64,000 bases of DNA, taken from contig OX424564.1 in NCBI GenBank assembly GCA_949152475.1, positions 29,262,165 through 29,326,164 on the forward strand, written 5' to 3'. A program made the position numbers and the translations under genes. How positions within the stretch are numbered: position 1 is the first letter of the stretch; each line of letters begins with the position of its first letter. Of this stretch, positions 1 through 64,000 are shown one piece after another. Under the pieces are notes generated by a model. The model saw only the letters and a list, made by a program, of their open reading frames with translations, was not told the DNA's origin and did no database searches. The stretch comes from Terebella lapidaria (Eukaryota > Annelida > Polychaeta > Terebellida > Terebellidae).

Positions 1-73
1 CGATGATGAGGGGTGAGTCGGCAGGGTCGCCATGGATACCACCGGTAGCGGCGCTGACGGCTGCTGCCGCCAT
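1..73 (-). CDS. Possible first coding exon of a gene running off the left edge
   Basis: On the - strand an ATG at 73-71 with a good start context (A at -3, G at +4) opens a frame that stays open to the window edge. It encodes about 24 residues beginning MAAAAVSAATGG, an alanine-rich start typical of many animal proteins. This stretch is far richer in G+C and CpG than the DNA that follows, as expected for a 5' exon. No domain is visible and the family is unknown. A competing + strand frame (ATG at 31) is shorter on protein-like features. The call rests on composition and start context only. Confidence 0.3.
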   Translation of the reverse strand, partial: MAAAAVSAATGGIHGDPADSPLII

Positions 74-463
74 TTGGTGGCACTGGAAGAAATGAATGGA
101 AATTGTTATTTGAACTTATTTTACAATATTTGATGGCATGCAATTACCATGAAAAGACTAATATTGGCTTCTATTAGGTTTGGCAGTTGTGACCCCCACA
201 TTATTTGTGGGAGATTTAATTTGACATTTTCTTCCCTACCACCATACATGTACCTGCCAAATAAATCAAAATGCCAAATTTTTGGGTAGTATGTATACAT
301 TTTTTTAAACAACTCTTTTTGGCTCGAATCTCGACATAAATTCGTTCAACGATCGTATAATATCATGCAGGTAAATTCCTGCAGGGAACTCACTCGCTTG
401 ATGTTCATTGGCCACATACGAGTTAACATCATTTCAATATGTATAATGTTTCAAATCTAACGT

Positions 464-546
464 CAAGGCCCGGCCTCGAACCCGAGCCAAAACCAGTCAC
501 ATTAGTGAGAAGACGGTCCACGTATGAACTGAGCTAACCTGTGAAT
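464..546 (-). repeat. tRNA-derived SINE head or tRNA pseudogene
   Basis: Read on the - strand, this segment has a pol III A-box-like word (TTAGCTCAGTT, 537-527) and a perfect B-box (GGTTCGAGGCC, 482-472), spaced about as in a tRNA. No clean four-arm cloverleaf with a clear anticodon and acceptor stem could be folded by eye. A tRNA-derived SINE head or decayed tRNA copy is therefore more likely than a working tRNA gene. The SINE body and tail were not defined. Confidence 0.55.
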
Positions 547-1499
547 CCTACTATATTGCAAACTTTCTCATGAATTTGATAAGCCCAAATTTTGACTCAA
601 CACTTCAAACTGCATCATATGACCAATGACGTGACATTTTGCGAATGAAACGCGTCTTGTGTATTTTCGGCAGGTCATAACATTTTTCTTCTGAAATTAA
701 TGCATAGATCGCAGCTTCACTTCCTCGTGAGGAGGAACCCTATATCACTGTGCATGGCTTTCAAGAAATGTCCATGTAATTGATTTGAGAATAGGATGTC
801 AGTGGACCATGTGAAAGTGTGCTTGATCCTAGCAAACATGGAAATACCCTCAAATTTATTTTAATCGTTTTATATAATATAATCTACTTGTATCTATCTG
901 CACACACAGGTGTGTTGTTTTATATTATAGCTATTTTCCACATCCACACATTGGTTTACATGAAGAAATGTTTAAAAGCTTTTTAGAAAAAAAAAGAAAA
1001 GGATCTCAAACAATACATTTATTTATTAAGCAAAGCAGGAACATCAATCGTTATTTAAAGTATTATTTGGTCAATAATTTATCAAGAAAATTTAAATATC
1101 ATACATTTTTAATACTGGATCACTGATTAATTGGAAGCACAACTGTTTATGTTGCTTCCATGAAGACCTGCACATTGCAACCTAAGCCGATTTATGTGGA
1201 GAAATGAAGTTGAAATCAGCAATTTAAATGTTTGCTCTTTATATAACATGTATAAAGGTTTTGATGCAATGTCCAAATTTGCAAAGAAATAATTTCAACT
1301 TATATGCAAATTATCGAGCTCATGATTGTCACTAATTCATCAACAGACTCACCCTCTTCCGATTCATGTATCCTAAATCATCATGCCCAATTAATTAGCA
1401 TTTATCCAGCGTACATATCTTGTACACATTTGTGTGTTCCAGCTCCGAAATAAAATTCAAAATCCAATATTGAAATCAGATTGAAATGGAAATATTTAC

Positions 1500-1690
1500 C
1501 TTACGATTTTCCATATCAATAGATTTAAGGAGGTCTCTAAGACGAAACCGAAGCGAAATCTTTTGTTTTGGTCGTGATATTCTGGAAGCAGAAAGCCTGA
1601 GTCGATTACCAATTTGCGGCTGCTTTGGACCGCCGTACGAAACCAATAGCGAAAGTCCCACACGTGCCGTGAAATGTATAGTAAATGTCT
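1500..1690 (-). other. Possible 5' exon with a good splice donor
   Basis: On the - strand a frame that is open for about 60 codons ends at a strong-looking donor (AAG|GTAAAT, junction after 1500). This tract is less AT-rich than its surroundings. It could be an upstream, possibly untranslated, exon of the gene whose first coding exon may lie at 1-73. A start codon and acceptor linking the two were not proven. Confidence 0.2.
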
Positions 1691-1714
1691 ATTGCTATAA
1701 CCGATAAGAGGGGT

Positions 1715-1734
1715 GGGGGGGGGGGGGGGGGGGG
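1715..1734 (+). repeat. G homopolymer run
   Basis: An uninterrupted run of about 20 G. It may mark an old transposon end, since several elements elsewhere in this window carry G-runs near their ends, or it may be a simple repeat. Confidence 0.9.
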
Positions 1735-3219
1735 AGAGTGTTGGTGGAGTAGGCTTCTCTGGGTTTAGGCAAATTGCATGTTTTTTTTTACTTATTCTAG
1801 TACTTACATGTACTCATATAACGAACGATAATCTACTGATCGGAAGTCGACTGTCGTCAATTTTGGGAGTGTGTGCTGTTTACAGTCGGTGTTTTTTTTT
1901 GTGTGTGTGTTCTTTCTGCGTATCGTAATAGGCGTCTGTTGGCATTTCAAATTTACTAGCTGTTAAATATGTTGGTAGCAATGACAGTTTTTTTGCTTTA
2001 CTTCTTTTTTTGAAAAAAATGTCCTCCTTGCATATGGTGTCTAGTGTTACAAGCTCTAATCAAAACCTGTCAAGTTCTAACATGTAACTACAACATCGCA
2101 GTACTTAAAAGTATTTTTATAGAATCAAAAAGAAAATTGCTGAAGTACTGTGGAATAATGAAACTGACTTGTTTATCAATTGAATAATATTATATGACTT
2201 TAATATATTGCAAACTATTATATGACTTATGCCACTTCGTGGGAAAAACCACAGTCATTTTATTATCGGTATTCAATATATAATGACATTTTTGTGGGTT
2301 TCATAACTACTGATCATATATTTCAGTGTCTGCCTTGTGATGACTATACAAAGGGTGTATATTTCTGGGTATACAATTATATTGTACTCTGTAGTTTAGC
2401 AAAACCATGTCCGTACACTAGCACTTTTTCTTAATATTTCTTGATATGCACAAATAAAGAAAAGGACATTCAAAAGATTATCAAAAATTTATGATAAAAT
2501 AGAGGAATATTTACGATTTGCTATGATTTACACTGTATAAGAATTTTTGTTTTATTCTTTTTGCTCATTGCTCTCATTCACATACATGACCCACATAATG
2601 TCAAAATTTCTTTTCTTTTCTTTTTTTTTTGACAGAAATTTTCTCACCTAAAGATCCTTTTCCCACGAAATCAACAAAATATGCTCATTGTTTTCCTCGC
2701 TAGCTGCGAGCCCCAAACCACACCCCCTCCCTCCTCTTCTCGTCGCCCACTTCTCCCACCCCCACCACCCCATCTTTCCTACAGGTTTTCTTCCTCTTAG
2801 CCGAACCATATCAGAGAAAAATCATTGTATTGTGAGGTTGATGTCATACATATATGATATGTGATATATGTACTTCTTTTGCTCGCGCGTGAATCTGCCG
2901 AAGCGTCCTAAAGAAAAACCTTTCCGTATATATCATATATGTAGGCTTTCGAATCACTGAGGTAAGCAAGGTCCTTGTTAGCCAAGGCTAAGTATATTTG
3001 ATCCTTTGTTCCTCACTAACAAAAACTCAGCAAACATGTCATTGTGGGGCCAGCTAATAATGTTTACAAAACAAATTTTCTATTGAAGATTCAGCAATTC
3101 TAATATTTCACATTATTAGCATGATTAGTGACAAGTTTTGGTAAATTTTGAGAAAACTAGACGTCAAGGCCTAGAGGCCTTGGAGGCATTTCAGGGTGAT
3201 GCATGAAAAAAACAAAATG

Positions 3220-4109
3220 TTTGTTTCTATATGTTTGTCTAGGGCCACGAGTCCGAAAATAACGTCTGTTTCGCTCTACGACGCACCGTTTCCGAGATAT
3301 CGACGAAAACGAAAAATGCCGACTCAGCGAAAAAAATTTAAGGTCAAGGTCAAAGGTCATCCCTTATACCCTTAAGAAATGTTTGTCTAGGGCCAGGAGT
3401 CCGAAAATAACGTCCCTTTCGCTCTACGACCCACCAATTACGAGATATCGATGAAAACGAAAAATGCCTACTCAGCGGAAATATTTGAGGTCAAGGTCAA
3501 AGGTCATCCATAATACCCTTAGACATGTTTGTCTAGGATGACGAGTCCAAAAATAACGTTCGTTTCGCTCTACGACGTAACGTTTCCGAGATATCGACGG
3601 AATCGAAAAATGAGGGCTCAGCAAAAAAATTTAAGGTCGAAAGTCATCCATAATACCCCTTAGACATGTTTGTCTAGGATGACGAGTCTGAAAATAACGT
3701 CCGTTTCGCTCTACGACGCACCGTTTCCGAGATATGCATGAGAGCCTCTAAGATGACTCAGCTAAAATTATTTCAAGCCCTAGGTCGAGGGTCGTTTGAC
3801 GAATCGGCCTCAAAATCAATAGGCTTCTTCCCTGGTGATATAAGAAGCTACATGCAAAGTTTCACAGTGATTGCAATTATACTTTTTGAGTTGTCGTGCG
3901 GAAACCAGAAACATTGATTTCATCCTCACGGACCCCGGAGCCATCTCAAAAACAATGGGCTTCTTCCACATAACATTTCTGACCAGCGGTGAAAATTTGG
4001 CAAAGATACATCGAGGCAAACTGAAGTTATCGTGCGGAAGACAAAAAGTGAGAAAAAAAAGTTTGTTTTTTTGACAAAACCATAAAGGCATTTTCTGCTG
4101 AAATGCCTT
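3220..4109 (+). mobile_element. Repeat-array element, copy A: ~150-bp repeats plus 3' module and hairpin
   Basis: About four tandem copies of a ~150-bp repeat begin at 3233, 3383, 3530 and 3668. Each contains GTCTAGG, CGAGTCCGAAAATAACGT, CGAGATATCGA and GGTCAAGGTC. They are followed by a unique 3' module (about 3730-4084) that ends in a hairpin at 4085-4109 with arms AAGGCATTT and AAATGCCTT. The same repeat, module and hairpin recur at 15045-16750, so this is one element family. A central tandem array between conserved flanks, with a 3' hairpin, recalls mollusc pearl/CvA-type and other Helentron-associated non-autonomous elements. That assignment is inference, because the 5' end was not found. 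Confidence 0.6.
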
Positions 4110-4312
4110 AATTTCACTGCACACTGTAAGCATATTTCATTGACCTGTGGCCTCATTTCTGAATCTGGTATGGAATGAAAATTTGTGGAGGTCACATTGT
4201 CATTACTAGTAAATAAAAGTTTGTGATACGTTCATGGTTGACAGATTCCACACAAGGTTTCAATCTTGAAACTCATAGACCAGGGTGCCCTGAAAATAGA
4301 TGGTGGCATCTG

Positions 4313-4330
4313 GGGGGGGGGGGGGGGGGG
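4313..4330 (+). repeat. G homopolymer run
   Basis: A run of 18 G with no coding context. Confidence 0.9.
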
Positions 4331-4512
4331 TGATTGGAGGCGGGACGCAAGGATCTTTGAAGGGCATAAAGGCAACAATTTTTTTCGGTGATGTTGGAAA
4401 ACCCAAGTCACTATTTGCCGAAAACGTGTTCCACAGACAGCGACTAACTTTTTCTTAGAAAAGCAAAGTGAGTCTGGCAGTGAAAGTCTTTAGGTGAAAG
4501 CATACAGTTATA

Positions 4513-4717
4513 CTGTAAACCCATTTAAGTTCGCTCCCATTAAAGTTCGCGTTTTTGAAATATTGACTGTTCGCTAACCATTTAAGTTTGTGTTTTGTTT
4601 ATTTTTACATCAATTTCAATGTAACTTTTAAAGTTTGCGATCCATTAAAGTTCGCTATTTTGTTAAAACCGCGAAATCCGCGAAATAAAAGGGTAGCGAA
4701 CATTAACGGGTCTACAG
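4513..4717. mobile_element. Mariner-like MITE flanked by TA
   Basis: About 205 bp with inverted ends CTGTAAACCC and GGGTCTACAG, each next to a TA dinucleotide. The similarity continues inward through TTAAGTTCGC and its inverse GCGAACATTAA. TA target duplications and CTGTA-type ends fit a non-autonomous Tc1/mariner relative. There is no ORF. Confidence 0.7.
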
Positions 4718-4729
4718 TATACCGGTAGC

Positions 4730-7028
4730 TGTAAATTTTAAATACCGATACATCTGATATAACCTTTAGAACATTGACTGAAGAGCATTGTGCTCTAGAT
4801 GTACGTGTAAAAAGGAGACTTCAATGCTCCAAGTCTGGGTTCGGCAGGCTTGATACCCTCGACTATATGGACGTCTGTAACCTGTATACATAATTTTGCA
4901 TGCATTACGATTTTCCAATGTGTAAGAGCATGTCATGTCAAGCAGGTTGGCATTCATGAGCACAGTTTCAAACTGGTTTTCAAGAGTATGTGGCAAGCTC
5001 ACCTGGACTCTTGCTGCATTACCATGGAAACGAATGCAATGATACGGCACATATAGAAACTTCTCTCCTATATCATGTATATACATAGACTACTATGTAC
5101 ATCTACAAGTCCCGCGTGCTGTGACCTATCCTCCTTGCTTTGACCTACCTTCCCCGCACTGAGCAAAAAAACAAAAACCTTGATGCACTCAATACGGTAT
5201 TCGCAAGCCACCTTATTTACTTCATTCAAGGTGGGTCACTGTACCTTTGAAAGTAGCGCAAAATGAAACTTTGACAAGGTCCAGTGGTTTTTTTTTTTGG
5301 TTTTTTTTAAAGAGAAAAACATTTTGTGAAGAGGTGAAGGCAGGACTTTCATTCAACATTGAAAATCTCACAATGATGGCCTTCAGGCTTCCAAAGCACT
5401 ATCCAGCAAGGCCCCCATTATGTTCATCTATAGAGGCGACATTGATGCAAGACTACATGTACACTGGTTGAAAATGGGTTGAAAATTTTAAAATAAACAG
5501 GGGAAACTTTTGACAATCAAATATTGGCGCTTGCAGCATGTTAAATGTCACCTTGTTCACGCGCTTTCAAAAATGTTTACTTCAATGCACAATGTATCAA
5601 CAAAACAACTTGAGTACCGGTAACTGACATTTCACTGTCAACAATGTATTTAAGGGATTCATATGTTTCCATCTGCACTCCTAGGCATCTTACTAGTTTT
5701 GTAGTTACTTAGATTTTAACAGTTTAACATCACATGAAAATGACTTCAGTCAGTGGACATGGACTCAATTGTTTAATGAAAATGTGTTTTTCATTTATGA
5801 ATTTGCTTTTTTTTCAACATTGAAGAGTTTACAAGATTTTGACTAAAAGTATGAAACTTTTTTTTTTTAGTGTAAATTTTATATGAGGAAATATTTGTTC
5901 TATAGCTTACTACTCAGACATTTATTCATATCTTGTACACAAGAAAATTCAAGAATACATTATTATACAACTATGAGGTCGAGTATATGTATAGCAATTT
6001 ACCATTCCTTTTATCTTTCAATTGCATCACTTTTTACCCCTTTTCCTCGTTACGTTTTCCTAATTTTCACCATGTGCATTACTCTCATAGAAGCACTTGA
6101 CAGAAAATACATTTATTTTATTTTTCTACCATAACCAAATTGAAACCTGCCTATCGGACTGACGTAGGTCTACATCTAGCCGACGACAGGAATCAGATGA
6201 TATATGATACGACTTTTAGACTTTCATATATCTACATGTAGTATATGCGTGATATCAGGCATCTTATCAGTTAGGGCGGCTAGAAAACTATTTCCTATCA
6301 CCAGCAGGCCGCCACCAGATCATAACTATAACGTCAACTTGTCATGCTTGTTTGCCAACGTTTCATGGTTATGGTTCGCAATTTCTCTTTCGGCCATCCT
6401 TGTACAAACTGTTTTGTGGTTTGTCGAACACTCGAAGCAACTGTTATAAACCGCAAGAATCGTGTGTATAGCACTGAATATGTGACATAAACCAAAAATT
6501 TATACTGCACTGCACTGCACTGCACTGCACTGCACTGCACCGAAGCTTTATTAACGATAATGCACCGAAATTAGCTTGAAACAAAGACCGCCAGTTCTCC
6601 ATCAAATTTCCAAATTTGAATTTTATTGATACTCGACGGTACATTAGTCATAAAAATTGTCAGACAAAACATAACACCATGGTCTACGTATATTAAAGTG
6701 AAAGTGCTACCAAGGTAACCCTGAGATAAGACTTCTGCCACAAAATTAAGGTCCTCCCCTAAACATGCTGAAGGTAGGGATTTATCTAATAGAGAGGTTT
6801 GTTGCCAGTTTTACTTGAATGACCATGCAGTCGGTTCTCCTAAGTTTCATTTTCACTCTCAAGAGAAGGTATGTTTATTCCACCATGGAATCTTTTTCGC
6901 CTGTCACAGCCCTCAAGTCCTCAACTGAACGTAACCACTGAGTAGCCTACGGGTAACAGTACAGCCTACCAGGCGAATCCCACCTGGGCAAATGAACTTA
7001 ATATATAATTTGAGGATTACCATAATAC
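4730..7028. other. Non-coding stretch
   Basis: No supportable gene is seen. Open frames near 4766-5086, 5883-6134 and 6204-6449 are short, lack domains and are AT-rich. The only structured item is the pentamer microsatellite at 6506-6540. Confidence 0.6.
6506..6540 (+). repeat. (TGCAC)7 microsatellite
   Basis: Seven perfect copies of the 5-bp unit TGCAC in a row. Confidence 0.95.
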
Positions 7029-7030
7029 TA

Positions 7031-7207
7031 CAGTGGTCCCTGTAAGATAAGACACATCCGAAATAAGACTTCCCTGTCTGTAAAGACTTTCTTGTATTCC
7101 CCAAAGATCAATTTAACATGTAAATGAACCTGTGAAATAAGACTTCCTGTAAGATAAGACCACATTTTCTCTGCAAAAGGTGAGGTCTTATCTTACAGGG
7201 ACCACTG
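7031..7207. mobile_element. TA-flanked MITE with ends CAGTGGTCCCTG
   Basis: A 177-bp element with near-perfect inverted ends. The left end is CAGTGGTCCCTGTAAGATAA and the right end is its inverse, each next to TA. Internal copies of the AATAAGACTTCC motif repeat the terminal sequence. This is the form of a mariner-like MITE, and it has no coding capacity. Related words occur just upstream near 6720, possibly an older fragment. Confidence 0.8.
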
Positions 7208-7255
7208 TAGTACAATTAAGCATGATAAACAGCATACAATTATATATCCACTCAT

Positions 7256-8021
7256 TAGTGCATGGTCGATTCGACGATTAATCGATTAATCGGTGGTCAT
7301 TGTCAAACGATTATATAATCGATTCTGAAATATGAACATCGATCTTTTTTACGTGCAAATATGTACTCGTCTTTTCACGAAATCATCCAGTTCTGAGGGG
7401 TCTTTTTTCGGATTATTGTTGTTGTCAACGTTCTGTTGTGAGAGACATTCGCCAGGTGGAGCTGCTGTCATGGTGAGGGATCATTCATTCATTCAAATTT
7501 GACCTCAAAATGGCAGAACCAGCAGACGACAGAAAAATAACGAACGAGGCCAACTGGTTCTGTGTTTTTGTATGGCTGTGCGAGAACTTGGGAAATAAAC
7601 ATTTTCAGTAAATTTGCTCTTGTTTTACCTATTCCCCAAAGGATTCACATCGTTCATATAAATAAATGATCCCTCTTGGCTGCAGATGAACACAAATCAG
7701 ACACAACAAACAACGGTTTCAACTCGTTTATTAACATTTATTATTTGTAATTTCAGTTGAGCAACATGAAAACTTGAATTAACAGAGAATAATCATACTA
7801 ATTCCAAACATCCAGTCACCTTCCACGTCAGATGTCGTCTCTCATGAAAGGAAGTTGTCACTCCCGACTCGAAACGGGCGATAATATAGGAAAGTAGTGT
7901 ACGATTTCTTGATCACTACCCAAATTATTGGGGTCATTACAACTTCGATTATAATCGATTAATCGATCGTGAGTGGGTCCGATTAATCGATTTCAATTTC
8001 CACCACCGAGTCCATGCACTA
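7256..8021. mobile_element. Non-autonomous hAT-like element with 8-bp TSD CCACTCAT
   Basis: The element starts TAGTGCATGG and ends CCATGCACTA, and is bounded by perfect 8-bp duplications CCACTCAT at 7248-7255 and 8022-8029. Both ends carry nested ATTAATCGAT and CGATTAATCG palindromes. An 8-bp target duplication with TAG-type ends is typical of hAT transposons. At 766 bp, with no transposase frame, it must be mobilised in trans. The ATCGAT-rich ends may be transposase-binding repeats. Confidence 0.85.
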
Positions 8022-8669
8022 CCACTCATACATGTCATACGTTGAGCATTCACCAGGCTGTCATTCAATATTGAACTAACAAGACCATATCGATCAATAT
8101 CTCCTTAAATTTGAAATGTCACTTCAGAGTTCACTTCCATTTTTCACACAGCACAATCATCGTACGACAAAAATAGTAAACATGATTTATACCCGATGTA
8201 TATTAATAGCACTGTCTTTAAGGAAAGAAAGTCACAGTACGTTTGGTATCAAGAGCAAAGTTCTGATATCTTATGTACCGTACCATGTATTTGGCCGAAC
8301 TGTTTTGGTCCACTAAGTTCAATTGCTGATCATTGGTCCCCATTATACCCAAGTACAAATTCTACTCGAGACTACAAATGCTAATATTATTTCCTAAATT
8401 CTACATGTAGTGGTGGATCTCGGTTTACAGTGTAGATTTACATTCAGTGTAGGTAAAAGCAGATTAAATTACAATCTGTTAAGTTAAACCATGCAGAATA
8501 TTCCATTATCGACATTTAGTAGTACACGTATCAATATTTTTTTTTAGTCATTGTACATTAAATTCTCTGTAATATTCTGAATTCTACAATTTTGGCCTGT
8601 GTCAGTGACCTTTCACACAGACTGTTTTTGTGATGAAATTGTTATGGTAAATAGTATACTACTAGTATT

Positions 8670-9415
8670 TAGGCATGTAAATCGGTGGGAGATTTTGATA
8701 TCGATGATCGTTGCCTTCCACCGAGCGATCATCGATCATCGAATCTGACCCTTGACTCGGCAATACTCGCGCTTGTTGATGGGCAATATCGGCTGGAACC
8801 GCCACGGTCACTGAGGCGCTAGTGCCATGATACGATGGTGGGGTTAGCATGTATTATAGGGCACAGGAAGAAATAAATGAATAAACCACAAGGTTTTAAT
8901 AATAGTCCAAAAAAGTTGTTTGGTAATTGATGATCCGAGTCAAAAATAGCAATGTTTGAAGAAGTTTCATTCGAATCATCAAATGTGGAGCCATTTCACA
9001 CCTCATGTGTATCCACACTACACGGTGCACATACGCGGCAAAAATAGTCCTCAACAATCCCCAAGATTAGATCATAATTCAAGCAATATACTTAGCCTAA
9101 TCCTTTTGAAAATTCTGCATAAATTCGTTACGGAAACATGCGGTGAAAACAATTTGCATTACGGTCGGCACCCACCGGTCTGACACAGGCTGCATAGACG
9201 TGCTGTAGGAGTTCTCTCGATGTATTCATACGCGGCTACAAAACAAGAACTAGCTTTTTAAAAAAAGGCGCACGGCCAAAACTGCCCACTCACGAAAATA
9301 TCCGAAACAATTTACGATATGAAAAAAATCGATTCCAAGTATTTCACATCGATCATCGCTCGGCCCAGTACAATCGATCGATCATCGATATCATCGATTT
9401 ATCGTTACATGCCTA
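8670..9415. mobile_element. Second non-autonomous hAT-like element with 8-bp TSD CTAGTATT
   Basis: The element starts TAGGCATGTAA and ends TTACATGCCTA, bounded by perfect 8-bp duplications CTAGTATT at 8662-8669 and 9416-9423. Like the 7256-8021 element, its subterminal regions are full of ATCGATCATCG-type palindromes. The terminal bases differ, so the two are related in form but are separate families. No transposase frame is present. Confidence 0.85.
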
Positions 9416-9423
9416 CTAGTATT

Positions 9424-12400
9424 ACAGAAATCATAATTATTTTTTAATTCATTGAAACAAGAGTGCAAAGTCTGGCAAAATTGGAATATTATCTGAGGTC
9501 AAAGTATTCCCGTGCACTGAATTGTAGTAACAACATGATATTACAAACACTTATAAATTTATATAATTATGTTGATTTTTTCTGCAAAAAAAAAAAAACA
9601 TAACAGGCCTTTCACATATATGCTCGATAGAAACAAGCGTCAGTGGGACAAACCAGTGCAAAAACGCTGGCGCAGTTACGAAAGTATCGATTCATGCACT
9701 GTGCGCTTGTAGCTGTCAGTGCAGCCAGAGCCGGGGAATCGAAACTGCGGTGACGTGGGAAAAATGCAATGACAAACACCATGTACTGAAACATGGGCCC
9801 ACGACAGCAATTATTGATGGATCGTTCGAAGGGACTCGAAGGTGAGATGACCCTCAAATCAATATATACGTCCCGCTGAATAAGTGATATATGCATGAAC
9901 ATATTATAGTACATAGATAATGCACGAACAACATGCACTTGGAAGTACATGGTCTTTAGTGAGGTTTCCGTGCCCCTTAGAACATAGATCACTTCATAGC
10001 GAGTTTTTGTTTCACTTCTGAGAAGCGAACGGTCACAAACTGTTCGGAAAAACCATGATCACACCACCAAGTAGCCCACTCCTGTTCAACGCACTCAAAG
10101 AATACAGACAACCTACGTCATTGTGACTAATTTTTGCATTCCTTTCGGTCGTTAAGGCCTATTCACTTGTTCCAAGCCAATAATCTATCAAATTTGTCAT
10201 AAAATGCCACATAATTCATTTATCGGTTAATTTGTTGTAATTTATTATTACATGTCATATGAAACTAATTTCTCTGTTTCCATGAAATTTAATCACATAT
10301 CTTATCACGTAGTTACAGTTAACTTTAATCTTGGAAATACAAACTATTCGAACCATAAACATGCTGATAAAACTTACTAATACACCAACATACATACACA
10401 AGAGCCACACAGAATCAGATCGGTAAAAAAAATAGCCTCTCGTATTCATGGGTTTTTTTCTGTAAATTGTAGGGTATTCGATGTACGGGTACAATCCACA
10501 TAATTATATTCATATATAAATCTAAGTGTTTCATATACAAATTGATAACAACTCTCGAGAAAACATCTAGCCAGTGTTATACGTGCAGCTATTTCAATCT
10601 CTAAACTAATCGAACCGGAACCATACAATAAATTACATGTACTTATCGAAATTTTCATAGCAATTAAATTAGCAATTACACTTGCATATGTCACGTTCCA
10701 GCGAAAAAACATATTATAAGAATGTAAACAAATATGCGCAGCTAAAAAACAATGACGACATTATCGCTGAAGGAAATCACACAGCAAAAGCTTTCGCTTT
10801 CGCTTTGCGACGAGCGTTCAATCCCTTCTTTTAGCCTCGGGCACTAACATCACACAAGGCACGCGCACCTAATAAATATCATTGTTGCATTTTGCAGCCT
10901 GTGCACTCGATGTTATTTGGACAAGACATTTAAATGTGACAGGCTAATATATGGCCGTAAAATTTAAGCACACAACGGCGAGATATTTTCTTAGAATCGT
11001 CGCGGGAAACTTATCGAAACCTGGGCATTCCCATAACAGTGTCAGTGAATCGAAACCCGAAACTGGTGAAGAACAGATTGTGAAAAAACTTTACACCTGC
11101 TGAGCTGATTTATACATTTGGATTCCGAAGTAATGGGACACCTACACACCCAAATTATCATCCATGTACAGAATAATCAGATTTATTGACAAGTAAACAG
11201 GTAAGCACGGCTCGGGTTAGAAAGGAATGTCAAAATGGCGCACACCGAATACACAACTCCGTTTCTGCTCCTAAACTGCGAGAATGTCACTGTAACAAGG
11301 GCAGCCAGCTCTCAACAACCTCCCAAGTCATAAAAGTCAATGACCGTCGAAATCACAAAGTGGTTTCTCGGAGATTTGCTGCTTTTTCCCGAACTTTCGT
11401 GGTTGCCCTGACGTCACGATTTGCAGGAATCCGAAACTCGCTGGTCTGTTTCAGTTTCGCCACAATGACCCCAAAAGGTCGAAATTAATTCGCCTAAATA
11501 TCAGCTTCGCTGCAGTCTTGTGGGAATTGATTTATATCTTCGCGTAGAACAGCCCTTCTTTTGTCTACTTACCAAATATCCGGTCTTTCTACGCTTCCTA
11601 AATGTGTAATTTCAATCGTTTTCTGGGGTTGGTGTCCGCTAGATTCTGGTCGATTTCCCCAAAACGCAGTGCTCGGTGGCAAATGTGAAACGGATGTGAC
11701 GTCGGCCGGAAAAATGAAAGCGAAATCGAAAATGGGTCAGTCAAGGACGGGTCATTGCGAAGTGAAACATGGGCGGTTTCATTTGAATTCTGGAACGCCC
11801 GTCTTCATTAGTTGTATTGGATTAAACTTTTGATGAATGTTCAGTTGGCATAGATTCCGCGTAATTCACACAATTTAAAACCATAAATAAGAGAACCTGA
11901 GATATAAAAGTAGCGGTCTACGTCTAGGCCTACATGAAGTTATATTTATAATGACTTTTTCTCAAACAGTTTTTTTTTTCCTTTTTGGAAACAAGACATC
12001 ACTTTGAAATTATTCACTATATTAAGTGTTTATACATTTTCAAGTTGAAGAGAAATCTATATAAAAACTATACGGTGAAATTGGGTGGATCCAAGATTTT
12101 TTTCCAATCCGAGAAATTCCCAAGATTTAGAAATCTTTTTTTTTAACAGTTGGGTGACAATAACTAACGTACAAAATATTCAAACGTTTCATGATTTTGG
12201 AGGTTTCAAGGCTGAACTAAAGAATAACGACAGATTTAACAAACGATATCGATTCTTCACAACGTTTTGCAATAGTGATCGATTTTATCAAAAATGAACA
12301 TCTCCTGCTTCTGTGGAGTATTATTTCTTTGAATGTATGAAATGATTCTAGTGCTCGCCTGCATGCTGCATTATAGCAGGAACATAGTCTATAATATGTA

Positions 12401-12931
12401 TTAAAACCAATAAATACTGTTCAATATACACTAAAAATATAATTTTCACAGGTTTAATCAAGCATGATAGAATTTTCCGTCTTTACCCCCTACAGAAATT
12501 GCAACGCTAGGAGTTAGATAATAGGCCTATTCTGGTTGACCAAGACGGTGATCGGGACATCGCCATTGAAACTGGACACCAGTCCTGCCACCTGTCGGGG
12601 ACTTGTGCAACACACTGAAGAGCGGAACAGAGCTGGCACCTGGCGGATGATCTATACAACAGGAAGAGCTTTCTCGATTTCATCAGACTTCTCATTCTGT
12701 GAGCACGACTGGGACGTTATGATAGATATTAGCAACGCCTTCTAATCATAATGTATAACAAAGTCAAGCCATAATACTTCTCGTGTGCAATTCATATGTT
12801 CTGTGAATAAAATAATGTTATGTTTGTGTTGACCTTTTTGTGTTCGTATGTTTGAAATATTATCATATACTTTTTGTGTTTATATACTACATACACCTCA
12901 ATTATGTAGTGCATCGATCTACATTATTTAA
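9424..12931. other. Non-coding stretch
   Basis: No supportable gene is seen. A 126-codon frame at 9612-9992 (- strand) and a 100-codon frame at 11186-11488 (+ strand) lack domains and splice support. A less AT-rich island at 12500-12745 has short coding-looking pieces in different frames and could be an old gene relic, but nothing could be identified. Confidence 0.55.
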
Positions 12932-13469
12932 AGCTGCTGCCTTCGAATATATGCAATATTTTTTTCAAACCAATTTTTCGTTAAACACATCTAATGCAAT
13001 ATAACAAAAGGTGTACTCAATGATTTTGACGATTACAGTCCGTCCGAGTTGTCTTTTCATCCGTTTTAGTGCCCATTTTGTACCGGTTTTGTAAATAAAC
13101 AAACGAAGTGTATCCATCAAACCCGAATGTAAACAAATGCTCAAATCGCGCTTAAAAGTCCACATCGAGTACATTTTCCAGTTCGTATGTGCATATATAG
13201 TGTAGTCGTGAGAAAATAATCAGTGATATACCATGATGTGCGTGGAATTGTCAGTCTATCTCGCACTTCTATGCTTTGTTTACATCTGCGTGTGATGGAT
13301 ACAGTTCCTGTATTCACGCTAGAACCGCCTGTTCAAATGAGCAGAATTTCCCTGAGGACTGGTTATTTTCATTACATTTGATGTGAGTATGTTTCATTCA
13401 GTTAGTTTAGCATGTTTTATATGAAATACAGTTTTCACAAAATATTGACTGGTTGCGAAGGCAGCTGCT
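12932..13469. mobile_element. TTAA-flanked MITE (piggyBac or Kolobok type)
   Basis: A 538-bp element bounded by TTAA at 12928-12931 and 13470-13473. Its inverted ends are AGCTGCTGCCTTCG and CGAAGGCAGCTGCT, with one mismatch. TTAA target sites are used by piggyBac and Kolobok transposons, and the ends alone do not decide which. It has no coding capacity. Confidence 0.65.
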
Positions 13470-13473
13470 TTAA

Positions 13474-14165
13474 AAAAAAAGAGCACAACAGACTTACATA
13501 TTAGTGTTTATGAACAAGACAATAATTTTTATTAGACATTATTTATCAGTTATGTAAATACTGCAGATCGACCTGATTTTCTACATACTTAAAACAATAA
13601 CAGTGTAATAACTTCCAAATATCACAGTCACACCTGAAAAATTAATCTAGTGACTGTGACAATTTCGCAGGTAGTTTATATTATAAAGTTGGTTTGGCGT
13701 TTGACTGCATAGTATATAATTTATATATAATACATCTAGTAATCTAAAAGTAAAGTTAGATTAGCCTATTATATGTGTTTTAGGATGAATTGCGAACTAT
13801 GCTCCAATTTTCTCGCGAGTTTCCGCGTCATTATTTGTTACGATAACGAGACGCTATGACAAATCATAACGGTACCATGTAGGAACACTCCTGGTGATGA
13901 GCCTACCGCTTACCGACAATTGACAAGATTATTTCACATCATGCCAATTTTTCAGTTTACCATACATTGGTCTGCTCAACTGATGATTTATTTGCTGTAG
14001 AGCTTAAACGGTTGCTGATAAGAAATCATGTCAATCCTACCTCTATACGAACTTTCCCGTGGTGCCCTTGAATTTGACTTTGCTTTTGAATGGCGTATCA
14101 AAGTCATGTCACATCTGAAGTTAGTTACATCGGAATCCTGGGACAATGCCCCAGTCATCCAGTTT
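13474..14165. other. Non-coding stretch
   Basis: No gene, repeat or structured element could be identified between the TTAA-flanked MITE and the minisatellite. Confidence 0.6.
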
Positions 14166-14169
14166 AGCG

Positions 14170-14678
14170 GCCTTGGAAGTCATATGTGGTGTATCCTATT
14201 ACGGCATTGGAAGTCATATGTGGTGTATCCTATTACGACATTGGAAGTCATTTGTGGTGTATTCTATTACGGCATTGGAAGTCATATGTGGTGTATCCTA
14301 TTACGGCATTGGAAGTCATGTGTAGTGTATCCTATTACGGCATTGGAAGTCATATGTGGTGTATTCTATTACGACATTGGAAGTCATATGTAGTGTATCC
14401 TATTACGGCATTGGAAGTCATTTGTGGTGTATCCTATTACGGCATTGGAAGTCATATGTAGTGTATTCTATTACGGCATTGGAAGTCATATGTAGTGTAT
14501 CCTATTACGGCATTGGAAGTCATTTGTGGTGTATCCTATTACGGCACTGGAAGTCATATGTGGTGTATCCTATTACGGCATTGGAAGTCATTTGTGGTGT
14601 ATCCTATTACGGCATTGGAAGTCATTTGTGGTGTATCCTATTACGGCATTGGAAGTCATATGTGGTGAATCTTATTAC
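14170..14678 (+). repeat. 34-bp minisatellite, about 15 copies
   Basis: About fifteen head-to-tail copies of a 34-bp unit containing GGAAGTCATATGTGG and CCTATTACGGCATT. They differ at a few positions (ATATG/ATTTG, ATCC/ATTC, CGGCA/CGACA). Because 34 is not a multiple of three and the unit lacks + strand stops, open frames run through the array in all three forward frames. The resulting repetitive peptide is an artefact of the repeat, not evidence for a gene. Confidence 0.95.
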
Positions 14679-14821
14679 GACCTTGAATTGACATCGAGTG
14701 ACCTTGAGTGCTCCAAATAATATTATTGTTCCCAACAGAAAATGTGCAAAGTGACCTTGAATTGACATCGAGTGACCTTGAGTGCTCCAAATAATATTGT
14801 TCCCAACTGAAAATGTGCAAA
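14679..14821 (+). repeat. Direct duplication of a ~72-bp unit
   Basis: Two adjacent near-identical copies (14679-14751 and 14752-14821) start with GACCTTGAATTGACATCGAG and end near AATGTGCAAAGT. They abut the 3' end of the 34-bp minisatellite. A run of non-repetitive DNA follows to about 15045. Confidence 0.85.
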
Positions 14822-15044
14822 GTGATGATCGAAGTTGAGGTAGTTATTGCGAGAATATAGTGCATATATTGCTGACCTTGAACTTGACCGCAGATGACCT
14901 CCAATAAACCTCGAAGCAAGGTTGCGTCCAATTCAAATTTTGCGAATTTAATACTAATTGGAGACAAAACAGTTGGAGACAGATATTTGTATTAAGCAAA
15001 TCGAATAAGGTGCGTAATGCGTATAGATGAACTTGAAATTTTAA

Positions 15045-16750
15045 CTCAAACTAGATATCGACGAAAATGAAAAATGTCGACTCCGCAAAAAAATTTACCG
15101 TTAAAATAATACCCCTTAGACATGTTTGTCTAGGGCGACGAGTCCGAAAAAAAAGTCTGTTTCGCTCTACGACTCAGTGTTTCCGAGATATCGACGAAAA
15201 CGAAAAATGCCAACTCGGCAAAAAATTGTTTAGTCAAGGTCAAAGTTCATCCATAATACATATAAGATAAATGTTGTCTAGAGCGACAAGTCCGAAAATA
15301 ACGTCCGTTTCGCTCTACGACACACCGTTCCCGAGATATCGACGAAAACGAGAAATGCCGACTTGGCAAAAAAATTTCGGGTCAAGGTCAAAGTTCATCC
15401 ATAATACCCCTTAGACATGTTTGTCTAGGGCGACGAGTCCGAAAATAATGTCCGTTTCGCACTTCGAAGCAATGTTTCCGAGATATCGACGAAAACGAAA
15501 AATGCCGACTCGGCAAAAAATTTCGTCCGTTTCGCTCTACGAAGCGTCCGTTTCGCTCTACGAAGCACCGTTTCCGAGATATCGACGAAAACGAAAAATG
15601 CCGACTCGGCAAAAAAATTTTGGGTCAAGGTCAAAGTTCATCAATAATACCCCTTAAACATGTTTGTCTAGGACGACGAGTCCGAAAATAACGTCCGTTT
15701 CGCTCTACGACGCACCGTTTCCGAGATATCGCCGAAAACGAAAAATGCCGACTCGGCAAAAAAATTTCGGGTCGAGGTCAAAGTTCATCCATAATACCCC
15801 TTAGACATGTTTGTCTAGGGCGACGAGTCCGAAAATAACGTTCGTTTCGCTCTACGACACACCGTTCCCGAGATATCGACGAAAACGAAAAATGCCGACT
15901 CGGCAAAAAAATTTGGGGTCAAGGTCAAAGTTCATCCATAATGCCCCTTAGACATGTTTATCTAGGGCGACGAGTCCGAAAATAACGTCCGTTTCGCTCT
16001 ACGACGCACCGTTTCCGAGATATGCACGATGCCTCAAGGATGACTCAGCAAAAAATTATTTCGACCTCTAGGTCAAAGGTCGTTTGACGTATCGATCCCA
16101 AAATCAATAGGGTTCTTCCCTGTTGATATATAAACCTCCGTGCAAAATTCTGCAACTATTGCCTGAATATTTTTCGAGTTATCGTCCGGAAACCAAGTTT
16201 CAAGATCAGCCTCGATTTCATCCTCAAGGACCTCACGGACCTAGGAGCCGGATCAAAAAAAATAATACACCCTAGAGATGTTTGTCTAGGGCGACGAGTC
16301 CGAAAATAACGTCCGTTTCGCTCTACGATGCACGGTTTCTGAGATATGCAGGAAGCCTCAAGGATGAATCAGCAAAAAATCATTTCGACCTCTAGGTCAA
16401 AGTTCGTTTGACGGATCGATCCCAAAATCAATAGGGTTCTCCCCTGGTGGCATATGAACCTCCATGCAGAGTTCTGCAACTATTGCGTAAATATTTTTCC
16501 AGTTATCGTCCGGAAACCAAGTCTCAAAATTAGCCTTGATTTCATCCTCACGGACCTCACGGACCTCGGATCCGGCTCAAAAAGAATAGGGTTCTTCCAC
16601 ATATCATTTCTGACTTGTGGTGAAAATTTGACGAGGATCCGTCAAGGCAATCTAAAGTTATCGTCCGGAAACCAAAAGTGGCGGAAGAAGAAGGAAAAAA
16701 AAAAAAAAAATTCTGCTAAAACCATAAAGGCATTTCTGCCGAAATGCCTT
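15045..16750 (+). mobile_element. Repeat-array element, copy B: ~150-bp repeats plus duplicated 3' module and hairpin
   Basis: About seven tandem copies of the same ~150-bp repeat as at 3.2-3.8 kb begin near 15124, 15275, 15419, 15661, 15809 and 15957, with an isolated one at 16279. A short internal duplication lies near 15525-15560. The 3' module seen in copy A occurs twice. A partial copy (16020-16260) is followed by another array repeat, then a full copy ends at the hairpin 16727-16750 with arms AAGGCATTTC and GAAATGCCTT. Repeats here are more uniform than in copy A, suggesting later homogenisation. Confidence 0.65.
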
Positions 16751-16755
16751 AATGA

Positions 16756-18879
16756 TCTCGAATGTTATATTAATCTACATGAATGAGCATGAGGAGAATA
16801 AATGGAAGGACTTCTACATAGTGTCACTGAGCACGACTTCATATGACCATCTGGGGAAATGTGGCCCATGGGCGATGCTTCAACTACGTGCAACGATAAA
16901 AACAATGCAAATCATATCCAAGTGTGTACTCTGACTGTTTTCGTAATTCCACTGGTGTGTTATTGTTTCACTAGCAAGAACAACGAAGATTCAAAGATAT
17001 GAATTTTCAGACAAAAATACAGTGATGGACAATGTTTGAGATAACACTGCCAGCGAAGGTTACATCTTGGTGATAAATTGTTGGTATTTGGAGCAATTAA
17101 ATCTTTGGTCTCCATATCACGGTGGTAAATATAGAGCTGATTTCCATGTTCATCAGACTTACATGTAGATATACATCGTTTATCGTAGCTGTCATAGAAC
17201 GGAATTTGATATTTTAGTTGCAAAATAACAAGCAAGCAACAGGGAATGCAGTAGAAGATACTTCGTTCTTCCTCATAACAGTGCTGAGCTCCATCGGCTC
17301 CAGTTTGGGACACTAACTTAGGGCAGCCAAAATGCTAATGGGGCACCGGGCCGTCATAGGCTCCTACCAATGGAATTTCGACCAGTGATTTACTTCAAAT
17401 CTATAGTCCATTTTGGTCCTTTCAAATCGCGAGTGAAGATATTCTAGAGAATAGTCAAAAATCGTTCTGAGTAATTCTTATAATCTCTACTTATATTTAA
17501 TTTATATATAGCAGGAGTGTAAAAAGAATAAGCATTACGAAGTGTGCTATTTTGTTTATGGATCTTAAATTGATCTTGTTGAAACCAGTCTTTCGACATT
17601 AGACCAAGGGTTGACAATAAATCAAGGTCAAATTCAAAGACACCAAGGGTTCGCTCATACAAAGGTTACCGGAGAAAATAACATGTATAGGCCTGAGTAA
17701 TGAGCCATAAAATCCAAAAATTGTTGCTTCCCGAATGAGATTTCAGGGCCGAATCATACCCCTCTCTTGCTCTCTCGCCGGTTTATGGAGGGGAGTCACA
17801 GTATGTCCCTTGTTACGAAGGTGTCCAATGTTTGTATATTTTTTTGAAGGAAAACTTACTTTCATTGCAGACTCCAAGTAGCCTCCAACACATTTTATGT
17901 AACAAGTGACTTGAGGGGAGGAGGAGTCGAGTTTTCTGGGGGGTACGGGCGCCGGTTGCGACCCACCCCTGGATCCGCCTATAGATGTCATCGAGTCCAT
18001 AGTGATGAGCCACACTTTGAACTCGTGCGCCTCAGACAAACATCCTCACGGTAAACATGTAGTTGTTATTGTTTATGGCAGTGTAAATAAAAAAAATGTT
18101 TACGTATGTAATGTGTGTTAACTTACATGTATTTCTATATGTCTAAACAAGGTCCATTGTCGTTACATGTATATATATATCATTTATTTCGCATCGTCTT
18201 GATACAATTGTTGAGTATGGAACAGAAAGCACAATACAATTGTTAAATATAATTGATTCAATTGTTTGGAGTGTAGAACATAGAAACTATATTACGTAAT
18301 GCATAGAAAATCTATGATTGCCCTGACTTCTTCAGGGTCAAGTACTGAATTCAGCGAACCATCTCTCAATAAACATAGTTCTCGAATTGTTTTACCACAA
18401 TGTTGACAATCTGCGTCACACATATATTGCTGAGTTATACATTGCTTTAACTTTGACAAAGCATGATCAAACACACAGTCATCATTCACGTTTAATTTAT
18501 ACAACAAAAACCTTCTATTGGCCGCCACGGATGTACATGTTAAATTGCGAATGTGCATATATAATTGTGTATACATGTAAACATACAGTGAAATAAGACG
18601 GTCATTTAGCTGGTCCCTGTGATTCTGTCGCGAAGGTGAATTGGATAGCTGATGATTTATAAAAACAATATATGAGTAATTATACAAAGGAAAACTGCAA
18701 ATCACAGGGTATGATTAAAATGATATCATTCCTTTTATTTATTTATTTTTCTTGCGGGAATAAATTTGTCGCAAACAAAACAACGAGAAAATACGTCTCA
18801 CGTTCCCACCACCTCGCTGTATTACCAGTAATTTTCCAGTGCGTAAATTTCCAAATTATGAGAGGTAGGCCAAAGGGGA
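16756..18879. other. Mostly non-coding stretch
   Basis: Two - strand frames stand out by length only (16960-17313, 117 codons, and 18292-18705, 137 codons); both are cysteine-bearing and unassigned. Around 17935-17985 a fragment reading CCACCCCTGGATCCGCC resembles the right end of the GGCGG-ended transposons at 31.7-33.9 and 52.9-54.5 kb, as a remnant without a visible left end. Confidence 0.5.
18292..18705 (-). CDS. Unassigned 137-codon reading frame
   Basis: This - strand frame runs from ATG at 18705 to a stop at 18292. Its C-terminal half is more protein-like than most frames here: about 70 residues with regularly placed cysteines, including CDADCQHCGKT, and an acidic end. I do not recognise the family. 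Splice sites at the expected frame edges were not convincing, and the N-terminal third is low-complexity and AT-driven. It could be an exon or relic of a gene, or chance. Confidence 0.15.
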   Translation of the reverse strand: MICSFPLYNYSYIVFINHQLSNSPSRQNHRDQLNDRLISLYVYMYTQLYMHIRNLTCTSVAANRRFLLYKLNVNDDCVFDHALSKLKQCITQQYMCDADCQHCGKTIRELCLLRDGSLNSVLDPEEVRAIIDFLCIT

Positions 18880-19250
18880 AAACTATTTTTACGTTACCGA
18901 CCTTTTGGTCCGATAACCTATTGCCATGGTGTTGCGTCAGTCGTACGTCGTCGTTACGTCTCCATTTCTAACTTTAAAGATTAGGATCGAATCTTTCTGA
19001 AATTTTGCATGAAAATTCCTAAAAATATTTCAAGAGGGAATATTTTTTTTACTATTTTTGACGAAATTTTGACGAAAAAATGTCAATTTTAGACTATGAC
19101 GGTCGTTTTTCCAAAATCTGTTGAGTCAGTTATTTTCTAATTGACGCATAAGACTCCCCATACGACACTCTCCCTGTGATTTGTATAAGCTTCGTCTCCC
19201 TTGAATCGTTTGAAGTGGGCCATTTTGGCCCAAACTCGGCCCGAACGGAA
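18880..19250 (+). repeat. Dispersed repeat, related to 49.8-50.2 kb
   Basis: This segment follows the same order of words as 49775-50160: TTACCG then TTTTGG-TCC near the start, CGTCGT-rich sequence, TTTTTGACGAAA, CAATTTT-GACT, then GTATAAG and CCCTTGAATCG. The two are clearly diverged copies of one dispersed family. No coding capacity is seen. Confidence 0.6.
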
Positions 19251-19311
19251 CTCCCATGTTAAATTCTCCTATGCTTTATAACAGGACACATTATTTCTAA
19301 TATCTCACTTA

Positions 19312-19664
19312 CAGTACCGAGTTCGCAAAACCTCACCAAAATGCTAGCACAAGTAACCTGGCATTTAGCACGTGTTCGCCCAACTTCGCCTGACGTAGCA
19401 TCGTGCGATTTGATGCTAGCATTGTGTATGCAAGCATCGCTCGATGCTAGCATTGCTTCTTGGCACTGTGGCACACTAAATGCATTTCGCATTTTTTGTG
19501 AAGGCCATTATATGCTCGCATATGCTTGCAAACACATGATCGAGTGGTTTATACATGGTCGCACCATGCGAGTTGATGCTAGCATCAAGTCGCACGTAAT
19601 CGCACGGCCTAGCATTTAGCATGTAGCATTCCGTGGCTAGTGAGGTTTTGCGAAATTGATACTG
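19312..19664. mobile_element. TA-flanked MITE with TGCTAGCA-rich interior
   Basis: A 353-bp element bounded by TA, with inverted ends that share CAGTA and then TTCGCAAAACCTCAC (left) and GTGAGGTTTTGCGAA (right). The interior is full of repeated ATGCTAGCA and GCATTTAGCA words. It has the form of a mariner-like MITE and has no coding capacity. Confidence 0.75.
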
Positions 19665-19679
19665 TAATATTGGGATTAG

Positions 19680-19965
19680 AGAATAGGAATCAGTTGTGGA
19701 CATATAGGAAATGATGAAGGCTGAATATTCTTGTGACCTTGAATTTGACTTTTGACCTCATTTTCAAGTTCTGGAGAGATCTTGGTATAGGGTTTTCCCT
19801 GTTGGTCAATCCAAATAAATACTGTTTATTCAAAAAACAAAGAAACAAAGTTCAGAGAACAAAATGGCTAATATTTCGCTATTTTCTTAGGAATCAATTG
19901 TGGACATATAGGAAATGATATGTGCTGAATATTTTCATGACCTTGGAGATGACCTTATATTTTAG
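19680..19965 (-). repeat. Inverted fragment of the 62.8-64 kb satellite family
   Basis: Read on the - strand, this holds the same sequence as the tandem array at the right edge: TTTCCTATATGTCCACAATT preceded by AATATTCAGC and a GACCTTGAA-like word. About two partial units are present. The satellite unit is therefore dispersed in this genome, not confined to one array. Confidence 0.75.
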
Positions 19966-21900
19966 GTGTTCCAGAAACTCCGGAAGGCGGGCTTGAAGCT
20001 GAAGCGAGGTGTCGAGTGTGATCCAGAGAAGGTGGAGGCTGTGAAGCACTACGAGCCTCCCCGGGACCTGCTGGAGCTGAGGTGCATTCTTGGCTTCATC
20101 GGGTACTACTGTGGTACATTAAAAACTTTACCATGGAAGCGAGTCCACTCACGGCCTTCCCGAAGAAGGATGTCCCCTTCCGATGGACGGACGGGTGCCA
20201 GGAGCCCTTTGAGGCGCTGAAGGAACCCCTTACGAGGAGCTCTCCGCTGATCATTCCTGGACACGAATGCGAGTGGGCATGGTATAGGAGGTCCTCTCCC
20301 AGGTCCATGAGGGCCAGGAGAGAGCCTATGCCAGTCATTCCTTGCGTACCACCCAGAGGAACTACTGTACCATGAAGAGGGTACTCCTAGCGGTGGTGAT
20401 GATTATACACCAGTTTTGCCACTACCTATGGGTCAGAAAGTTCCTGCTTAGGACTGACCATGCTTCCCCGAGATGCCTCCTTAGTTTCAAAAATGCAGAG
20501 GGCATAATAGCTCGCTTGGCAGCCCGGACCATAAATTATGAGTTCCGCTGTGAGATTTGTCCCGAAATTATACAGAGTAACATGGATGGCATGACTCAGT
20601 GTCTGCAGTGTAAGAGAGAAGGATGTAGAGGGATGGAGGACGAGGGAGGTCAAGACGAACATCTTTTCCCCTTCCCTGAATGGGGAGAACTGGGATGGGC
20701 TTGTGGGTCTTCGGCTCTTGCTCAAACCAGAGGAAGGACGGCGTTGGCAGGAGGACGACTTTTGCAAAGATGGACTGGGGATGATGGTCTTCGAGGCGAG
20801 GAGTGCAGACGTCGATGACCAAAACCTCTGCCCTGCCCATGGGGGTAGACTTACCCCCCGTGAAGAGAACCACCCCCCAGTTGTCAATGCGGAGGACCCT
20901 CCAGAACCACGGTGCCGACGACCCCTCCGGAAGCTGAGCAAAGGCCCAGCAAGTGCATCAGACCTCTCTTGGCTCTGGAGCTGCAGAGGAAAGATGGGTT
21001 GAGTATTCTGCAGAGGATCTCAGGTCTCTGCAGAGCGCCGACCCGGACTTCCGCTACATATACGATTGGAAGACAGCAACTGACGAGAGACCGGAGTTGA
21101 CGAAGGCTAGGACCAGAGCCACACAGAGAAGGTCTGCTGGCAATAGTGGGACCAGCTGTTCGTGAGGGACATATTCCTCTTCCACCGCGCCCAGGTGGAA
21201 GCGCAGAAGGAGCCCCTCTTACAGCTTATCATAACCTACAGTGGGCGGTAGACAGTCTGGAAGGAAGTCAATGATTGGCCTCCATCGGGACATCAAAGAG
21301 TCAGACAGATGCTCTGGAAGATCATGGCATGGATGTACTGGTGTGAGCAGTTTGAGAACGGCCTCTTCTGGGAGCTAGCCACGAGAAAATCCATGCTAGC
21401 CCATATCATCCACAATCCAATGGCATGGTATAACAATTTAACCCATCATTCCTCCGATTGTCTGCAGTCATCAATGACCACCAAGACGACTGGAATGACT
21501 GGTTGCCATATGTGACTTCTGCGTACCTGGCTTCTTTACATGACAGCACGGGGTGCACGCCGAATCGGATGATGATGAGCAGGGAGGCGACCACTCCTCT
21601 CGACCTGATGTAGCGAACGAATCCTAAGGGGAGAGAAAAGGCCCCGTCTGCGTGCTCACACGAGTAAGTTCAGTGGGTGTGAGAAGCCACTGCCATAGCT
21701 TTTGAGTACGCTCGTAAACACATGAAGGTGACTACGTTATGACAGAAAAAGAACCACGATTTGAAAGCGGCACGAAGATGGTTCCAAGTTGGTACTTGGG
21801 AACTGTACTGGTACCCCCCGAAGTCTAGACTGAAACTGGGGTTGGGATGGACGGGACCTTACCTGGTCGACAACGCCCAACTTAGCTATGATGCTTGTAT
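19966..21900 (+). pseudogene. Decayed Ty3/gypsy-type pol (RT end, RNase H, integrase)
   Basis: Pieces of a retrotransposon polyprotein appear in order on the + strand but in different frames. At 19966-20240 is the end of reverse transcriptase (FQKLRKAGLKLK, then PEKVEAVKHYEPPRDLLELR and LGFIGYYC). At 20340-20600 is an RNase H part (RNYCTMKRVLLAVV, KFLLRTDH). At 21460-21610 is the end of the integrase core (DWNDWLPYVTSAYLASLHDS, TGCTPN). At 21755-21880 is the integrase C-terminal region (FQVGTWELYWYPPKS, WTGPYLVD). The RT catalytic region is missing, and frameshifts, stops and deletions break the rest. This is a dead copy with no intact product. Its composition is much more GC-rich than the surroundings. 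Confidence 0.85.
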
Positions 21901-23170
21901 ATTATGGAGCAAGCTGTTTGGGTGCGCACAGATGGCAGAGACCCTGTGGAGGATGTGGGAGAGGATAATTTGAGAGAGGACGAGGAGGATGGCCTGGAGG
22001 TGACGGCCACGAAGGACGGGTCGGGCAAGAAGGAAATGGAAGACCCTGAGGAGGATTTGGACATGAAGAGAGACGTGGAGACAGGTTCAGATCGGCCGAG
22101 ATGGACCCAGAGGTTGCCACCGATGATGGGAGATTGGGCATAATGGGTTACAGAGAGTATTATCTGCCCTGGAGGAGACACGCCTCCAAGGCTACCCAGT
22201 TGGCTCCCTTGGCTTCTCTACCTAGGTGCGCCTACACACCCCAGGACATGGGAACGGGAACCTCCACAGTGACGAAGAACCTTTGCAGAGGCAAGGACCT
22301 CACACACAAGGCACCTTCGCAGAGCAGCCCTGAGAGGGCAGAAATATAAGGAACTGCCAGAACTACGTCCTCCACAAAACCACCTGTGCAGGACTGTCCA
22401 CGTGACCATGGAGTCTGTCCATGTGCGTGCGGAATCAAAATCATGTGCTCGCAGAGGATACAAAAGCTTACTTTTGCAGAGATCGACTTCCAGTTTGAGT
22501 GGACTATAAAAGCAGGCAGCCACAGCTCTCCGGGAGCTCAGTCTGGACGAGACCGTGGACGACGGATACCCTGAGATGGTCCTGCTTCTTTCAAAACAGG
22601 CGAAGGAAGACGTTTTCTGCCTTCACACGATGTGACCTCCGCAATGCGGAGCAAAGACTGCGGAGACTCCACGTTTATGTGGGAAATGTCAACGTGAAGT
22701 CATCGGGCCGGTTATGAGCCCCACAATATTATGAATCCGGTCCTCGGCCTACAATATTATGAAACTCGGCCCTCTTGACCTAGCTACAGCTGACGGCAAT
22801 GCGGTTGTCTCTTTTTACACAGGAAGGCAGGTGGAGGTGAAGGAAGCCCCTGACGGAAAGTCTGCATCCACGGAGTATATAGGGAAGTCCACTGGCGTGC
22901 GGAGACCCTCGATCCAGTCTCCGCAGGTGACCTACCTCAATAACCACAGACGAGAAAAGTACGGCAGATGTTCAGAGGACCCTATGCAGTGACGAGGAAC
23001 CTCCACACTGACGAGGACTTCCGCAGTAACGAGGACCTGTGCAGTGACGAGGGGGAGACTTCCACAGAGTCGAGGACGGCGACTTGGCTCCGAAGCAACC
23101 ACCCTCCGGAGACAGATGAGTTGTGGAGTCAAGGACGATTCACCTCCACATGGACACAAGTTCGACGCTA
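21901..23170 (+). repeat. 3' end and probable LTR region of the gypsy remnant
   Basis: GC-rich sequence downstream of the pol relic with no gene of its own. It contains a TATA-box-like promoter at 22505-22510, a pair of ACAATATTATGA words near 22722-22762, and an imperfect short tandem repeat of CAGTGACGAGGA-type units at 22985-23060. This fits the 3' untranslated region and LTR of the retrotransposon. A second LTR was not found, so the boundaries are uncertain. Confidence 0.45.
22505..22510 (+). promoter_or_regulatory. TATA box of the presumed LTR promoter
   Basis: The sequence GGACTATAAAAGCAGGCAGC has the form of a core LTR promoter and lies downstream of the pol relic, where a 3' LTR is expected. 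Confidence 0.4.
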
Positions 23171-23316
23171 GATCTTAGGCTTAGTACTAAGCATGCAGGG
23201 TCTTAGTCTAAACCTGGACCCGGCGGTGTAATCTTTCAACCATTGTATAGCCCAGTGACTTAACCTGGCCCACTGTGCAAAATGACGCTATTGCATCTAT
23301 TTTGTCAGTCGACTAT

Positions 23317-23866
23317 GCAGGCAAATTACAGAACCATTTTTATTTGCAAATTGTTCTATTATTATGCGCAAGCCATCGCAAATATAGAATCCTGCATTTA
23401 AACATATACCTTTAATGGGCAAAATAAACATGGAATCGCAGACGCCCCATCAATAATTGTCTATAGCGTTCGGACACAGGAACAGAGGTACTGCAGAAAA
23501 AACTACAGGCCTACGAAAAACAAACACAACGAGAGAAAACAAACAACCAACAATTCACACACGGCAACAACACCTAAAATCGCCATAAAAAAACTTGATA
23601 AACAACATGCAGAAGTTCATAACGTTACACTTCCATATCAAAACCGATGAAAAAACTCGATGCAGGCTAAATTTATGTTTGCGGATCCAGACAAATGTCG
23701 CGGCATGCAACAAACACAGACTGGAATGTTGTACGTGCCTCTGCGTGTTTATTATACCCATTGTAGGTATATGTTTATGCCCGACATACAGGAATCTATA
23801 TTTGCGATGGCTTGCGTATAATAATAGAACAATTTGCAAATAAAAATGGTTCTGTAATTTGCCTGC
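23317..23866. mobile_element. Long inverted-repeat element
   Basis: Two arms of about 100 bp (23317-23412 and 23765-23866) are near-perfect inverted copies. They start GCAGGCAAATTACAGAACC and end with the inverse, around a 350-bp centre without a gene. The flanking bases are AT on both sides, too short to assign a superfamily. It could be a foldback element or MITE. Confidence 0.7.
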
Positions 23867-24035
23867 ATAACCTATTTACGAGACGTGTAAACATGTAAAC
23901 ATTATGCATCGACAACAATCTGCAGACGTACATGTGCAAACAACATCGGTGTTTATCAGTTATCACACCGCGATAAATAACCATGAACCGCCCTCGATGC
24001 GACCCGGCTGCTTCGTCCCCCTCCCCCCCCCCCAA

Positions 24036-24782
24036 CCCCTAGCTCAGTTGCGCAAACATTTCGTTGACGTTAGCTAATGTTTACTATGGAAGGTTTCCAC
24101 TATTTACAACAGGGGTCCCTCCACTCAGTGACCCTAACGCCGGGGACGAAGCGTATTCGACCTCTATGCGCTACCGTAGATTGGGTTATCACTTCGAGCT
24201 TATGGCAATCCGGGGAAATTAAAAGGTACAGTTAAACTTGGCGGTGATTGGTATATTGTCAATTTGGGATTCACTAGAATTTTAAAGAATCTTGTGTTGA
24301 TTTCACTTGTTTAAAACCGCTGCTTCGATACATTTCCACAGTAATCATGGTAATAACTTGTATTTTCTACAATCAAAGAAGAATCCACTTCAAGTTTCTA
24401 ATTTCTTCCTAGAAAAGAAAAACACAAAGTCATCCACCATGATTTCGTGATGTTGCCGATTCGCCGCGGTGTATGAATTAGCCGAGACTCTTCGGAGAGA
24501 GTCGAGAATGTCCGAGTAGCGAAATATCGATCGGTTTACGTGGCTCGTGCGGGTTCGGGAAAATCCGAGATATCTTGGAGGCCTTGGATCGTCTGCCCGA
24601 GTCTGTGTGTCGAGTGGATCGAGGAAACGTGTGGCGTATCACGTAGGCCAGTGTTTACAAACAATGGCACATGCATGGTTATACTTTGGAAATAGCCGGG
24701 TGGCTAAAAATAAACGACATTTGACCCATCATAATCATTCGGATACTGCTGTTTACACCAGACGAAGTAGGTCATAACTGGG
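24036..24782. other. Upstream flank of the two-gene transposon
   Basis: No gene is recognised. CpG content rises from about 24460. The outer left terminus of the ISL2EU-like element may lie within this stretch, but no matching inverted end was found near 31.3-31.6 kb. Confidence 0.4.
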
Positions 24783-24788
24783 TATAAA
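24783..24788 (+). promoter_or_regulatory. TATA-box-like word upstream of the YqaJ gene
   Basis: GGGTATAAAATGCA lies about 170 bp upstream of the start codon of the exonuclease gene, a plausible core promoter position. This is position evidence only. Confidence 0.35.
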
Positions 24789-24857
24789 ATGCACGACTCG
24801 CATTGCTGTCGATCATTCGGGGTGGTTGATCATGACGGGATGGTTCGTCTGCAGAGG

Positions 24858-24936
24858 CATAGACCGATCCGCCAGGAAAAGGGTCAGGTCACCGCGCATG
24901 CGCGCGCATTGCATTCTGGGGCATATTGTGTTCACA
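24858..24936 (+). repeat. Left subterminal inverted repeat of the two-gene transposon
   Basis: Contains ATAGACCGATCCG, GGTCACCGCG and GCGCGCATTGCATTCTGGG followed by GTGTTCAC. The same words occur in the same order on the - strand at 31268-31199. It lies directly upstream of the exonuclease start codon, so it may serve as promoter, transposase-binding site or both. Confidence 0.65.
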
Positions 24937-24953
24937 TCTGACAGCTGTCAAAC

Positions 24954-27900
24954 ATGGACCGGCTGTCAAACTCGATGTCGGACGAAAATCTTGTGGATTT
25001 GATAGAGTTATGCGATTTGCCTACCTTAAAAACATTGTTGAAGAAAGGGGATATTCCACATGCCAATACGCGGAAGTCGGCTCTTCAGCTGAGGCTCTTT
25101 TACGCCATCAGACTTGGTGAGTTCCAACTAGTAATACTGACTCACTTACTGTATGACTGTGTAGGCCTAGTATGTACACTAGTCCCATGCACTCACACCG
25201 CTGTAACAGGTAAACAGGTACAGTCTTTATCATGTTTATGCACCTATGCTGGTTTTTAAGTCATCATCATCAGTATAGTGTAGCCTGCATGATAACCTGA
25301 CGTTGACAGTTAATGCTATAATCAAGAGTGTGTCAAAAATTAGAAGTGTGCAAAATCATGCAAATGTGTATTAATAAAATGTTATGATGTTTCACTCAGG
25401 ATTACCAGTTGTGAAGACAGAGGATGAGAAGGAGGCAGAAAGGTGCAGGACGAGGGCCGCCAAGTTGGTGCTGGGGCCTGGTATGACCATGCCACATCCA
25501 CTAGCTTTGGACGAAGGATGGGAAACACTGCAGCCTAACTGCAACTTTCCCGAAGTGTTGGATAGTTCGATAACTGCATACTTTGTTGCCTGTGAGTTTA
25601 CAAGGGGACTTCAAACAAAGTTGTTAGAATATATAGCTAAGTTTTAATACTCAAGAATCACAATATCAATTCATTCGATGTTGTTTCATTGATATTCTAT
25701 TTATCTATTTAAGGATTTGGTTCTTCGTTTGCACCAGTTTGATGAAAAAAAAGGAATACAAAGGTCTGGCTAGCGTGAGTAGTCATAACATCACTTCATG
25801 TCTCATTTCCTATCATGATATACACTGTGTGGGAGATCGCCCATGATTCTTGACGAGTCAGCTTGGTAAAAATCTTTCCTCGCAGGGGCTTTGCTCGGCA
25901 ATAATCTTTCGTCGCATGGGCTTTCAGATGCCCCTGTGATTAAAGATTTTTGCCGAGCAATGCCCCTGCGAGGAAAGATTTTTACTGAGCTGACTTGTCA
26001 AGAATCATGGGCAAGCTCCCACCCAGTGATATAGGAGCTGGCTAATGTATTTGTGTGAGTTATTGTGCAGTCTAGGGTATTATAATGTGAATCACCAAGT
26101 AATAGTATAGATGAAACTGCTCAGACTCCAATGCAATGTAAATGAATATTACAATTAGTGAGCCAAATAATGATGCTCTCAATCATAATTGAATTAACAT
26201 ATTGACTACAATCTGATTTATATCAAAATTTGTACTATCAGGTAATATCGACCAAGGCATGAGCACTGGAGGGAGTAAGGCCCTTAAAGAAGGACGAAGT
26301 ATGGCAGTGGCAGAAGGCAGGGTGAAGAACGTGCAGTTCCACCCTATAAATCCACATATCGGTGAGTCCATTGTCAGTAGCAAATGCATGGTAAATACAA
26401 ATTGCATTGCCGACATCAAATTGTTGTGGATAATATGGGCATAGAAACAATACACATTCGCGATTGCGAGAACAGCTGTGTAATTGTAATCATATGAATT
26501 CAAATGATTAACTTCCTAACAGGGCTCGGCTTCATTTCGGGACTTGTATGTCCCCAAACTCGAGTGAACGAGAAGCCGTACTTCGTTTGGGTATCTGTGC
26601 ACAAGAATACTGGAGTTGTTCACAAGGCTGACTGCCACTGTATTGCTGGGTAAGTAGTAAGTTAGCTTAATAAGCTGATAACGGGATTTGTAACCAAGGA
26701 GAGGAAATGACTAATCTGCTAAATTTCATTCTACCAAATTAAATCTCTGCAAAATGAGGTGGGGCTCAAAACCGCCAAATTTAATAGCCGCCAAAATTAG
26801 TCGTTTTACAGTATACGTCACAGTAGCCCATACTTTATTATATCTGCACTATAAGCTATAATAACCAATATGTATAGTTTGTAAATATCACAGCTCATTG
26901 AGTTCTTCACTATAGCCTTGGAATGTGTATATTGGTGGATCAAACGACTAGTGTAAATTTTTATTTATTGCAGGCTTAGTGGAATATGCAAGCATGTTGC
27001 TGCACTTCTGTATAAAGTCTCGGATGCAGTGAAGGAAGGACACACAAAGCCAGGCACTAGCACCTTGCAGACATGGCATCAACCAGTCCACAAGAAGCTC
27101 AAGACCTCCAGTTTCATGAGCGACATCAAGACACCCAAGGCATCATCCAGCATGAAACCGTTGCAGCGAAAACGCCGTGATGAATCAGATCCACGGGCTG
27201 AGGACAAGAGGGTTCAGCGGGATCTGGCATCTTACAACCTCGATCGCCTTGCGGACATATCCAATGGTCAGTCAGCAGTATTGCTGTATTCAGCTGGATT
27301 CCGTCAAGAGGCTCCACTGAAGCAAAAACCAGATATCAGCCATCTAGGATTCGCAGTGGATGTGACAACCAATCAAGAACTCATGGTGCCCACTGTCGAA
27401 TCTGCTGCTGAACACAGTGAGGACTTCGAGAGCTTCCTGTCTGCTCTAACCATGTCGGAGACAAGTCAGGTGTGGCTGGCCAAATACACAGCACTACAGC
27501 ATCAGAGTGACACATGGCACAACCATCGTCGAGGACGCCTAACAGCTTCGAACATGGGCAAGGTTCTGCGGCATGTGGATTCCTCTCAAAACATCACTGG
27601 CGCAACACACAGCCTTGTGGCCACCATAATGTCCTACTACCCAAGCATGGATGGTGATCGTCAACCACAACCAATTCGGTGGGGGCGAGAACATGAGGCC
27701 AAGGCTCTTGAACGATACAAACTTGAGAGAATCCATCATCACAAGAAGTTCTCGCTGCAAGCCACAGGGCTTTGGGTGTCGTGTGCAACTCCATACATCG
27801 CTGCCAGTCCAGACAGTCTTGTGGAGTGTAGCTGCTGTGGTACAGGTGTGGTGGAAGTGAAGAATCCCTGGACGAACCGGCATTACACTGTCACAGAGTT

Positions 27901-28189
27901 CGCTAAATGTAGCACATCCTGCATCAAAGAATTAGACGGAAAACTGGTCTTGGATGAAGGTCATGACTACTATACCCAAATACAGGCACAGATGTATTGT
28001 ACAGGAGCCGCCTATGGTGACTTTGTTCTGATGTTGGACGCCAGCAAAGACAATTTCTTCACCTGTCGTGTCCCATCCAACACAGATTTCATGAACATCA
28101 TGTGTGAGAAAGCCCACACCTTCATGTCACAAGTTATATATCATGAACTCAAAAACCGTAATGTCAAGCAAAAAATGACATGTAAATGA
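24954..28189 (+). CDS. SWIM zinc-finger and YqaJ-type exonuclease, five exons
   Basis: Spliced from 24954-25116, 25400-25591, 26242-26361, 26523-26649 and 26974-28189. All junctions are GT-AG, phases agree, and the 1818-nt frame gives 605 residues without a stop. Residues 1-54 are a helical leader resembling a SAP-type module (ENLVDLIELCDLPTLKTLLK). The SWIM zinc finger is C196-x-C198-x7-C206-x-H208. The YqaJ (lambda-exonuclease-like, PD-(D/E)xK) domain spans about 380-560: RGRLTAS at 387-393, GREHE with E440, SPDS with D481, VEVK with E495 and K497, and QIQAQ at 536-540. All expected catalytic positions are present. The family degrades or resects DNA; its task in transposition is unproven. 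The start chosen is the only upstream ATG in frame with exon 2. An AATAAA lies 332 nt after the stop. Confidence 0.85.
25823..26028. mobile_element. Foldback MITE inside intron 2 of the exonuclease gene
   Basis: A 206-bp element whose two halves are near-perfect inverted copies around a short loop near 25925. Ends are CACTG and CAGTG, with matching arms such as GCCCATGATTCTTGAC and GTCAAGAATCATGGGC. It is flanked by ATATA at 25818-25822 and 26029-26033, a likely 5-bp target duplication, although part may be simple AT sequence. It sits within an intron of another transposon, so it inserted later or travels with that family. Confidence 0.75.
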
Positions 28190-28520
28190 AGATTGATTGT
28201 TTGGAAAGCACAAAATCACTTACTGTAAATCATATGTTTCATGTGTATGTGTGGACGAAAATACAGTGAATTTGATTCATGTCAATATAGGTTATATAAC
28301 ATGATTTTGTAGATCTTTTTGTAGACATGGAGGTTCATGTCATGTGTAATTGGAATTTCGCTGTACCGGTAATTATCACCGCACTTGTCTGTTAACATTA
28401 TTGTCTCTAAGGACTGCCTAATAGTCGTAGATTTAAGAATGATCAATGCTATACATGTACCACTATGCTATATTTCAATGCTATACCACAGAATCTTAAG
28501 GGTCATCTATTGTCATACAC

Positions 28521-28526
28521 AATAAA
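28521..28526 (+). terminator. Polyadenylation signal of the exonuclease gene
   Basis: An AATAAA on the + strand, 332 nt downstream of the stop codon at 28189. Confidence 0.5.
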
Positions 28527-28695
28527 TTTGAAATGACTACAAACAGTACGTGATATTTCATATTGTGCTAAAGGCTTGTTAAACCTCATGGCAAAGAAGG
28601 TTATTCTGCTAAAACCTTGTGGCAAATATTGAAAAGAATCAGAGCTTTGTGATGTTCAGGAATATGCCAAGGTCACCAACAATGACACATACTAT

Positions 28696-28701
28696 TTTAT
28701 T
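28696..28701 (-). terminator. Polyadenylation signal of the transposase gene
   Basis: An AATAAA on the - strand, 45 nt downstream of the transposase stop codon at 28748-28746. Confidence 0.55.
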
Positions 28702-28745
28702 TGTTCACATTCATTCTAATTTTTTACAGCACATGGTCACAATAT

Positions 28746-31104
28746 TCATTCTGGATTCACAACCGATCGCTTGAGGTTTGTTAGTGCAACACATGTCTTA
28801 ACTGCTGGTGTGATCAAGTCCAACTGGCTGATTGGGGTGACACCATTCAAATACGAGTAGTCTCTCAATCGTCCAATCACTCTCTCCACATGTATACGCG
28901 AATGTGCAATGTTTTTGTTTGAACTGTTTTCGGCATCGGTGAAAGGCTTCCCGCCTTTTACAAAAGGGGGAATGATCAGTTCGACACCATGCTCCAGCAA
29001 CTCTCCTTGAACTCGGAAGCCTTTATCGGCCATGCATTTGTCCCCGACAGAAAATTTTTGCAATATTCCAGACTGCAAGAAGATTTCTTTGTCAGACATA
29101 TTGCCTCCAGCAGCACATGATATGTATGATATTGAACCACCTGGGGTACAAGCCAGAAGGAACTTAGATGTAGGTCGGTTCTTGTATGTCGAGAAGACTT
29201 GGCTATTTGCTTCAACATGTGAAGGTCGTTCAGCTGGGATCTCGAAACAGTCAACAACTGCTGTGATGCCATCCCATTTTTTGAAACAAGACGGATAGCA
29301 CAACTTGATTTCTTCCCTCGAAGGCCAGTAAATCAGACCTGACAGTTCCAAACTGAGCATAGGTATCCAAGTGGATAGCAATATAGACACCGTGCTCGTT
29401 GACACACTGAACAGAAAGGCCAGATATTCGCCAGACAAATTCAGTTTCAACTTCATGAGACACATCAGTAGTTCATTCTCTATACTGAGTGCACGTAACC
29501 CACATTTCTTTCTCTCAGGAGCACCTTCTTTGTCTCCTTTACCATCCCAGTAGTTCATTGTTTCTGCGGCAGGGCGCACTTCATCAAGCACCCACTGGAA
29601 CATGGCGTAGCTTGGTAATCCTGTATGCAAGGTGACAAGTGTATCACTGTGTTTGATTCGGTTGATGTCCAACGAAGGTTTCTGTACTTCATGATCGTCC
29701 ACTTGCTTCTGTAATACGCGAATTCTCTGCTGGTTTTCATTCCGCTGCCGAGTACGTAGATCTGCCTTCTTTTTGAGTGTCTGCACCTCACGTTCCAGCG
29801 CTGTTACCTTGGCCTCCAGCTCTCTGATCCTTTTCTGGCACCTCTTTTTCATGCATTTTTTCTTGGTAGGTTTGCAGGCAGATGTACTGGTGTCCATTGG
29901 TGTTCTGGAAGATGCGGCGGAGACTTCTGGCATGTTGTTTTGATCATCAGAAGGCATTGGGGCCACATAGTTGTGAAAATCACCAACCAGTTGACACATT
30001 TCAGTTCCTGCTTCCAACTCAGTCACCAGGTTCACAGATTCTCCAGAAGTTTTAGTAACTCCATGTGGTTTTCGTCCTTCGATTGGAATGCCATGTGTGA
30101 AAAATGCCAGAACTTCCAAACATTTTCCAATGGGAATGATATTCAGCACGAGATCGATCAGACTCCTCGCCACAGTTTTTTCCAGCCTCATACATACTGA
30201 TGAGAATCCAGAAGAACAGTCGAGATGCCCCACGTACTTTTCGAAAAGATGTTTCAAGTCCTGCTGTTGGGCGTGTTCACACAGTTCAGACAAGACTTCA
30301 CACACGATTTCCTCATCAATCTTCTGAAGGTCATCTCTCACCTCAGATACGGTGCGTGCCCATGATGGGTAGGAACGAAGGTGCATAGTTGGAGCGCGGT
30401 TGTTGTGTAGAGGCTTGCCATACCTGGAACATAATTTCAAAAAATGCATTCACACATACCAAACAATAAAGTGAACATTTAACAAACACATCACTATTCT
30501 AACATGACATTCACCAGTTTATTGACATATCAGCTGAATGTTAATGAAATCATGTAGGCTCATCTTACCGGAAATGATTGCTGCAAACACGAGTATTTCC
30601 CGACACAGTGTATCCAGGTCGCTGTAGCTTGGTCTCCCACTTCTGGTGATCTTGTGGGTTCGGTTTGTGGAATTTCAGCTCGGACACATGTGGCAGTACA
30701 ATCCACCTGTGAGATTAAACACACACACATCAAAAAACAACATTGAAAACTAATATATCGGTACATTTATACGATATAGTTGCATTTGTAGTGCATAACT
30801 ACTTCCATATATATAGGGCTATATAGTGCTAGCGCATAATTTCATTTATGCATATGTCTATATTGAACTGTTACTGCATGGGTTATATATCTATATCACA
30901 AACATAACACTAGACCTTCGACATTGTGGAAAGGGCTGTGTCTGACCATTCAACAAGTTCAATCTGACATTGACCAGTGTTGGCCTGGGGGAAGCTGGGG
31001 GGAGGGGGTGTGGCAAGCTACGATTCATTTATTCATAGTCACACTCACTTGTTTTTATATCTTCGGTCATTGGAACAAGAAGCAACACCGCATCTGCTTG
31101 ACAT
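28746..31104 (-). CDS. THAP-domain DDE transposase (DDE_Tnp_4 type), three exons
   Basis: Spliced on the - strand from 31104-31049, 30706-30569 and 30423-28746. Donors and acceptors are GT-AG, phases agree, and the 1872-nt frame gives 623 residues without a stop. A THAP zinc finger opens the protein: C5-x4-C10-x49-C60-x2-H63, with W42 and the RAPTMHL box near 74-80 that corresponds to the family's AVPTIF box. A lysine-rich coiled coil follows at about 261-311 and a helix-turn-helix at about 392-416 (LSGEYLAFLFSVSTSTVS). The catalytic domain has D456 (AVVDCFEI), D531 (MADKGF) and E578 (HVERVIGRLR), the expected DDE triad. THAP would bind the element ends and the DDE core would cut and join DNA. 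Exon 1 was chosen because only it supplies the first cysteine pair in the right phase. Confidence 0.9.
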
Positions 31105-31198
31105 GTTTGAACAAGTTTAACACAATAAATTATCTGCGGTAATACTACTTCAGTGGGTTTTATAATCGACTTCGCGAAAACCATAATATTGCCTCGGA

Positions 31199-31268
31199 AG
31201 TGAACACATATCCTCCCACAATGCATTGCGCGCCGGCTGCACGCAGTGACCTCGAATCGGTCTATACA
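31199..31268 (-). repeat. Right subterminal inverted repeat of the two-gene transposon
   Basis: On the - strand this reads ATAGACCGATTCG, GGTCACTGCG and GCGCGCAATGCATTGTGGG followed by GTGTTCAC, matching 24858-24936 in order and spacing with a short gap. It lies about 95 bp upstream of the transposase start codon. Confidence 0.65.
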
Positions 31269-31678
31269 TCTATCGTGAACGCAGCATTGTGACATAACTC
31301 CCTTGATCATATAGTCACCACGTGGAAACGTCACATAACGGACTAAGTTCCGACGGGATATATTTGGCACGTCAACATAACCTACACAGTGGTTTTATGC
31401 CTAAACGTTTCATAACGTCCAAGTTTGACAGCACTGACAGAATCCTAGACGTTGAAGATTCGGAGTCGAAAATTGGTTAGAGTCTATATGGACATCCATT
31501 AATTGGTTAGTGAAATGTTTATATCTAGGTTCATGTTTTGTAATGCAAAAGATACTCTATTGGCCAATTGGAAATTAAACTTTTGTGCTACCGTGTAACC
31601 TCACACTCACTCAGTCACTAAACATGCAAACCTTGTATCGATTTCCAATGACTCGCTCATAACCACCTGCATATTGAC
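31269..31678. other. Right flank of the two-gene transposon
   Basis: No gene. The true right terminus probably lies here, but no counterpart of a left terminus was recognised. Confidence 0.4.
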
Positions 31679-31928
31679 CAGGGGCGGCTCCAGGATTTGT
31701 GAATAGGGGGGGTGCTCTTCTTAAATGTAGGTAAATCTGAAAATAGTGTGAGCGAGCATAGCGAGCGAAGCCTTATGCGGTCTGGGGGGTCGGGGGGCGC
31801 CGTAAGGCCCCCGATAAATTTTTGGAATTTAGTGTCTTTGAGATGGTTTCTAAGGTGTATTTTACAACTGTACCTTGTGATTCCATTCTAAGGCTGTTCT
31901 AAGGTTCTTATGCACCAGACATGGTGAT
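31679..31928 (+). repeat. Fragment starting with CAGGGGCGGCTCCAGG
   Basis: A left-end sequence of the GGCGG-ended transposon family is followed by one copy of the internal motif (GAGCGAGCATAGCGAGCGAA, then GTCTGGGGGGTC). A partner right end is not obvious, so it may be the truncated or outer copy of a nest with 31929-33148. Confidence 0.45.
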
Positions 31929-33148
31929 CAGGGGCGGGTATAGGATTTTAGGAGGGGGGGGGGGCAAAACCTTTGGTTGACAGAGCGGCGAGCGAAGCGA
32001 GCCCATGTCGGCCGGGGGTCTGGGGCCCGCTCAAGGGCCTCAGACGCTGAAGGTTTATGCATCCCCAATGGTGTATTCTAGGGTTCTCCTTGGACCAATT
32101 TCATGGCCTTGGAGTTTTTATGAATGCCTAATCTGGGGTGGATCGAGGGTTCTGAAGGAGGGCCAAGATATGAAATGTTGCGAAGCGAGTTGGCGAAGGC
32201 TGTGGGTCTGAGGTTCGCTTAAGGGCCCCAGAAGCTAAAAGGATATGCATGCCCAGTGGTATTTTTTTGTAGGCTTGCTTTGGTCCATGACCCATTCCCC
32301 TAAGAGTTTTTGCATGGCTAATTCGGAGCTGAAGGTTTTTGCATCCCCAATGATGTGTTCTAGGGCTCTCCTTGGTCCAATATCCATGGCCTTGGAGAGT
32401 TTATGAATCCCTGATCTTAAGTGAATCCAGGGTTCAGAAGGAAGGCCAAGATATGAAATGTCGTGAAGCGAGGAGGTGAAGACCGAGAATCTGGGACCTG
32501 CATGAGGGCCCCAGAAGCTGAAGGGATATGCAGTGGTGTATTTTATAGGTTTTCTTAGTAGTCCATTTCCCATCCCCCTAACTAGTGTATGCATGGCTGA
32601 TTCAGGCAAATCTAGGATTTTGAGGGTAAGCCCAGTTCTGAAATGTTAAGCAAGTTGAAGCAAGCCTTTGTCGGCTGGGGGTCTGGGGCCCGCTGTAGGG
32701 CCCCAGAAGCTGGCGGTAATCGCGTGCCTAATACAACATCTCAGAGTTCTCTTGGGTCTAACTATCAAGCATTACTTAACACCCATAAATGCATGATCAC
32801 TGTAGTTGAAACAAAATATGACATAAAATATTACTTGGTTTTGGACTCCATCAGAGGATTAAGTGCATTTGGCCATTCAATGCTCTCAAATCATTTATAG
32901 AAGGTGGAGGGAATGAAGTGCTTTCACTGAGAACAGGTGGGTTGACTATAGAGTGAATACACTGCTCGCGACATGGCGCCCCAGAAGTTAAAGCTACTTT
33001 CCGGTGTAATTTATCTTGAAAACACTTCCTCCCCTCTTCCCCCCCCCCCCCCTTTTCCTTCCTTTTTTTCCCTTCTCTCTTTCCTTCTTTTTTTTGGAGG
33101 GGGGGGGGGGGGGCAAGGCCCGCTTGGCCCCCCCTAAACCCGCCCCTG
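31929..33148 (+). mobile_element. GGCGG-ended non-autonomous element with internal GC-rich repeats
   Basis: It starts CAGGGGCGGGTATAGG and ends CCTAAACCCGCCCCTG. The flanking octamers ATGGTGAT (31921-31928) and ATGGTCAA (33149-33156) match at 6 of 8 positions, suggesting an old 8-bp target duplication. Inside, a unit of about 190-280 bp is repeated around 32013, 32204, 32486 and 32679. Its core reads GCGAAGCGAG, GTCTGGGGCCCGC and GGGCCCCAGAAGCTGAAGG. G-runs lie near both ends. No transposase is present. The ends and the perfect 8-bp duplication of the relative at 52864-54533 point to a hAT-like family. Confidence 0.55.
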
Positions 33149-33339
33149 ATGGTCAATCGTTTAATAATAAACATGAGATATAATTATCTTCAAAGTTATG
33201 CCGACTTCCAGAGTTATATCCAGACTTATACAGAACTGTGTCTGAAAGAAAGAAACAAATAAATAAATACAAATATCCCCGTGTATGTTCAATGATAGTT
33301 TCAGTATGAAGTCAAGTGTGTCGGACTAGATTTATTATT

Positions 33340-33942
33340 GGAGGGGGTGGCGGGGGTGGTAATCTGGTAAGAGGAGTCAAGCGACCGAGCGAAGTGAGGT
33401 GGATAGGTGGTAGCCTACAAGGCGTGGGGTCTGGGGCCCGATCAAGGGCCCCAGAAGCCAGAGTTTTTATCATGTTCTGTGGTTGATTCTGAGCCCTCTC
33501 TCTCTCTCTGGCTCTGATTTTTCATTCCACACATGCATGTAGACATTGCTGGTATTTTAATTTATTTATCCCAGAACTACTCATTGTCACTTATTATATG
33601 TCATATAACTTAATTGCTGATCAATGACACTCAATTGCATAATTATTGACCAACGAATGTTCAGACTATGTAACGCTGTAATGCACCTCAACATATTTTT
33701 GAGTCACAGATTTTTTTGTTGAAAATATATTGTGGGGCTCTACCCCCCCCCCCCCCCCCCCGGTCAAAAATAACAAACGAGGAAAATTTCACTCATATTT
33801 CCTTACATGTAGGTGCACATACCCACATTTCCTATAGCTTCTTGCTCTCTTTTCTTTTCTTTTTTTTTTCTTTTTCTCTTTTTTTTCACGGACCAATAGG
33901 GGGGGTGCGCGCCGGGTGCACCCCCCCCTAAATCCGCCAGTG
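33340..33942 (+). mobile_element. Second, degraded GGCGG-family fragment
   Basis: Starts near GGAGGGGGTGGCGGGGG and carries another copy of the internal motif at 33380-33462 (CGACCGAGCGAAGTGAGG, GTCTGGGGCCCGATCAAGGG). It ends CCTAAATCCGCCAGTG at 33942. The left end is degenerate and no clear target duplication was found. A C-run (33740-33760) and a pyrimidine tract (33840-33890) lie within. Confidence 0.4.
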
Positions 33943-34888
33943 TTGACATAAATGTCAATAAATTCAAATGCAAATCCATTGATTTCTCACACCCCCGCAC
34001 ATGTTCTTCCAAAGTCCTAGCTATTGCAAGGTTTCCAACAAATGAAAACCGTCTTCTAATCATTTGAAAGACGCATTTGAAAGTAGCCCACGTGAAAATA
34101 ATGTAACTCAAGAAATATAATAGGCTTCATATATTGCCGATTTTAATATTACCATTTACATACTGAGCAAAATGTAGTAGACCTATAGGCCTACCCATTC
34201 ATACTTAAGCCAAACAGAGTAATAATCGCCTTAATACTTTAGAAGTTGAACTCATAATTGCGAGTGGATTTAATAAAAATACAAGCACATGTTTTATGTG
34301 TTCATGCACTTCACTTTGCTACAATGAATACATTGCGGTTTCACTTTGGCAGCTCGACAGAAGGGAACCATTAAAACACATATTGACATTAAGTATTTCT
34401 AGTGACGTATTTTGGAGGAGTGGTCTGAAAAAGGAAGAACATAAATTTAATTTCCAACTACTGGCTACTGTAAACAGTGTGATATTACTGTGATATTTTT
34501 AACTGATATATCCTGTTGTTTTGATGCCTATAGGCTAGCCGACGAAAACTGATCACTAGCCTTCTGCATACTTCGATGTGATGCAGAGATAAGGAAAATT
34601 GCTGAACATTATAAAACTACATGTACGAACTAGGCCTCTGTTCATGTGCTAGTACACACCACTGCATGTGTCTTACATGTCAACAGGTCGAGTGGATAAC
34701 TTGTATCACGGAGTTTTCTTGTGGGTGAGATGTTACAACATTGTTGATGTTTGGCAAGTGGCTTATCACGTGACTGTCTCCATGTGCCCCGTAATAAAAA
34801 GTTCGTCTGCTAGCCGAACTTATCGTGAGCTAACGTTACATGTTTCCTTGCATGGCCAATGTTGACAGGATTATATCATTATTACATT
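33943..34888. other. Upstream region and 5' UTR of the PPP1R3-like gene
   Basis: AT-rich, with no gene of its own. The promoter and 5' UTR of the downstream gene should lie here, but no convincing TATA box or initiator was identified. An upstream in-frame ATG at 34859 is discussed with that gene. Confidence 0.45.
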
Positions 34889-36580
34889 ATGGTGGATAAC
34901 AGATTCAATGCAACGAACGTCTTCCCTTGGAAATGTACAGTGGATTTCAGTGGAAAATTATTGAAGAATTTCAGCTATAATGGTAATTACCACGAACAGT
35001 ATTACTTCCCGCGCCTAATCCACACGAAAATAACGGAAAAACGCAGACGTGAATCTTTGGATAGCTCGTGTGAAGGCGATACACCGCTAGATCAGGCTAA
35101 CAGCACGTGCCAGCAAAGTACTGATTGGTTCCTGGGGCCAAACTCTCCCACGTGCTCAGTTGGCAACAACGAACCCCGAGCAATAATACCCAATTGGACA
35201 GGAACCAAGTCATACTACCATCCGGAAGCATCCTCAAATCTCCGCAGTCTTTGGCTGCGTGAGGCAATGGCAGAAGAAACAAGCCCTATTGCAGCAGACG
35301 ATATGTCCGGTGGTCAATTCCCGGCAAAAGATACGGATATGGGTGGCGGGAAATTACCGGATGGCAGCGAGTCGTCTGGCTTGCGCTCATGTGATAGTGT
35401 CACCTCCGAGGATTCAGTGTTCTTCGATGACTGCTCGCTGACCAGTGAGGATATTGATCGCGGGTGCAAGCAGAGGCGGAGGGAGGACGGGAGCGATGCA
35501 GACTCCTCGTTTTCCTCTACGTGCAGCAGTTCTAGTACGCTAGAGGGCACCGAAGGCGTCGTGCAAGATGGCGGCGCCGGCACCGACGTGAAGGACGCTG
35601 ACGTCAAGGTCACAGCACAGGAAGAGGAACAGCGTGAACAACAACAACAAACCACGGCCGGCAAAGCCAGGCACCACCACCACCACAAAGACAAGCACAA
35701 GTTGGACATACATCTCGTCATACCAAAGCCCCAGATTGAAGTGGGTGGTGGTGACGGGTTGTCCAGTGATAGCGGCAATGGAAGTCCTAAGGTAAGCGTC
35801 GGTGAATCAGGAGACATGGGTGACACCGATCCCGGGGACACGGGGCAAGGTGGGGAACGAGCCTCGGCAGCAGCACCCACGATCATGTCTTCGTCGTTTG
35901 AGGACAGAGAATTTGACTTTCTCAAGGCTGAGCCAGTGAGAAGGTCCACCTCACTGAAAACGTACAAGACGCCCCCGGGGACCCCCCACCGCAAGAAAGG
36001 CGTGAGGTTTGCAGACGCCTTGGGCCTGGACTTGGAGTCAGTGAGACACATCCTGAACCTTGAGGAGCCTCCGGTGGTCCCCAAGTCTGCCATGGAACAC
36101 CTCCGCGTGGGCATCGAGAAGGAACAACTAACAAGCGGGGTTAAATACCTGAGTGCCCTGTTCTCCCAACCTGGGGCCGACCCTGCCTTCACGAAGCGAG
36201 TCATGGCGGGGAAAGTGGTGCTAGAAAATTGTGTCGTTGACGACAAGGACATGACGATATCTGGTCTCATACGTGTCGCCAACTTGGCCTTCCACAAGGC
36301 GGTTATCATGCGGTACACGACAAACGCTTGGCTCTCAAGCGAAGACGTCGAAGCCAACTACGTTCACAACTCCAATGACGGCCCCACAGACCGATTCTCA
36401 TTCACGTTGACGGTGCCAAAGTATTTTGCCGTGGGACAGCGCCTTGAGTTTGCCATTATGTACAACACTGGTGGCCAGACGTTCTGGGATAACAACTGTG
36501 GCAAGAATTACGTCATCGAGTGCTATGCACGCGCAGTGCCCACGTGCGAATCGGACAACACGTGGATGCACTTCCTGTGA
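34889..36580 (+). CDS. Glycogen-targeting regulatory subunit of protein phosphatase 1 (PPP1R3 family)
   Basis: A single-exon frame of 563 residues. Family members tether PP1 to glycogen, where it dephosphorylates glycogen synthase and phosphorylase and so favours glycogen storage. Numbered from this start, the first 340 residues are a low-complexity Ser/Asp/Gly-rich region with glutamine and histidine runs. A PP1-docking RVxF-type motif lies at about 369-374 (KKGVRF), followed by ADALGLDLESVR as in relatives. The CBM21 glycogen-binding domain spans about 435-545, with the hallmark WDNNCGKNY at 533-541. The ATG at 34889 (A at -3, G at +4) is preferred over the in-frame ATG at 34859, which has a weak context. 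The linker is longer than in vertebrate PPP1R3B/C, and which paralogue it matches is undecided. Confidence 0.9.
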   Translation: MVDNRFNATNVFPWKCTVDFSGKLLKNFSYNGNYHEQYYFPRLIHTKITEKRRRESLDSSCEGDTPLDQANSTCQQSTDWFLGPNSPTCSVGNNEPRAIIPNWTGTKSYYHPEASSNLRSLWLREAMAEETSPIAADDMSGGQFPAKDTDMGGGKLPDGSESSGLRSCDSVTSEDSVFFDDCSLTSEDIDRGCKQRRREDGSDADSSFSSTCSSSSTLEGTEGVVQDGGAGTDVKDADVKVTAQEEEQREQQQQTTAGKARHHHHHKDKHKLDIHLVIPKPQIEVGGGDGLSSDSGNGSPKVSVGESGDMGDTDPGDTGQGGERASAAAPTIMSSSFEDREFDFLKAEPVRRSTSLKTYKTPPGTPHRKKGVRFADALGLDLESVRHILNLEEPPVVPKSAMEHLRVGIEKEQLTSGVKYLSALFSQPGADPAFTKRVMAGKVVLENCVVDDKDMTISGLIRVANLAFHKAVIMRYTTNAWLSSEDVEANYVHNSNDGPTDRFSFTLTVPKYFAVGQRLEFAIMYNTGGQTFWDNNCGKNYVIECYARAVPTCESDNTWMHFL

Positions 36581-38569
36581 TGTCGCACCAGCCAGCCAAT
36601 AAGGAGCTTGGATACAATGACTGGGCAGCCAATCAGAGAATGGGATAATTTATTTCCATACAGGTCAAAGGTCAAAAGTCTGTGTTAAACATGCGATGAA
36701 GGATAGACCAGTGTGAGCACTGAGTGAGAGGCGAATGGGAAAGTATGTCTTTGTATGTTTTCTTACCCAATTGCATATATTTGTTGTGTATATACATTGC
36801 ACGTTTGTATTAGTAACACTGAACTAAAAGAAATTATAGTGACCGCACAAACCGTTCATGTCAGGGGTGTTATACAAAAAATGTAGGCCTATCTGTATAG
36901 GAGACGCACAGAAAGATGTTGAACAAAGTTGACGTCTCAATTTTCATGATCAAAGTGTATTTTCTCTATAGTATCATCACGTTTTGTTTACTTTTTTTCC
37001 GGTGGCATACATTACAGTATCTCTTTCATTGTGTCGGTGTTTACCAAAACACGTTAAAGTATATTCGTTTACATATTACATGTATGGTGTGTTCTAGGTT
37101 TTGCTACATCTTTTGCAAAATATATTGTGAATTCCATTGCTTCACCATGCTTAGTTGAACTATGTATATATTTGAACAAAAAGTATGATGAAAATCATTA
37201 TTATATCCACCCTTGTCATAGATTTGATCAAAATCTTCTACATTTGGTCATTATACTAGTAATCATTTGGACGTGACAACTAGATTCATTGTTGTCCAAA
37301 ATAAACATAAAGTGAGAAAATCCACATGCGTTTTCACACTGACTTCGTCAACTACATATAGCCATATATTATCGAAGTTCCTATCAACGATCAAGCGTTA
37401 CGTCATGATTTTCATTCATGGGTTTCATTGATATGAGCTACCATCATACTTCTATAGTACTAGTACACTGTTGAAGATAACCTTTGACATGTTTTTGACC
37501 ATTGGCCTCCCATAAGCACATCTTGCTTGATATATGATTAACCTAGATTGCTCTGGAAAACTCTCACGATATCGTATTGACGAGTAATATAGCAGTGCTT
37601 TTTGCAGGGGGCTGTTAATGTGTTATCTCCGTATTGTACGTCGAATATTGATTGATAAAAAAGTACAATTGTCACGCTGATTCACTAAAAATATCACGAG
37701 TGATCTTCGTCATGTAGGTTCATATGGGCTGGGTTGCAATATGGTGAAAAACAGACGTCAAAATTACACTTCAAATATATTCTGTTTTCCATGAAATAAT
37801 ATTTCATGTGTATACATCCTGATGAGTTGAGCTATTTATAGTCTGTGCTATGTTTGGAAGATCCTGTCTTTCACACGAGATATATTGTTTCGCATGTATC
37901 TACCTAAATTGTCACGATATATACATATACACGTGACACCAAAATAATTTCCAACGTGTGGCATTCGATATATGCCAGCAATATTAAATCTATATATACC
38001 AGGCAATGGCAGGCATGAATTTACCCCCCCTGTGCCTACATAGTCAGGTTGGCGATACAAATCGGTGGCTCCTAGGAGCACAGACATAAAGCATTTCTCT
38101 TTAATTGGGGCCCCTTGAAAGTGCATACTAGTAATACAAGTAGTAGCGCACTCCTAATGTGCCTTTGGCTGATAATATTAGAACGCTATGTGGAGGTCTG
38201 CTTACGGATTCAATTTTTCTCATGAAAGGCCGGCGAACACACTTGGTACAATTCCTACAGTGGAGCATTCTAATATGGTATTCTTCAAATGCACCGAGAG
38301 CTTCACTCTGTAAATACTATGATATTATTCCCCTGGGTCTAGGGGTATTATTCGCTCCCATAATGTGGAATTGGGACAGGCGACGACCCAATAGTGGGTT
38401 CAAATGGCAATGGCCTGAGTTTGGAACGAATCCCACTTAGCGGAAACAACAGCCAAACGAATCGATGAAGCAAAAAATGTTGGCCTAGAAACAACAAAAG
38501 CACACTTTGTTAGTATTATGGCAACAATGGAGCGGTAGATTCATCTCCAAAAACGTTTAGTTCTAGGTT
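36581..38569. other. 3' UTR and intergenic DNA
   Basis: Non-coding. The first part is probably the 3' UTR of the PPP1R3-like gene up to a polyadenylation signal near 37300. No gene or clear transposon is recognised between there and the first large repeat unit. Confidence 0.55.
37300..37305 (+). terminator. Candidate polyadenylation signal of the PPP1R3-like gene
   Basis: An AATAAA about 720 nt after the stop codon, a usual 3' UTR length for an animal gene. No closer canonical signal was noticed. Confidence 0.35.
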
Positions 38570-41500
38570 AGGCTAGAAGCCTCTTCGTTGTGCAAGGCGT
38601 GTGTGGAATGCTATGCTAGTGATTCATTGAAAAATTGTGTATCGACCACGCGATGCCAATAAACGATTGAGCGATTGAGCCGATGCCAATAAACTCAGAT
38701 CAAACAGAACGGTCACCCCAAATGTCAGGTCAACCGGCGAATGAAGGTCATACAAGGTCAATAAGTCTACGGATGGAATTAATATCTTAGCTGCGTATGT
38801 ATAGCATCCAATATATAAACACCTAAAATAACCGACATGACATTTTCATTTTTCATGTAGCCCCCAGCGAGACCTAATCCACCTGCAGTGTTATAGCGTT
38901 GTCCTTGCCGTCCCCTTGGAAGGTCGATCAATTCGTGGTTTCACCTTCGCTTGCCCTTGGTCTTGCCTCTCCGTAACCACTCTTAGTCATTGGCGTACGT
39001 GTTCAGTGTCTACACCGATATGATGCCCAGATATCTCACGAATCTATGTTAGTTTCTCCCCCATTTAGCCCCCTCGATCCTCAACTCCCACTTCCCGCCC
39101 TCAACCGCAACTACGTGTACAAAAAACACTCTAAACCAGGAAGGGTTTACATGCATAATACTGATACTTGAAAACAGGAAGCCATTAACCAATATTGCGA
39201 AATCATTAAACATTGATAAGTGATAACGATATCAGTTGTGTCGAATTGGAAGGTGATGGTTGGAAAAGCGAGAATTGAAGTGTGGATGCAATATCGAGGT
39301 TCTTTCATCTCGTGTTATGCAACGTTTGTAACCTGAATGCTTTGTGGGTGCTCTGTTGAAAATTGTATAAAAATCCATTGCAGCTGCGATCTTGCCAGAA
39401 GCTATCTATACTGCGTTCGATTCCTGGGTATTTAAGGTTGTTCAGTTTGGAGGCCAGGTGATAGTGCCTGTAATAATACGGCTGCTTCCAGTGATTTTTC
39501 TGTCTATATTACGTCATGTTTTCAACGACTGTTGAACGTTTGTGCCACAAATTGTACTAGTAAAACACCGTGGAAGGTGTTGTGTTAGGACAAAAGTAAA
39601 TTGGAAAAAGAGAGGTTCGACTCGAGTTGCTGAACGGGCAGATTTATGAATTGTTGAAAGAGCTCGCATTTGCCAGATCAAAAACAAAGTAGTATATTAT
39701 GTACATGTATGTGTTGACCTGCCAAAATATGTATGGAAATGTATTGTGATATTTAGGGTGGTGAGCATTTAGAAATTAACCGACTTATAGGCGTTGTTGC
39801 TGGTGTAAACATATTCCTTTTGTATGTTGCTAGTACTGTGTTTGGCGTGTGTGTAAATATATTTCACACAAATTACTAAATAGGTGTTATGTGACAATTA
39901 TACTATGTGTAAATATGGGTATGTATTGTGTGTTTTATCGTGTGTATACACTTGTATCTGATATAAACCTGAATACAGTATGTAAATTAGTATTGGACAT
40001 GCTATACCTCTATGAATTGCATATATTGAAATTGGGTGGTTCTACATGTTCAAACAGCATGTAGGAAATGTATTTGCATGGTTTAACACAGGTGTGATAT
40101 TACTCAGATTGGTGCGATAATTTCAAAGTGTTATGTGTGATATTACAGTATGGTGTGTCATTCAACACTAGGAAGAGTATGAGCTTGATACAAACAAACA
40201 TATGTGTATATGTCCATGCAATAGCTTGAACAATATTACACGTAGATTCATACCCTGGTGATTTTGTTGCTTTGTGTATTTTGATCTAAATTAAAATTAC
40301 ATATTCGTTCTTGCTTCATTTGTTCGTGAAACGAAAGATTATGGTGGTATATTTAAAATATGAGTAGGGGGTGATTAATTCACAATTACTCATAGTCTGA
40401 CGTCATTGGTGAATTACGTTCAGCAGAAAAATTGTTTGTTTGCAGTTTGCATTATCATGATATCTGTCAGTTTCCTTGTATCACTTTTCAGTTGTCTACC
40501 ATGCAAAAATTCCCATTAATATATACTATACTGTGGGCTGCAATAAGATACCACACGTGCGCATATAGGTGCGTTTACAACGCGGAAAATTCCAACCGTT
40601 GAACGCAATACATGTATATGAACCTCATAATTTAATCAAGGGCGAGGTTTTGAGGGAAATATGACGAATGGGCATGGACTACTGAGAAATGATGCTAAAC
40701 TTGAATGTGTACTACCAATTTGATGATCTCGTCGCTAATGTTGTTATTAGAATGAAATATGATGTTGTTTTCATTCAAGTATATTATACATGTATATGTG
40801 TGTTGACACTATATGCTTGCTACATGTGCAATACCATGCTCTAGATACTAGTAGTGTGTGTGTGTGTGTCTTCAAATATTCACGTTTGTTCATATTTATA
40901 ATTGGTATTCCGAGTGACATTGTATTAATCAGTATACAGTGTATACGTGTGACAATTTATGCGAGTAGTTCATCAATAAGTGACGCCATGTAATGTGTGT
41001 TGCTTTCTATATACGTGTAGATATAAATGAGTATTTGATATTTGTTACAAAGTTTGCTATTTATATCCCTGTGATGTGCTTGTTCTAGAAAATGTTGAAT
41101 TTCTCCGTGAATAAATTGTTATGAAATTTGTTGAACAAATTATCTTGGGAAATCTTTTTATTCGTTTGAAATATGTTCAATATATCATCCCTTTATGAAT
41201 CACTTCACGAGCTTATGTTTATTTTTGAAGAACGATTTAATTAAAGATTATTAAGCGACTAAAAAATATATATCTAGCAGCTCTTCAAAAGTTACTATTA
41301 TTGAAACCATAATCAGCCATTAGATATCCAATACAAGCAGAAAACATCTCTCTTATGTGTTTCTGATAACATTCACACCATACATTATTCAGTGTCCCCA
41401 CGTGGGCCCCATGTATTCAAATAAAATCAGGACTTGATGTATTACATTAGACAACTTGGGTCCACCGGCGATGGTTTGGTCGAGTTACATGTTTAGTTGT

Positions 41501-44500
41501 CATCATGCTGACATATAGAATACAAGGAAACTGCAATCATGTATATTTCTAGAACTTAAACAGAAAATGATATCAATTGATATACCATGAAAGGCTCAGT
41601 GGTTTATTGCAATCGTTAATTTGGATCACGGTTCCCCAGTATCAATCTCAGTGTGTTGGAGGTAGTGTTAATGTATCTACAGCAATATAAAGCTTGAATT
41701 ATGTCACGTTCAGTATAAATCAGGAACATGACATATCCGTGTAAATGCATGATCATTAGTCACATATGTCCAGCACGAGTCGATATTGATGATAAATAAT
41801 GTGTTATCCTACGAGTGGATAATCATTGACAACTTTGAAGATGAACTATACTGAAAATGATGTAACATTTTTTACACGTGGAACATACACGCACACACAG
41901 TTACGAAAGAAGCATTTTCGATATTGTATAGAACTATATGTAGTTACGTGTGGTAAACCATGCAATGAAAAATTATCTTGGGAAATCTTTTTATTCGTTT
42001 GAAATATGTTTAATATATCATCACCTTTATGAATTACTTCACGGGCTTATGTTTATTTTTGAAAAACGAGTTAATTAAAGATTAATAAGCGACTAAAAAA
42101 TATATCTAGCACCTCTTCAAAAGTTACTATTATTGAAACCATAATCAGCCATTAAATATCCAATACAAGCAGAAAACATCTCTCTTATGTATTTCTGATA
42201 CAAGTTATAACATTCACACCATACATTATTTAGTGTCCCCACGTGGGCCCCATGTATTCAGATAAAATCAGGACTTGAAGTATTGAATTAGACAGCTCGG
42301 GTTCACCGGCGATGGTTTGGTCGAGTTACATGTTTAGTTGTCATCATGCTGACATATAGAATGGATGGATATCTAGGCTTCTGTACTCATACGTGAAGAG
42401 CAAAAGCTACTATGGAACAAATGTAATCTTTCCTTGGGGAAAGTAATGCACAAGTCATGCAACCATCAGAAACGTCATTCAACGCCAGTGTTCAACTTGA
42501 TGCTCTAATGTTTTAGTTTATCTAAAAAAATGTTCATCTCCATATAAAGCTGGATGGCACGAGCGAGGAACCATAGTTTACATAAGCACGAAATTAATAA
42601 ATGGGTGTAGTAGACGTTTAGAATTACTTGGCTTGAAGATCTCATATGGCGTGCATTAACGGATCAAGTGATTAAATTTTGAAAATTGCCTCATATAGTC
42701 ATATTCTCAATAATACTTGAGAATATGTTTAGTTTTCATCGTGTGGGCTTCGCATTCTGCGCATGGCAGCACTGTTGTTATTGTTCGAAACAACATATTG
42801 ATTTTGAAAACGTCAATAAACTTGACTGATAATGATATTATGTACAACATGTCAAAAAATGTGACAAGAATTTATAACAAGGAAACTGCAATCATGTATA
42901 TTTCTAGAACTTAAACAGAAAATGATATCAATTGATATACCATGAAAGGCTCAGTGGTTAATTACAATCATTAATTTGGATCAAGGTTTCCCAGTATCAA
43001 TCTCAGTCTGTTGGAGGTGATGTTAATGTATTTACAGCAAAAGCTTGACTCATGTCACGTTCACTAAAAATCAGGAACATGCCTTACACGTGTAAATGCA
43101 TTATCATTAGTCACATATGTCCACCACGAGTCGATATTGATAATAAATAATGATTATTATGATTATTATTTTGATAAATAATCAAACTCAACGAGTGGAA
43201 AATCATTGGTAACTTTAAAGATGAACTATCCTGAAAATTATGTAACATTTTTTACACGTGGAACACACACGCACACACAGTTACGAAAGAAGAATTTTCG
43301 ATATTGTATAGAACTATATGTAGTTATGTGTGGTAAATCATGCAATGAAAAGCAATCCTAGTTGCAAGTATAACATTCATTACATGTATTCAGCATATAT
43401 AGTGTTGTTGTCCTTGACCAGCCGACCTACATGTAGATAAAGCATAATTATGTCCAATAGCTCCGCAGTAGCCTGCCAAAACCTTTAATGTCATTATGTG
43501 GTTTAGTATAGATGCACATATCAAGTATATCCACTAACTAGATCAAACTTACCCCATATGTGATGTTACGTGCATTTTTATCCCATAGATGTGACAATAA
43601 ATGTCATGAGGGCTACGATAGGTTACCGAACAATGGTAAATTGATGAAGTCCAAGAGTTTTCGTTTTATTGGCCGTTTCAAGGTTTTAATGACTTTGTAT
43701 GTCAAATCTAAAGGTTTCGATTTTGGTTGTGCAGTCTGTCTTGGAAGATTCTATACAAAAATGGTTGTTGTTGATCAAACCTGGCTATTTGACAGTTCAG
43801 GGTCATTACAGATCAAACTCAAGCTGACCACTGAAGTCAGCTTACTTCAAATTGATTACTTAAAAATAAACATTTTTCCGTAAACGACAATTTTCTCAAA
43901 GTTAGAATAATTTGCCGAAGAAAAATAAGGAGAAATTAAAAATTCTGGAGAAAACCTGTTTGTGGAGACTAACCCGCCTTATAAAAAAAAATAGATTTGA
44001 TAAAATGGTCTCGGAGTTCCAAAAAAATCCAAAACTGGGCTTTTCCGTTGAAATTTGCCATTGTTTTAAAAATAATGCGAACATCACAAAAGCAAAAACA
44101 AAAAAATACACCGTTCTTGCAGTATTTTTCATTATTCTGTTTGAAAATTTCAAAAATATGAAAATTATTCCAATTTTGAAATAAAGATTTTAAGAATTGA
44201 CACAAAAAAAATAGGAAAAGAAGTTCAAAATTCTGATAAAAATCAGTTTGTGGGGGCTTTCCCATAATATCAGCTCCAAGGTTTCAACATATCCCATCAA
44301 GTGGTCTCAGAGAAAAAGACGTCCGACTAGTGTATTGAATATTGAAGTCCGAATTAGACTTTTTTGACGAGAATGAAAATACTGCGAAAATTAAAAGTAA
44401 AACTCTTGCACTATAATTTGTCCTTAGGTTAACGAATTGGCCGTTAGTCCACTTGCCTATTTTGTCGTGGTATTATGTTCATCATCAGTCCACATTTTTA

Positions 44501-44517
44501 GCTTACCGGCCCTTTGT
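38570..44517 (+). repeat. Large repeat unit, copy 1
   Basis: About 5.9 kb that matches copy 2 (44518-49789) nearly base for base over long stretches, and copy 3 more loosely. Shared landmarks include CCCCTTGGAAGGTCGATCAA (38918), GAACTTAAACAGAAAATGAT (41553) and ATGGTTGTTGTTGATCAAAC (43761). Its first ~175 bp (38570-38744) are shared with copy 3 but not copy 2. It contains an internal duplication (41134-41965 and 41966-43360). No domain-bearing frame exists and the longest frames are not conserved between copies. It could be a large non-autonomous transposon, or a plain segmental duplication of non-coding DNA. Confidence 0.8.
41134..43360 (+). repeat. Internal tandem duplication within repeat unit copy 1
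   Basis: A block starting ATTATCTTGGGAAATC occurs twice in a row. The first copy (41134-41965) lacks an interior piece corresponding to about 42361-42880, and the second (41966-43360) is complete. Copy 2 of the large unit has this block once only (about 46950-48345), so the duplication is specific to copy 1. Confidence 0.8.
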
Positions 44518-47500
44518 AGGGAATGAAGGTTATGCAAGGTCAATGGATCAATAGATGGAATCAATATCTTGGCCGCATATAGCATTCGATACACATATAC
44601 CTAATATAACAACAATGACATTTTCATTTTGCATGTAGCCCTTAGTCGTAATACACCTGCCCTTGCCGTCCCCTTGGAAGGTCGATCAATTCGTGGTTTC
44701 ACCTTGGCTTGCCCTTGGTCTTGCCTCCCCATAACCATTCTTAGTCATGCCCAGATATTCCACGAATCTATGTTCGCTTCTCCCTCATTTAGCCCCCTCG
44801 ATTCTCAACTCCCACTTCCCGCCCTCAACCGCAACTACATAAGCAAGAAACCTCGAACCCAGGAAGGGTTTGCATGCATACTGATACTTGAAAACAGGAA
44901 GCCATAATTTAGCCGATATTGCAAAGGCAATAAATATTGATAAGTGATAACGATATCAGTTGTGTCGAATTGGAAGGTGATGGTTGGAAAAGCGAGAAAT
45001 AAAGTGTGGATGCAATATCGAGGTTCTTTCATCTCGTGTTATGCAACGTTAGTAACCTGAATGCTTCGTGGGTGCTCTTTTGAAAACCTGGTTGTACAAA
45101 AATCCATTGCAGCTGCGATCTTGCCAGAAGCTATCTATACTGCGTTCGATTCCTGGGTATTTAAGGTTTTTCAGTTTCGAGGCCTGATGATAGTGCCTGT
45201 AATAATACGGCTGCTTCCAGTGATTTCTCTGTATGTATTATGTCCATGTGTTCAACGACTGTTGAACGTTTGTGCCACAAATTGTATTAGTAAAACACTG
45301 TGGAAGGCGTTGTGTTAGGACAAAAGTAAATTGAAAAAGAGAGGTTCGAGTCGAGTTGCAGAACGGGCAGATTTATGAATTGTTGAAAGAGCTTGCATCG
45401 CCAGATCAAAAACAAAGTAGTATATATTATGTACATGTATGTGTTGACTTTTTTTACTGCCAAAATATATATATATGGAAATGTATTATTGTGATATTCA
45501 GATTGGTGAGCGTTTAGAAACCGACTGATAGGCGTTGTTGCTGTGATTGGCGTGTGTGTAAATAGATTTCACACAAATGACTAAATAGGTGTTTATTCTA
45601 AACGTTTAGTACACTGCTATGACTATTGTAAATATGGGTATGTATTATATGTTTTATCGTGTGCATACTTGGAACTGATATAAACCCGAATACAGTATGT
45701 AAATTAGTATAGGACATGCTATACCTCTACTAATTGTATGTATTGAAATTGGGTGGGTCTACATGTTCAAACTGCATGTAGGAAATACATGTATGTGAAA
45801 TGTATTTGCATGGTTTAATACAGGTGTGACATTAATCAGATTGGTGCGATAATTTCAAAGTGTTATGTGTGATATTACAGTATGGTGTGTCATTCAACAC
45901 TAGGGGGAGTATGAGATCGAATAAAAACAAACATATATGTGTATGTTCATGCAAATGCTAGGGACGATATTACACGTAGATTCATGGCCTGCTCATTTCG
46001 TTATCTTTGGTGTATTTTGATCTCTTGCCAAATGTAATTCACGTGCTAAATTAAAATTACATATTTGTTCTTGCTTCATTTGTTTGTGAAACAAAAAAGA
46101 TAATGATGGTATATTCTTAATATGAATGGGGATGATTACACCTGCAATTACTTATAGTCTGACGTCATTGGTGAATTACGTTTCGCAGAAATATTATTTG
46201 TTTGCAGTTTGCATTATCATATCTGTCAGTTTCCTCGTATCACTTTTCAGTTGTCTACCATGCAAAAAATTCCCATTAATAAATACTATACTGTGGGTTG
46301 CAATAAGATATCACACGTTCAAATATGGGTGAGTTTACAATTCGGAAAATTCCAACCCTTGAACGCAATATATGTATATGAACCTGATAATTTATTCAAG
46401 GACGAGGATTGTGAGGGAAAAATGACGATTGGGCATGCACTACTGCATATTATGACTGTCATAAGAAAGAAATGATGCTAAACTTGAATGTGTACTACCA
46501 ATTTGATGATCTCGTCGCTAATGTTGTTTTAATAATGATAATATAATGTTATTATAATGTGGTGTTGTTTTCGTTGAAGTGTACTATACATGTATATGTA
46601 TGTGTGTTGACACTGTATGCTTGCTACATGTGCAATACCATGCTCTAGATACTAGTAGTGTGTATGTGTGTGTTTTCAAATATTCACGTTTGTTCATATT
46701 TATAATTGGCATTTCCGAGTGACATTGTATTAATCAGTATACAGTGTATACGTGTGACAATTTATGCGAGTAGTTCATAAATAAGTGACGCCATGTAATG
46801 TTTGCTGCTTTCTATATACAAATGTGTGTAGATATAAATGAATATTTGATATTTGTTACAAAGTTTGCTATTTATACCCCTGTGATGTGCTTGTTCTAGA
46901 AAATGTTGAATTTCTCCGTGAATAAATTGTTATGAAATTTGTTGAACAAATTATCTTTTTATTCGTTTGAAATATGTTCAATATATCATCCCCCTTATGA
47001 ATCACTTCGCGGGCTTATGTTTATTTTTGAAGAACGAGTTAATTAAAGATTTTTAAGCGACTAAAAAAATATATCTAGCACCTCTTCAAAAGTTACTATT
47101 ATTGAAACCATAATCAGCCATTAAATATCCAATACAAGCAGAAAACATCTCTCTCATGTGTTTCTGATACAAGTTATAACATTCACACCATACATTATTC
47201 AGTGTCCCCACGTCGGCCTCATGTATTCAAACAAAATCAGGAGTTGATGTATTGAATTAGACAACTTGGGTCCACCGGCGATGGCTTGGTCGAGTTACAT
47301 GTTTAGTTGTCATCATGCTGACATATAGAATGGATGGATATTATCTAGGCTTCCGTACTTATACGTGAAGAGCAAAAGCTACTATGGAACAAATGTAATC
47401 TTTCTTTGGAGAAAGTAATGGACAAGTCACGCTACCATCAGAAACGTCATTCAACGCCAGTGTTCAACTTGATGCTCTTAATGTTTTAGTTTATCTAAAA

Positions 47501-49789
47501 AAAAAGTTCATCTCCATATAAAGCTGGATGGCACGACCAAGAAACCATAGTTTACATAAGCACGAAATTAATGAATGGGTGTAGTAGACGTTTAGAATTA
47601 CTTGGCTTGAAGATCTCATATGGCGTGCATTAACGGATCAAGTGATTAAATTTTGAAAATTGCCTCATATAGTCATATTCTCAATAATACTGACTATGCT
47701 TAGTTTTCATCGTGTGGGCTTCGCATTCTGCGCATGGCTGCACTGTCGTTATTGTTCGAAACAACATATTGATTTTGAAAACGTCAATAAACTTGACTGA
47801 TAATGATATTATGTACAACATGTCAAAAAATGTGACAAGAATTTATAACAAGGAAACTGCAATCATGTATATTTCTAGAACTTAAACAGAAAATGATATC
47901 AATTGATATACCATGAAAGGCTCAGTGGTTTATTATAATCATTAATTTGACTCACGGTTTCTCAGTATCAATCTCAGTGTGTTGGAGGTAATGTTAATGT
48001 ATCTGCAGCAATATAAAGCTTGACTAATGGCACGTTCACTACAAATCAGGAACATGACATATCCGTGTAAATGCATGATCATTAGTCACATATGTCCAGC
48101 ACGAGTCGATACTGATGATAAATAAAGATAATTATGATTATTATTTTGATAAATAATCAAACTCAACGAGTGGAAAATCATTGGCAACTTTAAAGATGAA
48201 CTATCCTGAAAATGATGTAACATTTTTTACACGTGGAACACACACACGCACACAGTTACGAAAGAAGCATTTTCGATATTGTATAGAACTATATGTAGTT
48301 ACGTGTGGTAAATCATGCAATAAAAAACCACTCCTATTTGCAAGTATAACATTCATTACATGTATTCAGCATATATAGTGTTGTTGTCCTTGACCAGCCG
48401 ACCTACATGTAGATAAAGCATAATTATGTAGAATAGCTCCGCGGTAGCCTGCCATAACTTTTAATGTCATTATGTGGTTTAGTATGGTCTAGATGCACAT
48501 ATCAAGTATATCCACTAACTATATCAAACTTACCCCGTATGTGATGTTACGTGCATTTTAATCCCGTAGGTGTGACAGTAAATGTCATGAGGGCTTCGAG
48601 AGGTTACTAAACAATGGTAAATTGATGAAGTCCAAGAATTGTCGGTTTATGGGCCGTTTCAAGGTTTTAATGACTTTCTATGTCAAGTCTAAAGGTTTCT
48701 CTTCTGGTTGTGCGATCTGTCTTGGAAGATTCGATACAAAAATGGTTGTTGTTGATCAAACCTGGCGATTTGACAGTTCAGGGTCATTACAGATCAAACT
48801 CAAGCTGACCACTGAAGTCAGCTTACTTTAAATTGATTACTTAAAAAAAAACAATCACATTTTAAGTAAACGACAATTTTCTCAAAGTTAAAATAATTTG
48901 CCAAGGAAAAATAAGGAGGAAATAAAAATTCTGGAGAAAATTTGTTTTTGGAGACTAACCCGCCTTATCAAAAAAAAAAAATTCGATAAAGTGTTCTCGG
49001 AGTTCCCAAAAAATCCAAAACTGGGCTTTTTCGTTGAAATTTGCCATTGTTTTTAAAAATAATGCGAACATCACAAAAGCAAAAACAAAAAATACACCGT
49101 TCTTGCAGTATTTTTCATTATTTTGTTTGAAAATTTCAAAAATATGAAAATTATTCCAATTTTGAAAAAAGATTAAAAAGATTTTGAGAATTGACACACG
49201 AAAATGGAAAAGAAGTTCAAAATTCAGATAAAAATCAGTTTGTGGTGGCTTTCCCCTGATATCAGCTCCAAGGTTTCAACATAATCCATCAAGTGGTCTC
49301 AGAGGAAAAGACAATTGAATATTGTATTGAATATTGAAGTCCGAATTGGACTTTTTTTTGACGAAAATGAAAATAATGCAAAAATTAAAAGACGAAAAAT
49401 ATCCTCTCTCTTGCAGTATTTTTCAGTATTCAATTTGAAATTTTCAAAAAGTCTCGACTGTGATCTTTGAAGATAAAAATTGTGCTGTAAATGATATATG
49501 CAGAATGAAAAAGGCCAAAAATATATACTCATATTAGACCTCTATATGTATATTTATGATATAATTCCACATAATTCCACATTGAAGGGAATATTCAATC
49601 CCAAACTACTGTTTTCAATTGCACAATGACATATTGATGTTTGTTTAGAAGCTGTAAAAGTAGGAGTCTCTCACTAGAATTTGTCCTTAGGTTACCGAAT
49701 TGGCCGTTGGTCCAAGAACCTATTTTGTTGTGGTATTGTGTTCATCATCAGTCCACATTTTTAGCTTACCGGCCCTTTGGGCCAATGAG
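44518..49789 (+). repeat. Large repeat unit, copy 2
   Basis: About 5.3 kb, head-to-tail with copy 1. The junction lies inside a short sequence reading TTTAGCTTACCGGCCCTTTG (44498-44517), which recurs at the end of this copy (49762-49781). That suggests duplication by unequal exchange at a shared repeat. Differences from copy 1 are scattered substitutions and small indels. Open frames such as 44629-44907 and 45061-45318 are not preserved in copy 1 and show no domain, so none is annotated as a gene. Confidence 0.8.
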
Positions 49790-50690
49790 CTATTATCGTG
49801 TTTTTTGTCCGTCGTCCGTCGTCTGTTGCCCGTCGTCTGTCCGTTCTCCGTCGTCCATCCGGGTTTGTTACTTTTTTTTTGGCATGATGAATTTCGCCAT
49901 AAATTTGTCAGAATATACCTCAGGCGGATATCTGAAGACGTTTTTAAATTTTTTGATTGAATCGTTTTTGCCGATTTGGCGGCCACTTTTGACGAAAAAT
50001 TGCCAATTTTGGACTTTGATGGTAATTTTCTCAAACACTGTCTGATCAGTTTTGAGATTCTTGTTTCAAAACATTCCTCTCATGTACCGCTATGACGTGT
50101 ATAAGTTTCGCTGCCCTTGAATCGCTGGTCTGCGTGTGGCGGCCATTTTGATTTTTTGACAGGTCGGCGAAAAAAAAAATTTTGGGGTCCCGAATCAAGT
50201 CTCAATTCGCTTTGAGCCATTTCCAGCAAAAAACAAATTTTGCCCATTGAAAAAAATTTTGAACTTAGAAATCTTCACCCAATTTTTCCCTCATAATGGG
50301 AGCTGTGCCGAGTAAACTCATGGAACACTTTCAAGATACAGCCTAAGTATTTGCACATTTAAATGGGAAATCATATATTGTGGTTTGGATGGTGACCTTG
50401 GATATGACCTTAAATGACCTTGGGAGGTCAAAACAACCTTTTTTTATCGAAAGAAACAATGATTTTTGTATTTAGCGGCCATTTTCTCCAAATCTATTCA
50501 GACAATTTTCCTCAAAATGCGTAAGATTCTCCCTATATACCTTTGTGATGTAAAGGTTTTGTTGCCTTTGAATCGACAGTCTGTGAATATATGTCATTAA
50601 GGACAAATCTTTCGACCAGTGTAACAATATATGTTGGAAAATTACTCTGTGCAATTCTCATGATTGCCGGTAAGCTACAGCACCGTTGGT
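49762..50690 (+). mobile_element. Dispersed element with TAGCTTACCGGC ends
   Basis: Starts TAGCTTACCGGCCCTTTGGG and has GCCGGTAAGCTA at its right end (about 50667-50678), followed by a small hairpin with arms AGCACC and GGTGCT. GTCCGTCGTCC-type repeats lie near 49807-49860, and GCGGCCATTTT-like words recur inside. A diverged relative lies at 18880-19250, and the left end also occurs at 44507. No coding capacity or clear target duplication is seen. The terminal hairpin leaves a Helitron-related origin open. Confidence 0.5.
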
Positions 50691-50703
50691 GCTATGTTTA
50701 GGC

Positions 50704-51493
50704 CTAAAAAAAATAATTTTCTGTTTCTCGTCCTCCTATTTTTTCAAAACTGGGTAGGGAGGGACATTTTATTTTTCATTTTTTTATTTTGCAAAAAATA
50801 CCGTCCTCAGCTCAAGAGAAAATTGGGTAGGGAGGCACTTTTTATTTTTTTATTTTTGGTGAGACGACATTTCACCCATATGAAAATAAATTTGATTTAT
50901 TGATTGATTGAAAAAACGCGCACAGACGTATTCAAGCCCAAATATATCAAGCCTTTAGAATTGAAATCATGTGCAACACATGACTTAATGAATTCATTTC
51001 TAGAGACTTCATTTATTTGGGCTAGGAATCTCTTGGCCGGGCACCTTGGCAATACTGGTGTGCCATCATCCTAGCAGTCAGCACAGATTGATTCTCTGTA
51101 CTAGTATTATTATTATCGAAAACCGTCAGTTGATGATATATTTCAATGATGAGTTCTATCAATTAATATGTCCATCGAAGTATACATGTGGAATAAAGTA
51201 AATCAATTCTTGGTCACACTTTTACATGTATTATTACAAACACGAAACCACATAGAATAACTGTTTTTGAAAACTGGTAGCATCTTTGTCTCATTTGGCG
51301 GAGAGTGAAAATAAGGGGGTAAGTTAAATGCCTAAGTTGCATGCTGTGATTCGGTGTCTCGATCATTCATTATCCTCAAAATAGTGGCAGAACACTTTTT
51401 ATTTTTTATTTGAGAATCGCAGATGACAAATTCCGGGAGGTTGCTTTTGAACACAGGCGGGCGGGGACGAGAAACAGAAAATTAATTTTTTAG
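50704..51493. mobile_element. Element with ~30-bp inverted ends CTAAAAAA...TTTTTTAG
   Basis: The left end contains AATTTTCTGTTTCTCGTCC and the right end contains GGACGAGAAACAGAAAATT. They are inverted copies over about 30 bp, 790 bp apart. The interior has poly-T-rich and GGGTAGGGAGG words and no gene. The target duplication is unclear, so the superfamily is not assigned. Confidence 0.65.
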
Positions 51494-52863
51494 TTCTTAT
51501 CTTCAAAGTTTATGGTCGAATGTTTCTGAATATTTGGGAAAAGTTCTAGTTCTTCTTGCGCGTGAAGAACTGGAAGCCTCTCCACTGTGTAAGGCGTGAG
51601 TAGAATGCAATACTAGGCCATACTAAAGTTATGCATTGAAAAATTTTCTATCAACCACATGATGCCAATTAACGATTGAGAGCTCAGATCAAACAGAACG
51701 TTACCCAAAATGTCAGGTCAATCAGCGAATGAAGGTCACGCAAGGCCGATTAGTCTATGGATGGAATTAATATCTTGGCCGCATACAGCATTCGATACAC
51801 ATATACCTTATATGACCAACATGACATTTTCATTTTGCATGTAGCCCTTAGTCCTAATACACCTGCCCTTGCCGTCCCCTTGGAAGGTCGATCAATTCGT
51901 GGTTTCACCTTGGCTTGCCCTCAGTCTTGCCTCTCCGTAACCATTCTTAGTTATTGACGTACATGTTCAGTGTCTACACCGATACGACGCCCAGATATCT
52001 CACGAATCTATGTTAGTTTCTCCCCCATTTAGCCCCCTCGATCCTCAACTCCCACTTCCCGCCCTCAACCGCAACTACATGTGCAAGAAACACTCTAAAC
52101 CAGACAGGGTTTGCATGCATGCTGATACTTGAAAACAGGAAGCCATTAATATATATTGCAAAGGCATTAAATATTGACAAGGGATAACGATATCAGTTGT
52201 GTCGAATTGGAAGGTGATGGTTGGAAAAGCGAGAATTAAAGTGCGGGTGCAATATCGAGGTTTATCCCCTTAGTGTTATGCAACGTTTGTAACCTGAATG
52301 CTTTGAGGGTGTTGTTGAAAACCAGGTTGTACAAAATCTATTGCAGGTTGTACAAAATCTATTCTATCGATTCCTGGCCTGATGATATTGCCTGTAATAA
52401 TACGGCTGCTTCCAGTGATTTCTCTGTCTATATTACGTCCATGTGTTCAACGACTGTTGAACGTTTGTGCCACAAATTGTACTAGCAAAACATCTTTCGT
52501 TTGCGTGGAAGGTGTTGTGCTTTGACGGGAGTAAATTGAAGAAAAAGAGAGGTTTGGGTCGAGTTGCTGAACTGACAGATTTATGATTTGTTGAAAGAAC
52601 TTCCATTTGCCAGATCAAAAACAAAGTTGTTTATATTATGTACATGTATGTGTTGACTTTTTCACTGCCAAAATATGTATGGAAATGTATTGTGATATTT
52701 AGTGTGGTGAGCGTGTAGAATCCGACTTCTAGGCGTTGTTGCTGATGTTAACAAATTCCTCTTGTATTTCACTAGTACTGTGATTAGCAAGTGTGTAAAT
52801 ACATTTTACACAAATTAGTAAATAGGTGTTCCCTTCTAAACGTTTAGTATATTGCTATATGAC

Positions 52864-54533
52864 CACCGGCGGATCCAGGGGGAGCGGTGGGAGCTACTGC
52901 TCCGCCCAAAGTCAAATAAAAAAATATTCGAAAAAAAACAGTGTTCCGATCAGGATATCAACACTCTGCAAAAACCATTTTGTTCAGTACAAATATTGCT
53001 TTCATTTCCATTGTTTTCAATTATTTCCACCCTCCTTCTACTTTTTTTTTTTTCTTCTCCCCGTTCCGATTTCCCTTTTAGGTTCCCTAAAGTTGGGGCA
53101 GGGGGAGGGGCTACAGCCTCGGTAGGATCAGAACATGGATGGAACCTTGCATTTAAGATGGGGAATCGCCTAGGAATTTCCATTGTCACACAAACCATAC
53201 CGGTGTATGTTTTTGTCCATATCTCCGCGAATCTTGATCAAATCTATTTCAAATTTGGTCTGTAGTTGCTACGTGTCTGATTAATAGATATACGATGTTA
53301 AAACAAGGATTTATTCCAATAGTCTATGAATATAGATAGCTGAATGTTCGCAACAGATAAGAAGGTAGAATTTTCTCATGACGGTGGTAGGCCTAATTGC
53401 GATGATACTTGCACAACAATAAGTTAATATATTCGTGATCACGAACCAAGAATTAGTTTTCTGAAATTCACTGCACATAAAGTGAAGAATTGTGTACAAT
53501 ATACGAGCAAGTTTATACAGATGCTTCTTTTTCCAGTAGTTCTATGCACGTCGTCGAAAGTCTGGCGTATTTCAAAACTAGCCCCATTTGTTAATGCATT
53601 AACATGAACAGAACGAGCCGACAAACAATGACATGCTTGCAAAGTTTTCTGAGTTGAGTGTAATGCATGATTCCCATTGAGTTCAACACCAGGAAAGTCA
53701 GATTGCTATAATTCACTTGAGTAGAGTCGTAGTCACTGTAATGTATACAGCGTAATTCGTTCATGTGCACCGACCGCTGTAGTGTCGTTTAAGGTGCGGT
53801 ACGAGCACATTAGTGAGTGAGATGATGCCGTATGCTTCACCGACAAATCCGCTACATCTGCTAAATTTGTTTGTAAAAATCCGAAAAATACCACATATCC
53901 ATGGACATCATCAAAAAAGTAAGTCTCGAATAGTGATCTATATCATGTCGCCCACTATCCTGAACGTTTCCCCACGACTGAATTGAAGATCTGCCTTGTT
54001 ATCTATCAGTGACGTTCAGCTGTATGTATTCATTGCGTGATTGAACAAATTATAACTTTCTTGCCAAAGTATTTATTGAACAGGATAACAGATGAAGAGT
54101 AGCTATGGTCAACTTTTGGGACAATTTGGTGTTTATATGGCGAAGCTATAAAGACTAACATGGATCAATACAAAATTAAAGATAGTCCCAAATGCTAGGT
54201 GATTCCCACCCTTAAATTTGGATCAGATATGTGTCAGGCGACATGTTTGATCATCGATATAATGTAATGTCATGGATTGTTCAGTAAAAATATCAATTTT
54301 TAGAATCTCAATCTCATTCTCCAGAAAAATCATACAAAAAGTCGTCATATCTGAAGACTATGTTTGATGTCCTTAGAATGCCTAGAATCAACCAGAGAAC
54401 ATCTAAACCCATTCAGCTTCTGGGGCCCTCGGAGGACCCCAGACCCCACGCCTATGGGCTAGGACTCTCTCCCGTAATACATGAGCCTTCATGATCACTG
54501 CTCCCCCCAATAACATTCCTAGATCCGCCACTG
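52864..54533. mobile_element. hAT-like element with 8-bp TSD TATATGAC inserted in repeat copy 3
   Basis: Starts CACCGGCGGATCCAGG and ends CCTAGATCCGCCACTG, bounded by perfect 8-bp duplications TATATGAC at 52856-52863 and 54534-54541. Copy 1 at about 39870-39900 gives the corresponding empty site. It shares the CTGGGGCCC and GACCCCAGACCCC motif near 54420 with the elements at 31.7-33.9 kb, in inverse orientation. Its 1670 bp contain no transposase frame, so it is non-autonomous. Confidence 0.85.
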
Positions 54534-55711
54534 TATATGACAATTATACCATGTATGAATATAGGTATGTGTATTGTATGTTTTATCGTTTGTATATACT
54601 TGTTACTGAATACAGTAATACAGTATCTAAATTAGTACTGGACATGCTATACCTCTATAATATAATGAAATTGGGTAGGTCTATAGGAAAAGAATGTATG
54701 TGAAATTTCCATGGTTCAATACAAGTATGATATTAATTAGATTGGTGCGATATAATTTCAAAGTCTTATGTATTATATCAAACTATGATGTCTCGTTCAA
54801 CACCACGTTGGGTATGACCATGATAAAAGCAAACATATGTGTATATGTCCATGCAATAGCTTGAACAATATTACACGTAGATTCATACCCTGGTCATTTT
54901 GTTATATTTTGTGTATTTTGATCTATGTAATTCACGTGCCTAATTACATATTTGTTCTTGCTCCGTTTGTTTTTGAAATAGAAAGATTATGGTGGTATAT
55001 TAGCATCAGTAGGGATGACAAACTCCGCAATTACTTATAGTCTGACGTCATTGGCGAAATATGTTTCACAGAAATATTGTTTGTTTGCAATTTACAATAT
55101 CAAGATGAATAGCAGTTTCATTGTATCAGTTTTCATTAATATATACAACACTGTGGGCTGCAATAAGATACCACAGAACCCATATAGGTGAGTTTACAAT
55201 GCGAAAAAATTAAAGACGACCTGGAAATTTAAAGACGAGCTGTTGAGGGAGATATGAGATCTGCTCATGGCAGCACTATCTTTATCATCTGAAACAATAT
55301 ATTGATTTAGAAAACGTCAATAAATTTTTTAACTGATGACTATATTATGTATAACATTTGAAGATGCGACAAGAGTAGGCCTAACACATAACCTGCACTT
55401 ATGAATATTTCCAGAACTTAAACAGGAAACATCATTTCTTTGAATAATATAAAAACATGTATGATGTATACATAAAATTGATATTAATAGGGAAGGCTCG
55501 GCGGCTTATTGCAATCAATAATTTGGATCACGATTTCCCAGTATCAATCTCAGGCTGTTGGAGGTAATGTTAATGTATCTACAGCGATAAAGCGTGACTT
55601 ATGTCACGTTCAGTACAAAGCAGAAACATGCCTTACACGTGTGAATGTATTATCGTTAATCACATATATGTCCATGAATCGATATTGATGGTTACTAGTG
55701 TGTAGTTATGT

Positions 55712-56134
55712 ACGGTGGCTCATATTCGCCAGATGGAGGAATGCACATTTTTCTTTACAGCGTTATAACGCTCTAATACAGCGTTATAACGCTGTAATAC
55801 AGCGTAATAACGCTCTAATTTATAGCGTAATTACGCTCTAATTTACACCACCAGAGACATCATCGGACCTGCTGGTTCATCAGCTCAATCATATGTAGGG
55901 AAATCTCAAAATTACTCTGATCTAGATATGTTTATTATAAATCATGACATTGGAAATATGATGGGAAGGTGAACGGTTTAATTTAGAGCGTAATAACGCT
56001 CTAAGTTAGAGCGTTATAACGCTGTAAATCAGAGCGTTATAACGCTGTATTACAGCGTTATTACACTGTAATTAGAGCGTTATAACGCTCTAAAAAAAAT
56101 TTGCGTTCCTCTATGTGGCGAATATGAGCTTCCG
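55712..56134. mobile_element. MITE built of GCGTTATAACGC palindromes, 9-bp TSD TAGTTATGT
   Basis: A 423-bp element with inverted ends that share GCTCATATTCGCCA (left) and TGGCGAATATGAGC (right). It is bounded by 9-bp duplications TAGTTATGT at 55703-55711 and 56135-56143. Each arm carries four or five tandem units of about 18 bp centred on the perfect palindrome GCGTTATAACGC or variants such as GCGTAATAACGC. The centre (about 55845-55985) is unique. A 9-bp duplication suggests a Mutator-like (MULE) source, which is inference. Copy 1 at about 41785-41830 is the matching empty region. Confidence 0.8.
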
Positions 56135-56812
56135 TAGTTATGTTATCTAACGAATGAATAATTATTGGCAGCTGGAAAAATAAACTACTCTGAAAATGAT
56201 ATAACAATTTTTACACATGGAACACACACATGCAATTACGAAAGAATCATATTCGTTATTGCATAGAACTGTATGAGGTTACGTGATGCAAACGATGCAA
56301 TGAAAAAAAACATGTTATATTTGCATCATATATATAAATGTGGTCAATATATTATAGTGCTGTTGTCCTTGATCACCCGACCTACATGTCGATAAAGCAT
56401 AGTCACGCCTAAAAGCTTTTCGGTAGCCTGTCAAAAACCTATAATGACGAAATTTTATCTTTAAACCAGACGACCAGCCGACCTACATGTAGATAAAGGA
56501 TAGTCATGTCCAAGAGCTCTTCGGTAACCAGCCAAAAGCATTTAATGACTTTAAGTTGTTTACTATATATGAAAATAGCAAGTATGTCCACTAATAAGAT
56601 TAAACATACCAACATGGCATCCGCATGCGAGGTTACAAGTATTTTAGTCCATGGCTGTGAGTATGTGTCTTGACAAACTATGAGATATGTTACCTGACAA
56701 TAATTTATTGATAAAGTCCAAGAATTCTTCAGCTTAATGGCCGGTTTCAGGTTTCAATGGCACTGAATTAGTCTAGGCACGTTTTCTATAAAGGGCCTTA
56801 GAAATGACGATA

Positions 56813-59800
56813 GGGGGGATGGAATGTTACTGCCTGTCACCCATGCTGAAGTCAAAGTAGGGTCCTTACTGGTCAATATTAGCCCGGATGACATTAAAAA
56901 AATTTATTTTTTCATAAAATTCTAACAATTTTATATACGGACGAAGCCGCGGTTATTTTTTTCGTTTTGAAATTTACATAAAAGACTGTTGAATCGTGAA
57001 TAATGAAGCTAGAGTTATCATTTTGGTGTCAAAATGTCTGGAATTACACGGCTAATCAAGAAAAATACCATCTAGAGCAGTTCATGGTGTAAGTTTTGTA
57101 TTATAACATGAAAACACATAATAATATGTCCGAAATTGCCTTCGATTTCACAATCTGAGACCTGCTAAAATGGGTGTTTCAGCTCACAAATCTATTTTAT
57201 CTTTTCGAAAACTTCACTAAAATTACCCCAGATTATATACCATACTGCCAAAATAAACCATTCAAAGGTCTTAACCAAGTTTACTGCTAGTAATCAAATG
57301 AACCTAACAATACCCCCTAGTGAACTCCGTGATCGCATGATATCTCAAATTTGACAAAACTAGTTATACTCTCACATATAACTCTGCTAGAATAATTATT
57401 TTGAAGTCAAATGATACGAATCATCGTTTCAAATATATCATACAATAATCAGGTCGAGATGTAAACTTTTTCCCATTAAAACAAGAAAAAAAAATCCCAA
57501 AATTGGACCATAATGATTTACTGGTTGTATACGAAATGTAGGCATCTTAGAAAGTTCACCATTTGTGGTTTAATAAATGTTTATGTGGTTAAGTGATATA
57601 CCATTGATACTTGGTAGAATCAGTCACCAAGTGTACCAGCAGTAGTTTGCCAGAATCACCAGAGTGACCAGTGGTATTCTGTCCGAGTCACACCACAGAG
57701 TAACATGCAGACTGCACAAAGGGGGATTCTATGTTCGGCGATGTTAGGAAACTGTTTTCACACAAGCAGTTGTTGGCATCAGTTGGCATCAGTCAACCGT
57801 GGTGCTGCACAACGTTGGATAATCATAACCCATGACAAAACAATGATCCTGCAGATTTGCCAGAAAAATGACAGGCGTTCATATAAGAAGTCCACAGAAA
57901 GATGCCAGTTGTACACGCAATCAGAAGGATGAAGGAGATATACACAAAGTGTTGGGCATCATTGTAGGCTGGGTCTACCCATTGAGTACTCGGAGATGAA
58001 CATAGACTCTCGTCAACACAGCATCTGGAATCACAGTCAGTGACACATATTACAGGATCTACTCACAGCAGGAGACAAATGAAGCAGTTTTATTTACAAA
58101 CGAATCTTCATGGTGAATCTTATTTTGTTGAACAAAGTCAACTTGTTTGCCACACTGCCAAAATTATCTTCGAAGACATTCAGCATCATCGTGCAAACAA
58201 AGACAACAAAGGTGGTTGCAACATACAATTTACAATAGAAGGTTATACAAGCTGATCGGAGTCTATTGGCAAAAATGCTAGTTATTGCTCGGAATTGTCA
58301 ACTGAACATGAAAGATGCAGTCCCATTATGATCACTGCTATGGACATTGGCCAACACAGCTGGAGATCCTGCTTAAACAACCAAGATGCCTCTGTTTCAC
58401 ATCCTCGAAGAATACCATGAACCAGTTGAAGATGTTCCACAATCGGCAGTTCTCACCGATGGTATGGAAGTACTGCACTTTGTCAAGAATGCTCCCAAGA
58501 CACTTGGAGTTCAGGCTCAGTACATCTTTCAACTGGTGCCTACATGCCTACATGCTCACTCACAAAAGAGTCAACTATGTCATGGATCCTTAATCCGTTG
58601 TATACATCAAAAACTCGGAGCATGCAAAGCGTGCCAAACGGGGAAGCTTTCAATTCACGATCCAGGGAAAATCAAAATTGTCCAACACGGTCGAAGAAAT
58701 TTATGTGACGTGAGTAACTAGACATGTTTGTCTCAATTCCGCTTTGAATGGCAGCAGACTGGGTATGTAGTCTTGTACATTTGTTGTAGTTACTAACACA
58801 CAGTAAAGAGTACTACGTACAACCTCGTTGTTGGGCACATCACCATTCGGACTACTGGTTCGATCAGTTGAGCATCAAACATGAGGAAGCTGCCAGTCAT
58901 GCAGCATCAAAAGCAAATAGCTGCTTCATCCTCAGGTCACCAGTACCTAAGTTGCTGTGTTGGCATGTGCGAGAGTTCTATCCTGCCCTGAAAACAAACA
59001 ATGTACAAGGTATACATGTACATCGACACCACAGCCATAGGCATCTCACTTGGCATGGTCGTATGCAGTGATTTTGTTGCCAAAGGAAAGACACGGCCAT
59101 TTCAGTCAACAATGGCTGATCAAAACATGTGTGATGTCAGGAAAAAGATTGGTAAATCATTCTCCAACAGAGAAGAACTTCTCGATGGCTCTGAATGTGT
59201 TTCATACTTCTCCAAGAAATTTCTCAAAAAAAACACGATGAATATTAGACATAAATTCTGTCAGGTACAAACCATTCTGCAGCAGGAATGAGCAAACATT
59301 TCATCTTGTACCAAAAAAACGAAGCTCTCAAACACCACGTTGCATGGGTCAGCTATTAGGCTTGCATCTGGAGAACCTCGCTACAGAAGGCTGTCAAAGC
59401 TTCAAGCCCAAATGATCATGGCTCGAGTGTGGTTGCTGAGAGCATCTCGATTCACCATACAGATCAGATGTCAGCACCAAAAGCCATCCGATTCAAATGT
59501 TAGAAGGACCATTGCACAGGAACATGTTCTCCAAAGAATGCAATGTCTTATACTGAAGGTTATGTCTGTACAGACTGATCAAACAATCCCGACTTGAGCA
59601 ACAATAATACGACCTTGGGCACGAACTACTGTTTGAGAGGAAATGAGAATGATATGGATGACATTTCATTGTCAAATTAATTTGTGTTGAGCTTTCCCAT
59701 GTCTATGTTTATGCTGGCCATACCCCTTGAATATGCACATGTCATGACATGTACAATTAAAGAGGCTGGAAGATAAATATTTTGTTGATCCGGAGCTTAG

Positions 59801-61335
59801 AAGAACATGTTGCTAATATTATTTGCAGAAGGTAAAACATGGGTTGGTTTATTGTCATAAATTTTAGACTACATACAAGTTTATACATGTATCAATAGTG
59901 TTTTGCTCTGAAACAAACTCTTCATTCTAGGCCGTATGTTTCAATTAGAACGGGTTTTGTATGATCTTATGATCAATGAGTCAAGAAGGGGAAAAGATCC
60001 AACATAGGAAGTAAAACTGAATGTTGCAACATTTTAGTCAAATGACAAGTGATCTTATAAAGTTTTATGAACCCTTATTAGTGGTACGATTTTGGACCAC
60101 AACTCACATTTTGTGGTGGCATGAATCTCCACCCACATGAACCAATTATACAATGTATCCAATGAAATTGTACCGGTAATTAATTTCCCGTTTTGATTGT
60201 ATATAAAATGTTAAGATTTCTTTGAATACTCGATCACAAAACACTATGAAATACATACATCCCCTTCTCTCAAAACCCTGTAAAAAATTCACAGAGTGAA
60301 TATTATATTTAGTTGGCGAATATTATGGATTCAAATATGTTAAAATTGTGATGAATTAAGCTACTGGTCACTATGTCGACTAAGTAACACTAGCAGAACA
60401 CTTGACAACATTAGCAGCGAATAACCACAAACGATCAACTTTCTAAGATGCCGACACAGTAAATAAATTATTGTGGTCAAATTTTGGTGTGTTTTTGTAG
60501 TTTTCATGAAAAAAAACACATCTGGACTTGGATTTTATACTTTGGGTTTGAACTAATGATTCCTATCATTTGATATCAAAATAATTTGTCCATCATAGTT
60601 ATTGGTAAGATTAATCATTAACCAATCAATGGTTATGGTCAAATTTTGCTGGATATTTCTTATGTTTTGATGAGAAGAAATTTCACATCTCTAACTGATT
60701 ACTGTATTGTATGTCTGAAATGATGATTCGTATCATTTGACATCAAAATAATCATTCTAGCATAGTAATATGTGAGAGTATAACTAGTTTTGTCAAATTC
60801 GAGAATATCATGCGATCACGGAGTTCACTAGGGGGTAGTGTTAGGTTCATTTGATTTCTAGCTGTAAATTTGGTTAAGACCTTGGAATGGTTTATTTTGG
60901 CAGTAAGGTATATAATCTAGGGTAATTTTAGTGAAGTTTTCGTAAAGATAAAATAGATTTGTGAGCTGGAACACCCAGTTTCGCAGATCTCAGATTGTGA
61001 AATCGAAGGCAATTTCGGACTTATTATTATTTGTTTTCATGTTATAATACAAAACTTACACCATGAACTGCTGTAGATGGTATTTTTCTTGATTTGCCAT
61101 GTAATTCCAGACATTTTGACACCAAAATGATAACTCTAGCTTCATTATTCACGATTCAACAGTCTTTTATATGTATTTCAAAACGAGAAAAATAACCGCG
61201 GCTTCGTCCGTATATAAAATTGTTAGAATTTTATGAAAAAATTAAAATTTTGAATGTCATCCGGGCTAATATTGACAAGTAGGGACCCTACTTTGACCCC
61301 AGCATGGGTGACAGGCAGTAACATTCCATCCCCCC
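56813..61335. mobile_element. 4.5-kb element with ~700-bp terminal inverted repeats
   Basis: The outer ends GGGGGGATGGAATGTTACTG and its inverse, and about 700 bp inside them (56813 to ~57530 and ~60620 to 61335), are inverted copies with moderate divergence. The end flanks read ATA and TAA, so the target duplication may be only TA and was not resolved. The interior holds the broken frame at 57700-59600. It sits within repeat copy 3, whose sequence resumes after about 61360. The family assignment comes from the interior gene and is tentative. Confidence 0.75.
57700..59600 (+). pseudogene. Broken ORF of a mobile XPG/PIN-nuclease-like family (Academ-like, tentative)
   Basis: Pieces in several + strand frames keep the order of a protein family common in transposon-rich marine invertebrates. 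Near 58420-58560 is TDGMEVLHFVKNAPKT. Near 58870 is HEEAASHAASKAN, the counterpart of a His-Glu-Glu-Ala-Asp motif. Near 59025-59070 is YMYIDTTAIGISLGM. At 59070-59195 come a GKGK-like word (AKGKTRPF), DQNMCDV and IGKSF. Downstream at 59330-59580 are remnants of the C-terminal cysteine-rich tail. The acid residues and a Gly-Cys-Asp segment expected of a nuclease core are mutated or deleted, and frameshifts and stops occur throughout. No functional product is expected. The Academ link is from memory and uncertain. Confidence 0.5.
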
Positions 61336-61651
61336 TAAAGTGTTATTTTGAGATTTTGTACCTAGTCTAAATGTCAAATCCAAGGGCTTCTCATTTGTGT
61401 TTGCAATTTGTCTGAGCTTCGTCTTCGAAGATTCTATACAAAGATGATTTTTGTTCATCAAACATGACCATTTGACAGATCAGAGTCATTGAAGATCAAA
61501 CTCAAGGTGACCGCTGAAGTCTATACTGTCTTTATAATCCAAGGTTAAAAAAAATCAATTTGAAGTAAATGACAACTTTCTCAAAGTTAATATAATTTGC
61601 CAGAAAAAAATAGTAAAACCTCAAAATTCTAAGCAAAATATGTTTGTGGGG

Positions 61652-62487
61652 CAGGCCTGGGGTCAAATACTTTGAAATGTAATCTGTTATATTACTATTA
61701 CTTCAGAATTTGCACTATAACTATTACAATTACTTTACTTTTGAAAAGTAATCTATTATATTACTATTACTTTTGCACAAATTACTATTACAATTACTAT
61801 TACTTTCCAAATTCAAAGTTCTCAACAAATATTGTTCAACACAAATCAGCAACAATTAATGTATTCATAAAACAAAGTTTGTCATCGCGTTCATTGAAAA
61901 ACGATTACAAGATTGAATAAGTTTCATCATCAACAGACTCATGAGTGTAACATTCTATAACACACATTCGCACACCGTGTTGACTGGACTTTTGCGTGTT
62001 TGGTTTCAAGTATAAGAATTATAATTCAGGCAAACTCCACCCCCTGACCTGTATTATCGAATCAGAATTGATATAACATCTTACAACACCTGTACCCAAG
62101 ATCACAGTACTTTTTGAGTCTGAACCCCTATAGAATCGTGCGAACACGATCATCAAACAAATTAATGTTGTGATTTCTTGAACTGACTGTATGATAAACA
62201 TAGTGGCTGCCTATTGGTGCCTCGATTGCCATCAAACTGATTACACAATCACCCAAAAGGCAAGGGGTGGGGGTGGTGGTGATGTAATGCCTCATTTATA
62301 GAGTAGATAATCTGAAGTAATAGCAATTGTAATATATATTACATATTACAATTGAAATATATTAGTATTACTATTACTATTACATCCAATGTTGGAAAAG
62401 CTGATTACTATTATATTACTATTACTTGGAAAAATGTAATCGTTACTATTACTATTACAATTACATATTACTATTACCCCAGGCCTG
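61652..62487. mobile_element. hAT-like element with 8-bp TSD TTGTGGGG and TTACTATTAC-rich interior
   Basis: Starts CAGGCCTGGGGTCAAATAC and ends ATTACCCCAGGCCTG, bounded by perfect 8-bp duplications TTGTGGGG at 61644-61651 and 62488-62495. CAGG-type ends with an 8-bp duplication are standard for hAT. Copies 1 (about 43950) and 2 (about 48940) of the large unit show the uninserted site. Both subterminal regions are dense in ATTACTATTAC-type repeats around a ~360-bp unique centre. There is no transposase frame. Confidence 0.9.
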
Positions 62488-62759
62488 TTGTGGGGACTAT
62501 CCCGCATTATCAATATACGTAGTTTCAAAAGATTCTATGAAATGGTATCAGGGAAGATTTTGAATATTGCAAAGTCCCAATCTGGACAAAAACAAACATA
62601 CCTCGTTCTTGAAGTATTTTTCTGTATTTTGGTTGAAAATTACAAAAGAGTCAACTGTGATCTTTAAAGATGCTAATTTTTTAAATTTTGAAAAATTGGT
62701 TTTTTTTAAAGATGAAACAAAATACCCAAGGGCTAAGATAGGTTACCGGACAATATATA

Positions 62760-64000
62760 ATAGCTAGTTTGTCCCGTGGCTTTGAAAATAAGGTCACGGT
62801 CAAATTTAAAGTCACGAGAGTATTCAGCATATATGGTTTACTATACGTTCACAATTGCTTACTAAGCTTTAAATTCAGTAATGAGAGAAATATTAGTCAT
62901 TATGTCCTATGACCTTGAAAATGAATCAAAAGTCAAATTAAAGGTCATCAGAATATTCAGCATATATTATTTGCTGCATATCCACAGAATCCTAAGTTGT
63001 AAATTTGATAATAAACAAGATATTAGCCAAGTTGGAATGCTGCATATCCACAGAATCCTAAGTTGTAAATTTGATAATAAACAAGATATTAGCCAAGTTG
63101 GAATGTGAGATATTGAAAATGAGGTCAAAGGTTAAATTCCAGGTCACGATAATATTCAGCATATATCATTTCCTATATTTCAAAATATATTCCTAATCTG
63201 TAAAGTTGATAATAAACAAGATATCAGCCGTTCTGTACTCTGACCTTGAAAATGAGGTCAAAGGTCAATTCAAAGTCATGACAATATTCAGCATATATCA
63301 TTCCCTACATGTATCTGTCCATGATTGATTCTCAAGTTGTAAAGTTGATAATAAGCGAGATATTAGCCATTTCGTTCTTTGACTTTGAAATTGGGTCAAA
63401 TTCAAGGTCATCAGAATATTTGGCATATGTCACTTCCAATATGTCCACAATTGATTCCTAAGCTGTAAACCCAATAAGAAGCGAGATATAAGCCATTATG
63501 TGCATGACCTTGAAAATGAGGTCAAAGGTCAAATTCAAAGCCATCAAAATATTCGGCATACATCATTTCCTATACGTCCACAATTCAGTCCCGAGTTGTA
63601 AAGTATACATAGATAATAAGCGAGATAAAAGCGAGATATTAGCCGTTTTGTTCTTTGACCTTGAAAATGAGGTCAAAGGTCAAATTCGAGTTCATCAGAA
63701 TATTCGGACTATATTCTTTCCTATATGTGCACAATTGATTTCTAAGCTGTAAAGGTGATATTAAGCGAGATATTAGCCATTTTGTTCTTTGACCTTGAAA
63801 ATGAGGTCGAAGGTCAAATCCAAGTTCATCACGATATTCGAACTATATCATTTCCTATATATCCACAATTGGTTCCTAAGATGTAAAGTCGAAAATGAGC
63901 GAGATATTAGCCAATTTGTGCTCTGACCTTGAAATTGAGGTCAAATTCAAGGTCATCAGAATATTCGGCATATGTCATTTCGTATATGTCCACAATTGAT
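62760..64000 (+). repeat. ~135-bp tandem repeat, rich in AGGTCA half-sites, open at the right edge
   Basis: About eight or nine diverged units, with GACCTTGAAAATGAGGTCAA-type words near 62909, 63241, 63505, 63657 and 63789. Each unit continues with AATATTCAGCATATATCATT, then TATGTCCACAATTGATTCCT and GCGAGATATTAGCCATTTTG. Spacing ranges from about 126 to 153 bp. The array runs past the window end. Short open frames across it have no domains. An inverted fragment lies at 19680-19965. Confidence 0.85.
62972..63103 (+). repeat. Perfect 66-bp tandem duplication within the array
   Basis: Two identical copies (62972-63037 and 63038-63103) starting TGCTGCATATCCACAG. Identity is perfect while neighbouring satellite units are diverged, so this is very recent or an assembly artefact. 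Confidence 0.9.

What the first reader, a model, noticed from the sequence alone, without database searches (positions are those of the whole stretch)
24858..31268. Intact two-gene transposon pairing a THAP-DDE transposase with a SWIM-YqaJ exonuclease
Both genes reconstruct to full length across introns with matching phases (605 and 623 aa), and no stop or frameshift was found. The DDE triad (D456, D531, E578), the THAP Cys/His ligands, the SWIM ligands and the YqaJ acidic/Lys residues are all present. A lambda-exonuclease-like nuclease built into a cut-and-paste element is unusual. It could process excised ends, resect donor breaks to favour repair that restores the element, or act on replicating intermediates; none of these roles is established. 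In this window nearly every other element is non-autonomous or dead.
Basis: partly seen in the sequence, partly recalled or inferred. Interest (0 to 1): 0.8.

Follow-up and report, generated by a model that had tools for sequence, protein, structure and literature searches.

The report
Recently active two-gene ISL2EU DNA transposon
This is a complete jumping gene that carries its own cutting enzyme plus a phage-like DNA-chewing nuclease; the kind (ISL2EU) is already described, but this family looks freshly active and could let someone test what the nuclease is for.

Summary
This gene pair is the published hallmark of the ISL2EU group (Han et al. 2015, PMC4482050), so the architecture is not new. 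New here: seven full-length copies on five contigs differ by two silent substitutions in total. One copy lies in a palindrome that is restored only if the empty site held one AT, giving a 2-bp TSD. Unlike the described ISL2EU pattern (A|AT|T, GG termini), this family has AGACCGAT termini and 0 of 9 insertions in A|AT|T. Genome-wide, 104 of 150 listed YqaJ hits have a listed transposase hit within 12 kb, all 104 on opposite strands. In the 31 pairs examined (27 non-redundant) the lambda-exonuclease-type active-site residues are invariant, and the two genes' divergences are correlated. Nuclease catalysis is therefore probably kept by selection. Its most likely job, resecting the donor break so that homologous repair restores the element, is inferred, not shown.

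The parts
24861..31263 (.). ISL2EU-type transposon, 6403 bp
   Evidence: Nine complete copies share the same ends; seven are exactly 6403 bp
24859..24860 (.). AT target-site duplication, left
   Evidence: AT at both ends of 9 of 9 complete copies; single AT in the reconstructed empty site of L015
31264..31265 (.). AT target-site duplication, right
24861..24871 (+). Left terminal inverted repeat AGACCGATCCG (10 of 11 match the right end)
31253..31263 (-). Right terminal inverted repeat (reads AGACCGATTCG on the - strand)
24902..24941 (+). Subterminal inverted repeat, left arm (75% to right arm)
31194..31233 (-). Subterminal inverted repeat, right arm
24954..25116 (+). YqaJ nuclease gene, exon 1 (start codon; SAP-like N terminus by resemblance only)
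   Evidence: SAP is listed for relative P0009, not found in the window protein
25400..25591 (+). YqaJ gene exon 2
26242..26361 (+). YqaJ gene exon 3
26523..26649 (+). YqaJ gene exon 4 (start of the SWIM pattern, CxC)
26974..28189 (+). YqaJ gene exon 5: end of the SWIM pattern and the YqaJ/lambda-exonuclease domain (E442, D481, E495, K497, Q536)
31049..31104 (-). Transposase gene exon 1 (THAP start)
30569..30706 (-). Transposase gene exon 2 (THAP)
28746..30423 (-). Transposase gene exon 3 (HTH_Tnp_4, DDE_Tnp_4; D456, D531, E578)
25823..26028 (.). Palindromic repeat (99-bp arms, 88%) in YqaJ intron 2, also in the nine other copies aligned

Best explanation
The feature is an autonomous-looking, recently mobile ISL2EU (PHIS superfamily) cut-and-paste transposon. 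SHOWN by sequence: two intact convergent genes in one element, common ends in the nine complete copies, 2-bp AT duplication, near-identical copies, conservation of both active sites among the pairs examined. INFERRED: the THAP and HTH domains of the transposase bind the terminal and subterminal repeats; the DDE domain cuts the element out and inserts it at an AT. The YqaJ protein, targeted by its SWIM (and SAP-like) DNA-binding parts, acts as a 5'-to-3' exonuclease that resects the broken donor site, steering repair towards homology-directed copying from the sister or homologue, so the element is restored at the donor and gains a copy. I put the identity at about 0.95, selection for nuclease catalysis at about 0.9, and the donor-resection role at about 0.4. 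The single confidence value below is for the identity together with 'the nuclease must be catalytically active', not for the donor-resection step.
For: Gene content equals the published ISL2EU description. Pfam: THAP, HTH_Tnp_4, DDE_Tnp_4 and YqaJ above cut-off. Seven copies of exactly 6403 bp: five identical, the window and L009 with one private substitution each; by my reading of the codons both are silent. Empty-site palindrome in L015: 26-bp perfect stem with one AT, 5 with none, 7 with two. 104 of 150 listed YqaJ hits have a listed DDE_Tnp_4 hit within 12 kb, all 104 on the opposite strand, 89 convergent and 15 divergent. In 31 of 31 YqaJ domains (31 pairs picked from the 104; 27 non-redundant) the residues matching lambda exonuclease E85, D119, E129, K131, Q157 are kept, and in 31 of 31 partner domains the transposase D, D, E, while median pairwise YqaJ identity over the 27 is 0.32. 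The nuclease model matches LHK-Exo (TM by target 0.77 and 0.76) and lambda exonuclease (0.59-0.69 over the seven chains listed). Divergences of the two domains correlate, Mantel r 0.524, 0 of 20000 permutations as high. Between YqaJ relatives f10 and L018 non-synonymous divergence is 0.33 while synonymous divergence is saturated.
Against: No direct evidence for the donor-resection role; no RNA or insertion-polymorphism data. The family's target flank is not the described A|AT|T (0 of 9) and its termini start AG, not GG. Within-family silent/replacement counts are too small or too mixed to show selection: L017 nuclease 6/5, transposase 2/5; L080 4/4 and 4/9; L011 3/1 and 1/2; L016 1/0 and 0/0; older L079, with one stop, dN/dS 0.55 and 0.44. 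Only 7 of 27 families share the nearest neighbour in both trees, 6 of 24 splits are shared, and one strongly supported conflict, involving the window family, was seen. The 31 domains were found by the Pfam model, which favours sequences that keep the motif; one of them (f18) has an in-frame stop.
Confidence: 0.88

Rival explanations
1. The YqaJ protein is mainly a DNA-binding and assembly partner of the transposase, as the Myb-like protein is in Harbinger elements; its nuclease fold is incidental.
For: Harbinger elements carry a Myb-like second protein that helps nuclear import and TIR binding (PMC9179366 passages). The nuclease protein has a SWIM pattern and one relative a SAP domain.
Against: Five active-site positions are invariant in 31 of 31 domains examined, which a mere binding role would not require.
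Confidence: 0.2
2. The nuclease processes transposition intermediates (excised ends, staggered 5' flaps, target gaps or extrachromosomal by-products) rather than the donor chromosome.
For: A similar role (degrading DNA intermediates during transposition) is suggested, untested, for the DnaQ-type nuclease of KolobokD (PMC9587614 passages). A 5' exonuclease would act on 5' ends left at cuts.
Against: Insertions here are clean with a 2-bp AT duplication, as is usual for transposons without such a nuclease (recalled); nothing in the sequence points to an unusual intermediate.
Confidence: 0.25
3. Two unrelated genes or two separate adjacent elements that happen to lie side by side.
For: They are transcribed towards each other and have different fold families.
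Against: Nine complete copies with identical outer ends in different flanks; 104 of 104 paired hits in opposite orientation.
Confidence: 0.01
4. A domesticated host locus or a dead relic rather than a mobile element.
For: No expression data were available.
Against: Open frames in both genes; five copies identical over 6403 bp at distinct sites.
Confidence: 0.03

Closest known systems
ISL2EU group of the PHIS superfamily (Han et al. 2015, PMC4482050)
   Same: DDE transposase with HTH and THAP, second ORF with a YqaJ exonuclease domain, AT target-site duplication, intact two-ORF copies
   Different: TIR starts AGACCGAT rather than the usual GG; target flanks pyrimidine-AT-purine in 6 of 9 and A|AT|T in 0 of 9; 6403 bp against a reported mean of about 4840 bp
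Patiria miniata THAP-type protein LOC119730420 and YqaJ protein LOC119730016
   Same: Best named relatives of both window proteins (46% and 40% identity over 99% of the query); both listed on a contig of 19308314 bp, which suggests linkage
   Different: Adjacency in the starfish was not inspected; the starfish nuclease as annotated lacks the CxC part of the SWIM pattern
PIF/Harbinger
   Same: Related DDE transposase and two-gene layout (PMC4482050)
   Different: Second protein is Myb/SANT; TSD is TWA (PMC4482050)
Spy
   Same: Sister clade of ISL2EU transposases (PMC11304231, passages)
   Different: One gene, no TSD, AAATTT target
KolobokE
   Same: Another DDE transposon lineage with a PD-(D/E)XK lambda-exonuclease-like nuclease (PMC9587614, passages)
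   Different: Different superfamily; nuclease lies downstream of the transposase domain, not in an opposing gene
Lambda exonuclease / LHK-Exo / baculovirus alkaline exonuclease
   Same: Fold and active-site residues of the nuclease domain
   Different: Those belong to phage or virus recombination systems (recalled); the Pfam scan shows no annealing protein among the two transposon genes

Membership tests
ISL2EU | DDE transposase carrying THAP and HTH domains | tested here: met
   THAP 28.1 bits (cut-off 23.9), HTH_Tnp_4 49.7 (27), DDE_Tnp_4 130.6 (24.8)
ISL2EU | Second ORF with a YqaJ exonuclease domain | tested here: met
   YqaJ 59.7 bits (cut-off 22); fold match to LHK-Exo
ISL2EU | 2-bp AT target-site duplication (the authors group by TSD composition) | tested here: met
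   AT at both ends in 9 of 9 complete copies; one AT in the reconstructed empty site of L015
ISL2EU | Described target preference A|AT|T (a reported characteristic, not the grouping criterion) | tested here: not met
   0 of 9 complete copies. Another family of this genome (left ends of L018, L019, L021; right ends of L018, L020) does read A|AT|GG...CC|AT|T
ISL2EU | TIR usually beginning GG | tested here: not met
   Begins AG; the authors write 'usually'
ISL2EU | Transposase falls in the ISL2EU clade of reference families | not testable with these tools
   No Repbase reference sequences at hand
ISL2EU | Found in animals | tested here: inconclusive
PIF/Harbinger | TWA 3-bp TSD and Myb/SANT second ORF | tested here: not met
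   AT TSD; second ORF scores as YqaJ only
Spy | No TSD and a single ORF | tested here: not met
   2-bp TSD, two genes
Kolobok (KolobokE) | TTAA target-site duplication (recalled) | tested here: not met
   AT, not TTAA, at 9 of 9 complete copies; no Kolobok reference was compared

The most novel reading that the evidence does not exclude
ISL2EU elements carry their own resection enzyme: a lambda-exonuclease-type nuclease that turns the excision break into 3' single strands, so that host homologous repair copies the element back. Cut-and-paste would then become in effect copy-making by design, and the nuclease would have stayed paired with the transposase through the diversification of the group for that reason.
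Probability: 0.35. Interest if true: 0.75.

Novelty: new member of a known kind. Interest (0 to 1): 0.38.

Why it matters
Han et al. 2015 state that the function of the second ORF in PHIS transposons is unknown (passage), and the 2022 fish study, which reports transcription, knew of no earlier proof of activity for ISL2EU (passage). A family with seven full-length copies that differ by two silent changes is a good native source for a transposition assay with catalytic mutants, which would settle the nuclease's role. The invariance of the nuclease active site in the 31 domains examined argues that catalysis, not only DNA binding, matters.

Tried and rejected
Two adjacent elements: rejected by the shared outer ends of nine complete copies.

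No-TSD (Spy-like) ends: because AT is its own reverse complement, the terminal ATs could be part of the TIR; the L015 palindrome speaks against that. It is one copy.

Partner swap in the window family: FastTree put the window transposase with a clade (f10, f12, f16, f23, f27) and its nuclease elsewhere, the one strongly supported conflict. With starfish sequences added, the transposase grouping had support 91/89, but the nuclease data did not reject the matching clade (AU p 0.41). Not claimed.

Within-family dN/dS: too few changes to be informative. Domain-level dS between families was mostly saturated (the script stopped on a division by zero part-way through the transposase pairs; the rest was not run).

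MITEs of this family: end queries found 12 left and 12 right ends besides one short partial match each, so no swarm of short derivatives was seen; ones sharing only the outermost tens of bases could have been missed. One solo right end of 296 bp, 100% identical (L085), would fit aborted gap repair but equally a deletion. The joined-flank search for an L015 empty site listed 38 copies of the surrounding repeat without the palindrome (40 of 261 candidates scored), not an empty palindrome.

Papers: searches for the YqaJ-transposon pairing and for ISL2EU led to two papers in which I saw it described (PMC4482050, PMC9179366); other papers on those lists were seen as listings, except the passages cited. 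Searches gave nothing that I used; 74 led to PMC6199318. Passages of PMC12730594 and PMC3466216 were seen as background only.
Full report
WHAT IS THERE. The element occupies window 24861-31263 and is flanked by AT on both sides. The + strand gene has exons 24954-25116, 25400-25591, 26242-26361, 26523-26649 and 26974-28189 and encodes 605 aa. The - strand gene has exons 31104-31049, 30706-30569 and 30423-28746 and encodes 623 aa. All six introns are GT/AG and the frame is open throughout. Pfam finds THAP, HTH_Tnp_4 and DDE_Tnp_4 in the transposase and YqaJ in the nuclease, all over cut-off. The SWIM pattern (CxCx7CxH, residues 196-208) rests on the pattern alone.

ONE ELEMENT, RECENTLY MOBILE. 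Ten copies (window included; picked from the capped DDE_Tnp_4 list) align over most or all of the element. Nine have both ends, with AT outside each; the tenth, L011, runs into an insertion near its right end, and its right terminus lies outside the stretch fetched. Seven of the nine are exactly 6403 bp, on five contigs; five of these are identical to each other, and the window copy and L009 each carry one private substitution, at 27724 and 27457. By my reading of the codons both are silent (CTG/CTT and TCG/TCA). The other two complete copies are L016 (an insertion of about 0.5 kb) and L017 (98.8% identical). Older, incomplete relatives are L080 and L079. End searches found 12 substantial left ends and 12 right ends in the assembly, including a solo 296-bp right end, L085.

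TARGET SITE. AT is its own reverse complement, so flanking ATs alone cannot tell a duplication from part of the terminal repeat. Copy L015 landed inside a palindrome. If the empty site held one AT the palindrome has a perfect 26-bp stem; with none the stem is 5 bp, with two it is 7. The TSD is therefore most simply 2 bp, AT. Flanking bases in the nine complete copies: pyrimidine before AT in 8 of 9, purine after in 7 of 9, both in 6 of 9, A|AT|T in 0 of 9. A second family of the same genome reads as the published pattern, A|AT|GGCC at three left ends and CC|AT|T at two right ends; there the AAT and ATT are common to all copies seen, so the split is by analogy. The window family departs from the described target preference and from the usual GG terminus, but not from the AT duplication by which the group is defined.

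KNOWN KIND. Han et al. 2015 (PMC4482050; passages and the first of four parts of the text) describe ISL2EU as having AT TSDs, one ORF with DDE, HTH and THAP, and another with a YqaJ exonuclease domain. A 2022 fish study says much the same (PMC9179366, passages); it reports transcription but says no proof of activity had been reported before, to its authors' knowledge, and Han et al. state that the function of the additional ORFs is unknown. The pairing is therefore not new. Another transposon lineage, KolobokE, also has a lambda-exonuclease-like nuclease (PMC9587614, passages).

THE NUCLEASE IS KEPT ACTIVE. The model of nuclease exon 5 (mean pLDDT 76.7; 88 or more in all but one ten-residue block across the YqaJ match) matches LHK-Exo and lambda exonuclease, and baculovirus alkaline exonuclease best among viral models. 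A profile of 11 sequences aligns with 1avq and 6m9k so that window E442, D481, E495, K497 and Q536 fall on lambda exonuclease E85, D119, E129, K131 and Q157 (1avq chain positions are shifted by two). D119, E129 and K131 are named as active-site residues in PMC6199318 (passages); E85 and Q157 are recalled. These five positions are the same in 31 of 31 domains from this genome (31 pairs that I picked from the 104, window included; one domain has an in-frame stop), while the 27 non-redundant ones have a median pairwise identity of 0.32. The transposase D, D and E are likewise 31 of 31. The Pfam-based selection of hits biases towards intact motifs, but five of the eight fully invariant YqaJ columns being active-site ones is more than I would expect from the fold alone.

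THE PAIR IS OLD AND STABLE. Of 150 listed YqaJ hits, 104 have a listed DDE_Tnp_4 hit within 12 kb; all 104 are on opposite strands, 89 convergent and 15 divergent. With 150 DDE sites in 762 Mb less than one neighbour would be expected by chance (my arithmetic). Both lists were capped, so the 46 without a listed partner do not show absence. Pairwise divergences of the two domains correlate (Mantel r 0.524, 0 of 20000 permutations as high), and the four divergently oriented families examined form one clade in both trees; but only 6 of 24 splits and 7 of 27 nearest neighbours agree, and one strongly supported conflict involves the window family. Short saturated domains can give such disagreement, and the hint of a partner swap did not survive the AU test (p 0.41).

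HOW IT LIKELY WORKS. The transposase binds the ends through THAP and HTH, cuts and pastes into an AT (inferred from family knowledge and from the 2-bp duplication). The nuclease's catalytic conservation argues that it degrades DNA in the process. Of the possible substrates, the donor break is my leading choice, because 5'-to-3' resection is what this enzyme class does in phage recombination (recalled) and because it would let homologous repair restore the element. This step has no direct support here; rival roles are end processing and transposase assembly.

VERDICT. Observation confirmed; interpretation of rarity not supported; a new, probably active, member of a known kind with an unusual target flank.

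Noticed in passing
window 34829-36580 (+): Stop-to-stop frame of 583 aa with a CBM21 domain, resembling a glycogen-targeting subunit of protein phosphatase 1 (name recalled); the transposon lies about 3.6 kb upstream.
   Followed up: partly
window 25823-26028: A 99-bp-arm inverted repeat (88%) sits in intron 2 of the nuclease gene and is present in the nine other copies aligned.
   Followed up: no
L015, flanks of the element: The insertion lies in a short palindromic insert, itself flanked by a 10-bp direct repeat, inside a repeat with 38 listed copies without the palindrome (two read directly, L083 and L084).
   Followed up: partly
L085, 6126-6421: Solo right end of 296 bp, 100% identical to window 30970-31265, without a left end in the stretch read: a very recent truncated copy.
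   Followed up: partly
L039-L042, L067-L068, L073-L074: Four families with the two genes divergent instead of convergent form one clade in both the YqaJ and the transposase tree, so gene order was probably inverted once.
   Followed up: partly
P0007: A YqaJ relative carries a C-terminal PHD finger (PF00628), a possible chromatin-reading addition.
   Followed up: no
whole genome G000: The 31 YqaJ-transposase pairs examined hold 27 domain-level lineages (under 85% identity), against 25 ISL2EU families in 14 species listed in 2015; not all were checked for ISL2EU ends.
   Followed up: partly
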